In this document: positions 1 through 64,000 of the stretch, one piece after another
Layout: each line of letters opens with the position of its first letter
How positions within the stretch are numbered: the stretch's first letter is position 1
NCBI RefSeq assembly: GCF_000828085.3
Contig: NZ_JXCA02000001.1
Location: 782,742 to 846,741, forward strand
Length of the DNA stretch: 64,000 bases
From: Scytonema tolypothrichoides VB-61278
GTDB lineage: Bacteria; Cyanobacteriota; Cyanobacteriia; Cyanobacteriales; Nostocaceae
Reading direction: 5' to 3'
Translations under genes and position numbers: made by a program
The notes under the pieces: generated by a model
Told to the model about the DNA's origin: nothing
The model's input: the letters and a program-made list of their open reading frames with translations, nothing else
Database searches by the model: none

Positions 1-96
1 GGGTGATGTCGGTACGCTGACAACAGGTGTAGAAACTTCACCTGTTGGGGGTGATGTCGGTACGCTGACAACAGGTGTAGAAACTTCACCTGTTGT
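1..96. repeat. 48-bp tandem repeat, two copies, cut by the window edge
   Basis: Two essentially identical 48-bp units lie head to tail; the motif GTGATGTCGG recurs at 3 and 51. The period is a multiple of three and encodes a 16-residue unit (PTGEVSTPVVSVPTSP) in the minus-strand coiled-coil gene, so copy number can change without breaking the frame. More copies may lie to the left. Confidence 0.85.
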
Positions 97-1221
97 ATGA
101 TTGACCTGAGACTTCGGGCTTTGTGTGACCGTCACTGGAGATAGATTTGGAGAAAAATTTGTTGTCTGTTGCTTCTTTTCCTGGAGAGGTGGTGGTGGTG
201 CTAGTGATTTAATCGTTACCTGAGGTGGTTTGAAACCTTCTGGTTTTTTCTTTTTTTCGGACAAGTTTTGAGATTGCTGCTTTCCCAAAGACAACTCCTG
301 TAGTTCAGTCTGTAGTAGGGCGATCGCGTACTGAAGTTCTTGAAACTGTTTTTGAGTATTTGCACTTAAATGTTGTGTCAGGGCATCAAGTTCACTCAGG
401 TGTTGTCTAATATCATCCACATTTTGTTCCTGCTGGGTTTGCTGTAATGCCTGTATCTGGTGTTGAGTGTATCGATTTAATTGCTGTGCAAAAGAATCGA
501 GTTGAGAAAGGCGCACAGAAAGTGGATTAATTTGCTGTTGTGTCGTTGTACTCAACTGTTGTACAAGGGTATCGAGTTGAGTGAGTCGTTGACTGACAAC
601 ATCAATATTTTGTTCCTGCTGGGTTTGCTGTAATGTCTGTATCTGCTGTTGTGTCGTTGTACTCAACTGTTGTGTCAATGCATCAAGTTCTGCAAGGCGC
701 TGATAAATAGGGTCTATCTGTTTGTGAGTGTTTGTCTTTAACTCTTGGGTAAAGGTGTCGAGTTGAGTTAACCGGTGTCTAATCTCATCGGTATTTTGTT
801 CTTGTTGATTTTGCAGTAATGCCTGTATCTGTTGTTGAATGTTTGTACTGACTTGCTGGAAAGAGGCATCAAATTCTTCAAGACGTTGAGTGAAAATATT
901 GACGTCTTGCTGCTGGTTCTTTCGTAACTCCTCAAGCTGCTGTTCAGTTGTTGCACTGAGTTTTTGAGTGAAAGTATCAAAGTTTGTCAGTCGTTGTCGG
1001 AGTGGATCCATGAGTAGATCCTGTTTGGCAATTGTTTGTTGTTGATGCTGCTGGATCAAATATTTTAACCTTTCTCGATTAGCAAGGTTCAAGCAAGCTG
1101 TTACAGTCAAAGGAGCAGCCACATAAATCATCTGTTGCGTGAGTGCGGCTGTGACTAATCCCAGTGCAGAAAAAGAGACGGAGGCGTATTCGCTAACTTC
1201 TAACCAGTGGAGTTTGGCCAT
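1..1221 (-). CDS. Membrane-anchored coiled-coil repeat protein, 3' end outside the window
   Basis: The reading frame is open from an ATG at 1221 to the window edge (407 codons, no stop reached), so the C-terminus is missing. The N-terminus starts MAKLHWLEVSEYA and has about 40 mostly hydrophobic residues (roughly 10-47) that could form one or two membrane segments. Residues about 55-310 are a Q-rich coiled coil built from degenerate repeats with a recurring RL-x2-LD core and QQLSTTTQQQ-type linkers. A basic K-rich patch and a proline-rich section follow, ending in a 16-residue tandem repeat at the edge. I recognise no enzymatic domain. The architecture suggests a structural or scaffolding protein at the membrane, but the function is unknown. 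The continuous frame and absence of stops over 1.2 kb make it a real gene; the start is the first in-frame ATG. Confidence 0.75.
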   Translation of the reverse strand, partial: MAKLHWLEVSEYASVSFSALGLVTAALTQQMIYVAAPLTVTACLNLANRERLKYLIQQHQQQTIAKQDLLMDPLRQRLTNFDTFTQKLSATTEQQLEELRKNQQQDVNIFTQRLEEFDASFQQVSTNIQQQIQALLQNQQEQNTDEIRHRLTQLDTFTQELKTNTHKQIDPIYQRLAELDALTQQLSTTTQQQIQTLQQTQQEQNIDVVSQRLTQLDTLVQQLSTTTQQQINPLSVRLSQLDSFAQQLNRYTQHQIQALQQTQQEQNVDDIRQHLSELDALTQHLSANTQKQFQELQYAIALLQTELQELSLGKQQSQNLSEKKKKPEGFKPPQVTIKSLAPPPPLQEKKQQTTNFSPNLSPVTVTQSPKSQVNHTTGEVSTPVVSVPTSPPTGEVSTPVVSVPTSP

Positions 1222-1391
1222 AATCAGGTGAGTGCTGTGCTTGGTGCCTAAATCAGAAAGAAAATAACTTGAGCGCGTAACGCGGTTTGACTACCCTATC
1301 CTCATCTTCTGCTAATAAATTTCTCGAATCTATGCCCAGAAGTACTCATGTCAACAAGAGATGACAAACACAAGTGCATCTGAGTGACCTC

Positions 1392-3126
<1,735 letters not shown>

Positions 3127-3156
3127 AAATGGTATCATGTTGAATGATGTCTATTT

Positions 3157-3499
3157 GGGGCTGTAGCTCAGCAGGATAGAGCGAGCGCCTCCTGAACTAT
3201 CGGGCACTATAGGGGAAACTCTATGAGTGAATGTAGTTAAATTCGGTGAACCCTAAAAAGATAAGAAAAGGTAGGATTAGTTGTCTTTTGACCACAATGC
3301 TGACACTTCATGGGAATACCGAGCCAAGCCTGAGCATGAAACTATGTCATTTCTTATGCAGGTCTGCTCAGGAAGGTGTAGAGACTAGAAAGCTACCACC
3401 TAAGGGCTTAAAGCCTACGGTGAAGGTATAGTCCAGAGAGTGGGGAAACTCACACAAATCTGAAGCGCTAGGTCGCCGGTTCGAATCTGGCCAGTCCCG
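3157..3499 (+). tRNA. tRNA-Arg(CCU), interrupted by a group I intron
   Basis: Exons at 3157-3193 and 3463-3499 fold into a complete cloverleaf. The acceptor stem GGGGCTG pairs with CAGTCCC (one G-U), followed by discriminator G. The D arm is GCTC/GAGC. The anticodon stem AGCGC/GCGCT closes loop CTCCTAA with anticodon CCT, and the T arm GCCGG-TTCGAAT-CTGGC is standard. CCA is not encoded. The two exons join exactly after the third anticodon base (T3193), the position used by group I introns in bacterial tRNA-Arg(CCU) and some other tRNAs. Unspliced, the anticodon stem cannot form, so the gene needs intron removal to work. It reads CCU, decoding the rare AGG codon. Confidence 0.9.
3194..3462 (+). 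ncRNA. Group I self-splicing intron in tRNA-Arg(CCU)
   Basis: The 269-nt insert follows a U at the end of the 5' exon and ends in G (3462), as group I introns do. Core elements are visible in the expected order: a P2-like hairpin near 3210-3225, a Q-like stretch near 3319 (ATACCGAGCCAAGC), an R-like stretch near 3375 (GGTGTAGAGACTAGA) and the S element ATAGTCC near 3428, which pairs with R to form P7. A GAAA-type hairpin (GTGGGGAAACTCAC) lies just before the 3' splice site. It carries no convincing homing endonuclease gene. Small size and core resemble the cyanobacterial tRNA introns usually classed IC3; that subclass is inference. Confidence 0.85.
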
Positions 3500-3846
3500 T
3501 CCTCTAATACACTTGATAAACGACTCGGGAAATCTTTGGATTTGCTTAAATGGAGGTTATGATCATCCATTGAATCTAGAGATGTTTGTTATTTGTAGGC
3601 ACAGATAATACAAAATCTGCGTCTGTAACTTCAAGCAACCTTGACAATTGCGAGTCGTGGGTTCTTAAAAATATCTCCTGATATGGACTTTAGAAAAGGA
3701 AGGTATTTACACTGGATTTGGTATAGAAAACTTGTGGAAAACAAACGTGACTCAATCACAAATGTGAGTTGATTTTTTAGCGCTTTGATAATGTACGTTA
3801 TGATTCTTGCAGCAAATTATGTTTAAGCAACCGAGGTGATAAGCCC
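3500..3846. other. Intergenic region with no recognised gene
   Basis: This 347-bp stretch between the split tRNA and the DUF218 gene has stop codons in all frames at short spacing and no tRNA-like fold that I could see. A GAGGTGA ribosome-binding site lies at its right end for the gene starting at 3847. Confidence 0.5.
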
Positions 3847-4419
3847 TTGAAAAAGCAACAATCTAAAGGTATTTCTTCTCGGTTTATGATTGTAGCACTA
3901 CCACTCATAATGTTGTGGGGTTACAAGGAAATTCAAAGCCAATTTATGCAGCCTCAAGCAATTTTAGTCTTGGGTGGTTCGACATCTAAATTAGAGCGAG
4001 AAAAATTTACAGCAAATTTTGCCCAAAAACACCCTAATTTAAGTATTTGGATTTCTGGGGGTAGTCCTCCAAGAGTGACTAAACAGGTGTTTGCTAAAGC
4101 TGGAGTTGATACAAGCCGGTTGCGCCTAGACTACAGAGCAAATAACACTGTCGAAAACTTTACAACATTGGTAGATGATTTGAAAAAAAGAGGCATAAAA
4201 AGTGTTTATTTAGTGACTTCTGACTACCATATGCGCCGTGCTAAAATCGTTGGTGAAATTGTTTTGGGTAGTCGAGGAATTGATTGTAAACCTATCGCAG
4301 TTCCTTCTGAGACTTCTCCCGAACCAATTGGAAAATCTATCCGTGATGGAATTAGAGCTATAGTTTGGGTAACAACTGGTTACACAGCTATTGATGAAAC
4401 TCAAAATAACCAGCCATGA
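3847..4419 (+). CDS. YdcF/SanA/ElyC-like DUF218 protein
   Basis: The 190-residue product has one N-terminal hydrophobic segment (MIVALPLIMLWG, residues 14-25) followed by a DUF218 domain. Family marks are ILVLGGSTSKLERE, the ISGGS motif, DYRANNTVENF and VTSDYHMRRAKIV. DUF218 proteins of the SanA/ElyC type are single-pass inner membrane proteins tied to envelope maintenance; the biochemical activity is not established. The start is TTG at 3847, supported by GAGGTGA at about nine bases upstream; an ATG at 3886 would remove part of the N-terminal segment. It stands alone between the tRNA and a convergent small gene. Confidence 0.8.
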   Translation: MKKQQSKGISSRFMIVALPLIMLWGYKEIQSQFMQPQAILVLGGSTSKLEREKFTANFAQKHPNLSIWISGGSPPRVTKQVFAKAGVDTSRLRLDYRANNTVENFTTLVDDLKKRGIKSVYLVTSDYHMRRAKIVGEIVLGSRGIDCKPIAVPSETSPEPIGKSIRDGIRAIVWVTTGYTAIDETQNNQP

Positions 4420-4489
4420 AATCAGTTATGAAAAGAATAGTTAAAAGAATTCACAAGTAAAAAATATTTAAAAAAACTCTATATTTTTT

Positions 4490-4792
4490 TTAGGCAGCAG
4501 CTTTCTCTTGTACAAGCACGTAAGGTTGTACAATCAAAGTCTTAAACCTCTTTGCACTCTGGGTGTTCCATTCTCCTATTTGTTCAACTGAGGGTTTGGT
4601 AATCAATGCCTCATCGATCCAGGTTTGGACTTCTGATACGTTATCGCCAGCGATCGCAACTCCCACATCTAACAAATCTAACTCTTCTGCCACGAGAATA
4701 ACAGCATCCCGCTGCGCATGAGGAATCAGCCATTCCCACTCCGCTTCATCCAAATTTTCTGTTAATTCCGCTCTTAAATCTGTATTAGTCAT
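4490..4792 (-). CDS. DUF2288-like small conserved protein
   Basis: This 100-residue acidic protein has the conserved core NLDEAEWEWLIPHAQRDAVI, EELDLLDVGVAIAGDN, and KRFKTLIVQPYVLVQE. I associate this pattern with DUF2288, a family found in cyanobacteria and some proteobacteria, with no known function. It has no signal peptide or membrane segment. It sits downstream of the permease gene on the same strand but more than 170 bases away, so they may not be cotranscribed. Confidence 0.75.
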   Translation of the reverse strand: MTNTDLRAELTENLDEAEWEWLIPHAQRDAVILVAEELDLLDVGVAIAGDNVSEVQTWIDEALITKPSVEQIGEWNTQSAKRFKTLIVQPYVLVQEKAAA

Positions 4793-4952
4793 TCGTCAGG
4801 AGTTATGAGTTCTCAATTACTATCATAAATAAATCCAACACAAATAACACATCTTTTTTTTGCCATGTTTCAATCTTTTATCATTAAACTATACTTTCCG
4901 AGAAACTATACACATTTTTTTATGAATTATTTTTTATTATGACTAATGAGTC

Positions 4953-4980
4953 ATGACTCATGACTCATGACTCATGACTC
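4953..4980. repeat. Heptanucleotide tandem repeat (ATGACTC)4
   Basis: Four perfect head-to-tail copies of ATGACTC. The stop codon of the AI-2E-type permease gene (TGA at 4974-4972) is provided by this repeat, so repeat turnover could alter its last codons. Such arrays are the short tandemly repeated repetitive (STRR) sequences typical of heterocystous cyanobacteria. Confidence 0.85.
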
Positions 4981-6015
4981 AACTTCCGCTTTCATTTCAT
5001 CAATTTCAAATAAAGACACTAAAACTCCAGCAATCGGAATAGAAATAAAAAGTCCCAACAATCCTGCAACTTTAGCCCCAACAAGTAAAGCAAAAAAGAC
5101 AACAACAGGATTAAGATTGAGAGCACCTTGCATAATTCTAGGCGTAATTAAATTGTCTTGTATTTGTTGAAGTATGATGCAAGCTACTAAGACTTTGAGT
5201 GCCATCCAAACACTTTGTGATAAGACAATTAAAGTAATGATACTCACTCCCAATGTAGCTCCTATACCAGGAATGATGTCTAGTATTCCGACTATAACTG
5301 ATAAAATCAATGCAAAAGGCACTTTAATTATCAATAAAATCAGAAAAGTTGAAGATGTCAAAAATAAAGTTAATATCAGCTGACCTCGAAAAAATCCCAA
5401 GAAGTTACGTCTGATTATATTTGTAAATTTATCTCGTCGTCGCTGCGGTACTGTCTTTATAATAAAAGACCAAAGCTTTTCGCCGTCTAGTAACATAAAA
5501 AAAGCCACAACCGCAATCAAGAGAAAAGTCACAAAGTTAGTAATCATGCTTTGGAAAATATTTAAACTGTTAACAAGTAGGGATATAGCTTGATTTCGCA
5601 ACTGCTCTTCGATTACGCTCAAATCTATTGGCAAGTTACGATTACGAAGAAGAGCCTCTATCCGTTCTACTAACGGTATTAAAGAGTTTAAAAATGCAGA
5701 GACGGTATCAATTAATTGTTGCCCTTGAGATAAAACGGTTATGCCTACAGTAATTGTCAAACCACCAAGAAAAATAATACTCAATAGGAAAACGACAACA
5801 ACTGCTATACTGTGTGGTAAAAAGTGCCGCAGCCATTGTACAGGATAACTCAGTAAAAAAGCTAAAATGGCAGCAAATGTAAAAATAACAATGACTGATT
5901 GAAAATAATCTAGAAGTAGTACAATCGCCCACCCAGAAGCAACGAAAAGCAAAAAACGAACTAACGCCAGATTATTTAGGCGATACCAAAGATTGTTGGC
6001 ATCAAAACTGCTCAT
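4972..6015 (-). CDS. AI-2E family transporter (PerM/YdiK-like permease)
   Basis: The 347-residue protein has about eight hydrophobic segments in the family arrangement: two pairs near the N-terminus, a soluble stretch at about 85-145 (LNSLIPLVERIEALLRNRNL), then a C-terminal bundle. The conserved motif IPGIGATLGV and the following QIQDNLITPRIMQGALNLNP are diagnostic for the AI-2E exporter / PerM family. Members have been linked to autoinducer-2 export or Na+/H+ exchange; the substrate of cyanobacterial members is unknown. The gene is monocistronic as far as spacing shows. Confidence 0.85.
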   Translation of the reverse strand: MSSFDANNLWYRLNNLALVRFLLFVASGWAIVLLLDYFQSVIVIFTFAAILAFLLSYPVQWLRHFLPHSIAVVVVFLLSIIFLGGLTITVGITVLSQGQQLIDTVSAFLNSLIPLVERIEALLRNRNLPIDLSVIEEQLRNQAISLLVNSLNIFQSMITNFVTFLLIAVVAFFMLLDGEKLWSFIIKTVPQRRRDKFTNIIRRNFLGFFRGQLILTLFLTSSTFLILLIIKVPFALILSVIVGILDIIPGIGATLGVSIITLIVLSQSVWMALKVLVACIILQQIQDNLITPRIMQGALNLNPVVVFFALLVGAKVAGLLGLFISIPIAGVLVSLFEIDEMKAEVES

Positions 6016-6282
6016 ATATTATTTAGCTATAGTCTGATTACGGTGAATTTGGTCTAGCAACGTGGGACAAATATCAACTTTAATTTCGGATTTTAGATTA
6101 TAGTTTTTGGTCTTTTTCCCGAGAAAGAGGCGCAAAAAATATGCTATTTTTCAGACAATTATTGACAATTATCTACTCAATTAGCGATTCTAAATCTCAA
6201 ATTAAAATTGCATTGTTTTAACTTGACACAAATTCAGGGCTGCTTGCCACCTCCTTTAAGCATATTTTCAGACTCTTCCAAA

Positions 6283-6921
6283 TTATCGTCCCAAATCGTG
6301 GAGCGCGTTAATTTCTGCTGTACACTTTTGTGTTAATGCTTCTAATTCCTCTTTATCATTAGAACTGGGAGCATCTATCAACGTCCCAATTCGCACTGTA
6401 ACTGGAACAGAAAGAGGAGTTTTTGAACCTTTTTGCTCAATCGCCTGAGTTCCCCACAAAGATACAGGCAAAAGTGGGACTTTGGCTTTAGCTGCAATCA
6501 GCGCTGCACCTCTTTTGGGATCTGTAATGCGTCCGTCTGGAGTACGTGTTCCTTGCAGAAAAAGACCTACAGCCCACCCGTCATCAAGATACTTCATAGC
6601 TGCACGGATAGCAGTGCGATCGGCACTACCTCGACTTACAGGATAAGCACCGTACAACTGAATTGCTTTGCCGAGAATTGGGATTTTAAAGAGTTCTTCC
6701 TTTGCCATAAACGCTACTGGACGGCGTACGCAATTAGAAACAATGGGTGGATCGTAGTTACTTGCATGATTGCTAACTACCAGTAGTGGTCCTGTTTGAG
6801 GGACATTTTCAGCACCATAGATTCGTCCCTTGAAATAAACCTGAAGCATGGGACTGACGACTGACCACTTAAATGCGTGGTAAAGTAACAAACTTACATA
6901 TGGTTCACGGCTTCGAGACAT
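6283..6921 (-). CDS. plsC: 1-acyl-sn-glycerol-3-phosphate acyltransferase (PlsC)
   Basis: This is a PlsC-type acyltransferase. The catalytic NHx4D box is NHASNYDPP and block III is LFLQGTRTPDG, with KRGAALIA following. Such enzymes add the second acyl chain to lysophosphatidic acid to form phosphatidate at the cytoplasmic membrane. The start chosen is ATG 6921 (MSRSREPYVSLLLYHAFKW); the 12 upstream codons come from AT-rich heptamer-repeat DNA and are unlikely to be translated. It is the last gene of a leftward lipid cluster, plsX-fabH-fabD-plsC, so acyl-chain initiation and membrane lipid assembly genes are adjacent. Confidence 0.88.
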   Translation of the reverse strand: MSRSREPYVSLLLYHAFKWSVVSPMLQVYFKGRIYGAENVPQTGPLLVVSNHASNYDPPIVSNCVRRPVAFMAKEELFKIPILGKAIQLYGAYPVSRGSADRTAIRAAMKYLDDGWAVGLFLQGTRTPDGRITDPKRGAALIAAKAKVPLLPVSLWGTQAIEQKGSKTPLSVPVTVRIGTLIDAPSSNDKEELEALTQKCTAEINALHDLGR

Positions 6922-6943
6922 AGTCGAGTGGGAAGGGATAAAC

Positions 6944-7019
6944 AATTCAAAATTCAAAATTCAAAATTCAAAATATGGCACTTCGTGCCACGCTGCGCTA
7001 TCAAAATTCAAAATTCAAA
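6944..7019. repeat. Heptamer (AATTCAA) array with embedded palindrome
   Basis: Four head-to-tail AATTCAA copies at 6944-6971 precede the palindrome GGCACTTCGTGCC at 6977-6989, and two more copies follow at about 7004-7018. The block separates fabD from plsC and lies just upstream of the plsC start. It resembles an STRR array interrupted by a palindromic repeat. Confidence 0.7.
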
Positions 7020-7100
7020 CTATGGAAATCACCAATCTGAATGTGGGACAAGTGAGTAGTGAGTAGTTAGTGACACAATTAACGACTCACTAGTCATAAC

Positions 7101-7982
7101 TCACTCAACAGCCAAATCAGCCAGACTGCTGACGTTTTCTAGGATTAAGTCAGAACAAGTGCGTTTAATTAAACCAGTTAGCACATTACCAGGACCAATT
7201 TCTACTACTCGTTCAATGCCATTTTCTGGTAGTGCTAGTGAAATTTCTCGCCATCGCACTCCCCCAGTCATTTGTTGTATTAAACGTTTTTTCAAAACGG
7301 TTGCATCAACAGTAGGAACTGGTTCTACGTTTGATAACACTGGTATAAAAGCTTGATGAAATTCGACTGATTCTAAAATATCTTGAAATTCAGCGGCTGC
7401 TGGTGCCATTAAAGGTGAATGAAATGCCCCAGAAACATTCAAAGCCTTAGCACGCTTTGCTTTCACTTGAGACATTACGGCTTCTACTGCTGCGGGTGTG
7501 CCTGATATGACCACTTGACCGGGACTATTATCGTTTGCTATCACTACCTCGGGAGTTTCAGCAATGACTTTGTCCAATTGTTCACGATCAAAGTTCATTA
7601 AAGCCGCCATCATCCCACCTGCGGTGGTCTCCATAAGTTCGGCACGACGCTTCACTAAGCGCAACCCATCAGACCACTCGAATACTCCAGCCACGTAAAG
7701 GGCGACGTATTCTCCTAAACTGTGACCTGCAACTAAATTCGGTTTTTCTTTTTCTCGCACAATATCAGCGAGAATGCTTTCTACAACGTATAAACAAGGC
7801 TGTGTGTAGAGAGTGTACGATAGCTTTTCGGCATTGTTCTGACAGATTTCGATGACAGACCAGCCTAATATGTTCTCGGCTTGAGCAAATTTTTCTTGTG
7901 CGGATGGCACATTTAATAAGTCTATTCCCATTCCCTGTGACTGCGAACCTTGTCCAGGAAATACCCATGCAGTTTTAGTCAT
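7101..7982 (-). CDS. fabD: Malonyl-CoA:ACP transacylase (FabD)
   Basis: FabD moves malonate from CoA to acyl carrier protein for fatty acid elongation. The 293-residue length is normal. The N-terminal loop WVFPGQGSQSQGMG and the nucleophile elbow AGHSLGEYVA (catalytic Ser about 90) are present, as is the catalytic His in GAFHSPLM and the C-terminal EIGPGNVLTGL. It lies between fabH and plsC on the same strand; the fabH-fabD gap of about 130 bases contains tandem TCATTGG/TCATTAG repeats. Confidence 0.95.
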   Translation of the reverse strand: MTKTAWVFPGQGSQSQGMGIDLLNVPSAQEKFAQAENILGWSVIEICQNNAEKLSYTLYTQPCLYVVESILADIVREKEKPNLVAGHSLGEYVALYVAGVFEWSDGLRLVKRRAELMETTAGGMMAALMNFDREQLDKVIAETPEVVIANDNSPGQVVISGTPAAVEAVMSQVKAKRAKALNVSGAFHSPLMAPAAAEFQDILESVEFHQAFIPVLSNVEPVPTVDATVLKKRLIQQMTGGVRWREISLALPENGIERVVEIGPGNVLTGLIKRTCSDLILENVSSLADLAVE

Positions 7983-8102
7983 TGGTCATTAGTCATAAGT
8001 CATTGGTCATTGGGAGGCAGTGCGGTCTTGGGGGTTTCCCCCATGAGCACCTGCCGTTCATTGGTCATTTGTTATTAACAAAGAACAAATAACCAATGAC
8101 AA
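7978..8102. repeat. Degenerate heptamer repeats between fabD and fabH
   Basis: Units of the type GTCATTG/GTCATAA occur head to tail at 7982-8012 and again near 8057-8070 and in inverted form near 8090. The block fills most of the gap between fabH and fabD. It is another STRR-like array and shows no gene. Confidence 0.6.
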
Positions 8103-8113
8103 AGGATAAAAAA

Positions 8114-9106
8114 CTATCTTCCCCATTGGAATATTGCTGCACCCCACGTCAGTCCAGCACCAAAGCCAGAGGCAGCAATAATATCACTCGTCTTGATTTT
8201 GCCCTGCCGTACTGCTTCATCTAAGGCAAGAGGAATGGAGGCGGCAGAAGTGTTGCCATAATTGGCGAGATTACTAATAACTTTGTGTTCTGGAATATTT
8301 AGGCGTTGAGCAACAGCGTCAAGAATACGCTGATTTGCCTGGTGCAATAATAGCCAATCTATTTGGTCAACACTAAGGTTTGCGCGAAACAAAGCTTTGT
8401 CAATAACTTCTGGCACTTTTTGTACGGCAAAGCGGTATACTTCTTTACCATTCATGGTGATGGGATGGAAGTTACCTTTTCCAACATTGACGCCTTGAGT
8501 TAGTTCTTTGGGTTCAGATGTATACGCAAGGTTCAGGCAGTTGTTTTGAGTTCCGTCGCTTCTAAGTTCAAATCCCAACAGGTAATCCTTCTGGTTTGCC
8601 TGTATGACTACAGCCCCAGCACCATCACCGAACAATACACAAGTACGACGGTCTTGCCAATCTACCCAACGAGAGAGAACATCCGCTCCAACAAGCAGTA
8701 CGTTTTGATAAACCCCAGTCCTAATATATTGAGCTGCAGTCACTAGCCCAAACACAAAACCAGAGCAGGCTGCGGTTAAGTCGAAGGCTACCGCTTTGGT
8801 AGCTCCCAATTGGGCTTGAATTTGACAAGCACTGCCAAATAAGTCATCAGGAGTTGAGGTCGCTAGCAGAATTAAATCCAAGTCTTGTGGGGAAATTCCA
8901 GCCATGGCGATCGCCTGCCGACTAGCAGCAGTCGCAAGTTCAGTTATCGTTTCACTTGCTTTTGCCAATCGGCGTTGACGAATTCCTGTTCTTGTGGTAA
9001 TCCATTCGTCTGATGTTTCAACCAGTTCTGTTAATGTGTGGTTATTCAGGAAAGTTGCTGGTACTGCGGATCCACTTCCTGTGATTGCTATTCCTAAGTT
9101 TTGCAC
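8114..9106 (-). CDS. fabH: 3-oxoacyl-ACP synthase III (FabH)
   Basis: FabH condenses acetyl-CoA with malonyl-ACP to start fatty acid synthesis. The 330-residue protein has the catalytic Cys in FDLTAACSGFVFGL, the His in LLHQANQRILDAV and the Asn in NYGNTSAASIPLAL, plus the substrate-site WITTRTGI. It sits immediately downstream of plsX and upstream of fabD in the typical bacterial plsX-fabH-fabD order, so one transcript is likely. Confidence 0.95.
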   Translation of the reverse strand: MQNLGIAITGSGSAVPATFLNNHTLTELVETSDEWITTRTGIRQRRLAKASETITELATAASRQAIAMAGISPQDLDLILLATSTPDDLFGSACQIQAQLGATKAVAFDLTAACSGFVFGLVTAAQYIRTGVYQNVLLVGADVLSRWVDWQDRRTCVLFGDGAGAVVIQANQKDYLLGFELRSDGTQNNCLNLAYTSEPKELTQGVNVGKGNFHPITMNGKEVYRFAVQKVPEVIDKALFRANLSVDQIDWLLLHQANQRILDAVAQRLNIPEHKVISNLANYGNTSAASIPLALDEAVRQGKIKTSDIIAASGFGAGLTWGAAIFQWGR

Positions 9107-9130
9107 TCCGGCATCTCCAAAGCTATCAGC

Positions 9131-9185
9131 TTTTAGTCATTACTCATTAGTCATTAGTCTTTAGTCAACAGTCTTTAGTGGTTAG
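9131..9185. repeat. Degenerate AGTCATT heptamer array between plsX and fabH
   Basis: Several AGTCATT/AGTCTTT units lie head to tail between the fabH start and the plsX stop. The same unit family recurs near 7985, 12140 and 58840, so it is a dispersed repeat rather than a local control element. Confidence 0.6.
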
Positions 9186-9228
9186 TAAAAAACTTTTGAG
9201 TTTGACTTTGACTCGAAACAATTGACTG

Positions 9229-10254
9229 TTAACCACTTTCGCGCTGAATGCTGATGTTTTGAGACTGAATTCTCTGCAACACTTGGTTATCCACAGCTTC
9301 TTTTGCCATGCGAATTGCATTAAAAATCGAAGGTGCTTGGGAGCTACCGTGACTGATAATGCAAATTCCATCAACGCCTAAAAGCAAGGCCCCTCCACGT
9401 TCTGCATGGTCTACGCGTTGCTTTATTCGCTTGAGGTTAGGTTTTAAAATTGCTGTCCCAATTTGACCGTGCAATCCTTGGGGTAATTCTTCTCGGATAA
9501 TCTGCAACAGGACTTCCCCAACTGCTTCGGCAAATTTTAACAACACATTGCCCACAAATCCATCACACACAATCACATCAAAGCGACCGGAAAGGACATC
9601 ACGTCCTTCCGCATTGCCAATAAATGAGATTTGGGGATTTTCACGCAGCAGTTGGTTAGCACGAACAGCCGCGTCATTCCCTTTGGTGTCTTCTTCACCG
9701 ATATTCAACAAACCGACAGACGGTTCTTGAATACCCAAAACATACTGACTATAAACCGACCCCATAACGGCAAATTGCTCTAAAAACTTAGGACGGCAGT
9801 CTACATTTGCGCCCACATCAAGTATGAGCACTGGTTTACCTGCTACTATCGTCGGAAACACCGCACCAATTGCTGGACGGTCAATTCCTCGGAGTCGTCC
9901 CAAGCGAAGCAAAGCTGATGCCATTGCTGCCCCAGAGTGACCAGCAGAAACCACAGCATCAGCCTGCTGACTTTTTACCAAATCCATCGCTACGTTGATC
10001 GAAGCCTTAGGTTTGCGTCTGATACCGCTTAAAGGCTCCTCGTCCATTGTGATCGTTTCCTCAGCAGGAACGATCTCTACCTGCCCCAGATGAGTTTTTG
10101 GCGGCAGTTTGCTTTTTATTTGTTGGGGATCGCCTACCAATAAGACTTCTACACCCAATTCTTCTCGTGCTCGCAGTGCGCCAGCAACGATTTCACCGGG
10201 TGCGTAATCCCCTCCCATTGCGTCAATTGCGATCCGTGCGCCAGTCGATCCCAT
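9229..10254 (-). CDS. plsX: Phosphate acyltransferase (PlsX)
   Basis: PlsX converts acyl-ACP to acyl-phosphate, the acyl donor for the first acylation of glycerol-3-phosphate by PlsY. Recognisable are IAIDAMGGDYAPGEIVAGAL at the N-terminus, AGHSGAAMASALLRLGR, LDVGANVDCRP, NIGEEDTKGND and GFVGNVLLKFAEA. Length (341) is normal. It is the first gene of the leftward lipid cluster; upstream of it there is a gene-free region of about 550 bases. Confidence 0.95.
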   Translation of the reverse strand: MGSTGARIAIDAMGGDYAPGEIVAGALRAREELGVEVLLVGDPQQIKSKLPPKTHLGQVEIVPAEETITMDEEPLSGIRRKPKASINVAMDLVKSQQADAVVSAGHSGAAMASALLRLGRLRGIDRPAIGAVFPTIVAGKPVLILDVGANVDCRPKFLEQFAVMGSVYSQYVLGIQEPSVGLLNIGEEDTKGNDAAVRANQLLRENPQISFIGNAEGRDVLSGRFDVIVCDGFVGNVLLKFAEAVGEVLLQIIREELPQGLHGQIGTAILKPNLKRIKQRVDHAERGGALLLGVDGICIISHGSSQAPSIFNAIRMAKEAVDNQVLQRIQSQNISIQRESG

Positions 10255-10812
10255 TGCTCAGAGCTTCTAGAAACCTTACAAATTTTACCAGATGCCTCTA
10301 CTGAAAGTAGTAGATGTTCTGATCAAGGCAAAAGTTATGAAGTATGAGTGATAAAACTTTCAATCTTCATGCTTGATCCTTCATCCTTTCTCAAGAGGTC
10401 CTGACAAGCTCAACATAACATGAATTACCTCTGTAACTAAGAAGCAAAACCACAGTATTTAGGAGAAAATTTAATCCCTTTTGACAAAAACAGAATTTTT
10501 GGCAACACAAAAAGCAGCAAAGCTACTTAAAATCACAAAATTAGCCTGATTTGGGCGTCAAACTCAGAAAAATGTGGGATAGACAAAAATGAGTGCCCTG
10601 CATTAACAACTAGATTCACCAAACGTGCAAATGAAAACCCTCTATTTTCAAATATTTTGAACATATGGTTATACTTTGTACCAAAGCTTCTTTGCATGCC
10701 CTACTTCCGCATGGCAAAAAGTGCGGTTATCATAACTCAATGCTTAACAGCAGGAAACACTTACGTAATCATACACGAAACAAAATAGCATATTCTACAG
10801 AGGCAATGAAGG
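10255..10812. other. Intergenic region between divergent plsX and dacB-like genes
   Basis: The stretch is AT-rich and must hold promoters for both flanking genes. Short open frames exist here (one at 10665-10916 overlaps the start of the next gene), but none has a recognisable product. No repeat or RNA gene is evident. Confidence 0.5.
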
Positions 10813-12135
10813 ATGCTGGAATTGTTCGGTTCAGGTTTAATTTCTGTTTGGCTAGAAATGGCTGGGGTCGCTGTCAAGCCCATAAATGCTTTGGATATCT
10901 TGGCTTGGCAAGGTAGTCCTGGCTTAGTTGTTGCCGCCGATCCAAATCCAGCTGGGTCTAATACGGTGCTGGAATATCTCAAAGGACTACAAACATTGAA
11001 ATTAGTGGCAGCAAATCAAATCGAGAGCCAAGGAATTTGGATGCAATCTGGACCGATGCTTATGGCTAATCACCAAGGTACGACTCCTCTACCGGCTGCT
11101 TCCTTAACCAAAGTTGCTACGTCACTTACTGCTTTCAAAAATCTTGGTCCAGACCACCAATTTCAAACTTTGGTGAGTGCTACAGGACCCTTGCAAAATG
11201 GAGTCTTACAGGGCGATTTGGTCATTACAGGTGGTGGCGATCCAATGTTTGTTTGGGAGGAAGCCATTGCTCTTGGCAATAGTCTCAACCAGATGGGCAT
11301 TAAGCGTGTTACAGGAAATTTGGTGATTACTGGCAATTTTGCCATGAATTTCCAACGTCATCCACTGCTAGCAGGTCAGATGCTTAAGCAAGCACTTAAT
11401 GCTGCTACTTGGCCCCGTGGGGCTACTTTTCAACACTCGCTGATGCCAAAAGGAACTCCCAAGCCTCAACTTGTCATCGCACAGGGAGTGAAAGTAGAAC
11501 CAATAGCAAATCCTCAACCGACTTTGCTATTGCGTCACCACTCACTACCTTTAAAGCAAATCATTAGGGAGATGAATGTTTTCAGTAACAATGAAATAGC
11601 TCAAATGCTGGCAGATGCTGTGGGGGGAACCGAGGTCGTGCAATCAACAGCTGCCAGACTTGCAAGAGTACCACAGTCAGAAATTCAGTTAATCAACGGT
11701 TCAGGGTTAGGACAGGAAAATCGTATTTCTCCCAGAGCAGTTTGTGCTATGTTTATGGCAATTCAACAGGAAGCACTCGCTTATCAGTTGACTTTGGCTG
11801 ACTTATTTCCAGTCTCCGGGTTTGACCATCGGGGGACGATGCACTCTAGACATTTACCTGCGGCTACGATCATGAAAACTGGCACTCTCCGAGATGTTAG
11901 TGCTTTAGCCGGAGTGGTACCTACACGCGATCGCGGTTTGGTCTGGTTTGCCATCATTAACCGTGGTACAAACGTCTCAGGTTTCCGCACTGGACAAGAC
12001 CAATTGTTGCAACGTCTGGTGAAGCAATTACAAGTTGCTTCTGGTGTTCCTGCTACTCTCATTCCCCACATAGCTATCAACACAATACCTCAATTAGGTG
12101 CAGCTAGTCGTAATGAAATGTTGTATGGAGGTTAG
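10813..12135 (+). CDS. dacB: D-alanyl-D-alanine carboxypeptidase/endopeptidase, PBP4 type (S13)
   Basis: The 440-residue protein carries the three penicillin-binding motifs of the S13 family: SxxK in AASLTKVATSL (about residue 95), SxN in VFSNNEIAQML (about 257) and KTG in MKTGTLRDVSALAG (about 355). Such enzymes trim or cleave peptidoglycan cross-links in the periplasm. The N-terminus (LFGSGLISVWLEMAGVAV) is moderately hydrophobic and may act as an export signal or anchor. The gene is monocistronic between plsX (divergent) and lptC (convergent). Confidence 0.88.
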   Translation: MLELFGSGLISVWLEMAGVAVKPINALDILAWQGSPGLVVAADPNPAGSNTVLEYLKGLQTLKLVAANQIESQGIWMQSGPMLMANHQGTTPLPAASLTKVATSLTAFKNLGPDHQFQTLVSATGPLQNGVLQGDLVITGGGDPMFVWEEAIALGNSLNQMGIKRVTGNLVITGNFAMNFQRHPLLAGQMLKQALNAATWPRGATFQHSLMPKGTPKPQLVIAQGVKVEPIANPQPTLLLRHHSLPLKQIIREMNVFSNNEIAQMLADAVGGTEVVQSTAARLARVPQSEIQLINGSGLGQENRISPRAVCAMFMAIQQEALAYQLTLADLFPVSGFDHRGTMHSRHLPAATIMKTGTLRDVSALAGVVPTRDRGLVWFAIINRGTNVSGFRTGQDQLLQRLVKQLQVASGVPATLIPHIAINTIPQLGAASRNEMLYGG

Positions 12136-12172
12136 TTAATAGTCATTAGTCATTAGTCATTAGTCCTTGGTT
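12132..12172. repeat. AGTCATT heptamer array downstream of the carboxypeptidase gene
   Basis: Three to four AGTCATT units start right at the stop codon of the preceding gene. It belongs to the same dispersed STRR family as the arrays near 7985 and 9131. Confidence 0.6.
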
Positions 12173-12338
12173 TTTACAAATCATAAATGCGAAATCTAAT
12201 TCAACGTAAAATGTCATTACGAGTGAAACGGAGTGTAGACGCGAGAGCGGGTTCCTGCAGACGTATTACTAGGCATAGGGTAGCGACGTCATCGTAAAGA
12301 CTCTATTTGACGTTTTTCAATCTTGACCTACTTAACTA

Positions 12339-13493
12339 TTAATTTTTCACTTTTCTGTCTTGAGGAATAATCTCTGTTACAACCTTTTTACCAGAACCAT
12401 CGCTGTTGACGACAATCGTTTCTGCTTGTAAATCACCGGAAGCTTTTTCACCTGTAAAAGCTAATGGAGGGTCTGCTTGGCGATAAACGACATCCCCTTG
12501 AGCCTCAATTAATTTTTTGTCCAAATACCATGTTAAAGTTTTTGATTTAAGAGACTGACCACGCTCTCCAACGCCATAAACGTTTCCTGTTAAGTAAACA
12601 GTTTTTTGCGGTATCTTCATTTCGCCGCCCTTCGCACTAAGTGCTACTTTTTCAGCCTGATGGAAGACCCGCACCGGAGAATTCGTTGTTACTGTTTCTG
12701 AGTTGAAGTTCCAAGTCATAGAGTTACTAGCGACTTGCACTGGTGGGTCTAGTAACTCTATTTGTGCATTTTTCTTAACAGTGGCAATTTTTGTTTTCAA
12801 GTTGACTTCAGCGGAGTCTCCCCGACCTCGGTCGGTAATTTGGTTGTTTTTATAGTGATCCATTTGGACAGGGCGATCGCCTATTAATGTTTCTTCTTTT
12901 ATTCGCCAAATCAAATGCTCAGTTCGCATTTGTAATTGTGGTTCTAAGGAGTTTGCGATTACCCCTCCAGAAAATTCTATGCGCTGTTCGCGAGTTTTGA
13001 CTCGCGCCTCCTGCGCTACTGCTTGTAGTTGTTTATGAGTTCCATGAAGCTGGTTACGGACAATCAGCAAATCTTCTTTTGGTCGCCACTCCAACTCATT
13101 ACCTTGCAAAACAACACCATTAAGAGGATCTATTGCGACAATTTTCCCTTTGAGAAACAATTGCTTACCATCTTGCGCAATGTCTGCCATTTGAGCTTGT
13201 ATTTGATAAACGATTTTGCCATCTTGGTAAAGTTCACCATACGGACTTTGCGCTGCACCAATTTGTTTTTCTTTGGTGTATTTTGCCTGTTTTGCTCTGA
13301 CTTTCCAAATTGGTCTGCCAACTTCATCTGCTTGTTCTAAGGTGACACCAAAGAAAGTCAGGTTGCTATCTTTGTCTCCAGGCGATGGACTTTCAACAGG
13401 TGGTTTGGTTGTGACCTGAGTTTGGCTTCCACCACAACCAACTAGCCCTGTGGAAATAAGGGAGATGAGCAAGATGAGAGAGTTCTTAACCAA
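12339..13493 (-). CDS. lptC: LptC/OstA-like LPS-export lipoprotein
   Basis: The product looks like the cyanobacterial LptC protein: a lipoprotein signal (SLILLISLISTGLVGC, lipobox LVGC) followed by an LptC fold (LTFFGVTLEQADEVGRPIWKVRAKQAKY) and OstA-like beta repeats (LYQDGKIVYQIQAQ, LFLKGKIVAIDP, VYLTGNVYGVGERGQSLKS). LptC bridges the inner-membrane LptBFG transporter and LptA in lipopolysaccharide export. The frame is open to an ATG at 13646, but residues 1-40 of that version are encoded by an interspersed repeat and would bury the lipoprotein signal 50 residues inside. A TTG at 13493 begins the signal peptide exactly, so I prefer it; no clear Shine-Dalgarno is visible there. Confidence 0.8.
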   Translation of the reverse strand: MVKNSLILLISLISTGLVGCGGSQTQVTTKPPVESPSPGDKDSNLTFFGVTLEQADEVGRPIWKVRAKQAKYTKEKQIGAAQSPYGELYQDGKIVYQIQAQMADIAQDGKQLFLKGKIVAIDPLNGVVLQGNELEWRPKEDLLIVRNQLHGTHKQLQAVAQEARVKTREQRIEFSGGVIANSLEPQLQMRTEHLIWRIKEETLIGDRPVQMDHYKNNQITDRGRGDSAEVNLKTKIATVKKNAQIELLDPPVQVASNSMTWNFNSETVTTNSPVRVFHQAEKVALSAKGGEMKIPQKTVYLTGNVYGVGERGQSLKSKTLTWYLDKKLIEAQGDVVYRQADPPLAFTGEKASGDLQAETIVVNSDGSGKKVVTEIIPQDRKVKN

Positions 13494-13544
13494 GGGGAGA
13501 TGAGGTAATCGAGTGAAATTCAAAATTTGCAATTTGGAGATTGC

Positions 13545-13632
13545 GTCGCTTCCCGCCACGGCTATGTCCTCTGGACACGCTGCGTTAACGCTTCGCGGCT
13601 TCGGAGAGCAACGCTTTGCGATTTTGAATTGA
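13545..13632. repeat. Interspersed palindrome-rich repeat upstream of lptC
   Basis: The stretch has the wording of a dispersed cyanobacterial repeat (GACACGCTGCGTTAACGC next to TTCGCGGCTTCGGAGAGC), and related wording occurs at 40138-40260 and 43880-43912. It keeps the upstream frame of lptC open and so creates a spurious N-terminal extension. Confidence 0.6.
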
Positions 13633-13684
13633 TTTGTCCCCCTCATCCTCCTTATCTCCCTTTCTTTTGTTGCTTACTGCTTCA

Positions 13685-14326
13685 TTAGTCTTGCATTTCT
13701 ATCTGTTGGCTGTCGCTTTCTCTGGGGTCTTCCAAATATCCTATCGGGGCTAGTGGTCGATAAGGGTAGCTTTGGCGAGGGGTTTTTTGAATATCTTCTT
13801 TAATTGCTTCTAAATCAATATAGCGATCGCTCACATTGATTAAACTGTCGCTCGTCATAGACCGTAAACTGACCACTTCAACCCGCACACCGCGATAGCT
13901 GACTGAATTGACTGCATACGCCAGATCCCCGTCACCACTGACTAACACTGCTGTATCATAGGAATCAACCAAAGCCATCATATCTACCGCAATTTCTACA
14001 TCCAAGTTGGCTTTTTTGGAACCATCTGGCAACTGTACTAAATCCTTTGCAATAACGCGGTATCCGTTGCGTCGCATCCACAACAGAAAACCCTGCTGCT
14101 TTTCATTTGTGCGGTCTACTCCAGTGTAAAAGAAGGCTCGCAGTAATCTCGAACCTCCGGTTAATCGACATAGTAGCTTGGTGTAATCAATTTCAATTCC
14201 TAGTTGCAGTGCTGCATAAAATAAATTTGAGCCATCAATAAATATGGCGACACGACCCCGATTTTCTAAAACTTGTTCTGGCGTAAATATCGAATCATTT
14301 TCCAAATTATTCAACATTGTTGTCAT
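13685..14326 (-). CDS. NYN-domain protein of the LabA/DUF88 family
   Basis: The 213-residue protein has a PIN-like NYN fold: VAIFIDGSNLFYAALQLGIEIDY (first catalytic Asp), KKANLDVEIAVDMMAL (second acidic cluster) and VLVSGDGDLAYAVNSVSYRG (third). NYN proteins are predicted metal-dependent RNases; the cyanobacterial LabA subgroup was named for its effect on circadian output in Synechococcus elongatus. Whether this copy is the LabA orthologue cannot be told from sequence alone. It lies between lptC and metG on the same strand. Confidence 0.85.
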   Translation of the reverse strand: MTTMLNNLENDSIFTPEQVLENRGRVAIFIDGSNLFYAALQLGIEIDYTKLLCRLTGGSRLLRAFFYTGVDRTNEKQQGFLLWMRRNGYRVIAKDLVQLPDGSKKANLDVEIAVDMMALVDSYDTAVLVSGDGDLAYAVNSVSYRGVRVEVVSLRSMTSDSLINVSDRYIDLEAIKEDIQKTPRQSYPYRPLAPIGYLEDPRESDSQQIEMQD

Positions 14327-14467
14327 ACCTCATTTTTTATCAAAAGTAATAAATTGATACTTTTTGAACCTTACAAATCAGCGGAGAACGGCTTATGATA
14401 ATCTTTCAGGACTGATAAATTTAGTCCTGATAAAATCAGACAAAATCAGTAATGGAGATTGAAACAA

Positions 14468-16069
14468 TTAATCGTTTTTAGGAGGTTCTATTTTTTTAAA
14501 AACCGGTCGGGCTTGACCCAGCTTTTGTTGATTTGTCAGTACTCCCCATGTCCCATGAATGGCAAAAGGAGCAGCGGTGGCAGTTTCTATTTGTTCATTA
14601 AAATTAATTCCGAAACCTAGTTGCTGGTAAATATCACTACTTGTATCAGGGATAATTGGAGATAGGAGATAGGCTGCTAGTCTCACTGATTCAAGAACTG
14701 CATACAGAACCTGCTCAACGGCTTGCTGTTGTCCTTGTTTATACAATGACCAAGGAGCTTGTTCATCAAGAAACTTATTACTAGTTTTCACCAGTGAAAG
14801 GACGGCCTTGCAAGCTTGATTGAACGCTAACGCTTCGTAAGCATTTCTTACCTGTTCCCCAAGAGGTAAACCGATTGATTTCAAAGCATGGTCAAAAGGT
14901 ATATCTTCATTTGTAATTGTCGGCACATTGCCAGCGCAGTATTTCTTCACCATGCCTAAAGTGCGGTTTAGCAAATTACCTAAATCATTTGCCAAATCTG
15001 CATTCAGGACATCAATGAATCTACTTTCATTAAAGTCGCCATCCTTGCCAAATTCGATTTCCTTAAGGAAGTAATAACGAACAGCATCACTACCATAGCG
15101 CTCTACCAAACCTATGGGATCGAGGGTATTACCCAGACTTTTGCCCATTTTCTGACCATCTTTGGTCAAAAAGCCATGCACAAAAACTCGCTCTGGTAAT
15201 GACAAGCCAGCTGACATCAGCATTGCAGGCCAAGACACTGTGTGGAAGCGTAGGATATCTTTACCAATCAGATGCAAATTGATCGGCCACCATTTTGCTA
15301 AGGCATTTTTAATGGTTGGTTCTTCATCGGGTTCTAGCAAAGCGGTGACATAACCTAGAAGCGCATCGAACCAAACATAAAGAGTCTGGTTTGGATCAAC
15401 CGGTACACGAAAACCCCAATCTAAATTCACCCGTGAAATAGAGAAGTCCTGCAACCCTTGATTTACAAAGCTGAGGACTTCATTTCGACGACTCTCTGGT
15501 TGAATAAAATCCGGTCGAGACTCGTAAAGTGCTTGCAGTTTCTCTTGATATTTAGATAAACGAAAGAAATAGTTCTGTTCGTCTCGCCACTCAACTTCTT
15601 TGTTTGGGTGGAGGGGACACCGGCGTCCTTCTAACAGTTCTCTTTCTTCTTTAAATTCTTCACAGGAAACGCAGTACCAACCTTTTTGTTGTCCCTGGTA
15701 GATGTCTCCAGCTTCCCACAATCTCTGGAAAAAGTCTTTGACCAGAGGTTCATGACGAGGAGCAGTCGTACGAATAAATCTATCGTATTGAATGTTTAGT
15801 AACTGCCATAACGAGACAAAACCAGCCGACATTTCATCACAAAAGCTTTGAGGCGATCGCCCTTTACTTTCTGCTGTCCGCTGAATTTTTTGCCCGTGCT
15901 CATCTGTACCTGTAATCAGGAGGACTCTATGCCCCAAAAGTCTCTGAAACCTTGCCACCACATCTGCTGCCATTGTTGTATAAGCACTGCCAATATGGGG
16001 TAAGTCGTTTACATAATATAGCGGTGTTGTGAGTGCAAATGTGTTTTGTGTTTTCTTCACTTGATTCAT
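14468..16069 (-). CDS. metG: Methionyl-tRNA synthetase
   Basis: MetRS charges tRNA-Met and initiator tRNA. The class I signatures are present: the HIGH-like LPHIGSAYTT near the N-terminus and KMGKSLGNT (KMSKS-like) near residue 300. The connective peptide has one metal knuckle (CVSCEEF...CPLHPNKEVEW). At 533 residues it lacks the C-terminal tRNA-binding (Trbp111-like) extension seen in longer bacterial enzymes, as in many cyanobacteria. The gene appears to have its own promoter in the 370-base gap to the divergent acyltransferase. Confidence 0.95.
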   Translation of the reverse strand: MNQVKKTQNTFALTTPLYYVNDLPHIGSAYTTMAADVVARFQRLLGHRVLLITGTDEHGQKIQRTAESKGRSPQSFCDEMSAGFVSLWQLLNIQYDRFIRTTAPRHEPLVKDFFQRLWEAGDIYQGQQKGWYCVSCEEFKEERELLEGRRCPLHPNKEVEWRDEQNYFFRLSKYQEKLQALYESRPDFIQPESRRNEVLSFVNQGLQDFSISRVNLDWGFRVPVDPNQTLYVWFDALLGYVTALLEPDEEPTIKNALAKWWPINLHLIGKDILRFHTVSWPAMLMSAGLSLPERVFVHGFLTKDGQKMGKSLGNTLDPIGLVERYGSDAVRYYFLKEIEFGKDGDFNESRFIDVLNADLANDLGNLLNRTLGMVKKYCAGNVPTITNEDIPFDHALKSIGLPLGEQVRNAYEALAFNQACKAVLSLVKTSNKFLDEQAPWSLYKQGQQQAVEQVLYAVLESVRLAAYLLSPIIPDTSSDIYQQLGFGINFNEQIETATAAPFAIHGTWGVLTNQQKLGQARPVFKKIEPPKND

Positions 16070-16439
16070 CTAAAAAAACTAGTTGTTAAAAACGTTTTCT
16101 ATCTTACTTTTTTTTGGTAAAACCACGCAATTATATAACATAATTATCATTTTTTCAAGTTTTTCTTAATATTAGCAAATTTCTCTAGGTTGAGTTTTTT
16201 TGATGAACGGCATAATTTCAGCTAATTTATCTAAAAAATACCGAAAATCTTTGCTTATATTCCACACACAACTTGTCATTACATTAAGATTCTTAGAAGA
16301 AAAACCTCTTTTCCACAAAGAATTTTACCGAGCTTGTTAATCTGAACATTTCTACCTTAAGGCAGTCGCCGTTATCGGTTAAGAAATGTAAAATTTTAAT
16401 GAAGAATAAGCTGCGAAATTTTCGGATTCTATATTAAAG
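16070..16439. other. Divergent promoter region between metG and an acyltransferase gene
   Basis: A 370-base AT-rich stretch with no open frame of note. It must drive metG leftwards and the acyltransferase rightwards. I saw no riboswitch-like fold or repeat. Confidence 0.5.
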
Positions 16440-17168
16440 ATGAGTGTAAATAGCCCCCTTGAGATTTCTCGCTGGTTACTGGCGGCGCTATCAACCAAAA
16501 TGTTTCGCTACTATGAGGATCGCATTCCCCAAGATGCGAGTGTGTTAGTAGTGAGCAATCACCGCAGCTTTATGGATGCACCCATTTTAATGGCGGCGTT
16601 ATCGAGTTCTATTCGCTTTGCTTGCCATCACTATATGGGGCAAGTGCCAATCATGCGGGAGATTGTTACAGGACAATTGGGCTGCTTTCCTCTAGAGGAG
16701 GCAAATCAACACCGCCAGCAAAGCTTTTTCCAACAGTCACAACTGCTGTTGCAATCAAAGCAAATAGTAGGAGTCTTTCCAGAAGGTACAAAACCAATGG
16801 TAGAATTTACCCAAGCCAACCGGGTGGGTGAATTTCAACGAGGTTTTGCCCATTTGGCATTGCGAGCGCAGGTGCGAGATTTAGCAATTTTGCCAATCGC
16901 AATAGCATCCCTTGAAGAAGTTAACACATCTGCTGTACCTTTGAGGGTATTAAGTTTGTTTGACCCTTCAGAACCTTTATTTAATCAGTCAGGTTGGCAT
17001 CCACTAGTTATATATCATCGTGTTGCCGTGCTCATTGGTCACCCATATTGGGTTAAGCCTCTACAAAAAGAAAAATACCAGGGAAGAAAAGCAAGAACTG
17101 TGGTGACAGAATTGACAGATCATTGTCACTCAGAAATAGCAAACTTACTGCGTGAAGGTTGCTATTAA
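16440..17168 (+). CDS. PlsC-like lysophospholipid acyltransferase (LPLAT)
   Basis: The 242-residue protein has the acyltransferase boxes VSNHRSFMDAPILMAAL (NHx4D) and VGVFPEGTKPM (block III). It is a second, diverged acyltransferase besides plsC at 6283. It is followed 76 bases later, on the same strand, by an alpha/beta hydrolase. These are the same two domain types that are fused in plant phytyl ester synthases, so the pair could act together on fatty acyl chains; that link is inference. A plain glycerolipid acyltransferase role is the alternative. Confidence 0.8.
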   Translation: MSVNSPLEISRWLLAALSTKMFRYYEDRIPQDASVLVVSNHRSFMDAPILMAALSSSIRFACHHYMGQVPIMREIVTGQLGCFPLEEANQHRQQSFFQQSQLLLQSKQIVGVFPEGTKPMVEFTQANRVGEFQRGFAHLALRAQVRDLAILPIAIASLEEVNTSAVPLRVLSLFDPSEPLFNQSGWHPLVIYHRVAVLIGHPYWVKPLQKEKYQGRKARTVVTELTDHCHSEIANLLREGCY

Positions 17169-17244
17169 AAATTTTACTCATTAGTTCTTATAGTTAGCTG
17201 ATGACTCTTGACTGCCTCCTCTTGACTGTTGACTCTTGTGACCA

Positions 17245-18063
17245 ATGACTATTTCAAAAGTTGAGCTAAAACCGTGTTTCCTCACTCCTAAACGACTCCA
17301 GCCAGAGTTCCCCTTGTTTGTGTATTTACCAGGGATGGATGGAACTGGTCAATTGTTGCGATCGCAAACTGCTGGATTAGAAGTTGGCTTTGATGTCCGT
17401 TGTTTAGCGATACCAAGGGAAGATCTCACCAGTTGGGATGAGTTAGCCAATAACGTATTAGACTTGATCCATGCAGAATTAGAAAAAAGCTCCCACCGTC
17501 CTGTTTACCTGTGTGGGGAGTCCTTTGGTGGTTGTTTGGCGCAGAAAGTGGCGATTCTTGCACCGCAACTGTTTAAGCGCATTATTCTTATCAACTCAGC
17601 CAGCGCCTTTAATCTTCGCCCTTTATTAACTTGGGCATCTCAATTGACGCACTTTGTTCCATCTAACCTTTATAACATCGGCGCACTAGGTTTATTGCCT
17701 TTTTTGGCATCTTTGCCGCGTATTTCCAGGAGTGATAGACAAGAACTCCTAAAAACCATGCGTTCCGTACCGCCAGAAACTGTTTTGTGGCGAATCTCGT
17801 TACTTAGGGAGTTTTTTGTTGATGAGGAGGAGTTACGCCGCCTCACTCAACCTATTTTGGTGATTGCGGGTGCTAGCGATCGACTTTTACCTTCTCTGGA
17901 TGAAGCAAAACGTTTGGTTAGTATCTTTCCTAATTCCAAGATGGTGGTACTACCACAATGTGGGCACGCTTGCTTGTTAGAAACAGATACTAACCTCTAT
18001 GAAATCATGAAAGCAAATGATTTTTTAGACACTAGTGCTGAAGTTGCTGAGGCGCTGGGGTAG
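17245..18063 (+). CDS. Alpha/beta hydrolase resembling the phytyl ester synthase hydrolase domain
   Basis: The 272-residue protein has the nucleophile elbow CGESFGGCLA (Ser about 95), an Asp in AGASDRLLPS and a His in QCGHACLLE, the full catalytic triad. The oxyanion-side sequence FVYLPGMDGTGQLLRSQ and RPVYLCGESFGGCLA closely recall the N-terminal hydrolase domain of plant PES1/PES2-type esterase/acyltransferases. Plant PES enzymes move acyl groups to phytol or diacylglycerol during chlorophyll breakdown. There is no signal peptide. Cotranscription with the preceding acyltransferase is likely from orientation and spacing. Confidence 0.75.
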   Translation: MTISKVELKPCFLTPKRLQPEFPLFVYLPGMDGTGQLLRSQTAGLEVGFDVRCLAIPREDLTSWDELANNVLDLIHAELEKSSHRPVYLCGESFGGCLAQKVAILAPQLFKRIILINSASAFNLRPLLTWASQLTHFVPSNLYNIGALGLLPFLASLPRISRSDRQELLKTMRSVPPETVLWRISLLREFFVDEEELRRLTQPILVIAGASDRLLPSLDEAKRLVSIFPNSKMVVLPQCGHACLLETDTNLYEIMKANDFLDTSAEVAEALG

Positions 18064-18142
18064 GAGGAGATAAAAACTAATTATGTTTTCTCTGGTGTGA
18101 GAATTTTAGCTCGACTGTGCCTGTTAATTTTCATCTTTTATC

Positions 18143-18481
18143 TTAAGCGCGAATAATTTCTTCAGCCGCTTTGACTAATGTTTCATCCATCCATGCATTA
18201 ATACTCTTTCCAACCTTTCTAGAAGCTAGAAAAATTTTTCGGTGATGTTCACCAGATGTGCGAAAAGGAAGTTTACCTGAAAAAGGCTTATCTGGTTCTT
18301 CTCCTAATTGAGTGCAAAATTCTAAGTAATCATCTACAGATTCCTCAAATGCTTGACGAGTTTCTTCCACAGTTTTGCCTCTAAAAGACACAACGTCTTT
18401 AATATCAATCACTCGTCCTACAAGCATTTCACTCTCTATATCAATTTCAATTTCACCTGTATACCCTTTGTATTGAAACAT
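18143..18481 (-). CDS. HicB-family antitoxin-like protein without visible HicA
   Basis: The 112-residue protein has the HicB partial RNase H fold (YKGYTGEIEIDIESEMLVGRVIDIKDVVSFRGKTVEETRQAFEE is reproduced here only in part: MLVGRVIDIKD, FRGKTVEETRQAF, VDDYLEFCTQLGEEPDKP) and a C-terminal ribbon-helix-helix-like tail (RKIFLASRKVGKSINAW). HicB normally neutralises the HicA mRNA interferase and represses the operon. I found no HicA-like frame within 500 bases on either side, so this looks like an orphan antitoxin or a solitary regulator. Confidence 0.75.
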   Translation of the reverse strand: MFQYKGYTGEIEIDIESEMLVGRVIDIKDVVSFRGKTVEETRQAFEESVDDYLEFCTQLGEEPDKPFSGKLPFRTSGEHHRKIFLASRKVGKSINAWMDETLVKAAEEIIRA

Positions 18482-18956
18482 AGATATAATTACTACTCCT
18501 TTTGGATTTCACCACAAAAAATGTGGTTTTTTCTGTTTTTAAATGATTGTTAGTGGTGTTTTTGTTTCAGGTATAAGAACAGTTTTTAAATTACCTTACG
18601 GAGTGACATTAGCATTTATTAAGAATTCTCTAAAGCGCACTTCAGCTATAGATTGGGGTCATAAAAAACACACTATTCCCAAGAGTTCACCATTCCTCTG
18701 AGTGCGGCTACCGATTTGATAGAAACGTTGCAGCAGCAATGGTAATGCTAAATCATGCAAGGGGTATGGAACGTGCATAGCGGATGAGTTAACCTCAACA
18801 GCAAGTTGTTCAAAAGAAGTGTCACAAACGTGTAGCGATCGCGATAGCGGCTACACTGATACTTCCTCTAACGACTTATCCTTATAGAAAGAGGTCAAGC
18901 CAATCACACCTTCGCTACAAATAAAATAGGGAGATTTTTAAAAAAGGTGCTAGGCA
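18482..18956. other. Intergenic region without a recognised gene
   Basis: A 475-base stretch. A 52-codon frame at about 18543-18701 (+) is open but matches nothing I know. A short inverted motif around GTGTAGCGATCGCGATAGC near 18830 includes a HIP1 octamer. No HicA toxin frame is visible. Confidence 0.45.
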
Positions 18957-20189
18957 ATGGCAGACAAACCTAAAAAAGATATAGAGGATAAAAAATCACA
19001 TAATATAGTCGCGTCCGATACAAAAGAAGAAAAGCCATCGTTGTTAGAAGCCGTTGCTGAAACAGTAGGTTGTGTTTTCGGAACGGCTGTGGGCGTAGGA
19101 ACAGCTGCTGGTAACACTGCTATGGAAGCTGGTAAAGTCGTTGTAGAAACTGCCGGTGATGTAGGAGAAGCTGCAGCAAAACAAAGTCATAACCTAATCT
19201 CACAAGCAACTCACACAGCAGGACAACTCGCAGAACGTATTAGCGAGATTTGGCTGGTGCGAAAGCTGGCTGGGTTTTTAAATCTGAATTGGCTTTTTGG
19301 TGCTGTTGATACTGTAAATTTAGATAAAGCAGAAGCAGAAGTCAAAAAGCTCAAGCAAAAATATCCGAATGAATCACCTAGACAAATTGCCCACCGCATT
19401 ATGCTTGACAAAGCAACTAAAGCGGGCGGAATCGGATTAGCAAGTAGTGTTTTGCCGGGAGTCGCAGCGGCTTTGTTGGCAATTGATTTAGCAGCTACGA
19501 CAGAGTTGCAGTCAGAAATGGTTTATCAAATTGCATCCCTCTACGGATTAGATTTAAAAGAACCCTCCCGTAAGGGAGAAGTGTTGGCGATTTTTGGTTT
19601 GGCGTTGGGTGGCGGTCGTCTTTTGAAAGCAGCAGGTTTAGGTTTACTAAGAAATATACCTTTTGCTGGCGCAGTTATTGGTGCGAGTTCTAATGCTACA
19701 ATGATTTACTCGTTGGGGTATGCGGCTTGTCGGTTTTATGAAGCGAAGCTAGATGCATCAAAGTCGCTCGATTCTGAGGAGACACTGAATACTTTAAAAC
19801 AACAAAGCGAAAATTATCTGGAAAAAGCAATGGCTCAAGAAGCCGCAATGGATCAAGTGTTGGTTCATTTTATCATTGCTAGCTATCCAGAAAAAACATG
19901 GGGAGAAATTTCGACAGAGTTACAAGCTTTGAACCTCAGTTCAACTTCCTTGAAAGCAATCTCTGAAAATATTAAATCACCATTATCTTTGGATACACTT
20001 CTTAATCAACTCAACCGCGATTTTGCTGTACCACTATTAGCTCAATGTTATAAAATTGCCCGAGTCAAAGGTGAGATGACTCCAGTTGCACAACATATTA
20101 TTGATACTATTGCTGCTAAATTTGACATTGATCTCAAATTTGTTGAGTCCACGATTGACGCATCGGAAAATTTTGCAAATAAACAATAA
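18957..20189 (+). CDS. Conserved hypothetical protein, EcsC/DUF697-like
   Basis: The 410-residue protein begins with a charged, lysine-rich section, then an alanine/glycine-rich amphipathic stretch (residues about 30-90: FGTAVGVGTAAGNTAMEAGK). Two hydrophobic glycine-rich segments follow (about 160-180, GGIGLASSVLPGVAAALLAI; about 215-265, IFGLALGGGRLL and NIPFAGAVIGAS). The middle, with TELQSEMVYQIASLYGLDL, resembles EcsC/DUF697-type membrane-associated proteins. The C-terminal 130 residues are helical and soluble. Function is unknown. A hairpin terminator follows the stop codon. Confidence 0.65.
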   Translation: MADKPKKDIEDKKSHNIVASDTKEEKPSLLEAVAETVGCVFGTAVGVGTAAGNTAMEAGKVVVETAGDVGEAAAKQSHNLISQATHTAGQLAERISEIWLVRKLAGFLNLNWLFGAVDTVNLDKAEAEVKKLKQKYPNESPRQIAHRIMLDKATKAGGIGLASSVLPGVAAALLAIDLAATTELQSEMVYQIASLYGLDLKEPSRKGEVLAIFGLALGGGRLLKAAGLGLLRNIPFAGAVIGASSNATMIYSLGYAACRFYEAKLDASKSLDSEETLNTLKQQSENYLEKAMAQEAAMDQVLVHFIIASYPEKTWGEISTELQALNLSSTSLKAISENIKSPLSLDTLLNQLNRDFAVPLLAQCYKIARVKGEMTPVAQHIIDTIAAKFDIDLKFVESTIDASENFANKQ

Positions 20190-20222
20190 TCCATTTGTCT
20201 AGTAGAAGAGACTCTACTAAAC

Positions 20223-20255
20223 AAGCCGGTTTCTCAATGAAGCCGGCTTTCTTAT
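20223..20255 (+). terminator. Rho-independent terminator after the EcsC-like gene
   Basis: AAGCCGG at 20223-20229 pairs with CCGGCTT at 20243-20249, followed by a short T-rich run. It lies about 33 bases after the stop codon. Confidence 0.7.
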
Positions 20256-20445
20256 TCATAGAAATATACCATACTAGAGAAATCTATCTCAAGGTCATTC
20301 CACAGACGTGACTATCAGTCTTAAGGTAGATTGTAGCAATACTCCCAGCATTTTTGGTCTGGCAAAGCAATGTTGGAAATTTTGTCCTGCAATCATTGTA
20401 TTAGAAGTCTTAGAAAACAGAAGTTTGAAGTTGGAGTAAAGGCTT

Positions 20446-23400
20446 ATGCCTAACTTCATCGTTACTAAAAACATTGCACAAGCTGCAAGTGTCTTTGTTA
20501 TTTGCCTCGGTTGTGTCGTATTGATTGGCTGGACATTTGATATTGCTTTACTCAAAAGTCTACTGCCAGGACTGGTCACAATGAAAGTTAATGCAGCCGT
20601 TGCTTTCTTACTCTGTGGGGTATCACTTTGGCTTTTGTCAAAAGAAACAAGCAAGACTTGTGGGATAACTTCCTCGTCTTCTCCATCTTTTTTACTTTTG
20701 ATTGCCCAAGGATGTGCGATTGCAGTTACATTAATCGGTCTAATGACCTTATGTCAATACCTCTTTGGATGGAATTGTGGGATTGACGAACTGCTGTTCC
20801 GTGACTCAAAACAAGCCGTGGAAACATCTCATCCAGGTCGGATGGGGGCAAATTCTGCCGTTAATTTTCTGCTATCGGGTTTAACTCTATGGCTATTAGG
20901 GCAGAAAACTCATCGCAGTTCTTGGTTAGCTCAAGGTTTGAGTTTGATTGTAGGTTTGATTTCTTTGCTAACATTTGTTGGCTATGCCTATGGGGTGAAA
21001 AATTTTTACCAATTTGGCGTTTATACTACCTCCATGGCGTTACACACAGCCCTAGGATTTGGAGTGCTGTGTTTGGGAGTGTTATACACCCATCCGGAGC
21101 ACGGTTTCATGCAAACGATGACTAGTGAACTGAATGGTGGGGCGATTGCCTACGGCAGAACTTCGCTTAACGCCCGCAGGTTCATACCAAGTGCAATCGT
21201 GCTGCCCTTAATTCTGGGCTGGTTAATACTTGTGGGGCAAAGGGCGAAACAATATGACGCCGCTTTGGGCATATCGCTTCTGGTGGTATTGCTAGAAGTC
21301 ATGTTTTTGGCACTGATTTGGTGGAATGCGGCGTTTATTAACCGCGTAGATAATGAGCGCAAAAAAGTAGAAGGCGCACTACAGGAAAGTGAAGAACGCT
21401 ATCGGCTGCTTGCCGAAAACATTCCTCAGATGGTTTGGATGAGTCATCACGATGGCTTTGTAGAATACTACAATCAGCGCTGGCTAGACTACACAGGACT
21501 CAAAACTCAAGAAATCTTGGGGTGGAATTGGCAGCAGGTGGTTCATCCTGATGACTTACCACAAACTTTGGAAAAATGGACAACTGGACTCAAGACAGGA
21601 AATCGCTATGAGGTGCAGTACCGTCTCAGACGAGTTGATGGGGTTTATCGTTGGCATTTAGCACAAGCTTTACCATTACGTCATGAGGACGGTACAATTC
21701 TCAAGTGGTTTGGCACCTGCACCGATATCGATGACCAAAAACGGACAGAAGAAGCACTGCGAAAGAGTGAGGCACGGCTACGGCTATTTGTCAACTCCGA
21801 TATCATTGGCATTCAGTTTGGCGATGTATATGGAGGATTAACTGAGGTAAATGATGCCTACCTCCATATTGTTGGTTATACCCGTAAAGATTTCCTACAA
21901 GGTCGAGTGCGGTGGACTGATATGACGCCACCGGAATATTTACCGCTTGATGAAGCAGCGATCGCCGAGGCGAAGACTAAGGGATTTTGCACTCCTTACG
22001 AGAAAGAATATATCCGCAAAGACGGTTCTCGTATTCCAGTGATCATTGGCTTCGCCTTCATTGATGAGCAACGGGAAGAGGTGATCGCCTTCATTGTGGA
22101 CATTAGTGAACGCAAGCGAGCAGAAGCAGAACGCGATCGCTTCTTTAGGCTATCAGTTGATATGCTCTGTATAACCGGATTTGATGGTTATTTCAAGCGT
22201 GTCAACCCGGCTTTTGAGAGAATTCTCGGCTACACTCAAACAGAACTACTCACCACACCATTGATTGAGTTTGTACATCCAGAAGACCGAGCAAAAACCG
22301 AGTCTGAAGTCGAGAAACTCGCAACAGGAACTGTAACACTTAATTTCGAGAACCGCTACCGGTGTAAAGATGGTTCCTATAAATGGCTGATTTGGAATGC
22401 GGTACCCGATGTTGAGTTAAAGTTGCTGTATGCAGTTGCCCATGATATCACTGAGCGCAAACAGATAGAGCAGAAGCTGCGAAAGCAAGCAGAAGCTTTG
22501 CGAATTAGTAGAGAACGTCTGGATTTGGTCATTGAGAAAGTAGAAGTCGGTGTATGGTACTGCAACTTACCACTGGATAAACTCATTTGGAACGACCAGT
22601 GCAAAGCGCATTTTGGTTTACCACCTGATGCCGATGTGACCATTGATTTATTTTATCAACTCCTACATGATGATGACCGGGAACCCACACGCCAAGCAGT
22701 TCAGCACGCTATTGAGCAGGGGGTTGGTTATGACGTGGACTACCGCACAGTAGCCCCAGATGGTCGCATACGCTGGATCAGGGCGATTGGACGCACTTTC
22801 TGTGATGCGGCTGGCATACCAACGCGTTTTGATGGTATTACTATCGACATTACTGAGCGCAAACGAGCACAAGCCGCCCTTGTTGAAAGCGAGAAGCGCT
22901 TTCGCCATGTCACAGATACTGCTCCGATGATGGTTTGGATGTCTGGTACAGATAAACTCTGTGACTACTTCAATAAATCTTGGCTAGATTTTACCGGACG
23001 GACAATGGAGCAAGAACTGGGCAATGGTTGGACTGAAGGTGTACACAGTAAGGATTTTCAGCGTTGTTTGGAAATTTACACAAATTCATTTGATACCCGC
23101 CAAGAGTTTCAAAGGGAGTACCGCTTGCGACGGTTTGATGGAGAATATCGTTGGGTTTTAGATATTGGTGTGCCTCGGTTCACAACGGATAGAGAATTTT
23201 TGGGTTACATCGGTTCTTGTGTAGATATTGAAGATCGCAAGCAGGCTGAAGCTCAAATTCAACAACTCAACGAAACCCTAGAAGAACGGGTCAAACAGCG
23301 CACATCTCAACTAGAAGCTGCTAACCGGGAACTAGAATCCTTTTCTTACTCCGTCTCTCATGACTTGCGAGCACCATTGCGCCACATTGCTGGATTCGTT

Positions 23401-24018
23401 GACTTGCTGCAAAAACGTCTTGTGTCAACAGCGCTGGACGACACCAGTAAACGATATCTCAACACTATCACGGAAGCTACTAAACAAGCAGGTAAATTAA
23501 TTGATGATTTGTTAACTTTTTCCCGTGTAGGACGTTCGCAAATGCGTCATACCACCATTGACATGAATCTACTGCTGCGGGAGGTGCAACGCGATTTAAG
23601 ACTAGAAACCAAAAGCCGTCAGGTTTCCTGGCACATAGAATCATTACTTCAAGTACAAGGAGACCCCGATCTGTTGCGGCTTGTTCTGCGTAACCTGCTG
23701 GAAAATGCTCTCAAGTATAGTAAAACTCGCCCTGTGACACAAATAACTGTAGGCAGTACCACCGGTGATCAAGAAGTGGTATTCTTCGTGCGAGATAATG
23801 GCATTGGTTTTGATATGAAATATGTTCACAAGCTGTTTGGTGTTTTTCAACGCCTGCACAGTGACCCACAATTTGAAGGTACAGGTGTAGGATTGGCAAA
23901 TGTCCAACGCATTATTCACCGTCATGGTGGACGCGTTTGGGCAGAAAGTGAAATAGATAATGGGGCGACTTTTTATTTTTCGCTACCAAGGAGCTCTGGA
24001 GTGGAAAGTGGAGAGTAG
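20446..24018 (+). CDS. Membrane-bound multi-PAS sensor histidine kinase
   Basis: The 1190-residue protein opens with about seven to nine hydrophobic segments (residues 10-295) of an integral-membrane sensor type. At least five PAS/PAC units follow (about 310-430, 435-555, 560-680, 690-810, 815-935; each begins with a pattern like [13 protein letters not shown] or [13 protein letters not shown]). A short coiled coil leads to the HisKA domain ([16 protein letters not shown], phospho-His near 970). The HATPase has the N box [11 protein letters not shown]1 DNGIGFD and G2 GTGVGL. It overlaps or abuts an Rcp1-like regulator and a hybrid kinase, so the three probably form one phosphorelay. The light, redox or ligand cue is not evident: no GAF or chromophore-binding Cys was seen. 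Confidence 0.9.
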
Positions 24019-24028
24019 AGAATATACG

Positions 24029-24505
24029 ATGGAATTAAAGCGCATTCTCCTAGTAGAGGACAGCATTAACGATGTTGAGTTAATCCTGACTTCACTGGCA
24101 GAAAACCATTTGGGCAATGAAGTTGTCGTCGTTCGTGACGGTGAAGAAGCATTGGATTACCTCTATCGTCGAGGTTTGTATCGTTTGCGTCGGGAGGGTC
24201 ATCCCGTTGTGGTGCTATTGGACCTTAAGTTACCAAAAATTGATGGCATAGAAGTCCTTGCACAACTCAAAGCTGACCCAGAATTGCGAGTCGTACCAGT
24301 AGTGGTGTTAACCTCTTCCCGAGAAGAGCAAGATCTCGCTCGCTGTTACGAACTTAACACCAATGGCTACGTAGTCAAACCAATCGATTTTCTTGAATTT
24401 GTTGAAGTGATTAAAGGTTTGGGGTTATTTTGGGCAATAATAAATGAACCCCCTCCCGGTTCCATACCTCCGGCACGCAGTAGTCAAGGAGTAGCAGGAA
24501 TATAG
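24029..24505 (+). CDS. Rcp1-like response regulator
   Basis: A single REC domain of 158 residues starts with RILLVEDSINDVELI. Acidic pocket residues are ED near 10-11, the phospho-acceptor Asp in VVVLLDLKLPKIDG, Thr in VVVLTSSREEQD and Lys in GYVVKPIDF. The EALDYLYRRG insertion is typical of the Rcp1 subgroup that receives phosphate from PAS/phytochrome kinases. No output domain is present, so it likely passes phosphate on. The ATG at 24029 is 10 bases after the kinase stop codon; the longer frame from 23960 would overlap the kinase. Confidence 0.9.
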   Translation: MELKRILLVEDSINDVELILTSLAENHLGNEVVVVRDGEEALDYLYRRGLYRLRREGHPVVVLLDLKLPKIDGIEVLAQLKADPELRVVPVVVLTSSREEQDLARCYELNTNGYVVKPIDFLEFVEVIKGLGLFWAIINEPPPGSIPPARSSQGVAGI

Positions 24506-24507
24506 CC

Positions 24508-26703
24508 ATGTCAGGTCTAAGATTTCTCTTGCTGGAAGATAATCTGCTCGATGCAGAACTTATTCATGCCTTGTTGACCGAAAACGGTATTGCCTGCGAA
24601 CTAGTGCACGTGAAAACGCAAGCAGAATTCCAGACAGCCCTAGAGCAAAATAGCTTTGACCTGATTCTTTCAGATTACGCTTTGCCAGGATTTGATGGTA
24701 TTACAGCTCTTGGAATAGCGCAGCATCATTGCCCAGAGATTCCCTTCATTTTTGTCACCGCAACAATGGGGGAAGAAGTCGCAATTGAAACCCTCAAAAG
24801 TGGTGCCACTGACTATGTTCTCAAGCAAAGATTAGGGCGTCTTATACCATCGGTACGTCGTGCACTACGCGAAGCCCAGTATCAACGCGCCTGCAAAATG
24901 GCAGAGGCTGAACTGTACCGTCGTGAGCAGGAGTTTAGAGCTTTAGCGGAAAACTCACCAGATGCGATCACTCGCATTGATCGAGAACTCCGCTACTGCT
25001 ACGTAAATCCCATAATAGAACTAGCAACAAGATTACCATTAGAAAAGTGGATAGGCAAAACAGTTGCCGAAATCGGTTATCCAGAAGAATTTTCGACAAC
25101 TTGGGAAGCGAAATTGCGCCAAGTGTTTGCCACAGGATCTGAATCCTCGATGGAGTTCGATGTTCCCTCATATAAGGGACACATTTACTACCAAGCCAGG
25201 ATAGTGCCAGAATATGCTCCTGATGGATCCGTACAATCATTGCTGAGTATTGCTCGTGATGTGACACAGTACAAGCGGTCAGAACAGGCATTACGGGAAA
25301 ACGAAGCCCAATTACGTCAACAAAAGGAAGAATTGGAACGGGCAAATAAAATTAAGGATGAGTTTTTGGCGGTGCTTTCTCATGAGTTGCGATCGCCCCT
25401 CAACGCTATCCTCGGCTGGTCAAAAATATTACGTACCCGCAACTTGGATCCAAAGAGTTTCAATCGTGCCTTGGAAACAATTGAGCGCAACGCCAAATTA
25501 CAGACACAACTGATTGAAGATTTGCTGGATGTATCCCGGATTATTCGTGGCAAGTTGACTCTGCGTCCCTACCCAACAAATTTGGTTCCAGCAATCGAAG
25601 CTGCAATAGACACAATGCGTCTAGCAGCTCAAGCCAAATCAATTGATTTACAATTTCTCATTTTAGACTCTGAATTGGAAACCAAATTCCAAATTCCAAA
25701 TTCTCAATCCCCCCCTATTGCACTACAATCGTCACCCTCACAGGAAATTGCAGCGCGTCCACAACAGAACGAACCTCTGCTGGCGCAAAAATCCTCTGTG
25801 GAAAGCCCTGGTTCTCTATCTCAAATTGCAGGACAAAAATTCCACGTTTTAGGCGATCCTAGCCGATTACAGCAAGTTGTCTGGAATCTGCTTTCTAATG
25901 CAATCAAGTTTACCCCACAGGGAGGACGAGTCCAAGTGCTGCTCGAAAGAGTTGGGGGAGATGAAAAAGATGAAGGAGAAACATCTTCCTCATCCCCACT
26001 CCCCATTCACCACTCCTCAAACCACGCTAAAATTACGGTGAAAGATACAGGAATTGGTATCAAATCTGAATTTCTTCCTTACGTGTTTGATTCTTTTCGT
26101 CAAGGAGATGGTTCTACCACCCGCAAATACGGGGGTTTGGGATTGGGTTTGGCAATTGTACGTCACCTAGTAGAACTGCATGGTGGAACTGTCAGCGCAG
26201 AAAGTTCTGGAGAAGGAAAAGGCGCAACATTTGCAGTGGAATTACCTATTCTTGAGGATAGAAAAACAAGGAAATTTATTTCGTCTTCCTCCCAAGCCTC
26301 ATCTGCCTCATCTGCCTTATCTCCATTAGAAGGTGTGCGCGTGTTGGTGGTAGATGATGATACTGATTCACGAGATTTTTTGACATTCGCGTTACAAGAT
26401 TTTGGGGCGATCGCCACTGCTGTCAGTTCCGCTTCTTTAGCGCTAGAGGTTTTAACGACATTCAAACCAGATGTGCTTATTAGTGATATCGGTATGCCTG
26501 AAGAAGACGGCTATAGCCTGATGCGTAAAGTCAGAGGATTGCCAAGTGAAGAAGGAGGAGAGATTCCGGCGATCGCTCTGACGGCGTATGCTGGAGAAAG
26601 GGATCGTCAACTGGCAATTTCAGCAGGTTTTCAAAAACATCTTTCTAAGCCTGTGATGCCAGATCAAATAGCGAATATCGTTGCCGAACTCGTGAGACAT
26701 TAA
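24508..26703 (+). CDS. Hybrid sensor kinase with receiver domains at both ends
   Basis: The 731-residue protein reads REC (1-125, phospho-Asp in LILSDYALPGFDG), PAS (about 140-265), HisKA (FLAVLSHELRSPLNAILGW, His near 290), HATPase (NLLSNAIKF, DTGIGI, GLGLGLAIV) and a second REC (about 610-731, VRVLVVDDDTDSRDF, LISDIGMPEEDGYS). A low-complexity Ser/Gln/Pro insert of about 50 residues splits the region between HisKA and HATPase, and another Ser-rich linker precedes REC2. It starts two bases after the Rcp1-like gene, so translational coupling is likely. The N-terminal REC may take phosphate from the upstream pair. Confidence 0.9.
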   Translation: MSGLRFLLLEDNLLDAELIHALLTENGIACELVHVKTQAEFQTALEQNSFDLILSDYALPGFDGITALGIAQHHCPEIPFIFVTATMGEEVAIETLKSGATDYVLKQRLGRLIPSVRRALREAQYQRACKMAEAELYRREQEFRALAENSPDAITRIDRELRYCYVNPIIELATRLPLEKWIGKTVAEIGYPEEFSTTWEAKLRQVFATGSESSMEFDVPSYKGHIYYQARIVPEYAPDGSVQSLLSIARDVTQYKRSEQALRENEAQLRQQKEELERANKIKDEFLAVLSHELRSPLNAILGWSKILRTRNLDPKSFNRALETIERNAKLQTQLIEDLLDVSRIIRGKLTLRPYPTNLVPAIEAAIDTMRLAAQAKSIDLQFLILDSELETKFQIPNSQSPPIALQSSPSQEIAARPQQNEPLLAQKSSVESPGSLSQIAGQKFHVLGDPSRLQQVVWNLLSNAIKFTPQGGRVQVLLERVGGDEKDEGETSSSSPLPIHHSSNHAKITVKDTGIGIKSEFLPYVFDSFRQGDGSTTRKYGGLGLGLAIVRHLVELHGGTVSAESSGEGKGATFAVELPILEDRKTRKFISSSSQASSASSALSPLEGVRVLVVDDDTDSRDFLTFALQDFGAIATAVSSASLALEVLTTFKPDVLISDIGMPEEDGYSLMRKVRGLPSEEGGEIPAIALTAYAGERDRQLAISAGFQKHLSKPVMPDQIANIVAELVRH

Positions 26704-26815
26704 CTCAGTTATCAGTTACCAGTTACCAGTTATCAAGGAAGCGCAGTATCAGGTAGGAAACGGACTCGTCCACCCCTTGTTTACTGTTCACTGTTTACTG
26801 TTCACTGTTCACTGA
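26704..26815. repeat. Short tandem repeats (TTATCAG/CAGTTAC and TGTTCAC types)
   Basis: Degenerate heptamers of the CAGTTAC type lie at 26708-26735, and TGTTCAC/TGTTTAC units at 26780-26815. They fill the gap between the hybrid kinase and pepA. Confidence 0.55.
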
Positions 26816-26906
26816 TTTAACCACCAACTCTGGAACCCTCTCAAAAGCAGAAAGCGCATATTTTGCGCAATACTGGTACAAGAAGTTTTACACAGAAGAC
26901 AAGAGT

Positions 26907-28385
26907 ATGGAAATTATTACCACTAATACCCCCCTTCTAGAGTGGACGGGGGACGGTTTAGCAATTGGATTATTTGAAGATGCTGTAGAGTTAACTGGCG
27001 AACTGGCAACTTTAGATGAAAAGTTGGCTGGTAGTATAAAAGAACTGATAGCCGAAGAGGAATTTAAGGGTAAGCAAAACACCAGCATTGTCACACGAGT
27101 TGGTAGTGGTAGCCCAGTTCGTAAAATTATACTCGTAGGTTTAGGCAAACCCGAGGCTTTTAAACTAGAAACCTTGCGGCGAAGCGCAGCCAGCGTTGCC
27201 CGGTTAGCTAAAAAGCAGAAGTGCAAAACTCTAGGAATCAGCTTACCTATTTGCAACAACGATCCAACACAAACAGCACAAGCACTCGCTGAAGGAGTTC
27301 AATTAGCACTATACCAAGATAATCGCTTTAAATCTGAACCAGAGGATAAAGGACCACAAGTTGAAAAAGTCGATTTACTAGGATTGGGTGGACAGGAAGC
27401 AGCCATTACCCGCGCCAATCAAATTGCCTCTGGTGTATTTTTAGCACGACAGTTGGTCGCAGCCCCAGCCAACTCTGTGACACCAATAACTATGGCAGAC
27501 ACCGCCGCCGCCATTGCTTCCGAACACGGTTTACAAATAGAAATCTTGGAACAGGAAGACTGTGAAAAGTTGGGCATGGGAGCGTTTTTGGGAGTTGCAA
27601 AAGCTTCTGATCTGCCACCAAAGTTTATTCACCTCACTTACAAACCCGAAGGAACGCCCAAACGCAAGCTAGCAATTATCGGTAAAGGTTTAACTTTTGA
27701 CTCTGGTGGACTTAATATCAAAGGATCTGGTAGTGGTATTGAAACCATGAAAATTGACATGGGTGGTGCTGCGGCTACTTTAGGTGCAGCCAAAGCCATC
27801 GGTCAACTGAAACCAGATGTTGAAGTTCACTTCATTTCCGCTGTCACAGAAAATATGATCAGTGGTCGTGCAATGCACCCAGGCGATATTCTGACTGCAT
27901 CTAATGGCAAAACGATTGAAGTAAATAACACCGATGCAGAAGGACGTTTGACTTTGGCAGATGCTTTGGTATTTGCTGAGAAGCTAGGAGTTGATGCAAT
28001 CATTGATTTAGCCACTCTCACGGGTGCTTGTGTGGTTGCTTTGGGAGAGGATATTGCAGGTTTGTTCTCTGGTGATGATGCTTTAGCTGGAGAGTTAGAA
28101 AAAGCTTCCCAAGCCTCTGGGGAAAAGATTTGGCGACTTCCAATGGAAGAAAAATACTTTGAAGGACTCAAGTCTGGCATCGCGGACATGAAGAATACAG
28201 GACCGCGTTCTGGCGGTTCAATCACCGCTGCATTATTCCTCAAGCAGTTTGTCAAAGAAACTCCTTGGGCGCACCTAGATGTTGCAGGTCCAGTTTGGGC
28301 AGACAAAGAAAATGGTTACAACGGTCCGGGTGCGACTGGCTTTGGCGTTCGTACCTTAGTCAGTTGGGTGCTAGGCGATAGTTGA
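26907..28385 (+). CDS. pepA: Leucyl aminopeptidase (M17)
   Basis: The 492-residue protein is a cytosolic dizinc aminopeptidase of the M17 family that removes N-terminal residues from peptides. The metal-binding regions are [14 protein letters not shown] and the signature [14 protein letters not shown]; the catalytic Lys and Arg lie in these blocks. The N-terminal domain (residues 1-160) is the usual macro-like oligomerisation domain. Length is normal. Some PepA proteins also bind DNA; nothing here shows that. Confidence 0.95.
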
Positions 28386-28451
28386 TACAGCGATAAGGAC
28401 ATTAGGATTTATGTAACGGACTACCAAAAAATAAATTATCCATCAGGTAGG

Positions 28452-28511
28452 GGGGCTGACGGCGCACAATAGTTGAGATGTGACATGATGAGTAAAGTGC
28501 GCCGTAGCCCA
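28452..28511. repeat. Long hairpin between convergent pepA and a sensor kinase gene
   Basis: CGGCGCAC at 28460-28467 pairs with GTGCGCCG at 28497-28504, and the outer GGGCT (28453-28457) pairs with AGCCC (28506-28510) across a small bulge. The position between two convergent genes suits a two-way terminator, although the loop of about 29 bases is long and no T-run follows. Confidence 0.55.
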
Positions 28512-28529
28512 CCATTGTTTTGTGCATCA

Positions 28530-30179
28530 CTACAAATTGGACATTTTTTTAATTGCAAGTCCCTTATTGCCATTCGCACATAGAGGACTAATTGGAATTT
28601 CAATAAAAAATTCTGCACCTTGTCCAGGTACTGAATGACAATATAACTTCCCACCATGCTTGTCTACTACAATCTGGTAACTGATAGACAGCCCAAGTCC
28701 TGTACCTTTACCCACAGGTTTTGTAGTAAAGAAAGGGTCAAATAGCTTTGAACGAATTTTTTCTGGAATACCAGGACCATTGTCCATGATTTGGATTGCG
28801 ATCCAGTTTTTTGAAATCACCTCAGTGCGAATGCGAATATAACTGGGGTTAGCTTTGACTTCATCAGATATGTCCTGTGAGTTGTACTCATGCAAAGCTT
28901 CAATTGCATTGGCAAGGATATTCATAAATACCTGATTCAGTAAACCAGGGTTGCACTCGATTAGCGGCAACAAACCATACTCTTTAATCACAGAGATTTC
29001 TGTATGTTTATCGGTTGCCTTCAGGCGGTGCTGCAAAATCATTAATGTACTATCAATACCTTCATGAATATCAACTGTCTTAACAGCAGCCTCATCTAAG
29101 CGAGAAAATGTCTGAAGAGATTTAACGATTTCTTGAATCCGTTCTGTTCCCATCTTCATGGATTTGAGGAGTTGAGTGAAATCTTGTTTCAAGTAATCCA
29201 AATCCATAGCATCGATTTCAGCTTGAACGACTTGTGAAAGATTGGGACAGTCCTGCTGATAAAGTTCCACCACTCTTAGTAAATTTTGGGTGTATTCTTC
29301 GGCGTAAACAAGATTGCCAGCAACAAAAGTGATGGGATTGTTAATTTCATGGGCAATACCAGCCATCATCTGACCCAAACCAGACATTTTTTCAGTTTGA
29401 ATCAGTTGTACTTGAGTTTGTTGCAATTTTTGTAGTGTTTGTTGTAGTTGGATATTTTTCCGTCTTAATTCCTTTGTCCTTGTCGCAACTCGAATTTCCA
29501 ATTCTTGATTAGTTTTTTCTAAGGCTGCTTGGGCAAATTTTCGACTTTTTAAGTATTCTTGTAACAAGCGCAACACCAAAAGCCATGCTGGAATGAGCAT
29601 GACTAAACTTAAAATTGATGCAAAAATTGACCAAAATAGTTTGTTGCGGTATTCAGCAACTTTTTGATGCAACTGAAGCGAGATAGTACGATTTCTTTTC
29701 GCTACACTATCGGCGTAGAAACGCTTATGAGTTTTATATTCCTGACTTAAAAAGAGTCTTTCTGCTGCTTCTTTTTGACCTTTTCTGACTAAATCAAAAG
29801 ATTGATATTCTATTGCTACCAAGCGCTGATTGATTGCGTAAACTTTTTGGATATTTTCCTTTTGACATGTTTTTGGAACCAGGTTAATAAATTCTTGAAT
29901 TGCAACATCTAGTTGAGGTTCAAATTTATGATAGCGTTGTTCCCAAACTGGATTACTTGTCGCAGCATTCATACTTGCTGACATTGTTAAAACTTCATCA
30001 ATATAGATAATTTTATCACTAATTATTTGTAGTTGAAATTCATTTTTTATAATGTTGTTGAAGTTGTAGTATGCTTCCCAAGTGATCCAAGTTTGAGGTA
30101 AAAATAATAACAAAGTCAACACCACTGTTACAGTTACTAGTTGAGATGGAATCAATCTCAATCGATAGTATAAGTACAT
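28530..30179 (-). CDS. Membrane sensor histidine kinase with periplasmic helical domain
   Basis: The 549-residue protein has a transmembrane segment at about 12-30, a mostly helical extracytoplasmic region (about 35-185), a second segment at about 187-212 ([20 protein letters not shown]), a coiled coil (220-270), HisKA with [20 protein letters not shown] (His near 280) and HATPase ([25 protein letters not shown]). There is no clear HAMP domain and no neighbouring response regulator. The HEINNP box puts it in the large cyanobacterial/proteobacterial HisKA group that often signals through unlinked regulators. Confidence 0.9.
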
Positions 30180-31112
30180 TTATTTAAATTTTATATCAAT
30201 GTTTTACAAGAAAAAATAAAGAAAAATCAAAACAATAAGCTTGCTCCATGTTCCTATTAAATAACGTTCCGAAAAAACCTATAGAATAATTATCATGAAA
30301 AATTTGCTTGTCTGGGCTTAATGAGAATTTCTCCGAGAAGAGAAGACTCAAGAAAAATTTTTCAATGACGATGAAATCAATTTTATGATCACAAGTCAAG
30401 TCAGTTTGTAAAAATATATATTATCCGATGTAGATGACTTTTTGTGAATCATGAACCATTCTAAATCTAATCACAAAGGCTTCATCTTAAAATGAAGTAC
30501 CTCTACTTCAAAGTATCTGAACATCATCATGACAGCGAAGACTAATTTTTTTAGGTGATGGCAAAGATTTTTTCTGATTTTGTAGTCACAAAACCAGAAA
30601 AGGAATCTCTGTGTTGTCTAAACCAAAAACCACTGAATATACTTGTTTTAGTTTAATCTAATCTATATCTGCTTGAAAACTTGCAGCTAATACCAAGTCC
30701 CAATTCCCAAGATAACAAGTCAATTGCGTATGGGCAAAGCGTGCCACAAGTATAAGCTAATGGTATCCCCTAATCGCAAAGTGTACCGCTGTTCCATACG
30801 CGTTGCAAGAGGGTGTCCGTAAGGACTCATACCGTTTCACTTTAAGGTTGATACAATTAGACAAGAGAGGAGCTTCAGGAGCTTAAGGAGTAGGTGAGAA
30901 AAGATTTGTATCAGCAATTTCGTGAAATGGTATCAGAAATTCAGCAATCTTCTCTAATCACAAACTACTACAACAAAACGCAACTTGGTATGACCTAGAT
31001 TACAGAATATCCTGACTTTTTGTGACAATGAGCGACAGAAAAATTCCTATCAAAAGCCAGGAGACTCTCAAAAGTCATCACCCAAACTTGATATTATCCG
31101 AACCGTATTCGA
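30180..31112. other. Long AT-rich intergenic region without a recognised gene
   Basis: About 930 bases between the sensor kinase start and a repeat cluster. Short frames are present but none reaches convincing coding character. Near 30745-30835 the wording GCAAAGCGTGCC, CCATACGCGTTGC and GTGTCCGTAAGGAC looks like eroded interspersed repeat. I see no tRNA or known riboswitch. Confidence 0.5.
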
Positions 31113-31179
31113 TCAAGAATGATGAAGAACAATGAAGAAGATCAACAGACAGTGCACCAATTGCGTTATTGCAATTTTT

Positions 31180-31450
31180 GTAAGGGAGCCAGTGCGTTGG
31201 AGAGCCAGTACTTGATGAGGGTCTCCCTCACGCTTGTTCTGGTGAGACAGCGCTGCAGGAGGGTCTCCCGACCTAGGCGACTGCGAACCCGAAGGGCGTC
31301 CGGGTTTCACAGGCTTAGACGCCGGAGGCGGCTTCCCGCTTTCTTAGCATCTGGCGTTGGGCACTGCCTACTGTTCGCTCAAAACCTTATTTTTTACGTT
31401 GTTGGCAGTGCCATGCCCTATGCCTACGGCCCGAGGCTCGACCTAACAGG
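31180..31450. repeat. Cluster of interspersed GC-rich repeats downstream of the LOG-family gene
   Basis: The block is much richer in GC than its surroundings and is made of dispersed-repeat wording: GGAGCCAGTGCGTTG at 31187 (also near 42472), GGGTCTCCCGACCTAGG at 31261, and the arms GGCACTGCC (about 31358) and GGCAGTGCC (about 31405). It forces open a 142-codon frame on the plus strand that I do not regard as a gene. It ends against the 3' end of the LOG-family gene. Confidence 0.65.
31261..31296. repeat. Dispersed 36-bp repeat, inverted copy
   Basis: GGGTCTCCCGACCTAGGCGA continues to GCGAACCCGAAGGG, the reverse complement of the copies at 37804 and 51601. Confidence 0.65.
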
Positions 31451-32527
31451 CTACTTCCTTTCTGGATGCGCCTTTTCTTCTGCTGAAGGAGTCCCCATGC
31501 GGTTAATCACTGCGATGAGTTGGTACAACCGCCCTAAATCTCTTTGATTAAAGTACAAAAGGAGGCGGGGTAGCGAAAACGTCTCATCTTGAGCCTCTTG
31601 TGGTAAAGCCTGACTTTTTTCAATGTGTCCTGTCACAAGAATGTCGTTGAAATCAGCGTTGAGTTGTTCTACCTCAGCATCGGATAACTCTGCTTTGAGA
31701 CGGATAACTAGGCGATCGCCTACATAACGGCTAGAGTGATATACTTGGTAAAAACTGGTAATAGCATTGCAAGCCACATCCAAGTTGTCCGTCACCGTGT
31801 ATAGGCTGGGGTCATCAGGACTAACCAGACCTTTCTGCACCAGTTGCTTGTCAATATATTCGCTCCAAGACCGCCAATAATCGCCTCCAGGGTGGTCAAT
31901 TAAAACCAAAGGTATTGGACCAAATTTACCTGTCTGGCTTAATGTCATGCACTCAAAAGCTTCGTCTTGGGTGCCAAAACCACCTGGAAACAAAGCTATA
32001 GCATCACTCTCCTTGAGGAGAAACAGCTTCCGGGTGAAGAAATACTTAAAGTGAATCAGCTTAGGATCTCCCTCAATAATCGGGTTTGCCTGTTGTTCAA
32101 AAGGAAGCTGAATGTTTAAGCCAAAAGAGTTTTCCCGTCCAGCACCTTCGTTACCTGCTTGCATAATTCCGCCGCCACCACCTGTCATAACCATAAATCC
32201 CAATCGACAGACATAGCGAGCAAATTCGTACGCCATGCGATATTCTGGTGTTTGTGCTGATAAGCGAGCCGAACCAAAAATAGTGACTTTACGAACATGT
32301 CGGTAAGCATAAAACAGCTGGAAACCCCGTTCCATGTCTGTTAAAGCAGACGACAATATCTTCCAATCGAGGCGCTCAATTTCTTCACTCTTGTAAGCCA
32401 GACGCACTATAGTCGCTAGTGCCTGTATAATGTACTGCCGATGTTTTGACATCGGTAAGTCTTCAAATAATTTAGCGATATCCGCTTGAAGAGACTCTAA
32501 TGTGTCAAACGACGCAGATGAGGTCAT
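31451..32527 (-). CDS. LOG-family protein (TIGR00730-like)
   Basis: The protein has the PGGxGTxxE motif FPGGFGTQDEAFE and the dinucleotide-like GGGGGIMQAGNEGAGRENSFG, which define the LOG family (often mis-annotated as lysine decarboxylase). Many members hydrolyse cytokinin or nucleoside monophosphates to release the base. This one is longer (358 residues) than the short LOG type, with an added N-terminal helical part (residues 1-90) and C-terminal part. The frame is open from a TTG at 32542, but the ATG at 32527 (MTSSASFDTLESLQ) fits better, with AGAAG upstream. Its last codons touch the interspersed repeat cluster. Confidence 0.85.
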   Translation of the reverse strand: MTSSASFDTLESLQADIAKLFEDLPMSKHRQYIIQALATIVRLAYKSEEIERLDWKILSSALTDMERGFQLFYAYRHVRKVTIFGSARLSAQTPEYRMAYEFARYVCRLGFMVMTGGGGGIMQAGNEGAGRENSFGLNIQLPFEQQANPIIEGDPKLIHFKYFFTRKLFLLKESDAIALFPGGFGTQDEAFECMTLSQTGKFGPIPLVLIDHPGGDYWRSWSEYIDKQLVQKGLVSPDDPSLYTVTDNLDVACNAITSFYQVYHSSRYVGDRLVIRLKAELSDAEVEQLNADFNDILVTGHIEKSQALPQEAQDETFSLPRLLLYFNQRDLGRLYQLIAVINRMGTPSAEEKAHPERK

Positions 32528-32956
32528 GAGAACTTCTGCCAAAATGGCATTACATTTTATCTAAATTTAATGTGGAATGATAAATCGTTACGTGGAGTGC
32601 AAAGTCTAAAGTTTTTTGACTATTGACTTTTAGATATTTTTTCACTACAAAAAGCACCTTTGGTAAAGATAATCCAAGGCGCTGCCGACAGTTATCGTCG
32701 CCAACCTATCTTGATCAGAGGAAACAGTTTGTTTGGTGGTTGTGTTTGCAACACACGCAGCAAACTACATCCCTACAAGAATTTAACATTTATTTTATAA
32801 ATAACTGCTGACAACAGAGAAGCTCGCTAAACATTGGCTGAACCAAAAAGTTCATAAATTTATGGAGAGGCGATTGTCGCCCCTCCACTGTTTACCAATC
32901 TTTAGCGAATGCCCTTTGAAATCAAATACTCTGCAGCAGTTTTCCGGTGGTTGTAT

Positions 32957-33280
32957 TTAAAGATATTTTTCCAAAGTGTTAGATAGTGTAGTTTTCGGCA
33001 CGGCACCGACCACCATATCAACTTTTTGCCCATTTTTAAAAATCATTAATGTGGGAATGCTGCGAATGCCATACTGGCTGGCAACATTCGGATTTTCATC
33101 GGTATTAAGTTTCACTACCTTAACTTGGTCTTTGTACTGGTCAGCAATTTCATTGACAACAGGGCCAACCATCCGGCAAGGTCCGCACCAGGGTGCCCAA
33201 AAGTCAACTAAAACAGGAATTGCGCTATCCAATACTTCCTGTTTAAAGGTAGAGTCTGTAACTTGTTCGGCTTCTGACAT
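32957..33280 (-). CDS. trxA: Thioredoxin
   Basis: A 107-residue thioredoxin with the active site [14 protein letters not shown], the cis-proline loop [10 protein letters not shown] and [15 protein letters not shown]. It reduces disulfides in target enzymes using electrons from thioredoxin reductases. The frame stays open upstream to 33379, but the ATG at 33280 ([12 protein letters not shown]) gives the standard length. It is downstream of guaB3 on the same strand but separated by 579 bases with a strong hairpin, so it probably has its own promoter. Confidence 0.95.
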
Positions 33281-33389
33281 GCCTATAAACCTTCGACTAT
33301 TAATATGTTTGACTTTGCTGAAAATTCTACCACAGCAAAAACCACTGCTTTGCAGTGGTACACAGACTTTATATGGCAATTGATGTGAT

Positions 33390-33450
33390 TCAAAAATAAT
33401 TTAATTATTAAGGAACCGCCCGAAGCTTGTCCGGGCGGAGTGTGGTGTGA
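33390..33450. repeat. Inverted repeat upstream of trxA
   Basis: CCGCCCG at 33417-33423 pairs with CGGGCGG at 33432-33438, with an eight-base loop. It lies about 150 bases upstream of the trxA start. It could terminate a transcript coming from guaB3 or be a palindromic repeat. Confidence 0.5.
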
Positions 33451-33547
33451 GGAGTGAACGGAAACATGCGTCTCCGCTATCTCTATTCTAGGCGACATAT
33501 GCGATTTTTCCAGTAAGAGTTTAAGAGTCGGGAAAAATTTCATTAAC

Positions 33548-33602
33548 TTATCCCCCAGCTGTAATAGTATCACTCCTGTTGACTATTACAGCTGGGGGAT
33601 AA
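33548..33602. terminator. Perfect 21-bp inverted repeat between guaB3 and trxA
   Basis: The arms 33548-33568 and 33582-33602 are exact reverse complements over 21 bases and enclose a 13-base loop. The core is CCCCCAGCTGTAATAGT. Read leftwards from guaB3 it would form a very stable hairpin but is followed by AT-rich sequence rather than a clean T-run. It may be a terminator, an RNA processing site or a palindromic mobile repeat. Confidence 0.6.
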
Positions 33603-33855
33603 AGAGTCATTAGTTGCCACCGCTATGGAGGCGTTAAGCGTAGGTCTGGGTCCTTTGAGTGCCGCCCCTGTTAGGGGCTAGGAATCACAATTGTGTCTTC
33701 AAACTTCTCTAAGGGTAACGACTACCAAGCATTGCTTCACCAAGGGCGCAGTGAGTCCTCAAGTCGGAAAACCATGCATAGCAGTCGCCTACCTTCCGGT
33801 TACGTTCCTGCATAGCGCTGGGGACTTTTGACAGAACGCGCCCGCAGTACTCTCA
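33603..33855. other. Repeat-like, possibly structured stretch after guaB3
   Basis: This 250-base stretch is richer in GC than its flanks and has many small complementary arms, for example GCCCCTGTTAGGGGC at 33664-33678. Part of its wording (CCGCTATGGAGGCGTTAAGCG near 33620 read in pieces, CATAGCAGTCGCCTACC) recalls interspersed repeats of Nostocales. It contains no open frame of note. A noncoding RNA read leftwards cannot be excluded but I recognise none. Confidence 0.4.
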
Positions 33856-33859
33856 CCCT

Positions 33860-35023
33860 TCATTTACCCATACCTAATTGTTGTGCTTTTTGATAAACTT
33901 TACCTTCGGTTAACAAAGAAGGAGCAATCACAACTTCCACTTGTTGCATTTCTTTAATATTTTTTGCTCCCAAAGTGCCCATACTTGTTTTCAAGGCTCC
34001 CAAAAGATTATGAGTCCCATCATCAAGTTGTGCTGGTCCAGTGAGGATTTGCTCTAGGGTGCCAGTGGTGCTGACACGAATGCGCGTGCCACGTGGCAAG
34101 ACTGGACTGGGAGTTGCCATTCCCCAATGATATCCCCGTCCGGGAGCTTCAGCAGCTCTGGCAAAGGGGGAACCAATCATCACTCCATCTGCACCACAAG
34201 CAATGCACTTACAAATGTCACCACCGGTGATTAAACCCCCATCAGCAATCACAGGAATGTATTTGCCAGTTTCTTGATAATAATCATCTCGTGCTGCTGC
34301 ACAGTCAGCGACTGCCGTTGCTTGTGGTACACCAACACCCAGCACACCACGAGAAGTACATGCTGCACCAGGACCAATCCCCACCAGTACGCCTGCTGCG
34401 CCTGCTTTCATCAAATTGAGAGTCACTTCATAAGTCACGCAATTTCCTAATACCACAGGTATGGGCATTTCTTGACAAAATTTTGCCAAATCGAGTGGTA
34501 CAACAGATTCTGGAGAAAGGTGTGCAGTAGAAACTACAGTTGCTTGTATAAAAAATAAATCTGCGCCAGCTTTTGCCACCACAGAACCAAATTTGCTTGC
34601 TCCTACGGGAGTCGCACTCACGGCGGCAATACCACCAAGTTGTTTAATTTCTCTGATTCGTTGTTCAATTAATTCTGCTTTTATCGGTTCAGCATAAAGT
34701 TCTTGCATCAAGGGAACAAATTCTTCTTTCCCGACAGAGGCAATACGATCTAAAATTGGCTCTGGATTTGCATAGCGAGTGTAAATTCCTTCTAAGTTCA
34801 AAACACCCAATGCTCCTAGCTGTGACAAAAGCACAGCCATACGGACATCTACTACGCTATCCATCGCGCTGGCAATAATTGGGATTTTGCGCTCAATATT
34901 GCCGATACGCCACTGAGTGTCTGCCAAACTTGGATCGAGTGTTCTATTACCGGGTACGAGAGCAATTTCATCTATGCCGTAGGCCCTGCGAGCTGTTTTT
35001 CCCCGCCCAATTTGAATATCCAC
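33860..35023 (-). CDS. GuaB3-type IMP dehydrogenase/GMP reductase family protein
   Basis: The protein has the family TIM barrel with [39 protein letters not shown] (catalytic Cys loop, CTSRG) and [33 protein letters not shown], but lacks CBS domains. It belongs to the GuaB3 group, typically 387 residues, found in cyanobacteria and actinobacteria; a GMP reductase activity has been reported for a cyanobacterial member. The frame is open to an ATG at 35092, but a GTG at 35023 ([19 protein letters not shown]) gives exactly 387 residues and has GGAG upstream, so I prefer it. It catalyses interconversion in guanine nucleotide metabolism. Confidence 0.88.
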
Positions 35024-35175
35024 GCTTGATGCTCCCAAATCTGTTTTAGATAGGGTATCAAAATTATGGGAGGATTTGCAGGGGTTTTCCAAAGGTCATT
35101 AATCTAGAAAGGTTATGCAGCTTAGAGAAAAGAATTGTTACAATAATTTTAGAATCCATGTCAGATTAGCAGTCC

Positions 35176-37677
35176 TTGATCCAATCTGAAACTCTAGAAT
35201 TACTTGAATGGTCACGCCTGTGCCAGCATTTGTCTACCTTCGCGGCAACAAAGCTGGGGACTATCGCTGCACGCCATCTACAAATTCCTGCGTCGCAAGC
35301 CCAAAGTGAGCAGTTATTAGCGCAAACAAAAGAAGTCTACGAACTGGAAAGCCGCCTTGGTACGGGACTTTCGTTTGATGGAATCCAAGATATTGGTGAT
35401 TCCCTTGAACGCGCCGAACTGCAAGGAATTTTGCAGGGAGATGAATTGTTGGCGATCGCCACCACTCTTGCTGGCACCAGAAATGTACGTCGTGTGATCG
35501 ACAAACACCCAGATTTAACAGTACTCAATGATTTAGTTACCGATTTACGGACTTATCCAGAATTAGAACAAGAAATTCACAGATGTATAGACGAAAGGGG
35601 CCAAGTCACTGACCGCGCCAGCCAAAAACTTGGTGAAATTCGCACGAACTTACGGCAATTACGCAGTCAAATTAGCCAAAAACTGCAAAATATTTTACAG
35701 GTAAAAGCGAATGCCGTCCAAGAACAGATCATTACTCAAAGGGGCGATCGCTTTGTTATTCCCGTAAAAGCGCCTCAAAAAGACGCCATACCAGGCATTG
35801 TCCACGATACTTCTACCAGCGGTGCAACGTTGTATGTGGAACCAAATTCTATCGTCCCAATGGGAAACCAGTTGCGGCAGTTGCTCAGAAGAGAGCAAAT
35901 AGAAGAAGAAGCAATCCGTCGTACATTAACAGAGCAAGTCGCTGCTGTCAAGCCAGATTTGGAACAGTTGTTAGCAATTGTGACAACCTTGGATTTGGCA
36001 TTGGCAAAAGCGCGTTATAGCTTGTGGCTAAAAGCAAATCCTCCACGCTTTATTAACCGAGACGAAAACGAAAGCATTACCTTGCGGAAGTTACGTCATC
36101 CACTTTTGGAGTGGCAGCATTACCACGAGCAAGGACATTCTGTCGTTCCCGTTGATTTGATCATTCAGCCGCAAATACGAGTCGTCACAATTACTGGACC
36201 AAATACTGGCGGAAAAACTGTGAGTTTGAAAACCCTGGGTTTGGCAGCATTGATGGCGAAAGTAGGCTTATTTGTGCCTGCACGCGAACCAGTGGAATTG
36301 CCGTGGTTTGACAAGGTGCTGGCAGATATCGGTGATGAACAGTCGCTACAGCAAAACTTATCCACTTTTTCTGGTCACATCCGCCGCATTAGTCGGATTT
36401 TGTCAGCGCTAGACGAGGACAAGGAAGCAGAGAAAGCAGAGGAAGCAGGGGAAGCAGGGGAAGCAGGGGAAGCAGGGGAAGAAAAAACTATCCCATCCCC
36501 CGATTCTTCTGTCCCCCCGTCTTCCTTAATCCTCCTCGACGAAGTGGGTGCAGGAACAGACCCCGTTGAAGGAAGTGCTTTGGCAATATCGCTCCTACAA
36601 TATCTCGCAGACCATGCTCTGTTGACAATTGCGACCACTCACTTTGGTGAACTCAAAGCGCTGAAATACGAAGATGAGCGATTTGAAAATGCCTCTGTAG
36701 AATTTGACGAAAGTACCCTTTCACCAACTTACCGTCTCCTTTGGGGAATTCCTGGACGTTCCAACGCCTTAACAATTGCCCGTCGCTTGGGGTTGAAATC
36801 AGAAGTTGTGGAAAGTGCGAAAACGCAACTGGGAGGAGCAACAGATGACGTGAATCAGGTTATTGCTGGGTTGGAAGCGCAACGCCGCCGTCAGGAAACT
36901 AAAGCGGAACAAGCACAGGATTTGTTACAGCAAGCTGAGCGTTTATACAAAGAAGTATCCGAAAAAGCCACAGCATTGCAGGAAAGAGAACGTGCTTTGC
37001 GTGTCTCCCAGGAGGTAGCAGTACAGCAAGCGATAGCCCTTGCTAAAGGCGAAATAGCTCAAGTGATTCGCCGCTTGCAACAAGGTAAACCAACAGCACA
37101 AGATGCTCAAAGCGCAACAAAAGCTTTAGGGGAAATAGCAGATAAATTTATACCAGAACCTCCTCCGAAACCAAAAGTGGGATTTCTTCCCAAAGTGGGC
37201 GATCGCATCCGCATACCCAAACTCGGGCAAACAGCGGAAGTTTTAACCGCCCCTGATGAAGATAGGGAGTTGACTGTCCGCTTTGGAATCATGAAGATGA
37301 CGGTGAAGCTAGAAGATGTAGAATCTTTAGATGGTCAAAAACCTGAACCAAGCGTTAAGGAACCCAAGAGCCAAAGAGCCGAGGAATCGAGGAGCAAAGG
37401 AGAGTCAAAAATCACAACCTTGACAGAAACTCCTGCAATTCGCACGTCTAAAAATACGGTAGATATACGCGGGCGTAGGGTACCGGATGCGGAAATCATT
37501 TTAGACAAAGCAATTTCGGAAGCCACAGGACCAATATGGATTATTCATGGACATGGCACGGGTAAGCTACGCCAAGGAGTTCACGCCTTCTTAAAGCAGC
37601 ACCCCAGAGTCAGCCGTTATGAACCAGCAGAACAAGCTGATGGCGGTAGTGGCGTGACAATTGCTTACATTGGTTAA
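35176..37677 (+). CDS. mutS2: MutS2 family endonuclease/ATPase
   Basis: The 833-residue protein is MutS2: core helices (1-330), ATPase with Walker A TGPNTGGKTVSLKTLG and Walker B LILLDEVGAGTDPVEGSALA, a coiled clamp region (about 520-640) and a C-terminal Smr nuclease domain (NTVDIRGRRVPDAEIIL, HGHGTGKLRQGV). MutS2 acts on recombination intermediates and, in some bacteria, on collided ribosomes. The start is TTG at 35176, which matches the family N-terminus MIQSETLELLEW. An acidic Glu/Ala/Gly insert from a 9-base tandem repeat lies between the Walker A and Walker B motifs (about residues 415-437). Confidence 0.93.
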   Translation: MIQSETLELLEWSRLCQHLSTFAATKLGTIAARHLQIPASQAQSEQLLAQTKEVYELESRLGTGLSFDGIQDIGDSLERAELQGILQGDELLAIATTLAGTRNVRRVIDKHPDLTVLNDLVTDLRTYPELEQEIHRCIDERGQVTDRASQKLGEIRTNLRQLRSQISQKLQNILQVKANAVQEQIITQRGDRFVIPVKAPQKDAIPGIVHDTSTSGATLYVEPNSIVPMGNQLRQLLRREQIEEEAIRRTLTEQVAAVKPDLEQLLAIVTTLDLALAKARYSLWLKANPPRFINRDENESITLRKLRHPLLEWQHYHEQGHSVVPVDLIIQPQIRVVTITGPNTGGKTVSLKTLGLAALMAKVGLFVPAREPVELPWFDKVLADIGDEQSLQQNLSTFSGHIRRISRILSALDEDKEAEKAEEAGEAGEAGEAGEEKTIPSPDSSVPPSSLILLDEVGAGTDPVEGSALAISLLQYLADHALLTIATTHFGELKALKYEDERFENASVEFDESTLSPTYRLLWGIPGRSNALTIARRLGLKSEVVESAKTQLGGATDDVNQVIAGLEAQRRRQETKAEQAQDLLQQAERLYKEVSEKATALQERERALRVSQEVAVQQAIALAKGEIAQVIRRLQQGKPTAQDAQSATKALGEIADKFIPEPPPKPKVGFLPKVGDRIRIPKLGQTAEVLTAPDEDRELTVRFGIMKMTVKLEDVESLDGQKPEPSVKEPKSQRAEESRSKGESKITTLTETPAIRTSKNTVDIRGRRVPDAEIILDKAISEATGPIWIIHGHGTGKLRQGVHAFLKQHPRVSRYEPAEQADGGSGVTIAYIG
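36424..36486 (+). repeat. In-frame 9-bp tandem repeat (GAAGCAGGG) inside mutS2
   Basis: Four perfect GAAGCAGGG units at 36442-36477 follow two degenerate ones. The period keeps frame and encodes EAG repeats. Slippage would lengthen or shorten an acidic loop between the ATPase motifs without breaking the gene. Confidence 0.85.
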
Positions 37678-38232
37678 AGTTATAGCAGGGAACGCTTAAC
37701 AGGGACAGAGAATAGGCTTGATGGTCTGGTGGTGTCCGTATTTTCTCATTAATTCATGTCCTAATTTACCTGGCAATTGCAATAAAATTAGAAAACACAG
37801 AAACCCCTTCGGGTTCGCCAGTCGCCTGGCTGTCGGGAAACAAGGACCGCAGCAGGTTGTCGTCACCGGATTTTTTCAAAGTCCGGGTTTTTATTGTAGC
37901 GGTCAGTATAACTAAAATAATCACCACTGAAAAATGAGGCTATTTTGAATAGCAATTGGATACTAGCGATGATTTATGTACAAATATTTATTGTTACTAA
38001 AAAATAAAAAAAGTTATTTGTGTTTGACAGATAAAGCACAATTGATTACGATTATACTTTTTTCAAAACAGTTTTTCATCATAGAGTTAAGACAAAGACC
38101 TCTGCTGTTCACCAAACTAATAGAAGCTGTAGCTCCCGGCTTCGGCTGATAGCGATTGGAAACCAATCTTAACCCTTGAGAGTCTGGTTTCAAAATGGGT
38201 AACAGCAACAGCCCTCACCAGCCTGATCACCT
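37678..38232. other. Intergenic region with a dispersed repeat
   Basis: About 555 bases between mutS2 and the DUF3038 gene. At 37804-37839 lies the dispersed repeat beginning CCCTTCGGGTTCGCCAGTCG (other copies near 31261 and 51601). A hairpin-like TCCGG...CCGG pair follows near 37866-37886. The right part is AT-rich with short direct wording GTAGCTCCCGGCTTCGGC near 38130. I see no gene. Confidence 0.55.
37804..37839. repeat. Dispersed 36-bp repeat, one of three copies
   Basis: The repeat begins CCCTTCGGGTTCGCCAGTCG and ends near GTCGGGAAA. Further copies are at 51601-51634 (plus) and 31261-31296 (minus orientation). All three lie in noncoding DNA and near other repeats. Confidence 0.7.
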
Positions 38233-38838
38233 ATGCTAAAAGTTATGCACTCTGCCGCCGATTCACCCGCACCAACTTCTCAGTGGGAGGATTTAATAAA
38301 GCTTCCAGCGCCAAACTCAGTTCATTGGGATAATATCAAAACTCAGCTGGACTTGGTGCTGTTAGCGTTAGAAACATTGACTGGCATTGGCTCCGAGGCA
38401 ATGCTACAAGCGGCAATTAATCTGAATTTAGAGTCAAGAGTGCCAGACCGTGTAGCGCTATGGCGACTGCGCCAATCAAATCCGCTACGTAAAGGTCAAG
38501 GAGGACGAAAAAAACTAGATGTGGAGGAAGCTAGGGCGCTTGTTCTGATTACTTGTTACCTTGCCAAACAGCACCAAGAATTAATTCGCCGTGCTGTTGG
38601 TCTTTTAGAACAAATGGCGGAAGACAACCGCGAACCTCATCAGGCTGCTTTGCTTGGAGATTATATTGATACTTTCTGCAACACTTATCAAGAGCGGATG
38701 GAGGAAGACGCAACAATCTCCACTAATGAATTAACCCACCTGGGATTAAAACTGCTTATAGATTTACTTTTTTACAGTGGACCTGGTGGACATCGCCGTC
38801 TGTGGTTAGCACTTATCGACCGTTCAACCAAATTCTAG
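38233..38838 (+). CDS. DUF3038 protein
   Basis: This 201-residue soluble, helical protein matches the cyanobacteria-restricted DUF3038 family: LDLVLLALETLTGIGSEAML, VALWRLRQSNPLRKGQGGRK, EEARALVLITCYLAKQHQE and LLIDLLFYSGPGGHRRLWLAL. The function is unknown. It is followed 66 bases later by the DUF4335 gene on the same strand; the two families are commonly neighbours in cyanobacterial genomes, which suggests a shared role. The first ATG (38233) is used here; the next, MHSAADSP at 38245, is possible. Confidence 0.8.
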   Translation: MLKVMHSAADSPAPTSQWEDLIKLPAPNSVHWDNIKTQLDLVLLALETLTGIGSEAMLQAAINLNLESRVPDRVALWRLRQSNPLRKGQGGRKKLDVEEARALVLITCYLAKQHQELIRRAVGLLEQMAEDNREPHQAALLGDYIDTFCNTYQERMEEDATISTNELTHLGLKLLIDLLFYSGPGGHRRLWLALIDRSTKF

Positions 38839-38904
38839 ATTTCAGATTTGAGATTCTCTGATCAAAAATCAAAAATTAAAAATATCCTGCTCGCACTTCC
38901 TGCC

Positions 38905-40761
38905 ATGCCTGTATCAAATTCTGTGATCCGTCGGTATACACCGCCCACCTGCACGCTAGAAGTCTTGGCGCAGAGTTCAGCTTTGTCTCAGTGGATGGGT
39001 AAATCTGTCCTCAAGCAGCTACAGTTTGAACTTCGCTTTGATGATCCGCGATTGCCAGAGGAAAAGAGAATCGCAATTAGAGGCGACAGCGACCAGCTGG
39101 AGACTTTGTGTGCAGTAGTGACAGGCTACGTCCAAGAATTCTTGGAAATGTCTCCTGAAAGCTTTTGGGCAAATTTCTCAGGAACAAACTTCCCAGCAAC
39201 AGAGGACGTAAGCGTAGTCTCTGATGAGACTGAACAAACAAATGTTTACAACCCCGCTTCACAAAAAATTCCAACGAGAAACTCTTTTACCCATTCACCA
39301 CATGCAGATATAAAAATCAAGCCTAGCGATCACTTAACTCACAATTTGTTTCTTGGTTCTTTAGCAAATCCAGCATCTGGTCCTGTCATTCAACTGAGTC
39401 TGCTGCAATTATTCGATTTAGCAACAGCCTTAGATGAATATTCTGCTGATGTCGTGGCGCTACCAAATCTCACACCTAGTTCGACAAGGAGTGGCGGTAT
39501 ACCTGCTTGGGCACCTGTTGCAGCAGTTCTGGTGATAGGTGTGGGTTTAGCACCATTCACTTGGCAGTATGCTAACCGTGTCAGACAACAGCAGACAGCC
39601 AAAAAACCAATTTCGACAGAACAAAAGATTGCCCTAGAAGCTTCTCCCTCACAGGGTCTGTCCACATCAACTGCTGTTCCTACACTGGCTCCCTCAAGTA
39701 GTTTACCTTCGCCGCCACTCCCACCCTTTGGGTCTACCCTAGCAGTGCCCAATGCTTCTCCATCGATCGCTCAAACATTGCCTAGTGTACCTGTTACGCC
39801 TCAAACAACTGCAAAGTCCACATTTCCTTCTATACCCCAAACATCTCCTAGTATTGGAAATGTCGCCAAAGCACCTTTACCACCTTTAGGCAATCCGTTG
39901 AGTATATCTGGAACAACAAAAACTCCAACCTTCTCAACCTCTCCACAAAACACAGCACCAAAGCAACAAATTGCTCTTCAACCCAAATTACAGCCCAATT
40001 TTACAGCATTAACGCCAAAGAGCGAGCCGAATTCTACATCAGTTCAAAAGAATTCGGCACCGAACAATTTGTCCAGCACAAATAATACTTCCAGTACTTC
40101 AACTGGAGCGTCACTTTTGAGGGGTACCTCTTCCAAAGACGCTTCGCGAACGCGAAGCGTCTCTGAAAGAGATACGGCAGTCACTCCTGGGGGAAACCCT
40201 CCTATGCCCTACGGCCAGGCTTCGCCGCCAACAGCACTGGCTCCGCAAGGCACTGCTCCCAGCAACGGACTAGCTCCCCAAGACAGCGCTGCCTCATCAC
40301 TTGCAACCTCACCTCAGTCCAGCACAAGTACCAGCCGTGAACCAGTTTACTCACAACCAGGTTCAAGACCAAGTGGTACTGATGCATTAATTTCTAGATT
40401 GCGGGAAGCGAGGGCAAGAAGGGCTAATCTTTCCACAGAAGTTGCTACTAATAGTACAGTTCGTAGTGGCACATTGTTTGACACACCTCAAGTATCTGAA
40501 GCTAGAGACATATTGAAAAAACGCTGGCAACCGCCTTCTGGATTAAGGCAAAGCATTGAGTATAGTTTGTCAGTAGGTGTTGATGGCACAATTGAGCAAA
40601 TTTTACCAATGGGAAAAGCTGCAAGAGATTATGTTGACCGTACAGGAATGCCTTTGATTGGTGAACCTTTTGTTTCTCCTAATAAAAATGGACAATCAGT
40701 AAAAATCCGAGCTATTTTTAGTCCTGACGGCAAGGTACAGACTTTTCCAGAAACGGAGTAA
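38905..40761 (+). CDS. DUF4335 protein with disordered linker containing a palindromic repeat
   Basis: The N-terminal part (residues 1-160) is DUF4335: NSVIRRYTPPTCTLEVLAQ, LKQLQFELRFDDPRLPEEKR and QLETLCAVVTGYVQEFL. A single membrane segment follows at about 190-212 (GIPAWAPVAAVLVIGVGLAP). Then a long Ser/Thr/Pro/Gln-rich linker (about 220-480) leads to a folded C-terminal domain (ILKKRWQPPSGLRQSIEYSLSVGVDG). That suggests an inner-membrane protein spanning the periplasm; the function is unknown. The ATG at 38905 fits the family start; the frame is open from 38848. The linker includes an in-frame interspersed repeat at 40138-40260. Confidence 0.8.
   Translation: MPVSNSVIRRYTPPTCTLEVLAQSSALSQWMGKSVLKQLQFELRFDDPRLPEEKRIAIRGDSDQLETLCAVVTGYVQEFLEMSPESFWANFSGTNFPATEDVSVVSDETEQTNVYNPASQKIPTRNSFTHSPHADIKIKPSDHLTHNLFLGSLANPASGPVIQLSLLQLFDLATALDEYSADVVALPNLTPSSTRSGGIPAWAPVAAVLVIGVGLAPFTWQYANRVRQQQTAKKPISTEQKIALEASPSQGLSTSTAVPTLAPSSSLPSPPLPPFGSTLAVPNASPSIAQTLPSVPVTPQTTAKSTFPSIPQTSPSIGNVAKAPLPPLGNPLSISGTTKTPTFSTSPQNTAPKQQIALQPKLQPNFTALTPKSEPNSTSVQKNSAPNNLSSTNNTSSTSTGASLLRGTSSKDASRTRSVSERDTAVTPGGNPPMPYGQASPPTALAPQGTAPSNGLAPQDSAASSLATSPQSSTSTSREPVYSQPGSRPSGTDALISRLREARARRANLSTEVATNSTVRSGTLFDTPQVSEARDILKKRWQPPSGLRQSIEYSLSVGVDGTIEQILPMGKAARDYVDRTGMPLIGEPFVSPNKNGQSVKIRAIFSPDGKVQTFPETE
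40137..40262. repeat. Palindromic interspersed repeat inserted in frame in the DUF4335 gene
   Basis: GACGCTTCGCG at 40138-40148 and CGCGAAGCGTC at 40151-40161 form a perfect 11-bp hairpin with a two-base loop. GC-rich repeat wording continues to about 40260 (GGGGGAAACCCTCC, CCCTACGGCCAGGC, CACTGGCTCCGCAAGG). The reading frame passes through without a stop. Confidence 0.75.
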
Positions 40762-40862
40762 GTCAGACAGGGCTATGAACCGACGTTTCGGTGTGCTTTT
40801 GGGACTGTATGGGCTTTGCGCATACGACGCCGCCGTACTATAGCTATAGGGTGAAAACTAGA

Positions 40863-40883
40863 AGGGCTGGTTTGACCAGCCCT
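40863..40883. terminator. Bidirectional hairpin between DUF4335 and ferredoxin genes
   Basis: AGGGCTGG and CCAGCCCT pair perfectly around a five-base loop. The hairpin lies between two convergent genes, about 100 bases after the first stop and 20 bases after the second. Confidence 0.7.
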
Positions 40884-40905
40884 CTATTGTAACATAAAAT
40901 TAGTT

Positions 40906-41367
40906 TTAATAACGGGGTTTTTTACGGGTGAGTTTTTGCTTTTTGCGTCGCCGTTCAGTAGTCACAACTGCCGCGTCCACTGGGTATCCAATTAAGGGTA
41001 TAACCTGATATTTACGCTCTTCTTCCAAGTTTCTCAATTCGGCGTACTTCACCCAGTGGATGCAATCCACTGGACAGGTGTCAATTGCCTCTTGAATGAC
41101 CTCATCTGGATCGCCATCTTGACGTATGACGCGCGATCGCCCATAATCTGGTTCAATATAAAACGTATTACGGGCAACATGAGCACAGTGTTTGCAGCCA
41201 ATGCAGGTAATCTCGTCAACATAAACACCTTTTTGGCGTAAAACACCTCCCAATTCCGGCTCAAAACCAGAGCGTTCTGGGGCGTCTCGCAAAAATCCCC
41301 CCAGTTCTGGTTCAAAACCAGAGCGTTCATCCTCGTTTTGTTCCGGCGACGGCAAAAAATCAGACAT
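40906..41367 (-). CDS. 4Fe-4S/3Fe-4S ferredoxin with duplicated N-terminal segment
   Basis: The protein has a bacterial-type cluster motif CIGCKHCAHVARNTF (CxxCxxC) and a distal CPVDCIHWV, the pattern of small cyanobacterial ferredoxins. An N-terminal 17-residue unit (ERSGFEPELGGFLRDAP) is repeated as ERSGFEPELGGVLRQKG, and a basic tail (RRRKKQKLTRKKPRY) ends the 153-residue chain. It overlaps the stop of the Ycf35 gene by one base (TAATG), so the two are translationally coupled. The DUF2997-Ycf35-ferredoxin order is shared with other cyanobacteria. The redox partner is unknown. Confidence 0.85.
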   Translation of the reverse strand: MSDFLPSPEQNEDERSGFEPELGGFLRDAPERSGFEPELGGVLRQKGVYVDEITCIGCKHCAHVARNTFYIEPDYGRSRVIRQDGDPDEVIQEAIDTCPVDCIHWVKYAELRNLEEERKYQVIPLIGYPVDAAVVTTERRRKKQKLTRKKPRY

Positions 41368-41753
41368 TACGCACTCCAGCGCTGTACAAGTAAGCGAATG
41401 GAACCATCTTCATTTTTTTGTTGTTCAGCAACTTGAAACCCAACACGAGCAGTTTCTTTGACGACTGTATGGTATGCGTATCGCTGTGTTACTTGCCGCA
41501 AGAAACCTTCTACTGATAAATTTTGCTGCCAATATTGTAAATCAGCGACCAGCTCGTATTCTTTGCCATTCCATTTAAAGCCGATATCGTAACCATTTTC
41601 CTGCTCAATGGTAACTTCGGCATTATGAGTTTGACCGCGATAACCACGTACTTCACGTGGACCGTGCTTCCAATCTACACCTAAATCGCTCAGTGCATCC
41701 TTCAAGGAATCAACGTTACGGATTTGGGTTTTAATCTGGCTAAAGTGTGACAT
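41367..41753 (-). CDS. ycf35: DUF1257/Ycf35 protein
   Basis: This 128-residue protein matches Ycf35, a family of cyanobacteria and some plastid genomes: MSHFSQIKTQIRNVDSLKDAL, HNAEVTIEQENGYDIGFKWN and LQYWQQNLSVEGFLRQVTQR. The function is not established. It lies between a DUF2997 gene and a ferredoxin gene on the same strand and overlaps the ferredoxin start by one base. Confidence 0.85.
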   Translation of the reverse strand: MSHFSQIKTQIRNVDSLKDALSDLGVDWKHGPREVRGYRGQTHNAEVTIEQENGYDIGFKWNGKEYELVADLQYWQQNLSVEGFLRQVTQRYAYHTVVKETARVGFQVAEQQKNEDGSIRLLVQRWSA

Positions 41754-41792
41754 GGCGGTTGTGAATGAATGAACTAAACAATGAATGAAAAC

Positions 41793-42002
41793 TTACCAAT
41801 CGCTAAACGTGGTTTGCGTATTTACCACATTCGATTGCTGCACAATGGTCGCAAAGTATTCTGAGCTTGGCTCATGAGTTAGTACCTGTCCTAGCTGTGC
41901 CTCTATAGCTGCTGTAACTTCAGCGCAGGAAGCACCCACAATGCCAGTGACTTTTTCTTGTACCCGACCGTCTGGATAAATTACGAACTCTAATGTCTCC
42001 AT
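41793..42002 (-). CDS. DUF2997 small protein
   Basis: The 69-residue protein METLEFVIYPDGRVQEKVTG matches DUF2997. The frame is open upstream to 42050, but the ATG at 42002 is the family start. It is the first gene of the DUF2997-Ycf35-ferredoxin operon (39-base gap to ycf35). The function is unknown. Confidence 0.82.
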   Translation of the reverse strand: METLEFVIYPDGRVQEKVTGIVGASCAEVTAAIEAQLGQVLTHEPSSEYFATIVQQSNVVNTQTTFSDW

Positions 42003-42398
42003 GCTCTTTGCAAACCAAAATACTAAGCTTGGACAGTACTGCTGTACCAACTGACTACAAATGCAGCCCTCTGAAACAGCATTTTTCCTTAGCTACAAAT
42101 TTGCCATTTGTTAACTAATGTTCCATCTCTCAAAATATATATCTCAGAAACTTAACAAAACTTATGACTCTTATTAGTTGTTACATCTGTTATTTGTAAG
42201 TTTCCCTTAACCATATCAATTTAGTCAAGCTAAAAATTCAACTTTTTCTGTCAGTGGGGAAACGCCTAAAAACAAGCATTATTCTGAGGAAGAGGTGTAA
42301 AAACAGTGAAATTTGTTGAAAAAAATTATCATTATTCTCTGAATCATCCAATTCTCAGGAATGAAACTACCCAAACCAGGACTGCTAACTGTCACGGG

Positions 42399-42586
42399 GT
42401 CTTACACGTAAAAAAATTGCCAGCCTTATTACTACGCGTACCCGACTTCGACAACAGATCAACAAAACAAAGGAGCCAGTCCGTTGCGGAGAGCAGCGCC
42501 GTGCGGGGGTTCCCCCCCGTTGAGGCGACTGCGGAGGGTTCCCCCCGTTGTAGGACCTGGCGTGCTGGCAATTTTTTAGGGGACAA
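42399..42586. repeat. Inverted-repeat element, copy 1, carrying a nested repeat
   Basis: Arms AAAAAATTGCCAGC (42411-42424) and GCTGGCAATTTTTT (42564-42577) are perfect reverse complements. The core beginning GCCTTATTACTACGCGTACC matches the core of a second element at 44467-44561. An interspersed GC-rich repeat of about 90 bases (42473-42563) sits inside this copy just after AAAGG. The outer flanks are GTCTTACACG on the left and AGGGGACAA on the right. Confidence 0.75.
42473..42563. repeat. Interspersed GC-rich repeat nested in the inverted-repeat element
   Basis: The stretch begins AGCCAGTCCGTTGCGGAG and includes runs such as GGGGGTTCCCCCCC and GAGGGTTCCCCCC around GGCGACTGCG. It is the same family as the block at 31187. 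The second inverted-repeat copy lacks it, so it inserted after the two copies separated. Confidence 0.65.
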
Positions 42587-42634
42587 TGCGTCAAACGGTA
42601 GGATAAGCTGTTATCTAATTGTAGAAAGTTCATC

Positions 42635-43657
42635 ATGAATGCAGAGCAAGTGACAGGTTCTACTCATCTCCCGAAAGCGATACGCGTAGGAGTACTGGGG
42701 TTTGGCGGATTGGGGCAAGCAGCTGCCAAAGTACTCGCCCCAAAACGTGAAATGCTTTTAGTAGCAGCAGCAGATAAACAAGGCTACGCCTACGCCGCTG
42801 ATGGTTTAAATGCTCAAGAATGCATTGCAATTTATCAATCTCAAGGTTCGCTGGGTTATCTAGAACCCATTGGAACTTTAACAAATCACAGTGTTGAGGA
42901 TTTAATAGAAAAATCTTATCCTGTAGACGGGTATTTTCTGGCGTTACCCAATCTCCCCAATGATTTTATTGCCTCTGTCGCGAGGCAGTTTATCAAATCT
43001 GGATGGCGCGGGGTACTGGTGGATGCGATTAAGCGCACCAGTGCTGTGGAACAACTGCTGGCGATGAAAGAAGAACTGCAAGCAGCAGGAATTACCTACA
43101 TGACAGGATGTGGGGCGACACCAGGACTGTTAACAGCAGCAGCAGCTTTAGCCGCCCAAAGCTACGCTGAAATTCATCGAGTGGAAATTACTTTTGGAGT
43201 AGGAATAGCGAACTGGGAGGCTTACCGCGCCACTATCCGCGAAGATATTGCCCATATGCCGGGTTATACTGTGGAAACTGCTAGGGCAATGACGGATGAG
43301 GAAGTAGAAGCACTCCTAGATAAAACCAATGGCGTGCTGACTTTAGAAAACATGGAACATGCTGATGATGTGATGTTAGAGATAGCTGGAATTGTGGGGC
43401 GCGATCGCGTGACCGTTGGTGGTATAGTTGATACCCGCAATCCTAAAAAGCCCATTAGCACCAACGTTAAAATCACTGGTCGCACTTTTGAAGGTAAAAT
43501 TTCCACCCATACCTTTACATTAGGAGATGAAACCAGTATGGCAGCCAACGTCTGTGGACCAGCTTTTGGTTATCTCAAAGCTGGCGTTGGATTACATCAG
43601 CGAGGCATTTACGGATTATTCACCGCTGCTGAAATTATGCCTCAGTTTGTGAGGTAG
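42635..43657 (+). CDS. bioU: BioU-like (S)-8-amino-7-oxononanoate synthase
   Basis: The 340-residue protein has a Rossmann N-terminus ([20 protein letters not shown]) and a saccharopine/diaminopimelate dehydrogenase-like layout ([20 protein letters not shown]). It resembles the cyanobacterial BioU family (Synechocystis slr0355), a suicide enzyme that donates the side-chain amine of its own lysine to make diaminononanoate in biotin synthesis. Lys133 in [12 protein letters not shown] fits the reported catalytic Lys124 after allowing for a nine-residue longer N-terminus. The identification is from remembered similarity. It is monocistronic, followed by a strong hairpin. Confidence 0.75.
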
Positions 43658-43672
43658 TTATGAACTATAGTA

Positions 43673-43762
43673 ATCCTAAATCATTTGTAAAAGGCGAGAA
43701 ACCCGGTATCTTTGAGATACCGGGTTTCTGGGGATTCGCAATTTTTACAAATCAGATAGGAC
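43673..43762. terminator. Long palindromic hairpin after bioU
   Basis: AGAAACCCGGTATCT (43697-43711) and its exact reverse complement (43715-43729) flank a three-base loop. An outer, imperfect pair (TCCTAAATCATTTGTAAAA with TTTTTACAAATCAGATAGGA) extends the fold to about 90 bases. It can end the bioU transcript; its size and symmetry also suit a mobile palindromic repeat. Confidence 0.75.
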
Positions 43763-43859
43763 TGCTACACTAGCTTGAGTATTTAATTTTTTATATTTTG
43801 TCAGCTGGGTCTAGTTTTTCAACCCAGCTAATTTTTTGTTTGACGCACATTACAGCGAC

Positions 43860-44175
43860 AATGTGAAGTACCCCATCTTACCTATGCCTGACGGCACGCT
43901 GCGCGAACGGTTGAAGATGGGGCTTCCCCCGTTTCCAACTAGCATAAGGACGGTTTTATTCGTCTCTTGGGCTTCCCGCTTCATCCGCCGATGCCTCCTT
44001 GAACCCGTGTTCAATTGTGGTCTTACTCCGCGTCCACAGGCAGATCCTCGCCTTCCGCAAGGATATAACTTTTCGCATAATACAACTTGGCTTATTTTTT
44101 ACAGCAGGGCGTAACCTTACTAACCAGCGGTCATATTTCTTCCCGGAACTTTGATCTTTCTGCACCAAGCGTTTT
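43860..44175 (-). mobile_element. Remnant of an IS200/IS605-family tnpB element (3' end and right end)
   Basis: Read leftwards, the DNA encodes the wording of a TnpB C-terminus in two frames: EDLPVDAE (near 44050) and, after a shift, EASADEAGSPRDE ending at 43956. A right-end hairpin follows, with AAGATGGGG (43914-43922) pairing with CCCCATCTT (43871-43879) and the end TACTTCAC. A palindromic interspersed repeat (TTCGCGCAGCGTGCC) fills the hairpin loop. The catalytic RuvC part of TnpB is missing, so the element is dead. The right end is where TnpB guide RNA (omega/reRNA) is normally made. Confidence 0.6.
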
Positions 44176-44267
44176 ACCGCTACTTAGGGTTATCTGTTCC
44201 GACACAATCCGGTGGGTCATCAACCATCTTTATGATCACCTGAGTGTGGCGCTTTGTGTACACGCAA

Positions 44268-44441
44268 ATGAAAGAAAAATCATTACGCTTTAGGATGTCT
44301 GCTCGTAGATATAATAAGCTAAAGCTATACGCGGATTGGAAAGAAAAAACGATGACTCAGCTAATTGAAGACTGGGTTGATCGATTACCAACACCAGAAA
44401 GTGGTAACTTCTCGGACACCCACAAGGGGTGTACCTCATAG
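44268..44441 (+). CDS. Small ribbon-helix-helix-like protein next to the tnpB remnant
   Basis: The 57-residue product MKEKSLRFRMSARRYNKLKLY continues with DWKEKTMTQLIEDWVDRLPT. A beta strand followed by two helices with a basic face fits a CopG/Arc-type DNA-binding fold. Similar small proteins accompany cyanobacterial transposons, and this one sits about 95 bases from the tnpB remnant on the opposite strand. The upstream ATG at 44244 is in frame but less likely. The last residues run into the flank of the second inverted-repeat element. Confidence 0.5.
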   Translation: MKEKSLRFRMSARRYNKLKLYADWKEKTMTQLIEDWVDRLPTPESGNFSDTHKGCTS

Positions 44442-44466
44442 TTACCCGCTATCCATCCCCACCAAT

Positions 44467-44561
44467 TTGTCCCCTAAAAATCTGGCAGCCTTATAACTAC
44501 GAGTACCCGTCTGTGCCCACGAATTAACAAACAAAGGCTGCCAGATTTTTTCGTGTTAGAC
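44467..44561. repeat. Inverted-repeat element, copy 2
   Basis: AAAAATCTGGCAGCCTT (44476-44492) and AAGGCTGCCAGATTTTT (44534-44550) are perfect 17-bp inverted arms around a 41-base core. The core (ATAACTACGAGTACCCG) matches copy 1 in the same orientation, but the flanks are swapped: the left flank TTGTCCCCT is the reverse complement of the right flank of copy 1, and the right flank CGTGTTAGAC is the reverse complement of the left flank of copy 1. Confidence 0.8.
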
Positions 44562-44704
44562 TCGGACACCGCATGGCGGATGGGGAATTCCGCGAAAGAG
44601 GTTAAAATTCTGCCTAGAAAAAAGCAAGCGCTTTTGTTTTACCTATCAAAAGACCCAAAGGACATTCTATCTTTTAAGATGGCAGCAAGGCGGAATAAAC
44701 ACTG

Positions 44705-45232
44705 TTAGTAAATCTGTTGTAGATTCTCAATTGTGAGATATTCTTCTTCATCAGCTATCTGAAAGCTGTAATCAATGTTAATTTGGGTTGGATAGCCGAG
44801 TGTCGAATTGTACTTGACATCCAAGCTATCTGCTTTCCTTTTAATCGCATCCCTGATTAAATCAAAAAGCCTGGGAACTGTATCGTATTTTTGGAAGAAT
44901 TCTGGATTAACTGGTTGACCAGTTTCGACGGAAGTGACAGAAGTTGTTCTACCGTTACGCACTTCAATGATGACTGGTCCTCTTGCTTCGGCTATGCAGA
45001 AGCAACTCCGGCTAAGTGTGTAGCGATAGTTGGAAATATTTTGCCGATTCCACAAACGCTGATTAGCTGTTAATTGCTGTGAATCTGATTGACCCCTCGC
45101 TGATGATTGTGCTATCTGTATGGGGGATTTCGATATGACTGGTGTATGCAAACCTAAAGACATGACTAATCCTGCACCAATAATAATCGGTAAGCGTACA
45201 GCCATCGATTTCATTTTCAAGGTTCTAACCAT
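44705..45232 (-). CDS. DUF6174-like exported protein
   Basis: The 175-residue protein has an N-terminal signal (MAVRLPIIIGAGLVMSLGLH) and a domain matching DUF6174: LWNRQNISNYRYTLSRSC, FCIAEARGPVIIEVRNGRT, TVPRLFDLIRDAIKRKAD and LDVKYNSTLGYPTQINIDY. The family is found in many bacteria and has no known function. The chosen start is the first ATG; MKSMAVRL six codons later is equally possible. Two cysteines in SCFCIAEARG could form a disulfide after export. Confidence 0.75.
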   Translation of the reverse strand: MVRTLKMKSMAVRLPIIIGAGLVMSLGLHTPVISKSPIQIAQSSARGQSDSQQLTANQRLWNRQNISNYRYTLSRSCFCIAEARGPVIIEVRNGRTTSVTSVETGQPVNPEFFQKYDTVPRLFDLIRDAIKRKADSLDVKYNSTLGYPTQINIDYSFQIADEEEYLTIENLQQIY

Positions 45233-45642
45233 TTGGCAAACTCCTGGGAATTTTCGTTTTCGCTTTGTTTTGCGAAATACCTACAAATTAGGGTATCACA
45301 ATTTCTTTATCGAGTTCGCGTTCACTACTTGATGAGTGGGTTAAATTGCCTTTGCGCAAGTTTGTAAAGTATAAATGGTTGCTCTGAATCGATGATTGGT
45401 GCGGGATACATTGAAATCTGGAAAAACTTGATCTCCTAGTGTAGTTACTATATGTATTTTACAAGAACCTATCTTTATGACGTTTTTATCAAAATTTTAC
45501 AATGATTAACACACTAACATTTACAAATAAATAAGATGAAGAAAAGCATTCTTTTACATGTTTGTTAATGATATGTAAGCGTCTACCAGTCATCGGCGGT
45601 TCAATTATCCTTTACTAGAAAGACAAAAAAACGTGGAGCATT
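45233..45642. other. Intergenic region between divergent genes
   Basis: A 410-base AT-rich stretch that must hold both promoters. No repeat, RNA gene or riboswitch was recognised. Confidence 0.5.
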
Positions 45643-47157
45643 ATGAAGAGACGCAAAAATGTTAATTATATCTCTAATAACTTGGGATTTTCCGCAGACG
45701 TCATACTGATTACTTTGAGCATCATTTCAGTTTTAATAGCTACACTTTATCCGTTTCATTTTCACTTTCCAGATAGTTTTTCGCTACCAGCACTTGTTGC
45801 CAGTTTTGATAATAGTAGTTTTTTTAAAGACCAGGTCAACAATATTTTATTATTTACGCCTTTAGGTTTCGGTTTCGCCAGTCTCTTACAGAGAATGAGG
45901 ATGAAGCCAACAAGTCAATTTCTAATAGTGATATTTCTGAGTGCAGGCTTATCATTGACAGTTGAAGCATTGCAAGTTTTTTTGCCTTCAAGAACACCTA
46001 CTCCTGCCGATATTTTTAACAATACCATAGGTGGATTGGTGGGTTTCATCTGCTTTTCTCTATGGTACTCACAAAGCTTTATCTATACCTTGATACGTTT
46101 AGAAAATAGTAGACCCAATAATTCTATTAAAAAGCTCACACTATTCTTTATTGGATACATACTTGTATCGTTTCTCATCTCGAATGTCTGGCAAAATACA
46201 ACGAATCTGAGCAATTGGTCTTTGAATTATCCACTCTTGATTGGCAATGAACGAACAGGTGATAGACCTTGGCAGGGACAGGTCTCAGATGTTTATATTG
46301 CTGATAGAGCAATTTCTAAAAATGAAGTTTCACAAGTTTTTAATCAGAAAAATTACAGTGATATTTTTGGGAAGTCTTTGCTAGCTTCCTATCAATTTAC
46401 GGATACAAAAAGTTATCAGGATCGTACTGGTCAACTCCCCGAACTATTATCGCAAGGGCAGTTACCAGATATGAAAGATGAAAAAGGTGTTGTTTTGAGT
46501 TCCAATCATTGGCTAAAAACAACAGAGCCTGTTACTTTGTTGAGTAAAAGAATACGTGAAACTTCTCAATTTACAATAATTACTACCGTTGCTACTGCTA
46601 ATACGGCTCAAATTGGACCTGCACGCATCATCTCACTTTCAGGTGATTCTCTTCATCGCAATTTTACACTAGGACAGCAGGGAACTGACTTAGACTTGCG
46701 AATACGAACACCGATGACTGGAGCAAACGGGGCAGATACAAAATTAACTATTCCTGATATTTTTGCAGATACAAAACCCCATCATATAGTCATCACTTAT
46801 TCTGGAGCGACTGTTCAAGTTTATATAGATAAATCAAATTCTTATTCTTTGAATCTCTTGGAATGGTTTCCGAAAGAGCAGAAATTATTTTACTATGCAC
46901 TGACTTTTATCCCTTTAGGGCTTTGCTTAGCGCTTCTGACAACTTTAGCGAAAAGAAAGTTAGCTTTTAATAGGTTATTGCTTCCGAGTGGAATATTATT
47001 ACCGTCTGTGATACTGGAAAGTATTTTGGTAACTGATGGCGGTAAAAGTCTCAGCCTGAAAGGTCTGTTGCTTGGTATATTATTAACAGCCGGGACAACA
47101 CTGATATTAAGATGGCGAGCTTCGATGATTCTTAAAACAGTGAACAGTGAACAGTGA
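45643..47157 (+). CDS. VanZ-like membrane protein with a LamG-type extracytoplasmic domain
   Basis: The 504-residue protein has an N-terminal VanZ-like bundle (about 15-185) with the family motif DQVNNILLFTPLGFGFASLL and LTVEALQVFLPSRTPTPADI. A beta-rich section (about 195-400) has the outline of a concanavalin/LamG domain (GDRPWQGQVSDVYIADRAIS, LLASYQFTDTKS, HHIVITYSGATVQVYID). C-terminal hydrophobic segments follow (LFYYALTFIPLGLCLALL and two more). VanZ proteins are associated with envelope or cell-wall stress; the added LamG part suggests ligand or polysaccharide binding outside the cell. The substrate is unknown. Confidence 0.8.
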   Translation: MKRRKNVNYISNNLGFSADVILITLSIISVLIATLYPFHFHFPDSFSLPALVASFDNSSFFKDQVNNILLFTPLGFGFASLLQRMRMKPTSQFLIVIFLSAGLSLTVEALQVFLPSRTPTPADIFNNTIGGLVGFICFSLWYSQSFIYTLIRLENSRPNNSIKKLTLFFIGYILVSFLISNVWQNTTNLSNWSLNYPLLIGNERTGDRPWQGQVSDVYIADRAISKNEVSQVFNQKNYSDIFGKSLLASYQFTDTKSYQDRTGQLPELLSQGQLPDMKDEKGVVLSSNHWLKTTEPVTLLSKRIRETSQFTIITTVATANTAQIGPARIISLSGDSLHRNFTLGQQGTDLDLRIRTPMTGANGADTKLTIPDIFADTKPHHIVITYSGATVQVYIDKSNSYSLNLLEWFPKEQKLFYYALTFIPLGLCLALLTTLAKRKLAFNRLLLPSGILLPSVILESILVTDGGKSLSLKGLLLGILLTAGTTLILRWRASMILKTVNSEQ

Positions 47158-47170
47158 ACAGGAAACAGTA
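47138..47170. repeat. AACAGTG heptamer repeats at the VanZ gene stop codon
   Basis: Three AACAGTG units overlap the last codons and stop of the VanZ-LamG gene. This is the inverted form of the CACTGTT-type units near 26780. Confidence 0.6.
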
Positions 47171-47716
47171 AATAACTGGTAACTGATAAGTTGTTGTTCA
47201 CACGAATGGATTTCTCACTTCAAAAAGAGAGAATACTAATTTCCCAGAAGAAACTGAAAGTTCAGCTGCGCGAATTATTCGAGCAAGATTTCTTACGTCC
47301 ACTCAATGGGGACGACATGAAGCTGATATGTTTAAAATTCTTCTTGATCAGGAAGGAAACTTACCAATATGTCGCCAGTCAGAGAGAAATATCTTTGATG
47401 GACTTACCTATGGAACAGTATCAACGGTTGTGATGAATTTGAGCGAAAGAAAACTGATTTTTTCACAAGGTAATCCTCGTAATAGGACGTTTTCTTATGT
47501 CTCAATTTGTTAACTCACATCTTGCACCAAGAAAAATTGATGGTATTTCGTTACTCAGTGTTAGACCAGAAAGTCTTATTGAGCGAGAAAAACCAAGAAA
47601 AAATATGTAGCTTTATAATGCATCTTTTTAGCTTCTACGGATTTCTACGGTTAGGTGCAAGATATGAGCCTCTAACTAGCGCAAGAAACCGCTAGTAACA
47701 TATGAAAGAAACACTC
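47171..47716. other. Gene-poor stretch with short, shifted open frames
   Basis: Three short open frames (47191-47433, 47328-47513, 47507-47695) lie in two frames. The second reads ARIIRARFLTSTQWGRHEAD and FKILLDQEGNLP, which look gene-like but have no upstream start and match nothing I know. It may be a decayed gene. No other feature was recognised. Confidence 0.35.
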
Positions 47717-47717
47717 T

Positions 47718-47761
47718 TTCCCTGTTCCCTGTTCCCTGTTCCCTGTTCCCTGTTCCCTGTG
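47718..47761. repeat. Heptanucleotide tandem repeat (TTCCCTG)6
   Basis: Six perfect TTCCCTG units, the longest heptamer array in the window. It lies about 75 bases beyond the TetR-family gene's 3' end. Confidence 0.9.
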
Positions 47762-47834
47762 TTTCTTAGGAGTTAATGGGATACAGAATATTTTTTGACC
47801 CTCCGTCCCCTCTAACCATTTGTTATGCATCATT

Positions 47835-48482
47835 TCAGGCTTGTCGCACACCAGCCAAAATCAATGCGATCGCCTCTTGAGAATGTTGTTCTAACATTGC
47901 TTTACTCAAAAGCCTCTTACCTTGAGGATAATGCTGAATATTTCCAACGCCAATAAAGTAGAACAAGCAAGTTCCCATAATGTTAATGGCTGATTGGAAG
48001 GGATCGAGTTTGCGAAACGCACCTGTGGTGACTCCTCGTTCTAAAATTTCAACCAATATTTTGTCAATACCAACAGAACTACTGCGTTTGTAATATTGCC
48101 CTTGATTTTGCACTGCTTCGTGAAACATAATCATCGGTAACTTGGGATTGCGCGATACACAATCGAGCAATGCTTTGAGAAATGTCTCCAAGGCAGCTTC
48201 AGGAGAAAGATGATCCAAATCTAATTGAAGACTTGTTTGCACAAGATCTGAGTGCGATCGCTCCAACACTGCCTGATACAAACCTTCCTTATCCTTAAAG
48301 TAGTAATAAATCATTGACTTTGCCACACCCGTTTTAGCAGCAATTGCTTCTGTTCTGGCGGCGGTTAAACCATGCTTCGCAAACTCTTCTTGGGCTGCTG
48401 CCAAAATCACAGCTTGAGTTGCCTCGGCATCTCGGACTTGCTTGGTATTCAACGACTTTGCAGCTTTTGTTTGACGTGCCAC
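47835..48482 (-). CDS. TetR/AcrR-family transcriptional regulator
   Basis: The 215-residue protein has an N-terminal helix-turn-helix (ATQAVILAAAQEEFAKHGLT, ARTEAIAAKTGVAKSMIYYY, FKDKEGLYQAVLERSHSDLV) of the TetR type. The C-terminal helical domain should bind a small ligand and dimerise. It is divergent from a flavin monooxygenase gene, and both start regions carry the same 18-bp motif. That pattern suggests it represses itself and the monooxygenase until an aromatic or related effector binds. The ligand is unknown. Confidence 0.9.
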   Translation of the reverse strand: MARQTKAAKSLNTKQVRDAEATQAVILAAAQEEFAKHGLTAARTEAIAAKTGVAKSMIYYYFKDKEGLYQAVLERSHSDLVQTSLQLDLDHLSPEAALETFLKALLDCVSRNPKLPMIMFHEAVQNQGQYYKRSSSVGIDKILVEILERGVTTGAFRKLDPFQSAINIMGTCLFYFIGVGNIQHYPQGKRLLSKAMLEQHSQEAIALILAGVRQA

Positions 48483-48497
48483 GGGTTTTTAGTTTGT

Positions 48498-48515
48498 CAA
48501 CAGACTTGTCAGTTA
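48498..48515. promoter_or_regulatory. Putative TetR-type operator near the regulator's start
   Basis: CAACAGACTTGTCAGTTA lies 16 bases upstream of the regulator ATG. It is the reverse complement of the site at 48706 at 16 of 18 positions and contains the imperfect dyad GACA-N4-TGTT. Confidence 0.55.
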
Positions 48516-48576
48516 GTATAGCCTCTAATTGCATTTTGCCGAATCAAAAAAAAAGGGGTGTAAGGGGGTAAGGGTA

Positions 48577-48625
48577 TAGGGGTGTAGGGAAAATGAATTA
48601 GTAGGGCTACACCCCTACACCCCTA
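48577..48625. repeat. GC-rich inverted repeat between the two operators
   Basis: TAGGGGTGTAGGG (48577-48589) and CCCTACACCCCTA (48613-48625) are perfect 13-bp inverted arms with a 23-base loop. It lies mid-way between the divergent genes. Confidence 0.65.
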
Positions 48626-48705
48626 GTTTTGGTCAATTGTCAGCTTTTTTCGACCAAATAGTCAGTTGACAAGAGAGCCAAAAATCTGTGAATATCAATT
48701 TTAAT

Positions 48706-48723
48706 CAACTGACAAGTCTGTCG
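48706..48723. promoter_or_regulatory. Putative TetR-type operator near the monooxygenase start
   Basis: CAACTGACAAGTCTGTCG ends 14 bases before the monooxygenase ATG. It holds the dyad GACA-AGTC-TGTC and matches the site at 48498 in inverted orientation. Confidence 0.6.
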
Positions 48724-48737
48724 ATTAGAAAAGAAAG

Positions 48738-49877
48738 ATGCAAACAACTAAGAAGATCATCATTATCGGCGGCGGAATTGGCGGTGCTGCGACTGCACTT
48801 GCTCTTCATAGAGCTGGTTTTGAAGCAGTTGTCTATGAGCGAACAAAGGAGTTGCGGGAGGTAGGGGCTGGTATTGCACTTTGGGCAAATGCCACACACA
48901 TCCTAAAAAATTTAGGCTTGTTGGAGGAGGCGCTGCGCGTTGGTTATCTGACAACAAACTATCAATTCAATTCCCAAAGCGGCAACTCATTGGTCAATAT
49001 ACCCGTTGATACCTTTGAGTTGCCTGTTATTGGAATCCATAGAGCTGAATTACATCAGCTATTGTGGCGTAATGTACCGCATGAAAAATTTGTTTTAGGA
49101 CAAACCTTTGAGCGATTTGAGCAAGAAGGAGAGAAGGTTCGCGCTTACTTCAGTTCTGGTTTAACAGTCCAGGGGGATGCTTTGATTGGGGCTGATGGTT
49201 TGCGATCGCAGGTACGATCTGCCCTCCTCGGTGATCAACCACCCATCTATCGCAACTTTAAGACTTGGCGTGGTTTAACAGATTACGTTCCTAGAGGATA
49301 TCGTGCCGGCTACATTCAGGAATTTTTAGGGCGTGGCAAAGGCTTCGGTTTCATGATGCTGGGCAAAGGACGGATGTATTGGTACGCAGCAGCAACTGCA
49401 CCCCCAGCACAGCCAGATGCCTCAATTGGTCGTAAAAAAGAGCTTGAAACCATGTTTCAAGATTGGTTTGCATCGGTTCCTGAGTTAATTACAGCGACGG
49501 ATGAAGCCAATATTTTGACAACAGATTCGTATGATCGTGCCCCGACGAAATCTTGGAGCCAGCAGAATATTACACTACTGGGTGATGCTGCACATCCAAT
49601 GCTACCAACTATGGGACAGGGAGCATGTACAGCATTGGAGGATGCGTTTGTAGTCGCTAAGTGTCTGAAAGAGCAAGCAAATCCAACAGCCGCTTTTCAA
49701 CAGTATGAGTCAGAACGGTTTCCTCGCACAAAGTTAATCGTTGAACAATCCTTGCGGGCAGGAAAAATGGGTGAATTAAATAATCCTTTTGGTGTGGCAT
49801 TACGAAACACATTTATGAAGCTCATGGGAGCAACTATCAGCAACAACTTCAAGTCGCTTCATGCTTACAGACCTTAA
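48738..49877 (+). CDS. FAD-dependent monooxygenase (salicylate hydroxylase-like)
   Basis: The 379-residue protein has the three motifs of class A flavoprotein hydroxylases: the dinucleotide fold IIIIGGGIGGAATALALHRAGF, the DG motif (GDALIGADGLRSQVR) and the GD motif (ITLLGDAAHPMLPTMGQGAC). Such enzymes use NAD(P)H and O2 to hydroxylate aromatic or related substrates. No membrane segment is seen. It is divergent from a TetR regulator with matching operators, which suggests inducible expression; the substrate cannot be deduced. A degenerate WD40 gene fragment follows immediately. Confidence 0.88.
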   Translation: MQTTKKIIIIGGGIGGAATALALHRAGFEAVVYERTKELREVGAGIALWANATHILKNLGLLEEALRVGYLTTNYQFNSQSGNSLVNIPVDTFELPVIGIHRAELHQLLWRNVPHEKFVLGQTFERFEQEGEKVRAYFSSGLTVQGDALIGADGLRSQVRSALLGDQPPIYRNFKTWRGLTDYVPRGYRAGYIQEFLGRGKGFGFMMLGKGRMYWYAAATAPPAQPDASIGRKKELETMFQDWFASVPELITATDEANILTTDSYDRAPTKSWSQQNITLLGDAAHPMLPTMGQGACTALEDAFVVAKCLKEQANPTAAFQQYESERFPRTKLIVEQSLRAGKMGELNNPFGVALRNTFMKLMGATISNNFKSLHAYRP

Positions 49878-49880
49878 TGA

Positions 49881-50090
49881 GAATCCGTCGCCATCAGCCC
49901 AGATGGCAAAACCCTTGCCAGTGGTAGCAATGACAAGACTATCAAACTGTGGAATCTGGCAACCGGAAAACAAATCCGCGCCCTCACAGGGCATTCTAGT
50001 CCGGTTAATTCCGTCGCCTTTAGCCCAGATGGCAAAACCCTTGTCAGTGGAAGTTATGACAAAACCATCAAAATTTGGCGGCTACGGTAG
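49881..50090 (+). pseudogene. 3' remnant of a WD40-repeat gene
   Basis: Frame 49881-50090 encodes [36 protein letters not shown] and a second blade [20 protein letters not shown], ending IWRLR and a stop at 50088. These are the last one and a half blades of a WD40 propeller. There is no start codon, and an in-frame TGA sits at 49878, directly after the monooxygenase stop codon. The rest of the gene is missing, probably through deletion or recombination. Confidence 0.75.
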
Positions 50091-50132
50091 TGATAAAATC
50101 GCTACAGCTAAAAACTACGCCAAAACCTGAGC

Positions 50133-50919
50133 GTGAAAACTGACAGCATCTTTTATCGTCTCTTTCAAGAATTTCCCAATATCTTCTTTGAACTGATTGG
50201 TAACTCTCCCGAAACAGCGAATCTCTACCAATTTTCTTCAGTTGAAGTCAAGCAAACAGCCTTCAGAATTGATGGTGTATTTCTTCCCATCCAAGATGAA
50301 GAAGTTCCGATTTATTTTGTCGAGGTTCAGTTTCAACCCGACACAGATATTTACTTACGTCTTGTGTCGGAAATTTCTTTATACTTACGCCAAAACAAAC
50401 GCAAAAATTCTTGGCGAGGAGTCGTGATTTATCCTAGCAGAGATATAGATAAAGGTGATAAACAAGATTTATGGGAATTGTTCCATAGCCAGCGTATCAG
50501 TCTCATTTACTTAGATGAATTAGGTGAAGCTGCATCACTGCCGCTAGGCATTGCTACGATAAAATTAGTAATTGAAGAGGAAGATACAGCCATTAGCACG
50601 GCTAGGGAATTAATCAACCGTATCCAGCCAGCCATCAGTAAATTTGCAACTGCCACAAAAACAATTACTAGAATTAATAGAAACAATCTTAGTTTATAAA
50701 TTTCCTAAAATGAGTCGCAAGGAGATAGAAGCAATGTTTGGCTTAAGCGATTTAAAGCAAACGCGGGTTTACCAAGAAGGACGTTTAGAAGCAAAATTAG
50801 AAGCTGTACCTAAGCTTTTAGCATTGAGCTTAACTGTGGAACAAGTAGCACAGGCTTTAGATTTAGATGTTGCACAAGTCCAGCAAGCAGAACAGCAAAC
50901 GCGATTAAATGAATTGTAA
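50133..50919 (+). pseudogene. Frameshifted Rpn/DUF2887 nuclease-like gene
   Basis: The first 169 codons encode a PD-(D/E)xK-type Rpn/DUF2887 protein (FYRLFQEFPNIFFELIGN, FRIDGVFLP, PIYFVEVQFQPD, WRGVVIYPSR). After the TTT at 50643-50645 the frame changes, and the usual family C-terminus continues in another frame (LLELIETILVYKFPKMSRKE, LGLSDLKQTRVYQEGR-like text, AQALDLDVAQVQQ) to 50919. One extra T would explain the shift. The start is GTG at 50133. The family is linked to recombination-promoting nucleases. It is either a broken gene or, less likely, a slippage site. Confidence 0.75.
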
Positions 50920-50932
50920 GGTAATTTTCAAA

Positions 50933-51193
50933 TTATTTTCTATAAACATCTTTTCGATGCTTGCACTGTAAAAGTTGCACGAGTTGACTTTCATCATCAA
51001 TCTCAAGCGCGAACTCTATAATCACCAACTCGGATACGATACTCGTTATCAGAGCCTTTTAATTTGATAACTCCATCGGGACGCAGTTCATCTGTAAGAT
51101 TTTGGATTTTTCAAAAACGCGTTTTATAACATCATTTGGCAAGTCGTCAATCTGCTTTTGTACCGACTTTGAAATAACGATAGTGTAGCTCAT
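50933..51193 (-). pseudogene. RelE/ParE-type toxin gene with two frameshifts
   Basis: The toxin ATG (51193-51191) overlaps the antitoxin stop as ATGA. The protein begins MSYTIVISKSVQKQIDDLPN and then breaks near 51106-51111; the family text resumes in a second frame (LRPDGVIKLKGSDNEYRIRV, GDYRVR), breaks again near 51003-51012 and ends in a third frame with EIDDESQLVQLLQCKHRKDV and a stop at 50933. Single-base changes in an A/T run and a GCGC stretch explain both. The mRNA-cleaving toxin should therefore be inactive. Confidence 0.75.
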
Positions 51194-51438
51194 GATGCTT
51201 GATTTGAGCGGTTAGCAAGATATTCATCCAGAGTCGTGTACTCACCAACTGTATACTCAGCACGAACTGCTTGAATTTCTGCCTGTGTTTCTGCATCATC
51301 TTCGTACAGTGCTTCTTCAGTTTCAACAATTTGTTGCTCAATTATCTCTTGAAGTTGACGTTTTTCTTCTAAATTCAGGGAAGATATCACTTCTGCTAAA
51401 GCTTCCAAGGAGAGTTGTAGTTTAACAATGGCTGGCAT
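51190..51438 (-). CDS. Antitoxin of a RelE-type module
   Basis: The 82-residue acidic protein (MPAIVKLQLSLEALAEVISS then LNLEEKRQLQEIIEQQIVET) is the antitoxin type that precedes RelE/ParE-family toxins. Its stop codon overlaps the toxin ATG (ATGA), the usual coupling. The frame is intact although the toxin is broken by two frameshifts, so the protein may persist as a harmless orphan or protect against a related toxin elsewhere. Confidence 0.7.
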   Translation of the reverse strand: MPAIVKLQLSLEALAEVISSLNLEEKRQLQEIIEQQIVETEEALYEDDAETQAEIQAVRAEYTVGEYTTLDEYLANRSNQAS

Positions 51439-51525
51439 TTTTCTCCAATTGGTTTTGTTGTTTTTCGTATTCTTAGACTATGAGGTTTGCCTCATACTCT
51501 CTGTTGGGTACAATACAAGTCGATT

Positions 51526-51834
51526 GTAGGGGCACAGCATACTGTCATTGGTGTCAACTTAACGTTTAAGCCTTAATTCCACGTTGATTTAACCTCACCC
51601 CCCTTTGGGTTCACCAGTCGCCTAGGTCGGGAAAGCCGTCATTCGCGCTGGATTCACCGTAAAGCTACGCTTCACCTTCCCTCTCCGAACTCGCGGAGAG
51701 GGGAGGTTTTGGCGCAAGACAAAACCGGGGTGAGGTTACGCGACAATTGTGGGTGACTAAAATAAAGCATCTCGGTAACGTAATAACAAGAGTTTCAGCT
51801 TAAGTTGACACCAATTAGCATACTGTGCCCCTAC
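51526..51834. mobile_element. MITE-like element with 37-bp imperfect terminal inverted repeats
   Basis: The left end (51526-51562) starts GTAGGGGCACAGCATACTG and the right end (51798-51834) is its near reverse complement, ending CTGTGCCCCTAC. An inner pair, AACCTCACCCC (about 51590) and GGGGTGAGGTT (about 51728), lies inside. A dispersed repeat (CCCTTTGGGTTCACCAGTCG, 51601) is nested in the middle. No transposase frame fits the 309 bases. A clear target-site duplication was not seen. Confidence 0.7.
51601..51634. repeat. Dispersed 36-bp repeat nested in the MITE-like element
   Basis: It begins CCCTTTGGGTTCACCAGTCG and ends near GGTCGGGAAA, matching the copies at 37804 and (inverted) 31261 with few differences. 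Its position inside the element shows it arrived later or was carried along. Confidence 0.65.
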
Positions 51835-51847
51835 CTTATGCTACGCA

Positions 51848-53875
51848 CTACAGATTCTTCAAGTAATCCAAAAGCGCCTCATTCACCAAATTAGTCATCG
51901 GCTTCCCTTGACGCTGAGAGATTTCCTTCAATCTGTTGTAAACCTCATCTTGCAGGGTGACGCGATGGCGGTTTTTGCTTGTTGCAATCGTTGTGTTAGC
52001 GATCGCCACTTCCTGACGTTCACTCTCTTCTGTAATTGCTGCAGTCGTAGAATCTGCCATTGTCTCAACTAAACCATCAGCATCGTCTGTGATTTCTGGT
52101 GGTGCAACGGTTTGAGATTCGTAGTTAGCAGCAAACTCGCGGATGGCATCAAAACCAACTCTGTCGCAAAAATCACCAAATTTTTCTTCCGTCTGGCGCT
52201 GCTGTTTGAAGTAAACAAAAATCGGTTCTAGCTGGGTTTCTATATCATTATCGTGCAGTCGTTCCATATAAGGTAACGCCAGCCGTGTTTGATTTGGCGA
52301 ACCTCCCAGCCAAACTTGGTAAGATTCCGGTGCACTTCCTACAAAGCCAAGTTCTGCCATGTAAGGACGAGCACAACCGTTGGGACAACCCGTCATTCTT
52401 ACCACAAAATGCTCATTTTGTAAACCCACTTTATCCAAAAGAGCGCGAATTCGCTCTAAAATTCCTGGAATTGCCCGTTCTGATTCGGTGATAGCCAAAC
52501 CGCAAGTGGGCAAAGCTGGGCAAGCCATTGCATACCGTACCAGGGAGTCAATTTTTTCTGGTTCAAAAATGACGCCGTGACTGCTAAGAATTTTTTGAAT
52601 CGCTTGCTTGTTCTTTGGTTCAATATCGTAGAGGACGAGGTTTTGGTGGGGTGTTAGGCGGATGGGCAAGTTATACTTTTCGACAATTTCCCGCAAAGCT
52701 GTTTTGAGTTGGAAGTCGCCTTCATCCTTAACTCGACCGTTGTCGATGGAAAGACCCAGAAATAGTTTACCGTCGCCTTGTTCATTCCAACCGAGGAAGT
52801 CATGATATTTAAACTCTGGCAAGGGCTTGAAAGGTGCGAGTGACTTGCCAAAGTATTCTTCGACTTGGGAACGGAACTTATCAACGCCCCAATCGTGGAT
52901 GAGATATTTTAACCTGGCGTGACGACGGTCAGTGCGATCGCCATAATCTCTTTGAGTCGCAACAATCGCCTTAACAAGATCGTAAACGTCATCTTTCTCT
53001 ACATAGCAAATCGGATCTGCTACTCTAGCAAAAGTTTCTTCTTTATTATGTGTGCGTCCTAAACCACCGCCAGCAAAGACATCAAATCCCTCTAACTCTC
53101 CCTTGTCATTGGTTATGACAACCAAAGTCAAGTCTTGGCTATACAAATCAATCGAATTATCTCCTGGAACTGTCACACAAGCTTTGAACTTGCGCGGCAT
53201 ATAGTAAGTTCCGTAGATGGGTTCTTCCTTGTCGTGAAAGATTGTGCCAGTCCCATTTTTCTCTCGCGCCGCCTTCACCTCTGGGTTTTCCTCAGCACTA
53301 ATTGCCATTTCCCCATCTAGCCAAATTTCGTAGTAAGCACCAGTTTGGGGTGTTAGCAAGTTAGCAATATTATCCGCGTAATCCCAAGCGTACTGATACT
53401 CAGGCTTATTTTTGAAAGGTGCGGGAGGTGCCATGACGTTGCGGTTCAAGTCCCCACAAGCGCCCAAGGTTGAACCCATATTCTTGATTATGGCAGCAAA
53501 TGCTGCCTTAAGATTTTTCTTTAAAATTCCATGCACCTGAAACCCTTGACGAGTCGTTACTCGTAAAGTGTTATTCCCATATTCATCTGCCAGCTTATCT
53601 AAAGTCAGATACAGCTGCGGTGGGACTAACCCACCCGGATTTTTCGTCCGCAGCATGAATTGGTAGTCTTTTTCTTGTCCCTTAACCCGATTATCACGAT
53701 TATCTTGCTGGTAAGAACCATGAAACTTTAATATTTGTATAGCATCTTCACTAAAGTGAGTTGTATCTTGAAGTATTTCGGTTGCTACAGGTTCACGCAA
53801 AGAATTGCTGCGTTCCTTGATTGCTTCTACTTTGGAAGGCTTACGGCTTGTGGTCAGAGGAGCAGATTTAACCAT
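51848..53875 (-). CDS. sir: Ferredoxin-sulfite reductase with C-terminal ribbon-helix-helix-like tail
   Basis: The enzyme reduces sulfite to sulfide with six electrons from ferredoxin, using siroheme and a 4Fe-4S cluster. Cluster ligands are CPALPTC and GCPNGC; other family blocks are [34 protein letters not shown] and [14 protein letters not shown]. The family part ends near residue 590. After an acidic Ala/Thr/Glu linker, the last 40 residues ([36 protein letters not shown]) look like a ribbon-helix-helix DNA-binding unit. The ATG at 53875 ([17 protein letters not shown]) is preferred to 53938. Confidence 0.92.
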
Positions 53876-54205
53876 TAGAGTGGTACACAGTTTTTTCAAA
53901 TAACGATCACAATGTGCCGTAAAGTACTTCAGAAGCACCCTTTCGGCTTATTTATTTCCGATAATCCGGTCGGAATCAGGAGAAATACAATAATTTTAAC
54001 ATGCCAAAAAGCCGGGTTTTTCAGCGATGCAACACTTAGATAAACCCAGCAATATTACTTATAATATGAGTTATGAGTCTTGACTAATCATTTGCCGCTT
54101 GAAAATAGGCAAATGATTAGTCTATGATTTCTCAACCTAACAGGATATCGTTCCTGTCAGAATTCGCTAATGGCTGTAGTTCAACCCGACAATTGAACTA
54201 CAGCT

Positions 54206-54751
54206 TTACCTAAAGCGATAGCCAACACCACCACTGACGTTGAGAGCAGAAGCAGGGCTATTTTTGTAAGCATCAACTCCTAAGGTAGTATTGCCATAGA
54301 CAATAAAGCTGTTACCAACTTCTGATTCTACGCCAGCAGTCAGCGCGACTCCATCTTTGTTGCCCAATGGACTTGCTTTACCATCTTTCTCCACAAAAGA
54401 GTAACCAGCACCAAAGTAAAGATTGGTACCTTTACCAATTCCTAAATCTGCGGAAATTTGTGGGATGATAGCAGTTGTTTCTTCACCCCAGAGGAGTTGA
54501 CCGCGTGCAGACAAAGGTGTGTCTCCTAATTTATAGCGACCTGTGACATTTCCACCAACAGCTGCAGCATCACCCTTTTGCCCACCATTGGTGAGACCAG
54601 CAGAACCACCAACACCAACATAGCTAGCGTCAGTACCGTTTTGTGTTGGTCGAGGCAAAGCAGAAGCTTGACCCGCCGAGAGAAAAATAGGAGCAACGAC
54701 AACAGAAGACAATGCAGAAATTGTCACAAAAGACTTAAGCAAGCGTTTCAT
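54206..54751 (-). CDS. Outer-membrane barrel-like protein
   Basis: The 181-residue protein has a signal peptide (KRLLKSFVTISALSSVVVAP, cleavage near ASA-LP) and a series of alternating beta strands: GGNVTGRYKLGD, LSARGQLLWGE, TNLYFGAGYSFVEKDG, KDGVALTAGVESEVGNSFIV and ALNVSGGVGYRFR. It fits a small eight-stranded outer-membrane barrel. Similar short proteins are common in cyanobacteria and unnamed. The gene is isolated by gaps of about 270 bases on each side. Confidence 0.72.
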   Translation of the reverse strand: MKRLLKSFVTISALSSVVVAPIFLSAGQASALPRPTQNGTDASYVGVGGSAGLTNGGQKGDAAAVGGNVTGRYKLGDTPLSARGQLLWGEETTAIIPQISADLGIGKGTNLYFGAGYSFVEKDGKASPLGNKDGVALTAGVESEVGNSFIVYGNTTLGVDAYKNSPASALNVSGGVGYRFR

Positions 54752-55030
54752 AATCTTTACCGATATTTTGTAGGTATTGATTTTTAATACATGTCGAAAA
54801 ACTAACTACAAAGTTCCAGATATTTTCTAAAAAAATTTCTTGTCTGTTGTTATTAATGCAGAATATATCAAGTAGTTTTTCTAGATCTAAATAAGGGTTT
54901 TATTATTACATGGTGTCATTTTTTTATCCGGAACTTTGTTTTTAAAAGTAGACACTTATTTGACTGGCACATAATTCTCATCCCACAGATACGGGTCTGG
55001 GGGGATTTCGCGAGATTCAGTCAGTTTTGA

Positions 55031-55894
55031 TTAAGGATTGCAGTACAGACATTGTGCTGGGTCTGCCTTTTCTAATCCATCTGGGAATAACTTTTCTTGA
55101 GAAAATCCACATTTTTGACATTTATATACTGCTGCAATAGTTAGTTGTGTGGGTCCGTGACAATACGCGCAAGGCAATCCTTTTATCCTTTGAACTAGTT
55201 CAAAACCGGGACAAGAACAGTTGGGACAAGCATGATTTAGTTTTCTGACTAAGTCATGAGTCGATGCAGCAATATTTTTCATCCTTGTGGGATTATATAA
55301 AGCCCGCATATCTGTTTCTATATAAACCTTGCCATCTTTGGAACTGTTTAAAGCAAATTGAACTGCTTGCACAAGTTCCTCTCTAGTCTTGATACCTTTG
55401 ATAATTTCATCTTGACTTCTGGGTGAGGAACTCAAGCTTACGACTAGGGCGTGTTCGGGAAAGCCAATTGCATCTGCAAAATCTTGTGCTTCTTCTAAAC
55501 TGTTCACAATCCTATGATTAAAGTTCGTTTCAGTAGAAATTTCTTGACCAATAATTTCTAGTCCGTTTGTTTTGTCTAATAAAATGACAACTTCCCGATT
55601 ACAAGGAATAAATGGGCTACCAGGGTGAGGACCAAATGTACCTTCACTAGCTATTGCTAAAGTCTCACCTGTTATAGTTAATGCTGTTTCTGCTTTGAGC
55701 CTTGCTGCTTCGATTTGCGTTCCTACCCGTTTAATTTCCCTTGTAAATGTACCAAAACGGTCAGTATCAAAGTCTTTGGGAACTATGACTTTGATGCCTA
55801 ACTCTTGTTCAAGGATAGGAGCAATGACTTTCTCCTTATGATGCATTGTCGCTAATACTGCTACTCGGTTGGTAAATAGAGGATAATGATTCAT
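55031..55894 (-). CDS. DUF6671 protein with two zinc-ribbon-like motifs
   Basis: The 287-residue protein matches DUF6671: VAVLATMHHKEKVIAPILEQ, IASEGTFGPHPGSPFIPCNR, MRALYNPTRMKNIAASTHDL and HACPNCSCPGFELVQRIKGL. The C-terminus holds CPNCSCPGF, CAYCHGPTQL, CQKCGFSQ and CLYCNP, consistent with two zinc knuckles. The function is unknown; an RNA- or nucleotide-related role would be a guess. No signal peptide or membrane segment is present. Confidence 0.78.
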   Translation of the reverse strand: MNHYPLFTNRVAVLATMHHKEKVIAPILEQELGIKVIVPKDFDTDRFGTFTREIKRVGTQIEAARLKAETALTITGETLAIASEGTFGPHPGSPFIPCNREVVILLDKTNGLEIIGQEISTETNFNHRIVNSLEEAQDFADAIGFPEHALVVSLSSSPRSQDEIIKGIKTREELVQAVQFALNSSKDGKVYIETDMRALYNPTRMKNIAASTHDLVRKLNHACPNCSCPGFELVQRIKGLPCAYCHGPTQLTIAAVYKCQKCGFSQEKLFPDGLEKADPAQCLYCNP

Positions 55895-56574
55895 AACTCT
55901 TTACAATTCCTCAGATAAGATTAACCCCAGAGCACTCTTGTTTTGAAGAGAGTGGCGAAATATTAGATTCTTTTCTTGACTTTATAGTGATTTTGTGTAA
56001 CTTAACATTTTCTTCTCAAATGATGAAACTCCTATCTGATACCTATCCGTATAAATAAAGGCTAGGTGAAAAGCAGCGCGATAAAGTTACATGACATTTT
56101 TGGATTTTTATCGCTAAATCAAGGGTTATGGGATTAATACTGAGTTAATCTAAAACATCTATTTTGGGGATCAAAATGTCATAAGAATCATAAAAAAAAT
56201 ACAATAGTTACTATAAGTCAACAGTTATGGCTTACTATTGCTCGTGCTAAAATCTAATAGTTATTATCGAATTGCTTCTATAAGATAGAGTAAATTCAAT
56301 TAGGGTACGTATTGTATTAAATTTTTACTTATAGGAACCATATAATATTTTTTTAAGATTTGGGTTCAGATATTGCTCACTGCTGATTCAAAAGTGATAA
56401 TCTTATCTACAACAGTAAATTTTGGTCATTCCAAACACCTCAGTTCATGTAATTGAGGCGGCAATAGGTTTGAAATTAGGTGTGAATAACACATTAAGAA
56501 AGCAATGAACATAATTGTTCAGTTGCCTTGATTTGCGTACCCAAAAACAATTGTAATTTACAAAATGTAATGTT
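55895..56574. other. Long AT-rich leader region upstream of cmpA
   Basis: A 680-base stretch with no gene. It most likely carries a regulated promoter for cmpABCD. A dyad ATTAA-N7-TTAAT lies at 56133-56149; LysR-type regulators such as CmpR or NtcB bind sites of this general style, but the spacing does not fit the CmpR consensus well. I found no clear NtcA site (GTA-N8-TAC). Confidence 0.5.
56133..56149. promoter_or_regulatory. Possible LysR-type binding dyad upstream of cmpA
   Basis: ATTAATACTGAGTTAAT has perfect five-base arms with a seven-base spacer. It is about 425 bases from the cmpA start, so a role needs either a long leader or a distant promoter. Confidence 0.3.
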
Positions 56575-57945
56575 ATGAGTGACTTTTCAAATCAATTTTC
56601 TAGACGTAAATTTTTGTTAACCGCTGGAGTTTCTGCTGTAGGGTCTGTATTCCTCAAAGGTTGTTTGGGAAATCCTCCCGAAACTGGTAGCACAACTCCA
56701 GTACAACAAGCTGTTGCGACCAATGCAACCAATGTCAGTGCAGCGGATAAACCGGAAACAACTAAAGTTAAGTTAGGTTACATCCCCATTGTTGAAGCTG
56801 CTCCCCTGATTGTTGCAAAGGAAAAAGGTTTCTTTGCGAAGTATGGAATGACCGAAGTTGATATATCCAAGCAAGCTAACTGGGGTTCGGCAAGAGACAA
56901 CGTAGAAATTGGGGCTGCAGGAGGTGGTATTGATGGTGGTCAATGGCAAATGCCTATGCCCTATTTGATTTCAGAAGGACGCATTACAAAGGGTAATCGA
57001 AAAATACCCATGTATGTGTTAGCTCAGTTGAATACTCAGGGTAATGGAATTGCGATCGCATCTAAGCATCTAGGCAAAGGTCTGAGTGTGAAGATTGCTG
57101 GCAAAGAAACATTTTTTGCTCAGCTCAAATCAGCAAAAACTATCTTCAAAGCTGCTATGACTTTCCCAGGAGTGAATCAAGAGTTTTGGATTCGCTACTG
57201 GTTAGCTGCATCGGGTGTCGATCCAGATAAGGATGTTCAACTACTGACTGTCCCAGCAGCTCAAACGGTTGCAAATATGAAAACGGGGTCGATGGATGCC
57301 TTTAGTACAGGTGACCCCTGGCCCTACCGAATTGTCAAAGATAAGATTGGCTTCATGTCAGTATTAACTGCAGAAATCTGGAAAAATCATCCAGAAGAAT
57401 ACTTTGCAATGAAAGCAGATTGGGTTAATCAAAATCCCAAGGCGACTATTGCCCTTTTGAAGGGTCTGATGGAAGCACAACAGTGGTGCGATAACTTTGA
57501 CAACAGAAAAGAACTCGCTCAAATCCTTGCAAAGCGGAGCTACTTCAATGTACCTGCAGACATTCTCAACGACCCATTCATGGGTAAGTATGACATGGGT
57601 GATGGTCGCACTGTTAACGATAAAAAAATGGCATCTCTGTATTGGAAAGATGAAAAAGGTAACGTCTCCTATCCGTACAAGAGCCATGACCTCTGGTTTT
57701 TAACAGAAAGTGTGCGCTGGGGCTTTTTACCAGAAGATACTTTAACAAATGCCAAAACACTGATAGATCAAGTTAACCGTGAGGATTTGTGGAGACAAGC
57801 TGCAAAAGAATTGGGTGTTCCGGCTGCTGACATTCCCACCAGTACATCCCGTGGCGTTGAAGAATTTTTTGATGGTATCAAGTTTGACCCTGAAAATCCC
57901 AAGGCTTACTTGCAAAGTCTGAAAATTAAGAAAGTGAAAGTTTAA
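56575..57945 (+). CDS. cmpA: CmpA/NrtA-type substrate-binding lipoprotein, probably bicarbonate
   Basis: The 456-residue protein has a twin-arginine-like and lipoprotein N-terminus ([22 protein letters not shown]). The mature protein matches CmpA more than Nrt[73 protein letters not shown] and [13 protein letters not shown]; NrtA usually reads differently at the GGIDG region. CmpA binds bicarbonate in the periplasm and passes it to the CmpBCD transporter. The start codon overlaps ATGAGTGACTT after a weak ribosome-binding site. Nitrate or nitrite as substrate cannot be ruled out from sequence. Confidence 0.82.
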
Positions 57946-57995
57946 GCTCAGTTTTTACTCAGTAAGAAAAACAAAATTTCAAGAGGAAATAAACA

Positions 57996-58835
57996 ATGGT
58001 AACTCTGCAAAGACGCTCTCGGGCAAATACTGTTGATAATGCTTGGTTCTCCCGATTGCAAAAGCAATATCCTGGTTTGATACCACCGATTATAGCGATC
58101 GCCATCTTTTTAGTTCTATGGCAGTTGTTTGCTTGGACTCCTGGAGCAACCCTACCAGGACCAATCCAGGTTATACAAGACACTTGGATACTGATTCTGT
58201 ATCCTTTTTATGACCGAGGCGGTACAGACAAAGGTTTATTTTGGCAAATCTTGGCAAGTTTACAACGGGTAGCAATTGGTTACACGCTTGCGGCAATTAT
58301 CGGTATTAGCTTGGGCATCGTAATTGGTACAAGTAAAGTCATGTCCAGGGCGTTAGATCCGATGATCCAATTATTCCGAACTGTACCACCTCTGGCTTGG
58401 GTGCCGATTTCTCTTGCAGCTTTACGACAAAACGAACCTGCTGCTTTGTTCGTCATTTTTATCACAGCGATTTGGCCTATCTTAATAAACACAGCAGTTG
58501 GAGTCAGACAAATCCCCCAAGATTACAACAACGTTGCTAAAGTTCTGCAACTTTCTCGTCGAGACTATTTCTTTAATATTCTTATTCCTGCGGCTCTCCC
58601 CTACATTTTTACAGGCTTAAGAATTGCGATTGGTTTGGCTTGGTTGGCGATTATTGCGGCAGAAATTATCATGTCCGGTATTGTTGGAATTGGCTTTTTT
58701 ATCTGGGATGCGTATCAGAATAATAAAGTCAGTGAAATTATTTTGGCTCTCGTCTACATCGGTGTGGTTGGTTTGATACTCGACAAGTTGATGATTTGGG
58801 TACAGTCGAAAATTTTGCCAGAAGAACAGAAGTAG
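57996..58835 (+). CDS. cmpB: CmpB/NrtB-type ABC transporter permease
   Basis: The 279-residue protein has six membrane segments in the nitrate/bicarbonate/taurine permease layout. Diagnostic are the segment IAIAIFLVLWQLFAWTPGAT, the cytoplasmic EAA-like loop with VAKVLQLSRRDYFFNILIPA and LRIAIGLAWLAIIAAEIIMSG. It forms the membrane channel for CmpA-bound substrate and sits 50 bases after cmpA. A GAGG-type ribosome-binding site precedes its ATG. Confidence 0.88.
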   Translation: MVTLQRRSRANTVDNAWFSRLQKQYPGLIPPIIAIAIFLVLWQLFAWTPGATLPGPIQVIQDTWILILYPFYDRGGTDKGLFWQILASLQRVAIGYTLAAIIGISLGIVIGTSKVMSRALDPMIQLFRTVPPLAWVPISLAALRQNEPAALFVIFITAIWPILINTAVGVRQIPQDYNNVAKVLQLSRRDYFFNILIPAALPYIFTGLRIAIGLAWLAIIAAEIIMSGIVGIGFFIWDAYQNNKVSEIILALVYIGVVGLILDKLMIWVQSKILPEEQK

Positions 58836-58839
58836 TCAT

Positions 58840-59005
58840 TAGTCATTACTCCCTTCCCTCTACAAAATTACCTCTCTTTTTCTTGGCGTCTTGTTGCTAA
58901 TCGTTAAATAAATATTTTCCGGGTGGGATAGGAGTAGTCCTTTGTCATTAGCAATCAGTAAATGGCAAAGGGTGAAAAAACAAAGAATAAAGGACAAAGG
59001 ATAAA
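58840..59005. repeat. Heptamer-rich spacer between cmpB and cmpC
   Basis: AGTCATT units follow the cmpB stop codon, and AAAGGACAAAGGATAAA-type direct repeats lie near 58990. The 170-base spacer is longer than usual within this operon. Confidence 0.5.
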
Positions 59006-59008
59006 AAA

Positions 59009-61015
59009 ATGAGTGTTTTTGTTGCTGTTGACCAGATTGATAAAGTTTTTTCCTTAGCTAATGGTGGTGAATATATTGCTCTTAAAGGAATTGACCTTCA
59101 GATTAAAAGAGGAGAATTTATCTCTCTGATTGGTCACTCTGGTTGTGGTAAATCCACTCTGTTAAATATGATTGCTGGTTTGGATTTACCGAGTGAAGGT
59201 GTGGTGACGCTAGAAGGAAGAAGAATCACTAGACCTGGTCCAGATAGGATGGTAGTGTTTCAGAATTATTCACTCTTACCTTGGCGGACAGTACGAGAAA
59301 ATATTGCTCTTGCTGTAGACTCAGTGCTGAATGATTTTTCTGTGGATGAGCGCAAGGAAATTGTAGAACAGCATATCGATATGGTGGGGTTGCGTCCTCA
59401 TGCTGACAAAGCCCCAGCAATGTTATCGGGTGGACAAAAACAACGGGTGGCGATCGCCCGCGCCTTAGCAATTCGTCCCAAATTACTCTTGCTAGATGAG
59501 CCATTTGGTGCGTTAGATGCACTCACACGCGGTAACTTGCAAGAACAGTTGATGCAAATTTGTCAAGAAAACCAAGTCACCGCCGTTATGGTGACTCACG
59601 ATGTCGATGAAGCGGTGCTGTTGTCCGACCGAATCGTGATGTTGACAAATGGACCAGAATCGAAGATTGGAGACATTTTGGAGGTGGATATTCCTCGACC
59701 CCGTAAGCGGATGGAAGTGGTAGAACATCCTAGCTACTACAGCTTGCGGAGTGAGATGATTTACTTCCTCAATCAACAAAAACGGATTAAGAAAATTAGG
59801 GCAAGGAAAACAGCAGCGATCGCGCGTCATGGTTTAGAAAAAGTCAACCTGGAAATTGGTTTCCTTCCTTTGACTGCTTGCGCCCCTCTGGCTGTCGCTA
59901 AAGAAAAAGGTTTCTTCGCCAAACATGGTTTAGATGAAGTGACTCTGGTGCGCGAAGCGAGTTGGCGCGGAATTACCGATGGCATTAGTGGCGGATATTT
60001 AGATGCAGCACAAATGCCTTCTGGTATGCCAGTTTGGATGACAGTGGGAGGCGATAAAGGTCGTCCTGTACCAGTTGTCAGCGCCCTGACACTCACCCGT
60101 AACGGCAATGCCATTACCCTAGATAAACGTTTTTATGACCAAGGAATATATTCCCTGGCAGACTTTAGACGATTGTTGCAATATTCTACAGATCAACGTC
60201 ATACTCTCGGGATGGTTCATCCTTCCTCGATGCATAACATGCTGTTGCGTTACTGGTTAGCAGCAGGTGGAATTGATCCTGACTATGATGTTTCCCTGAA
60301 AACGATTCCTCCGGCTCAAATGGTGGTTGACTTGCAAGCAGGGACTATTGATGGTTACTGTGTGGGCGAACCTTGGAACCTCAGGGCATCAATGGAAGGA
60401 ATAGGCTTTACCATCGCTACAGATTTGGAAATTTGGCAAGGACACCCAGGCAAAGTTCTAGGAGTTCGCGAAGACTGGGCAAATGCTTATCCTAACACCC
60501 ACGTCGCCTTAGTCAAAGCCTTGTTGGAGGCTTGTCGATACTGCGCTGATGAGAATCACTTTCAGGAAATTAGGGAAATTTTATCTCGGCAAGAGTATGT
60601 GAGCACAAGTGAGGATTACATCCAACTTGGCGATCCGAACTCCTACGTGTGTAGCTTAGAACAACCAATGCGACAGTATGCCCATCACCTATTTTTCGCA
60701 GATGGTGTGAATCGTCCCAGTCGAACAGAGCATCTGTGGATGATGACTCAGATGGCGCGTTGGGAAGATATTCCCTTCCCCCGGAACTGGTTAGAAATCC
60801 TCGAACGAGTTTGTCGAGTCAGTGTGTTTAGTACCGCCGCACGAGAACTCGGTCTGCTTGATATTAAGTATAATCGCGGTCCGATTGAGTTGTTTGATGG
60901 CAGTGTGTTTAATGCTGAGGATCCTATCGCCTATCTCAACAGTCTTGACATTAAACGCAATTTTTCAGTAGCAGAAATTGTCATTAACTCACGCCAGGTT
61001 TCAGCAGTTGCTTGA
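59009..61015 (+). CDS. cmpC: CmpC/NrtC-type ATPase fused to a substrate-binding-like domain
   Basis: The 668-residue protein has an ATPase (residues 1-260): Walker A GHSGCGKSTLLN, signature MLSGGQKQRVAIARALA, Walker B LLLLDEPFGALDA and H-loop VTHDVDEA. The C-terminal 390 residues repeat the CmpA fold ([56 protein letters not shown]-like wording). In this transporter class the fused receptor domain senses substrate on the inside and regulates transport. It partners with cmpD and cmpB. Confidence 0.9.
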   Translation: MSVFVAVDQIDKVFSLANGGEYIALKGIDLQIKRGEFISLIGHSGCGKSTLLNMIAGLDLPSEGVVTLEGRRITRPGPDRMVVFQNYSLLPWRTVRENIALAVDSVLNDFSVDERKEIVEQHIDMVGLRPHADKAPAMLSGGQKQRVAIARALAIRPKLLLLDEPFGALDALTRGNLQEQLMQICQENQVTAVMVTHDVDEAVLLSDRIVMLTNGPESKIGDILEVDIPRPRKRMEVVEHPSYYSLRSEMIYFLNQQKRIKKIRARKTAAIARHGLEKVNLEIGFLPLTACAPLAVAKEKGFFAKHGLDEVTLVREASWRGITDGISGGYLDAAQMPSGMPVWMTVGGDKGRPVPVVSALTLTRNGNAITLDKRFYDQGIYSLADFRRLLQYSTDQRHTLGMVHPSSMHNMLLRYWLAAGGIDPDYDVSLKTIPPAQMVVDLQAGTIDGYCVGEPWNLRASMEGIGFTIATDLEIWQGHPGKVLGVREDWANAYPNTHVALVKALLEACRYCADENHFQEIREILSRQEYVSTSEDYIQLGDPNSYVCSLEQPMRQYAHHLFFADGVNRPSRTEHLWMMTQMARWEDIPFPRNWLEILERVCRVSVFSTAARELGLLDIKYNRGPIELFDGSVFNAEDPIAYLNSLDIKRNFSVAEIVINSRQVSAVA

Positions 61016-61041
61016 GAATTGTAGATTTTTGATTCTGAATT

Positions 61042-61917
61042 TTGATTCTGAATTTTGAATTGGGAAATACTGATATGTACGAGCGCACTTTTTCTAACAG
61101 TTACAGACAGTCCGGGGCAACAGCTACACGCCAAAATCCTTTCTTGTTGATTGAGAACGTTTCCAAAATCTATCCCACATCGAAAGGTCCTTATACAGTC
61201 CTACAAGACGTAAACCTGACCGTGAATGAGGGCGAGTTTATCTGTGTCATCGGTCACTCTGGTTGTGGTAAATCAACTCTGCTGAACATGGTTTCTGGGT
61301 TCGCCACACCCACCCACGGATCAGTGTTGCTCAACTCCAAACCCATCACTCAACCAGGGCCAGATAGAATGATGGTATTCCAGAACTATGCTTTGTTACC
61401 TTGGTTGACGACTTCTGAAAACATTTACTTAGCGATTAACGCCGTTTTCCCAGAGAAGCCAAAAGCACAGAAATCAGCTATTGTCCGCGAACATTTAGCA
61501 CTGGTGGGATTGACAGAAGCTGCTGACAAAAAGCCGACGCAAATTTCTGGGGGGATGAAACAGCGGGTTGCGATCGCCCGCGCTTTAGCAATTCGTCCCC
61601 AAGTTTTAATCTTAGATGAACCTTTTGGGGCATTAGATGCAATCACCAAAGAAGAATTGCAAGAAGAATTGTTGAAAATTTGGAACGAACGGCGATGCAC
61701 AGTGTTGATGATTACTCACGACATTGATGAAGCACTGTTCCTCGCAGACCGTTTGGTCATGATGACTAATGGACCTGCTGCTAAAATTGGTGAAGATATC
61801 CAAATTCCTTTCTCTCGTCCGCGCGATCGCGCAAGGATTATGGAAGATCCAGAATACTACAAACTGCGCAACCACGTCCTTGATTACCTCTACCGCCGCT
61901 TTGCCCACGACGAGTAA
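61042..61917 (+). CDS. cmpD: CmpD/NrtD-type ABC transporter ATPase
   Basis: The 291-residue ATPase has Walker A GHSGCGKSTLLNMVSG, signature QISGGMKQRVAIARALA and Walker B VLILDEPFGALDA. It lacks a receptor domain and pairs with CmpC in a heterodimer. An ATG at 61075 (MYERTFSNSYRQS) is also in frame, and the extra N-terminal residues from 61042 (MILNFELGNTD) come from an AT-rich repeat-like leader, so 61075 is a reasonable alternative start. It ends the cmpABCD operon. Confidence 0.88.
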   Translation: MILNFELGNTDMYERTFSNSYRQSGATATRQNPFLLIENVSKIYPTSKGPYTVLQDVNLTVNEGEFICVIGHSGCGKSTLLNMVSGFATPTHGSVLLNSKPITQPGPDRMMVFQNYALLPWLTTSENIYLAINAVFPEKPKAQKSAIVREHLALVGLTEAADKKPTQISGGMKQRVAIARALAIRPQVLILDEPFGALDAITKEELQEELLKIWNERRCTVLMITHDIDEALFLADRLVMMTNGPAAKIGEDIQIPFSRPRDRARIMEDPEYYKLRNHVLDYLYRRFAHDE

Positions 61918-62044
61918 ATGTGACAAAACTGAAATCTCGTTAAAATCTCGTTTCCAGGTTCTACCTGGAAACGCAATCAAAGGGGCTTTGCCGCGAGTAA
62001 GGGAAGGGTTTCGTTTCGTATATAGTATTCTCTATTGCCACTAC

Positions 62045-62542
62045 ATGAAAGCTATGAGAATACTCGTTTTAAAAATAACCATTACAATTACAACAGCTTT
62101 AATTATGGCACTAACGGGAATAACTTCCGCTCATGCTATTACATTGAACTTCACCTGGAATGGTAATAATAATTATTCCGCTCTTGGCTCGTTTAGTTAT
62201 GATGAGAACACCGCACCAGCAACTTTTTCTGAAAATGGCGCTGGACAGACTGATGTTTTACAATCGCTCAATATTTCTTTCTTCGACCCTCTTAATAATC
62301 TTATTGCTACTTATAATAACGTTGTAAATGGTACTTCAATACCTAAATATTTCCAATTCAATTTCAATACAGTCACAAAAGAAATCTTTGGTTCAATAGA
62401 TTTAGGAGGCGAAATAGCAGGCGATACTTATTTAAAAGGAATAGTTAATAGCGATCTATCACTATTTCAAGTTCCTCAATCTGGTTCTGATGTAAAAATA
62501 GATAGTAATTCAGGAGCTATTGTTGTTAAGCCTGTATTATAA
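62045..62542 (+). CDS. Secreted beta-rich protein of unknown function
   Basis: From the ATG at 62045 the protein is 165 residues: a signal peptide (ILVLKITITITTALIMALTG then ITSAHA, cleavage AHA-IT) and a beta-rich mature part (LNFTWNGNNNYSALGSFSYD, LQSLNISFFDPLNNLIATYN, YFQFNFNTVTKEIFGSIDLG). The wording resembles cyanobacterial exported proteins that often end in PEP-CTERM anchors, but no such anchor is present here. The frame is open from 61769 into cmpD, and that longer version is not plausible. The function is unknown. Confidence 0.65.
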   Translation: MKAMRILVLKITITITTALIMALTGITSAHAITLNFTWNGNNNYSALGSFSYDENTAPATFSENGAGQTDVLQSLNISFFDPLNNLIATYNNVVNGTSIPKYFQFNFNTVTKEIFGSIDLGGEIAGDTYLKGIVNSDLSLFQVPQSGSDVKIDSNSGAIVVKPVL

Positions 62543-62662
62543 GCGATTCTTTTCTTCGGTTGTTTACTTTCTGGTATGGTTTATTTTTCACAAATCAAAG
62601 AATATTATACTCACCCAAGTTGGTAGTTATAGCAGTCGCCACAATTGTTAAGACATTTCCCT

Positions 62663-62683
62663 GTTAAGAGTTAAGAGTTAAGA
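62663..62683. repeat. Heptamer repeat (GTTAAGA)3
   Basis: Three perfect head-to-tail GTTAAGA units lie in the gap between the secreted-protein gene and sufS. Confidence 0.75.
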
Positions 62684-62831
62684 GTTCCCTCTTAATCAAA
62701 GTACGATGTCCTAAACGATATGTCTGTTGCTATATTTGAGAACGCGATCGCTTTTTCACAAAAAACAAAAACCAAAGCCAAACCCCACCCAAATCAAAAT
62801 GATGGGTGAGGACTGCGCTTAACATTTTTGT

Positions 62832-64000
62832 TCAAACATTCTCTAAGAAACCGCCAAAGAAATCTAACGTTTCTTTCAACGCTTTCACAAAAACATCTAT
62901 CTCTTCACGAGTATTGTAAAAAGATAAACTTGCCCGTGCAGTCGCAGGAACAACTAAATGACGGTGCAATGGTTGCGTGCAGTGATGTCCAGAACGAATG
63001 GCAATGCCTTCTTGGTCTAATAATGTAGATATGTCATTAGCGTGGATTTCCCCAGCAGTAAACGCAGCAAGAGCAGCTCTACCCAAACCTGCTACTTTAG
63101 GTTTAGGACCATAGATGCGCAGTTGAGGAATTTGTTCTAGCTGCTCAAATAAATAGCCAGTTAACTCAGCTTCATATGTATAGATTTTATCCATACCAAT
63201 GCTACTGAGATAATCTACCGCCGCACCAAGAGCGATTGTTTCTCCAATAGCTGGTGTTCCCGCTTCAAATTTATGTGGTAAATCTGCGTAGGTTGAATGG
63301 TCTAAAAACACCTCAGCAATCATCTCACCACCACCCAAGAAGGGAGGCATTGATCGCAGCAATTCCAACTTGCCGTACAAAAAGCCAATCCCGCTTGGAG
63401 CACACATTTTATGACCTGATGCCACCAACCAATCACAGCCAATTTGCTGTACGTTGATAGGCATATGAGGGACGCTTTGGCAAGCATCAATTAATACTCT
63501 TGCACCCTGTTGGTGAGCAATTTCGCAAATTTCCTTGACTGGGTTAATGCAACCCAAAGTGTTAGAAACATGCACCACCGACACCAACTTTGTTTTGTCA
63601 GAAACCAGCTTCTTAAACTGTTCCAAATCAAAAGTTTCTTCTGCAGCCAGTTCAACAAATTTCAGCACCGCACCCGTCTTTTGCGCGACAAAATGCCAAG
63701 GTACCAAATTACTATGGTGTTCCATCACCGAAAGGATAATTTCATCCCCTGGCTGCAAATTGCTCATTCCCCAGCTGTAAGCAACCAGATTAATCGCCTC
63801 AGAAGCATTACGAGTGAAGACAATTTCCTGGCGCGACGCAGCATTGACGAACGCAGCAACTTTATCTCTGGCTGCTTCATAAGCTTCGGTAGCTTTAGCG
63901 CTGAGAACATGTACGCCGCGATGTACATTGGAATTGTACTGCTCATAGTAGTCTCGAATGGTGTTGAGGACGAGCAGAGGTTTTTGTGACGTGGCGGCGT
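62832..64000 (-). CDS. sufS: Cysteine desulfurase SufS, 5' end outside the window
   Basis: The frame is open from the stop at 62832 to the right edge (389 codons), so about 30 N-terminal residues are missing. SufS takes sulfur from cysteine for Fe-S cluster assembly with SufE/SufBCD. The PLP lysine is in [18 protein letters not shown], the N-terminal part has [20 protein letters not shown] and [18 protein letters not shown], and the catalytic Cys is in [15 protein letters not shown]. Methionines inside (63767) are not the start. Gene neighbours of the suf operon would be expected to the right. Confidence 0.93.

Follow-up and report, generated by a model that had tools for sequence, protein, structure and literature searches.

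A group I intron with the probable remains of an antisense HNH gene splits the tRNA-Arg(CCU) gene of Scytonema tolypothrichoides VB-61278 behind the anticodon

Group I introns are known in the tRNA-Arg(CCU) genes of alpha-proteobacteria and in the tRNA-Ile(CAU) gene of Azoarcus; they belong to subgroup IC3, in which the tetraloops contact P8 and P5. The intron described here resembles them, by description and not by sequence, as a small anticodon-loop ribozyme with a 5' exon ending in the anticodon and GAAA loops on P2 and P9, and differs in its cyanobacterial host and in the putative antisense HNH relic of loop L5. The tRNA-Leu(UAA) intron of cyanobacteria represents the same ribozyme class and is weakly similar (72% over 68 nt, E 9e-5), but it resides in another tRNA, splits the anticodon itself and otherwise shares little sequence.

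Among the tRNA group I introns of cyanobacteria, a homing endonuclease has been described for that of Synechocystis tRNA-fMet, namely I-Ssp6803I, an enzyme of the PD-(D/E)XK type, whereas the genes in tRNA-Arg(CCU) are of the HNH (antisense) or LAGLIDADG type; Table 1 of the source paper assigns neither an HNH nor a LAGLIDADG gene to a tRNA intron (PMC1995217). A homing gene antisense to the ribozyme and placed in a peripheral segment is found in a nuclear rDNA intron of Didymium (PMC9548176), which, as far as the available part of that paper goes, combines eukaryotic rDNA, a group IE ribozyme, a His-Cys enzyme and P9.2, in contrast to bacterial tRNA, HNH and L5 here. In the available part of PMC5733544, two introns are given as known from earlier work and further ones of 22–49 nt are claimed, in our view too short for group I, while ‘CCU’ does not occur in the corresponding part of a bacterial review (PMC3984707). 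By its own account, in the part available, tRNAscan-SE 2.0 is not designed for detecting such introns (PMC8450103). Judged by title and the start of the abstract, none of the literature matches listed describes an HNH or a LAGLIDADG gene within the tRNA-Arg(CCU) introns of cyanobacteria, or a site shared by the two endonucleases, which does not imply absence from print. Thus, the copy in the window, that is, in the whole 64-kb stretch of DNA analyzed, belongs to a known kind of ribozyme, and the variation consists in the former antisense HNH gene and a second intron lineage; taken alone, it is an ordinary ribozyme plus a relic.

With introns allowed, ARAGORN finds tRNA-Arg(cct) with a 269-nt intron at 3156–3502 of the window, and with introns off it finds no tRNA gene at all in the 64 kb (features are summarized in Table 1). 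Hence the expectation of the preliminary description that annotation would likely overlook this tRNA is justified: an intron-blind search skips the gene, and the genome then appears to have no tRNA-Arg(CCU). The joined exons indeed form a clean tRNA-Arg(CCU) cloverleaf, and ARAGORN identifies the spliced sequence as tRNA-Arg(cct). The intron is inserted between tRNA positions 36 and 37, directly after the anticodon, and the boundaries proposed earlier, U3193/G3194 and G3462/A3463, agree with empty sites: in three intronless genomes (G005, G058, G089) 74 of 74 bases are identical to the joined exons, with the halves abutting at the splice point. In the empty-site loci L090–L092 the tRNA gene follows the tocopherol cyclase gene, as it does in the window. 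Promoter-like sites number two in 801 bases compared to 1.3 expected by chance; of 59 loci with the intron, 41 have such a match upstream, a count given without a shuffle control. Elsewhere in the window we observe the cyanobacterial small RNA Yfr1 (33414–33477, minus strand; RF01116, 62.1 bits), a perfect 48-bp tandem pair at 1–95, and several heptanucleotide arrays, e.g., at 4939–4981 and 47718–47760.

Table 1. Features of the tRNA-Arg(CCU) locus in the window and introns of relatives with an open HNH gene
Feature	Position or length	Strand	Characteristics	Evidence
Tocopherol cyclase gene, upstream of the tRNA	1978–3126	+		PF14249, E 1.8e-166
Promoter-like site	3111–3138	+	TTGGCA-16-TATCAT, TG ahead of second hexamer; 18 nt upstream of the tRNA	
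tRNA-Arg(CCU), 5' exon	3157–3193	+	ends with anticodon C3191-C3192-U3193	ARAGORN, empty-site match
Group I intron	3194–3462, 269 nt	+	last base G3462	RF00028, ARAGORN i(39,269), covariation
Internal guide GGG	3202–3204	+	pairs with anticodon CCU (P1; U3193-G3202 wobble at 5' splice site)	invariant in 20/20 introns
P2	3205–3229	+	GAAA loop	both-side changes in 5/10 pairs
P3, 5' strand	3233–3238	+	partner 3391–3396	
Loop L5	3257–3308	+	where relatives have the HNH gene	intron comparison
Putative decayed 5' end of antisense HNH endonuclease gene	3267–3311	-	MKCQHCGQKTTNPTF; start codon 3311–3309	
P7, 5' strand GACUA	3383–3387	+	partner 3429–3433	invariant in 20/20 introns
P8 hairpin	3397–3422	+	inner part 90% paired	both-side changes in 4/9 pairs
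P9 hairpin	3440–3453	+	GAAA loop	comparison of 20 introns
tRNA-Arg(CCU), 3' exon	3463–3499	+		ARAGORN, empty-site match
Atlanticothrix silvestris intron	674 nt		antisense HNH gene in L5, 179 open codons (from first possible start)	
Chroococcidiopsidaceae MAG intron	678 nt		antisense HNH gene in L5, 155 open codons	
G586 intron	670 nt		antisense HNH gene in L5, 153 open codons	

A second intact tRNA-Arg(CCU) gene, named in the preliminary description as one of the findings that would speak against its reading, was not found in the genome, which is 99.97% complete with 7.89 Mb. Among its 43 tRNA matches, the Arg anticodons are UCU, CCG and ACG, and CCU is not represented; the joined 74-mer matches its own genome only with the two exon halves, and a search for the exact spliced sequence of anticodon arm plus T arm gave no match in it. 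Outside of the main set, adjoining low-scoring tRNA-Cys(gca) and tRNA-Ile(gat) were observed at G000:C7:78227-78371 (L040). One other group I intron scores above the cut-off in this genome, that of tRNA-Leu(UAA), 300 nt (G000:C5:366121-366390, L046).

The group I identity is supported by the covariance match required by the preliminary description, that to RF00028 (Rfam 15 cmscan, 3181–3455; 54.6 bits with the gathering score of 50, E 4.2e-11), which spans model positions 1–253 of 253. In the 73-pair structure derived for 20 introns, 98.8% of 1460 cells are paired, compared to 28–41% in slid controls; as MAFFT misaligned the 832–833-nt introns in an alignment of all 29, those were analyzed separately. 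Changes on both sides are observed in 11 pairs (P2, five; P8, four; P3 and P5, one each) and 43 cells, a level reached by none of 500 shuffles, while further pair types are not in excess (28 vs. 26.6 in shuffles, 126 of 500 reaching this number). P2, P8 and one pair each of P3 and P5 carry the covariation; the greater part of P3, P4 and P6 is invariant, and so are all pairs of P7, whose core elements, recognized already in the preliminary description, are supported in the 20 introns by conservation, with covariation absent there. In P3, one pair is A-U in five introns, all from Brasilonema, and G-C in the other fifteen, the remaining five pairs being invariant. Broken pairs include one P4 pair in five Calothrix-group introns and some cells in P2, P5 and P8.

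The U3193-G3202 pair and the terminal intron G are present in all 20 introns, and the 73 pairs comprise the P3–P8 core, including P7 and its pseudoknot with P3; the GAAA loops on P2 and P9, a mark of the tRNA-intron subgroup IC3, are invariant as well (20/20). Energy folding by itself gives weak evidence (z -2.31, two of 100 shuffles folding equally well), and single-sequence folding, being unable to represent the pseudoknot, was set aside. From these comparisons, the window intron looks like a self-splicing group I ribozyme.

When the window DNA was compared with 145 genomes of the family, 30 genomes had a match below E 1e-20, 101 had weaker matches (E at least 1.5e-14), which among the matches listed are exon matches, and 14 had no match. 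The joined 74-mer recovered 12 of these 14 and matches 143 of the 145 genomes, 30 as intron carriers and 113 contiguously (105 over all 74 bases, eight over bases 1–59); the 20 weakest contiguous matches, with 78–80% identity, are all tRNA-Arg(cct) by ARAGORN. No match was obtained in G013 and in G143, the latter carrying the genus label of the window and consisting of about 400 contigs. Pattern-search matches for a diverged tRNA-Arg(CCU) in the 14 genomes were rejected by eye as not being tRNA genes. In 29 of the 30 carriers the intron position given by ARAGORN is identical, with lengths from 231 to 833 nt; in G135, which has no call, the contig ends 234 nt past the match. A 3'-end pattern identified 53 contigs of the named collection, with the full intron recovered in 51, and the carriers include the cultured genera Brasilonema, Nostoc, Calothrix, Fischerella and Microcoleus. 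In the phylum scan, 32 of 386 genomes have a DNA match below E 1e-20, probably a lower bound, since diverged introns escape a DNA search. Hence a group I intron at tRNA-Arg(CCU) in cyanobacteria is as described earlier, while “sporadic” is an understatement in view of 30 carriers in 145 family genomes and 53 named contigs. The six Brasilonema introns, including the window copy, whose host we take to be a Brasilonema, form one group in the intron-core tree (95/93).

No intact endonuclease frame exists in the window copy, as stated in the preliminary description; what had escaped it is an apparent HNH stump on the minus strand of L5, corresponding to approximately the first 15 codons of the gene and reading MKCQHCGQKTTNPTF vs. 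MNCQHCGQNTTNPIF of the HNH gene (alignment length about 41 nt). A tblastn search of the 145 family genomes with the HNH protein gave a match at 0.001 in ten, and the match in the genome studied here is the intron itself (3264–3335, minus strand; 79% over 24 residues, E 5e-8), a part of this match being ribozyme core. In three other cyanobacteria (Table 1), L5 of this intron contains the HNH gene in open form and antisense orientation, and the two proteins scanned match Pfam HNH_2 (PF13391) with 35.8 bits in Atlanticothrix and 41.2 bits in the Chroococcidiopsidaceae MAG, the cut-off being 21 bits. In G060 the gene is full length but broken, and in Brasilonema UFV-L1 a longer HNH piece with stops occupies a 140-nt L5. 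G091 and G060, of one genus, have an identical tree core, with the HNH gene in one and a 26-nt L5 in the other. Open, broken, truncated and erased stages of the gene are represented in living relatives.

Searches with the HNH protein gave no plasmid match at 1e-5 and three phage records, all with identity below 60%. A free HNH homologue (40% identical, with a stop-free frame) is located inside a 16-tRNA array in L104 (G060:C1:5770750-5774241), where one predicted tRNA has an odd anticodon call (tcct). In L186, L187 and L188, relatives of the HNH protein, not intronic, lie just behind a tRNA with anticodon CAU and convergent to it.

The L5 match might be due to chance or to common RNA structure instead of a gene relic. 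Indeed, the stretch is short, residues 14–21 of the tblastn match are ribozyme core and would match regardless, and the score of the window L5 against a third HNH reference is equaled by nine of 200 shuffles. We nevertheless consider this very unlikely, as with the core excluded the 52-nt L5 aligned with the HNH gene start scores above 200 of 200 shuffles for two of the three references (two open genes and one broken), the alignment extends as far as the loop end, in the register and on the strand of the HNH gene, and all five other Brasilonema introns examined retain the region, one of them with the longer HNH piece. Moreover, 28 of the 31 introns with a short L5 (13–36 nt) have no match above all shuffles. 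These 31 are among the 41 scored out of 60 introns, the others being the three references and 16 without the necessary anchors (six of them LAGLIDADG introns); as the test comprised 123 comparisons, values of 0/200 in short loops (L113, L141) can be chance. Still less can be said for a small protein encoded at 3246–3431, which we regard as almost certainly not the case. The frame has 61 open codons and a GTG start, but it overlaps ribozyme helices, gives no Pfam match at E values up to 0.1, and of the five other Brasilonema introns just one keeps the 61 codons, while three have 30 and the fifth has an altered frame; given the missing Pfam match and the early stop in these relatives, it is not a conserved gene.

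Alternatively, the tRNA gene could be dead, the intron having lost splicing and AGG being read by tRNA-Arg(UCU) alone. The latter tRNA is present in the genome, and G013 and G143 lack a tRNA-Arg(CCU) match; on the other hand, three intronless relatives have exactly the same sequence in both exon halves, the variable P3 pair has been kept within the Brasilonema lineage by a compensatory change from G-C to A-U, and the match in 143 of 145 family genomes means that the gene is seldom lost. This makes a dead gene highly improbable. Given the sequence comparisons, we are strongly inclined to the explanation that the locus is a functional, ribozyme-split, sole tRNA-Arg(CCU) gene whose formerly mobile intron has lost its HNH gene. 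The gene would be transcribed with the 269-nt ribozyme in the anticodon loop, the guide GGG would pair with the anticodon CCU, a guanosine cofactor bound at P7 would cause the cut after U3193, and joining of the exons at G3462/A3463 would produce the only tRNA-Arg(CCU) found in the genome; this mechanism is taken from the family, while boundaries and structure are supported by comparison. The ancestor was probably a mobile intron whose loop L5 contained an HNH homing endonuclease gene in antisense orientation, the gene then eroding to its first 15 or so codons, and the intron has probably been inherited vertically in Brasilonema and retained because splicing works. With so little of the gene left, the window copy is now probably immobile, and it is probably what remains of a once mobile element.

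The second intron lineage in tRNA-Arg(CCU) carries a LAGLIDADG endonuclease gene in sense orientation between P7 and P3. One LAGLIDADG protein, used as query, matches 57 of 291 genomes of the order at 1e-6, and the best 30 loci are all in tRNA-Arg(CCU), 29 of them with a started frame of at least 150 codons; all three proteins scanned match Pfam LAGLIDADG_2. Together with the first ten introns, these loci have lengths of 832–969 nt and constitute 33 distinct introns, as seven of the 30 repeat among the ten. The P7 5' strand is found upstream of the gene in 36 of 36 rows, and a six-pair P3 with several compensatory types in 33 of 36, equivalent to 30 of the 33 distinct introns, three genomes being present twice; of the three failing rows, at least L076 and L209 fail on the CACC anchor alone. 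In several of the loci L189–L218 the endonuclease frame enters P3 and P8 of the ribozyme, and the query end MATT derives from that strand; the same bases would then serve both protein and RNA. The phage search with this protein gave nine records, all below 60% identity. In the intron-core tree (nine of 66 introns, three of them LAGLIDADG, were dropped for missing anchors, and the label “none” includes introns unscored for the stump), the seven retained LAGLIDADG introns form one group (95/83) with mixed host families, and two Desmonostoc species carry different lineages, which suggests transfer or replacement at this site.

We consider it likely that homing has an undescribed hot spot at the tRNA-Arg(CCU) anticodon in Cyanobacteriales, for which two intron lineages compete, one with a sense LAGLIDADG gene within the catalytic core and the other with an antisense HNH gene in L5, and that the window copy represents a late stage of gain, decay and loss. 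Where an endonuclease gene lies antisense within a tRNA intron, one may ask how its expression avoids disturbing the tRNA. With two endonuclease classes at one bacterial site and the HNH gene ranging from open to erased, both the homing cycle and the displacement of an intron by its competitor become testable at a small, well understood target.
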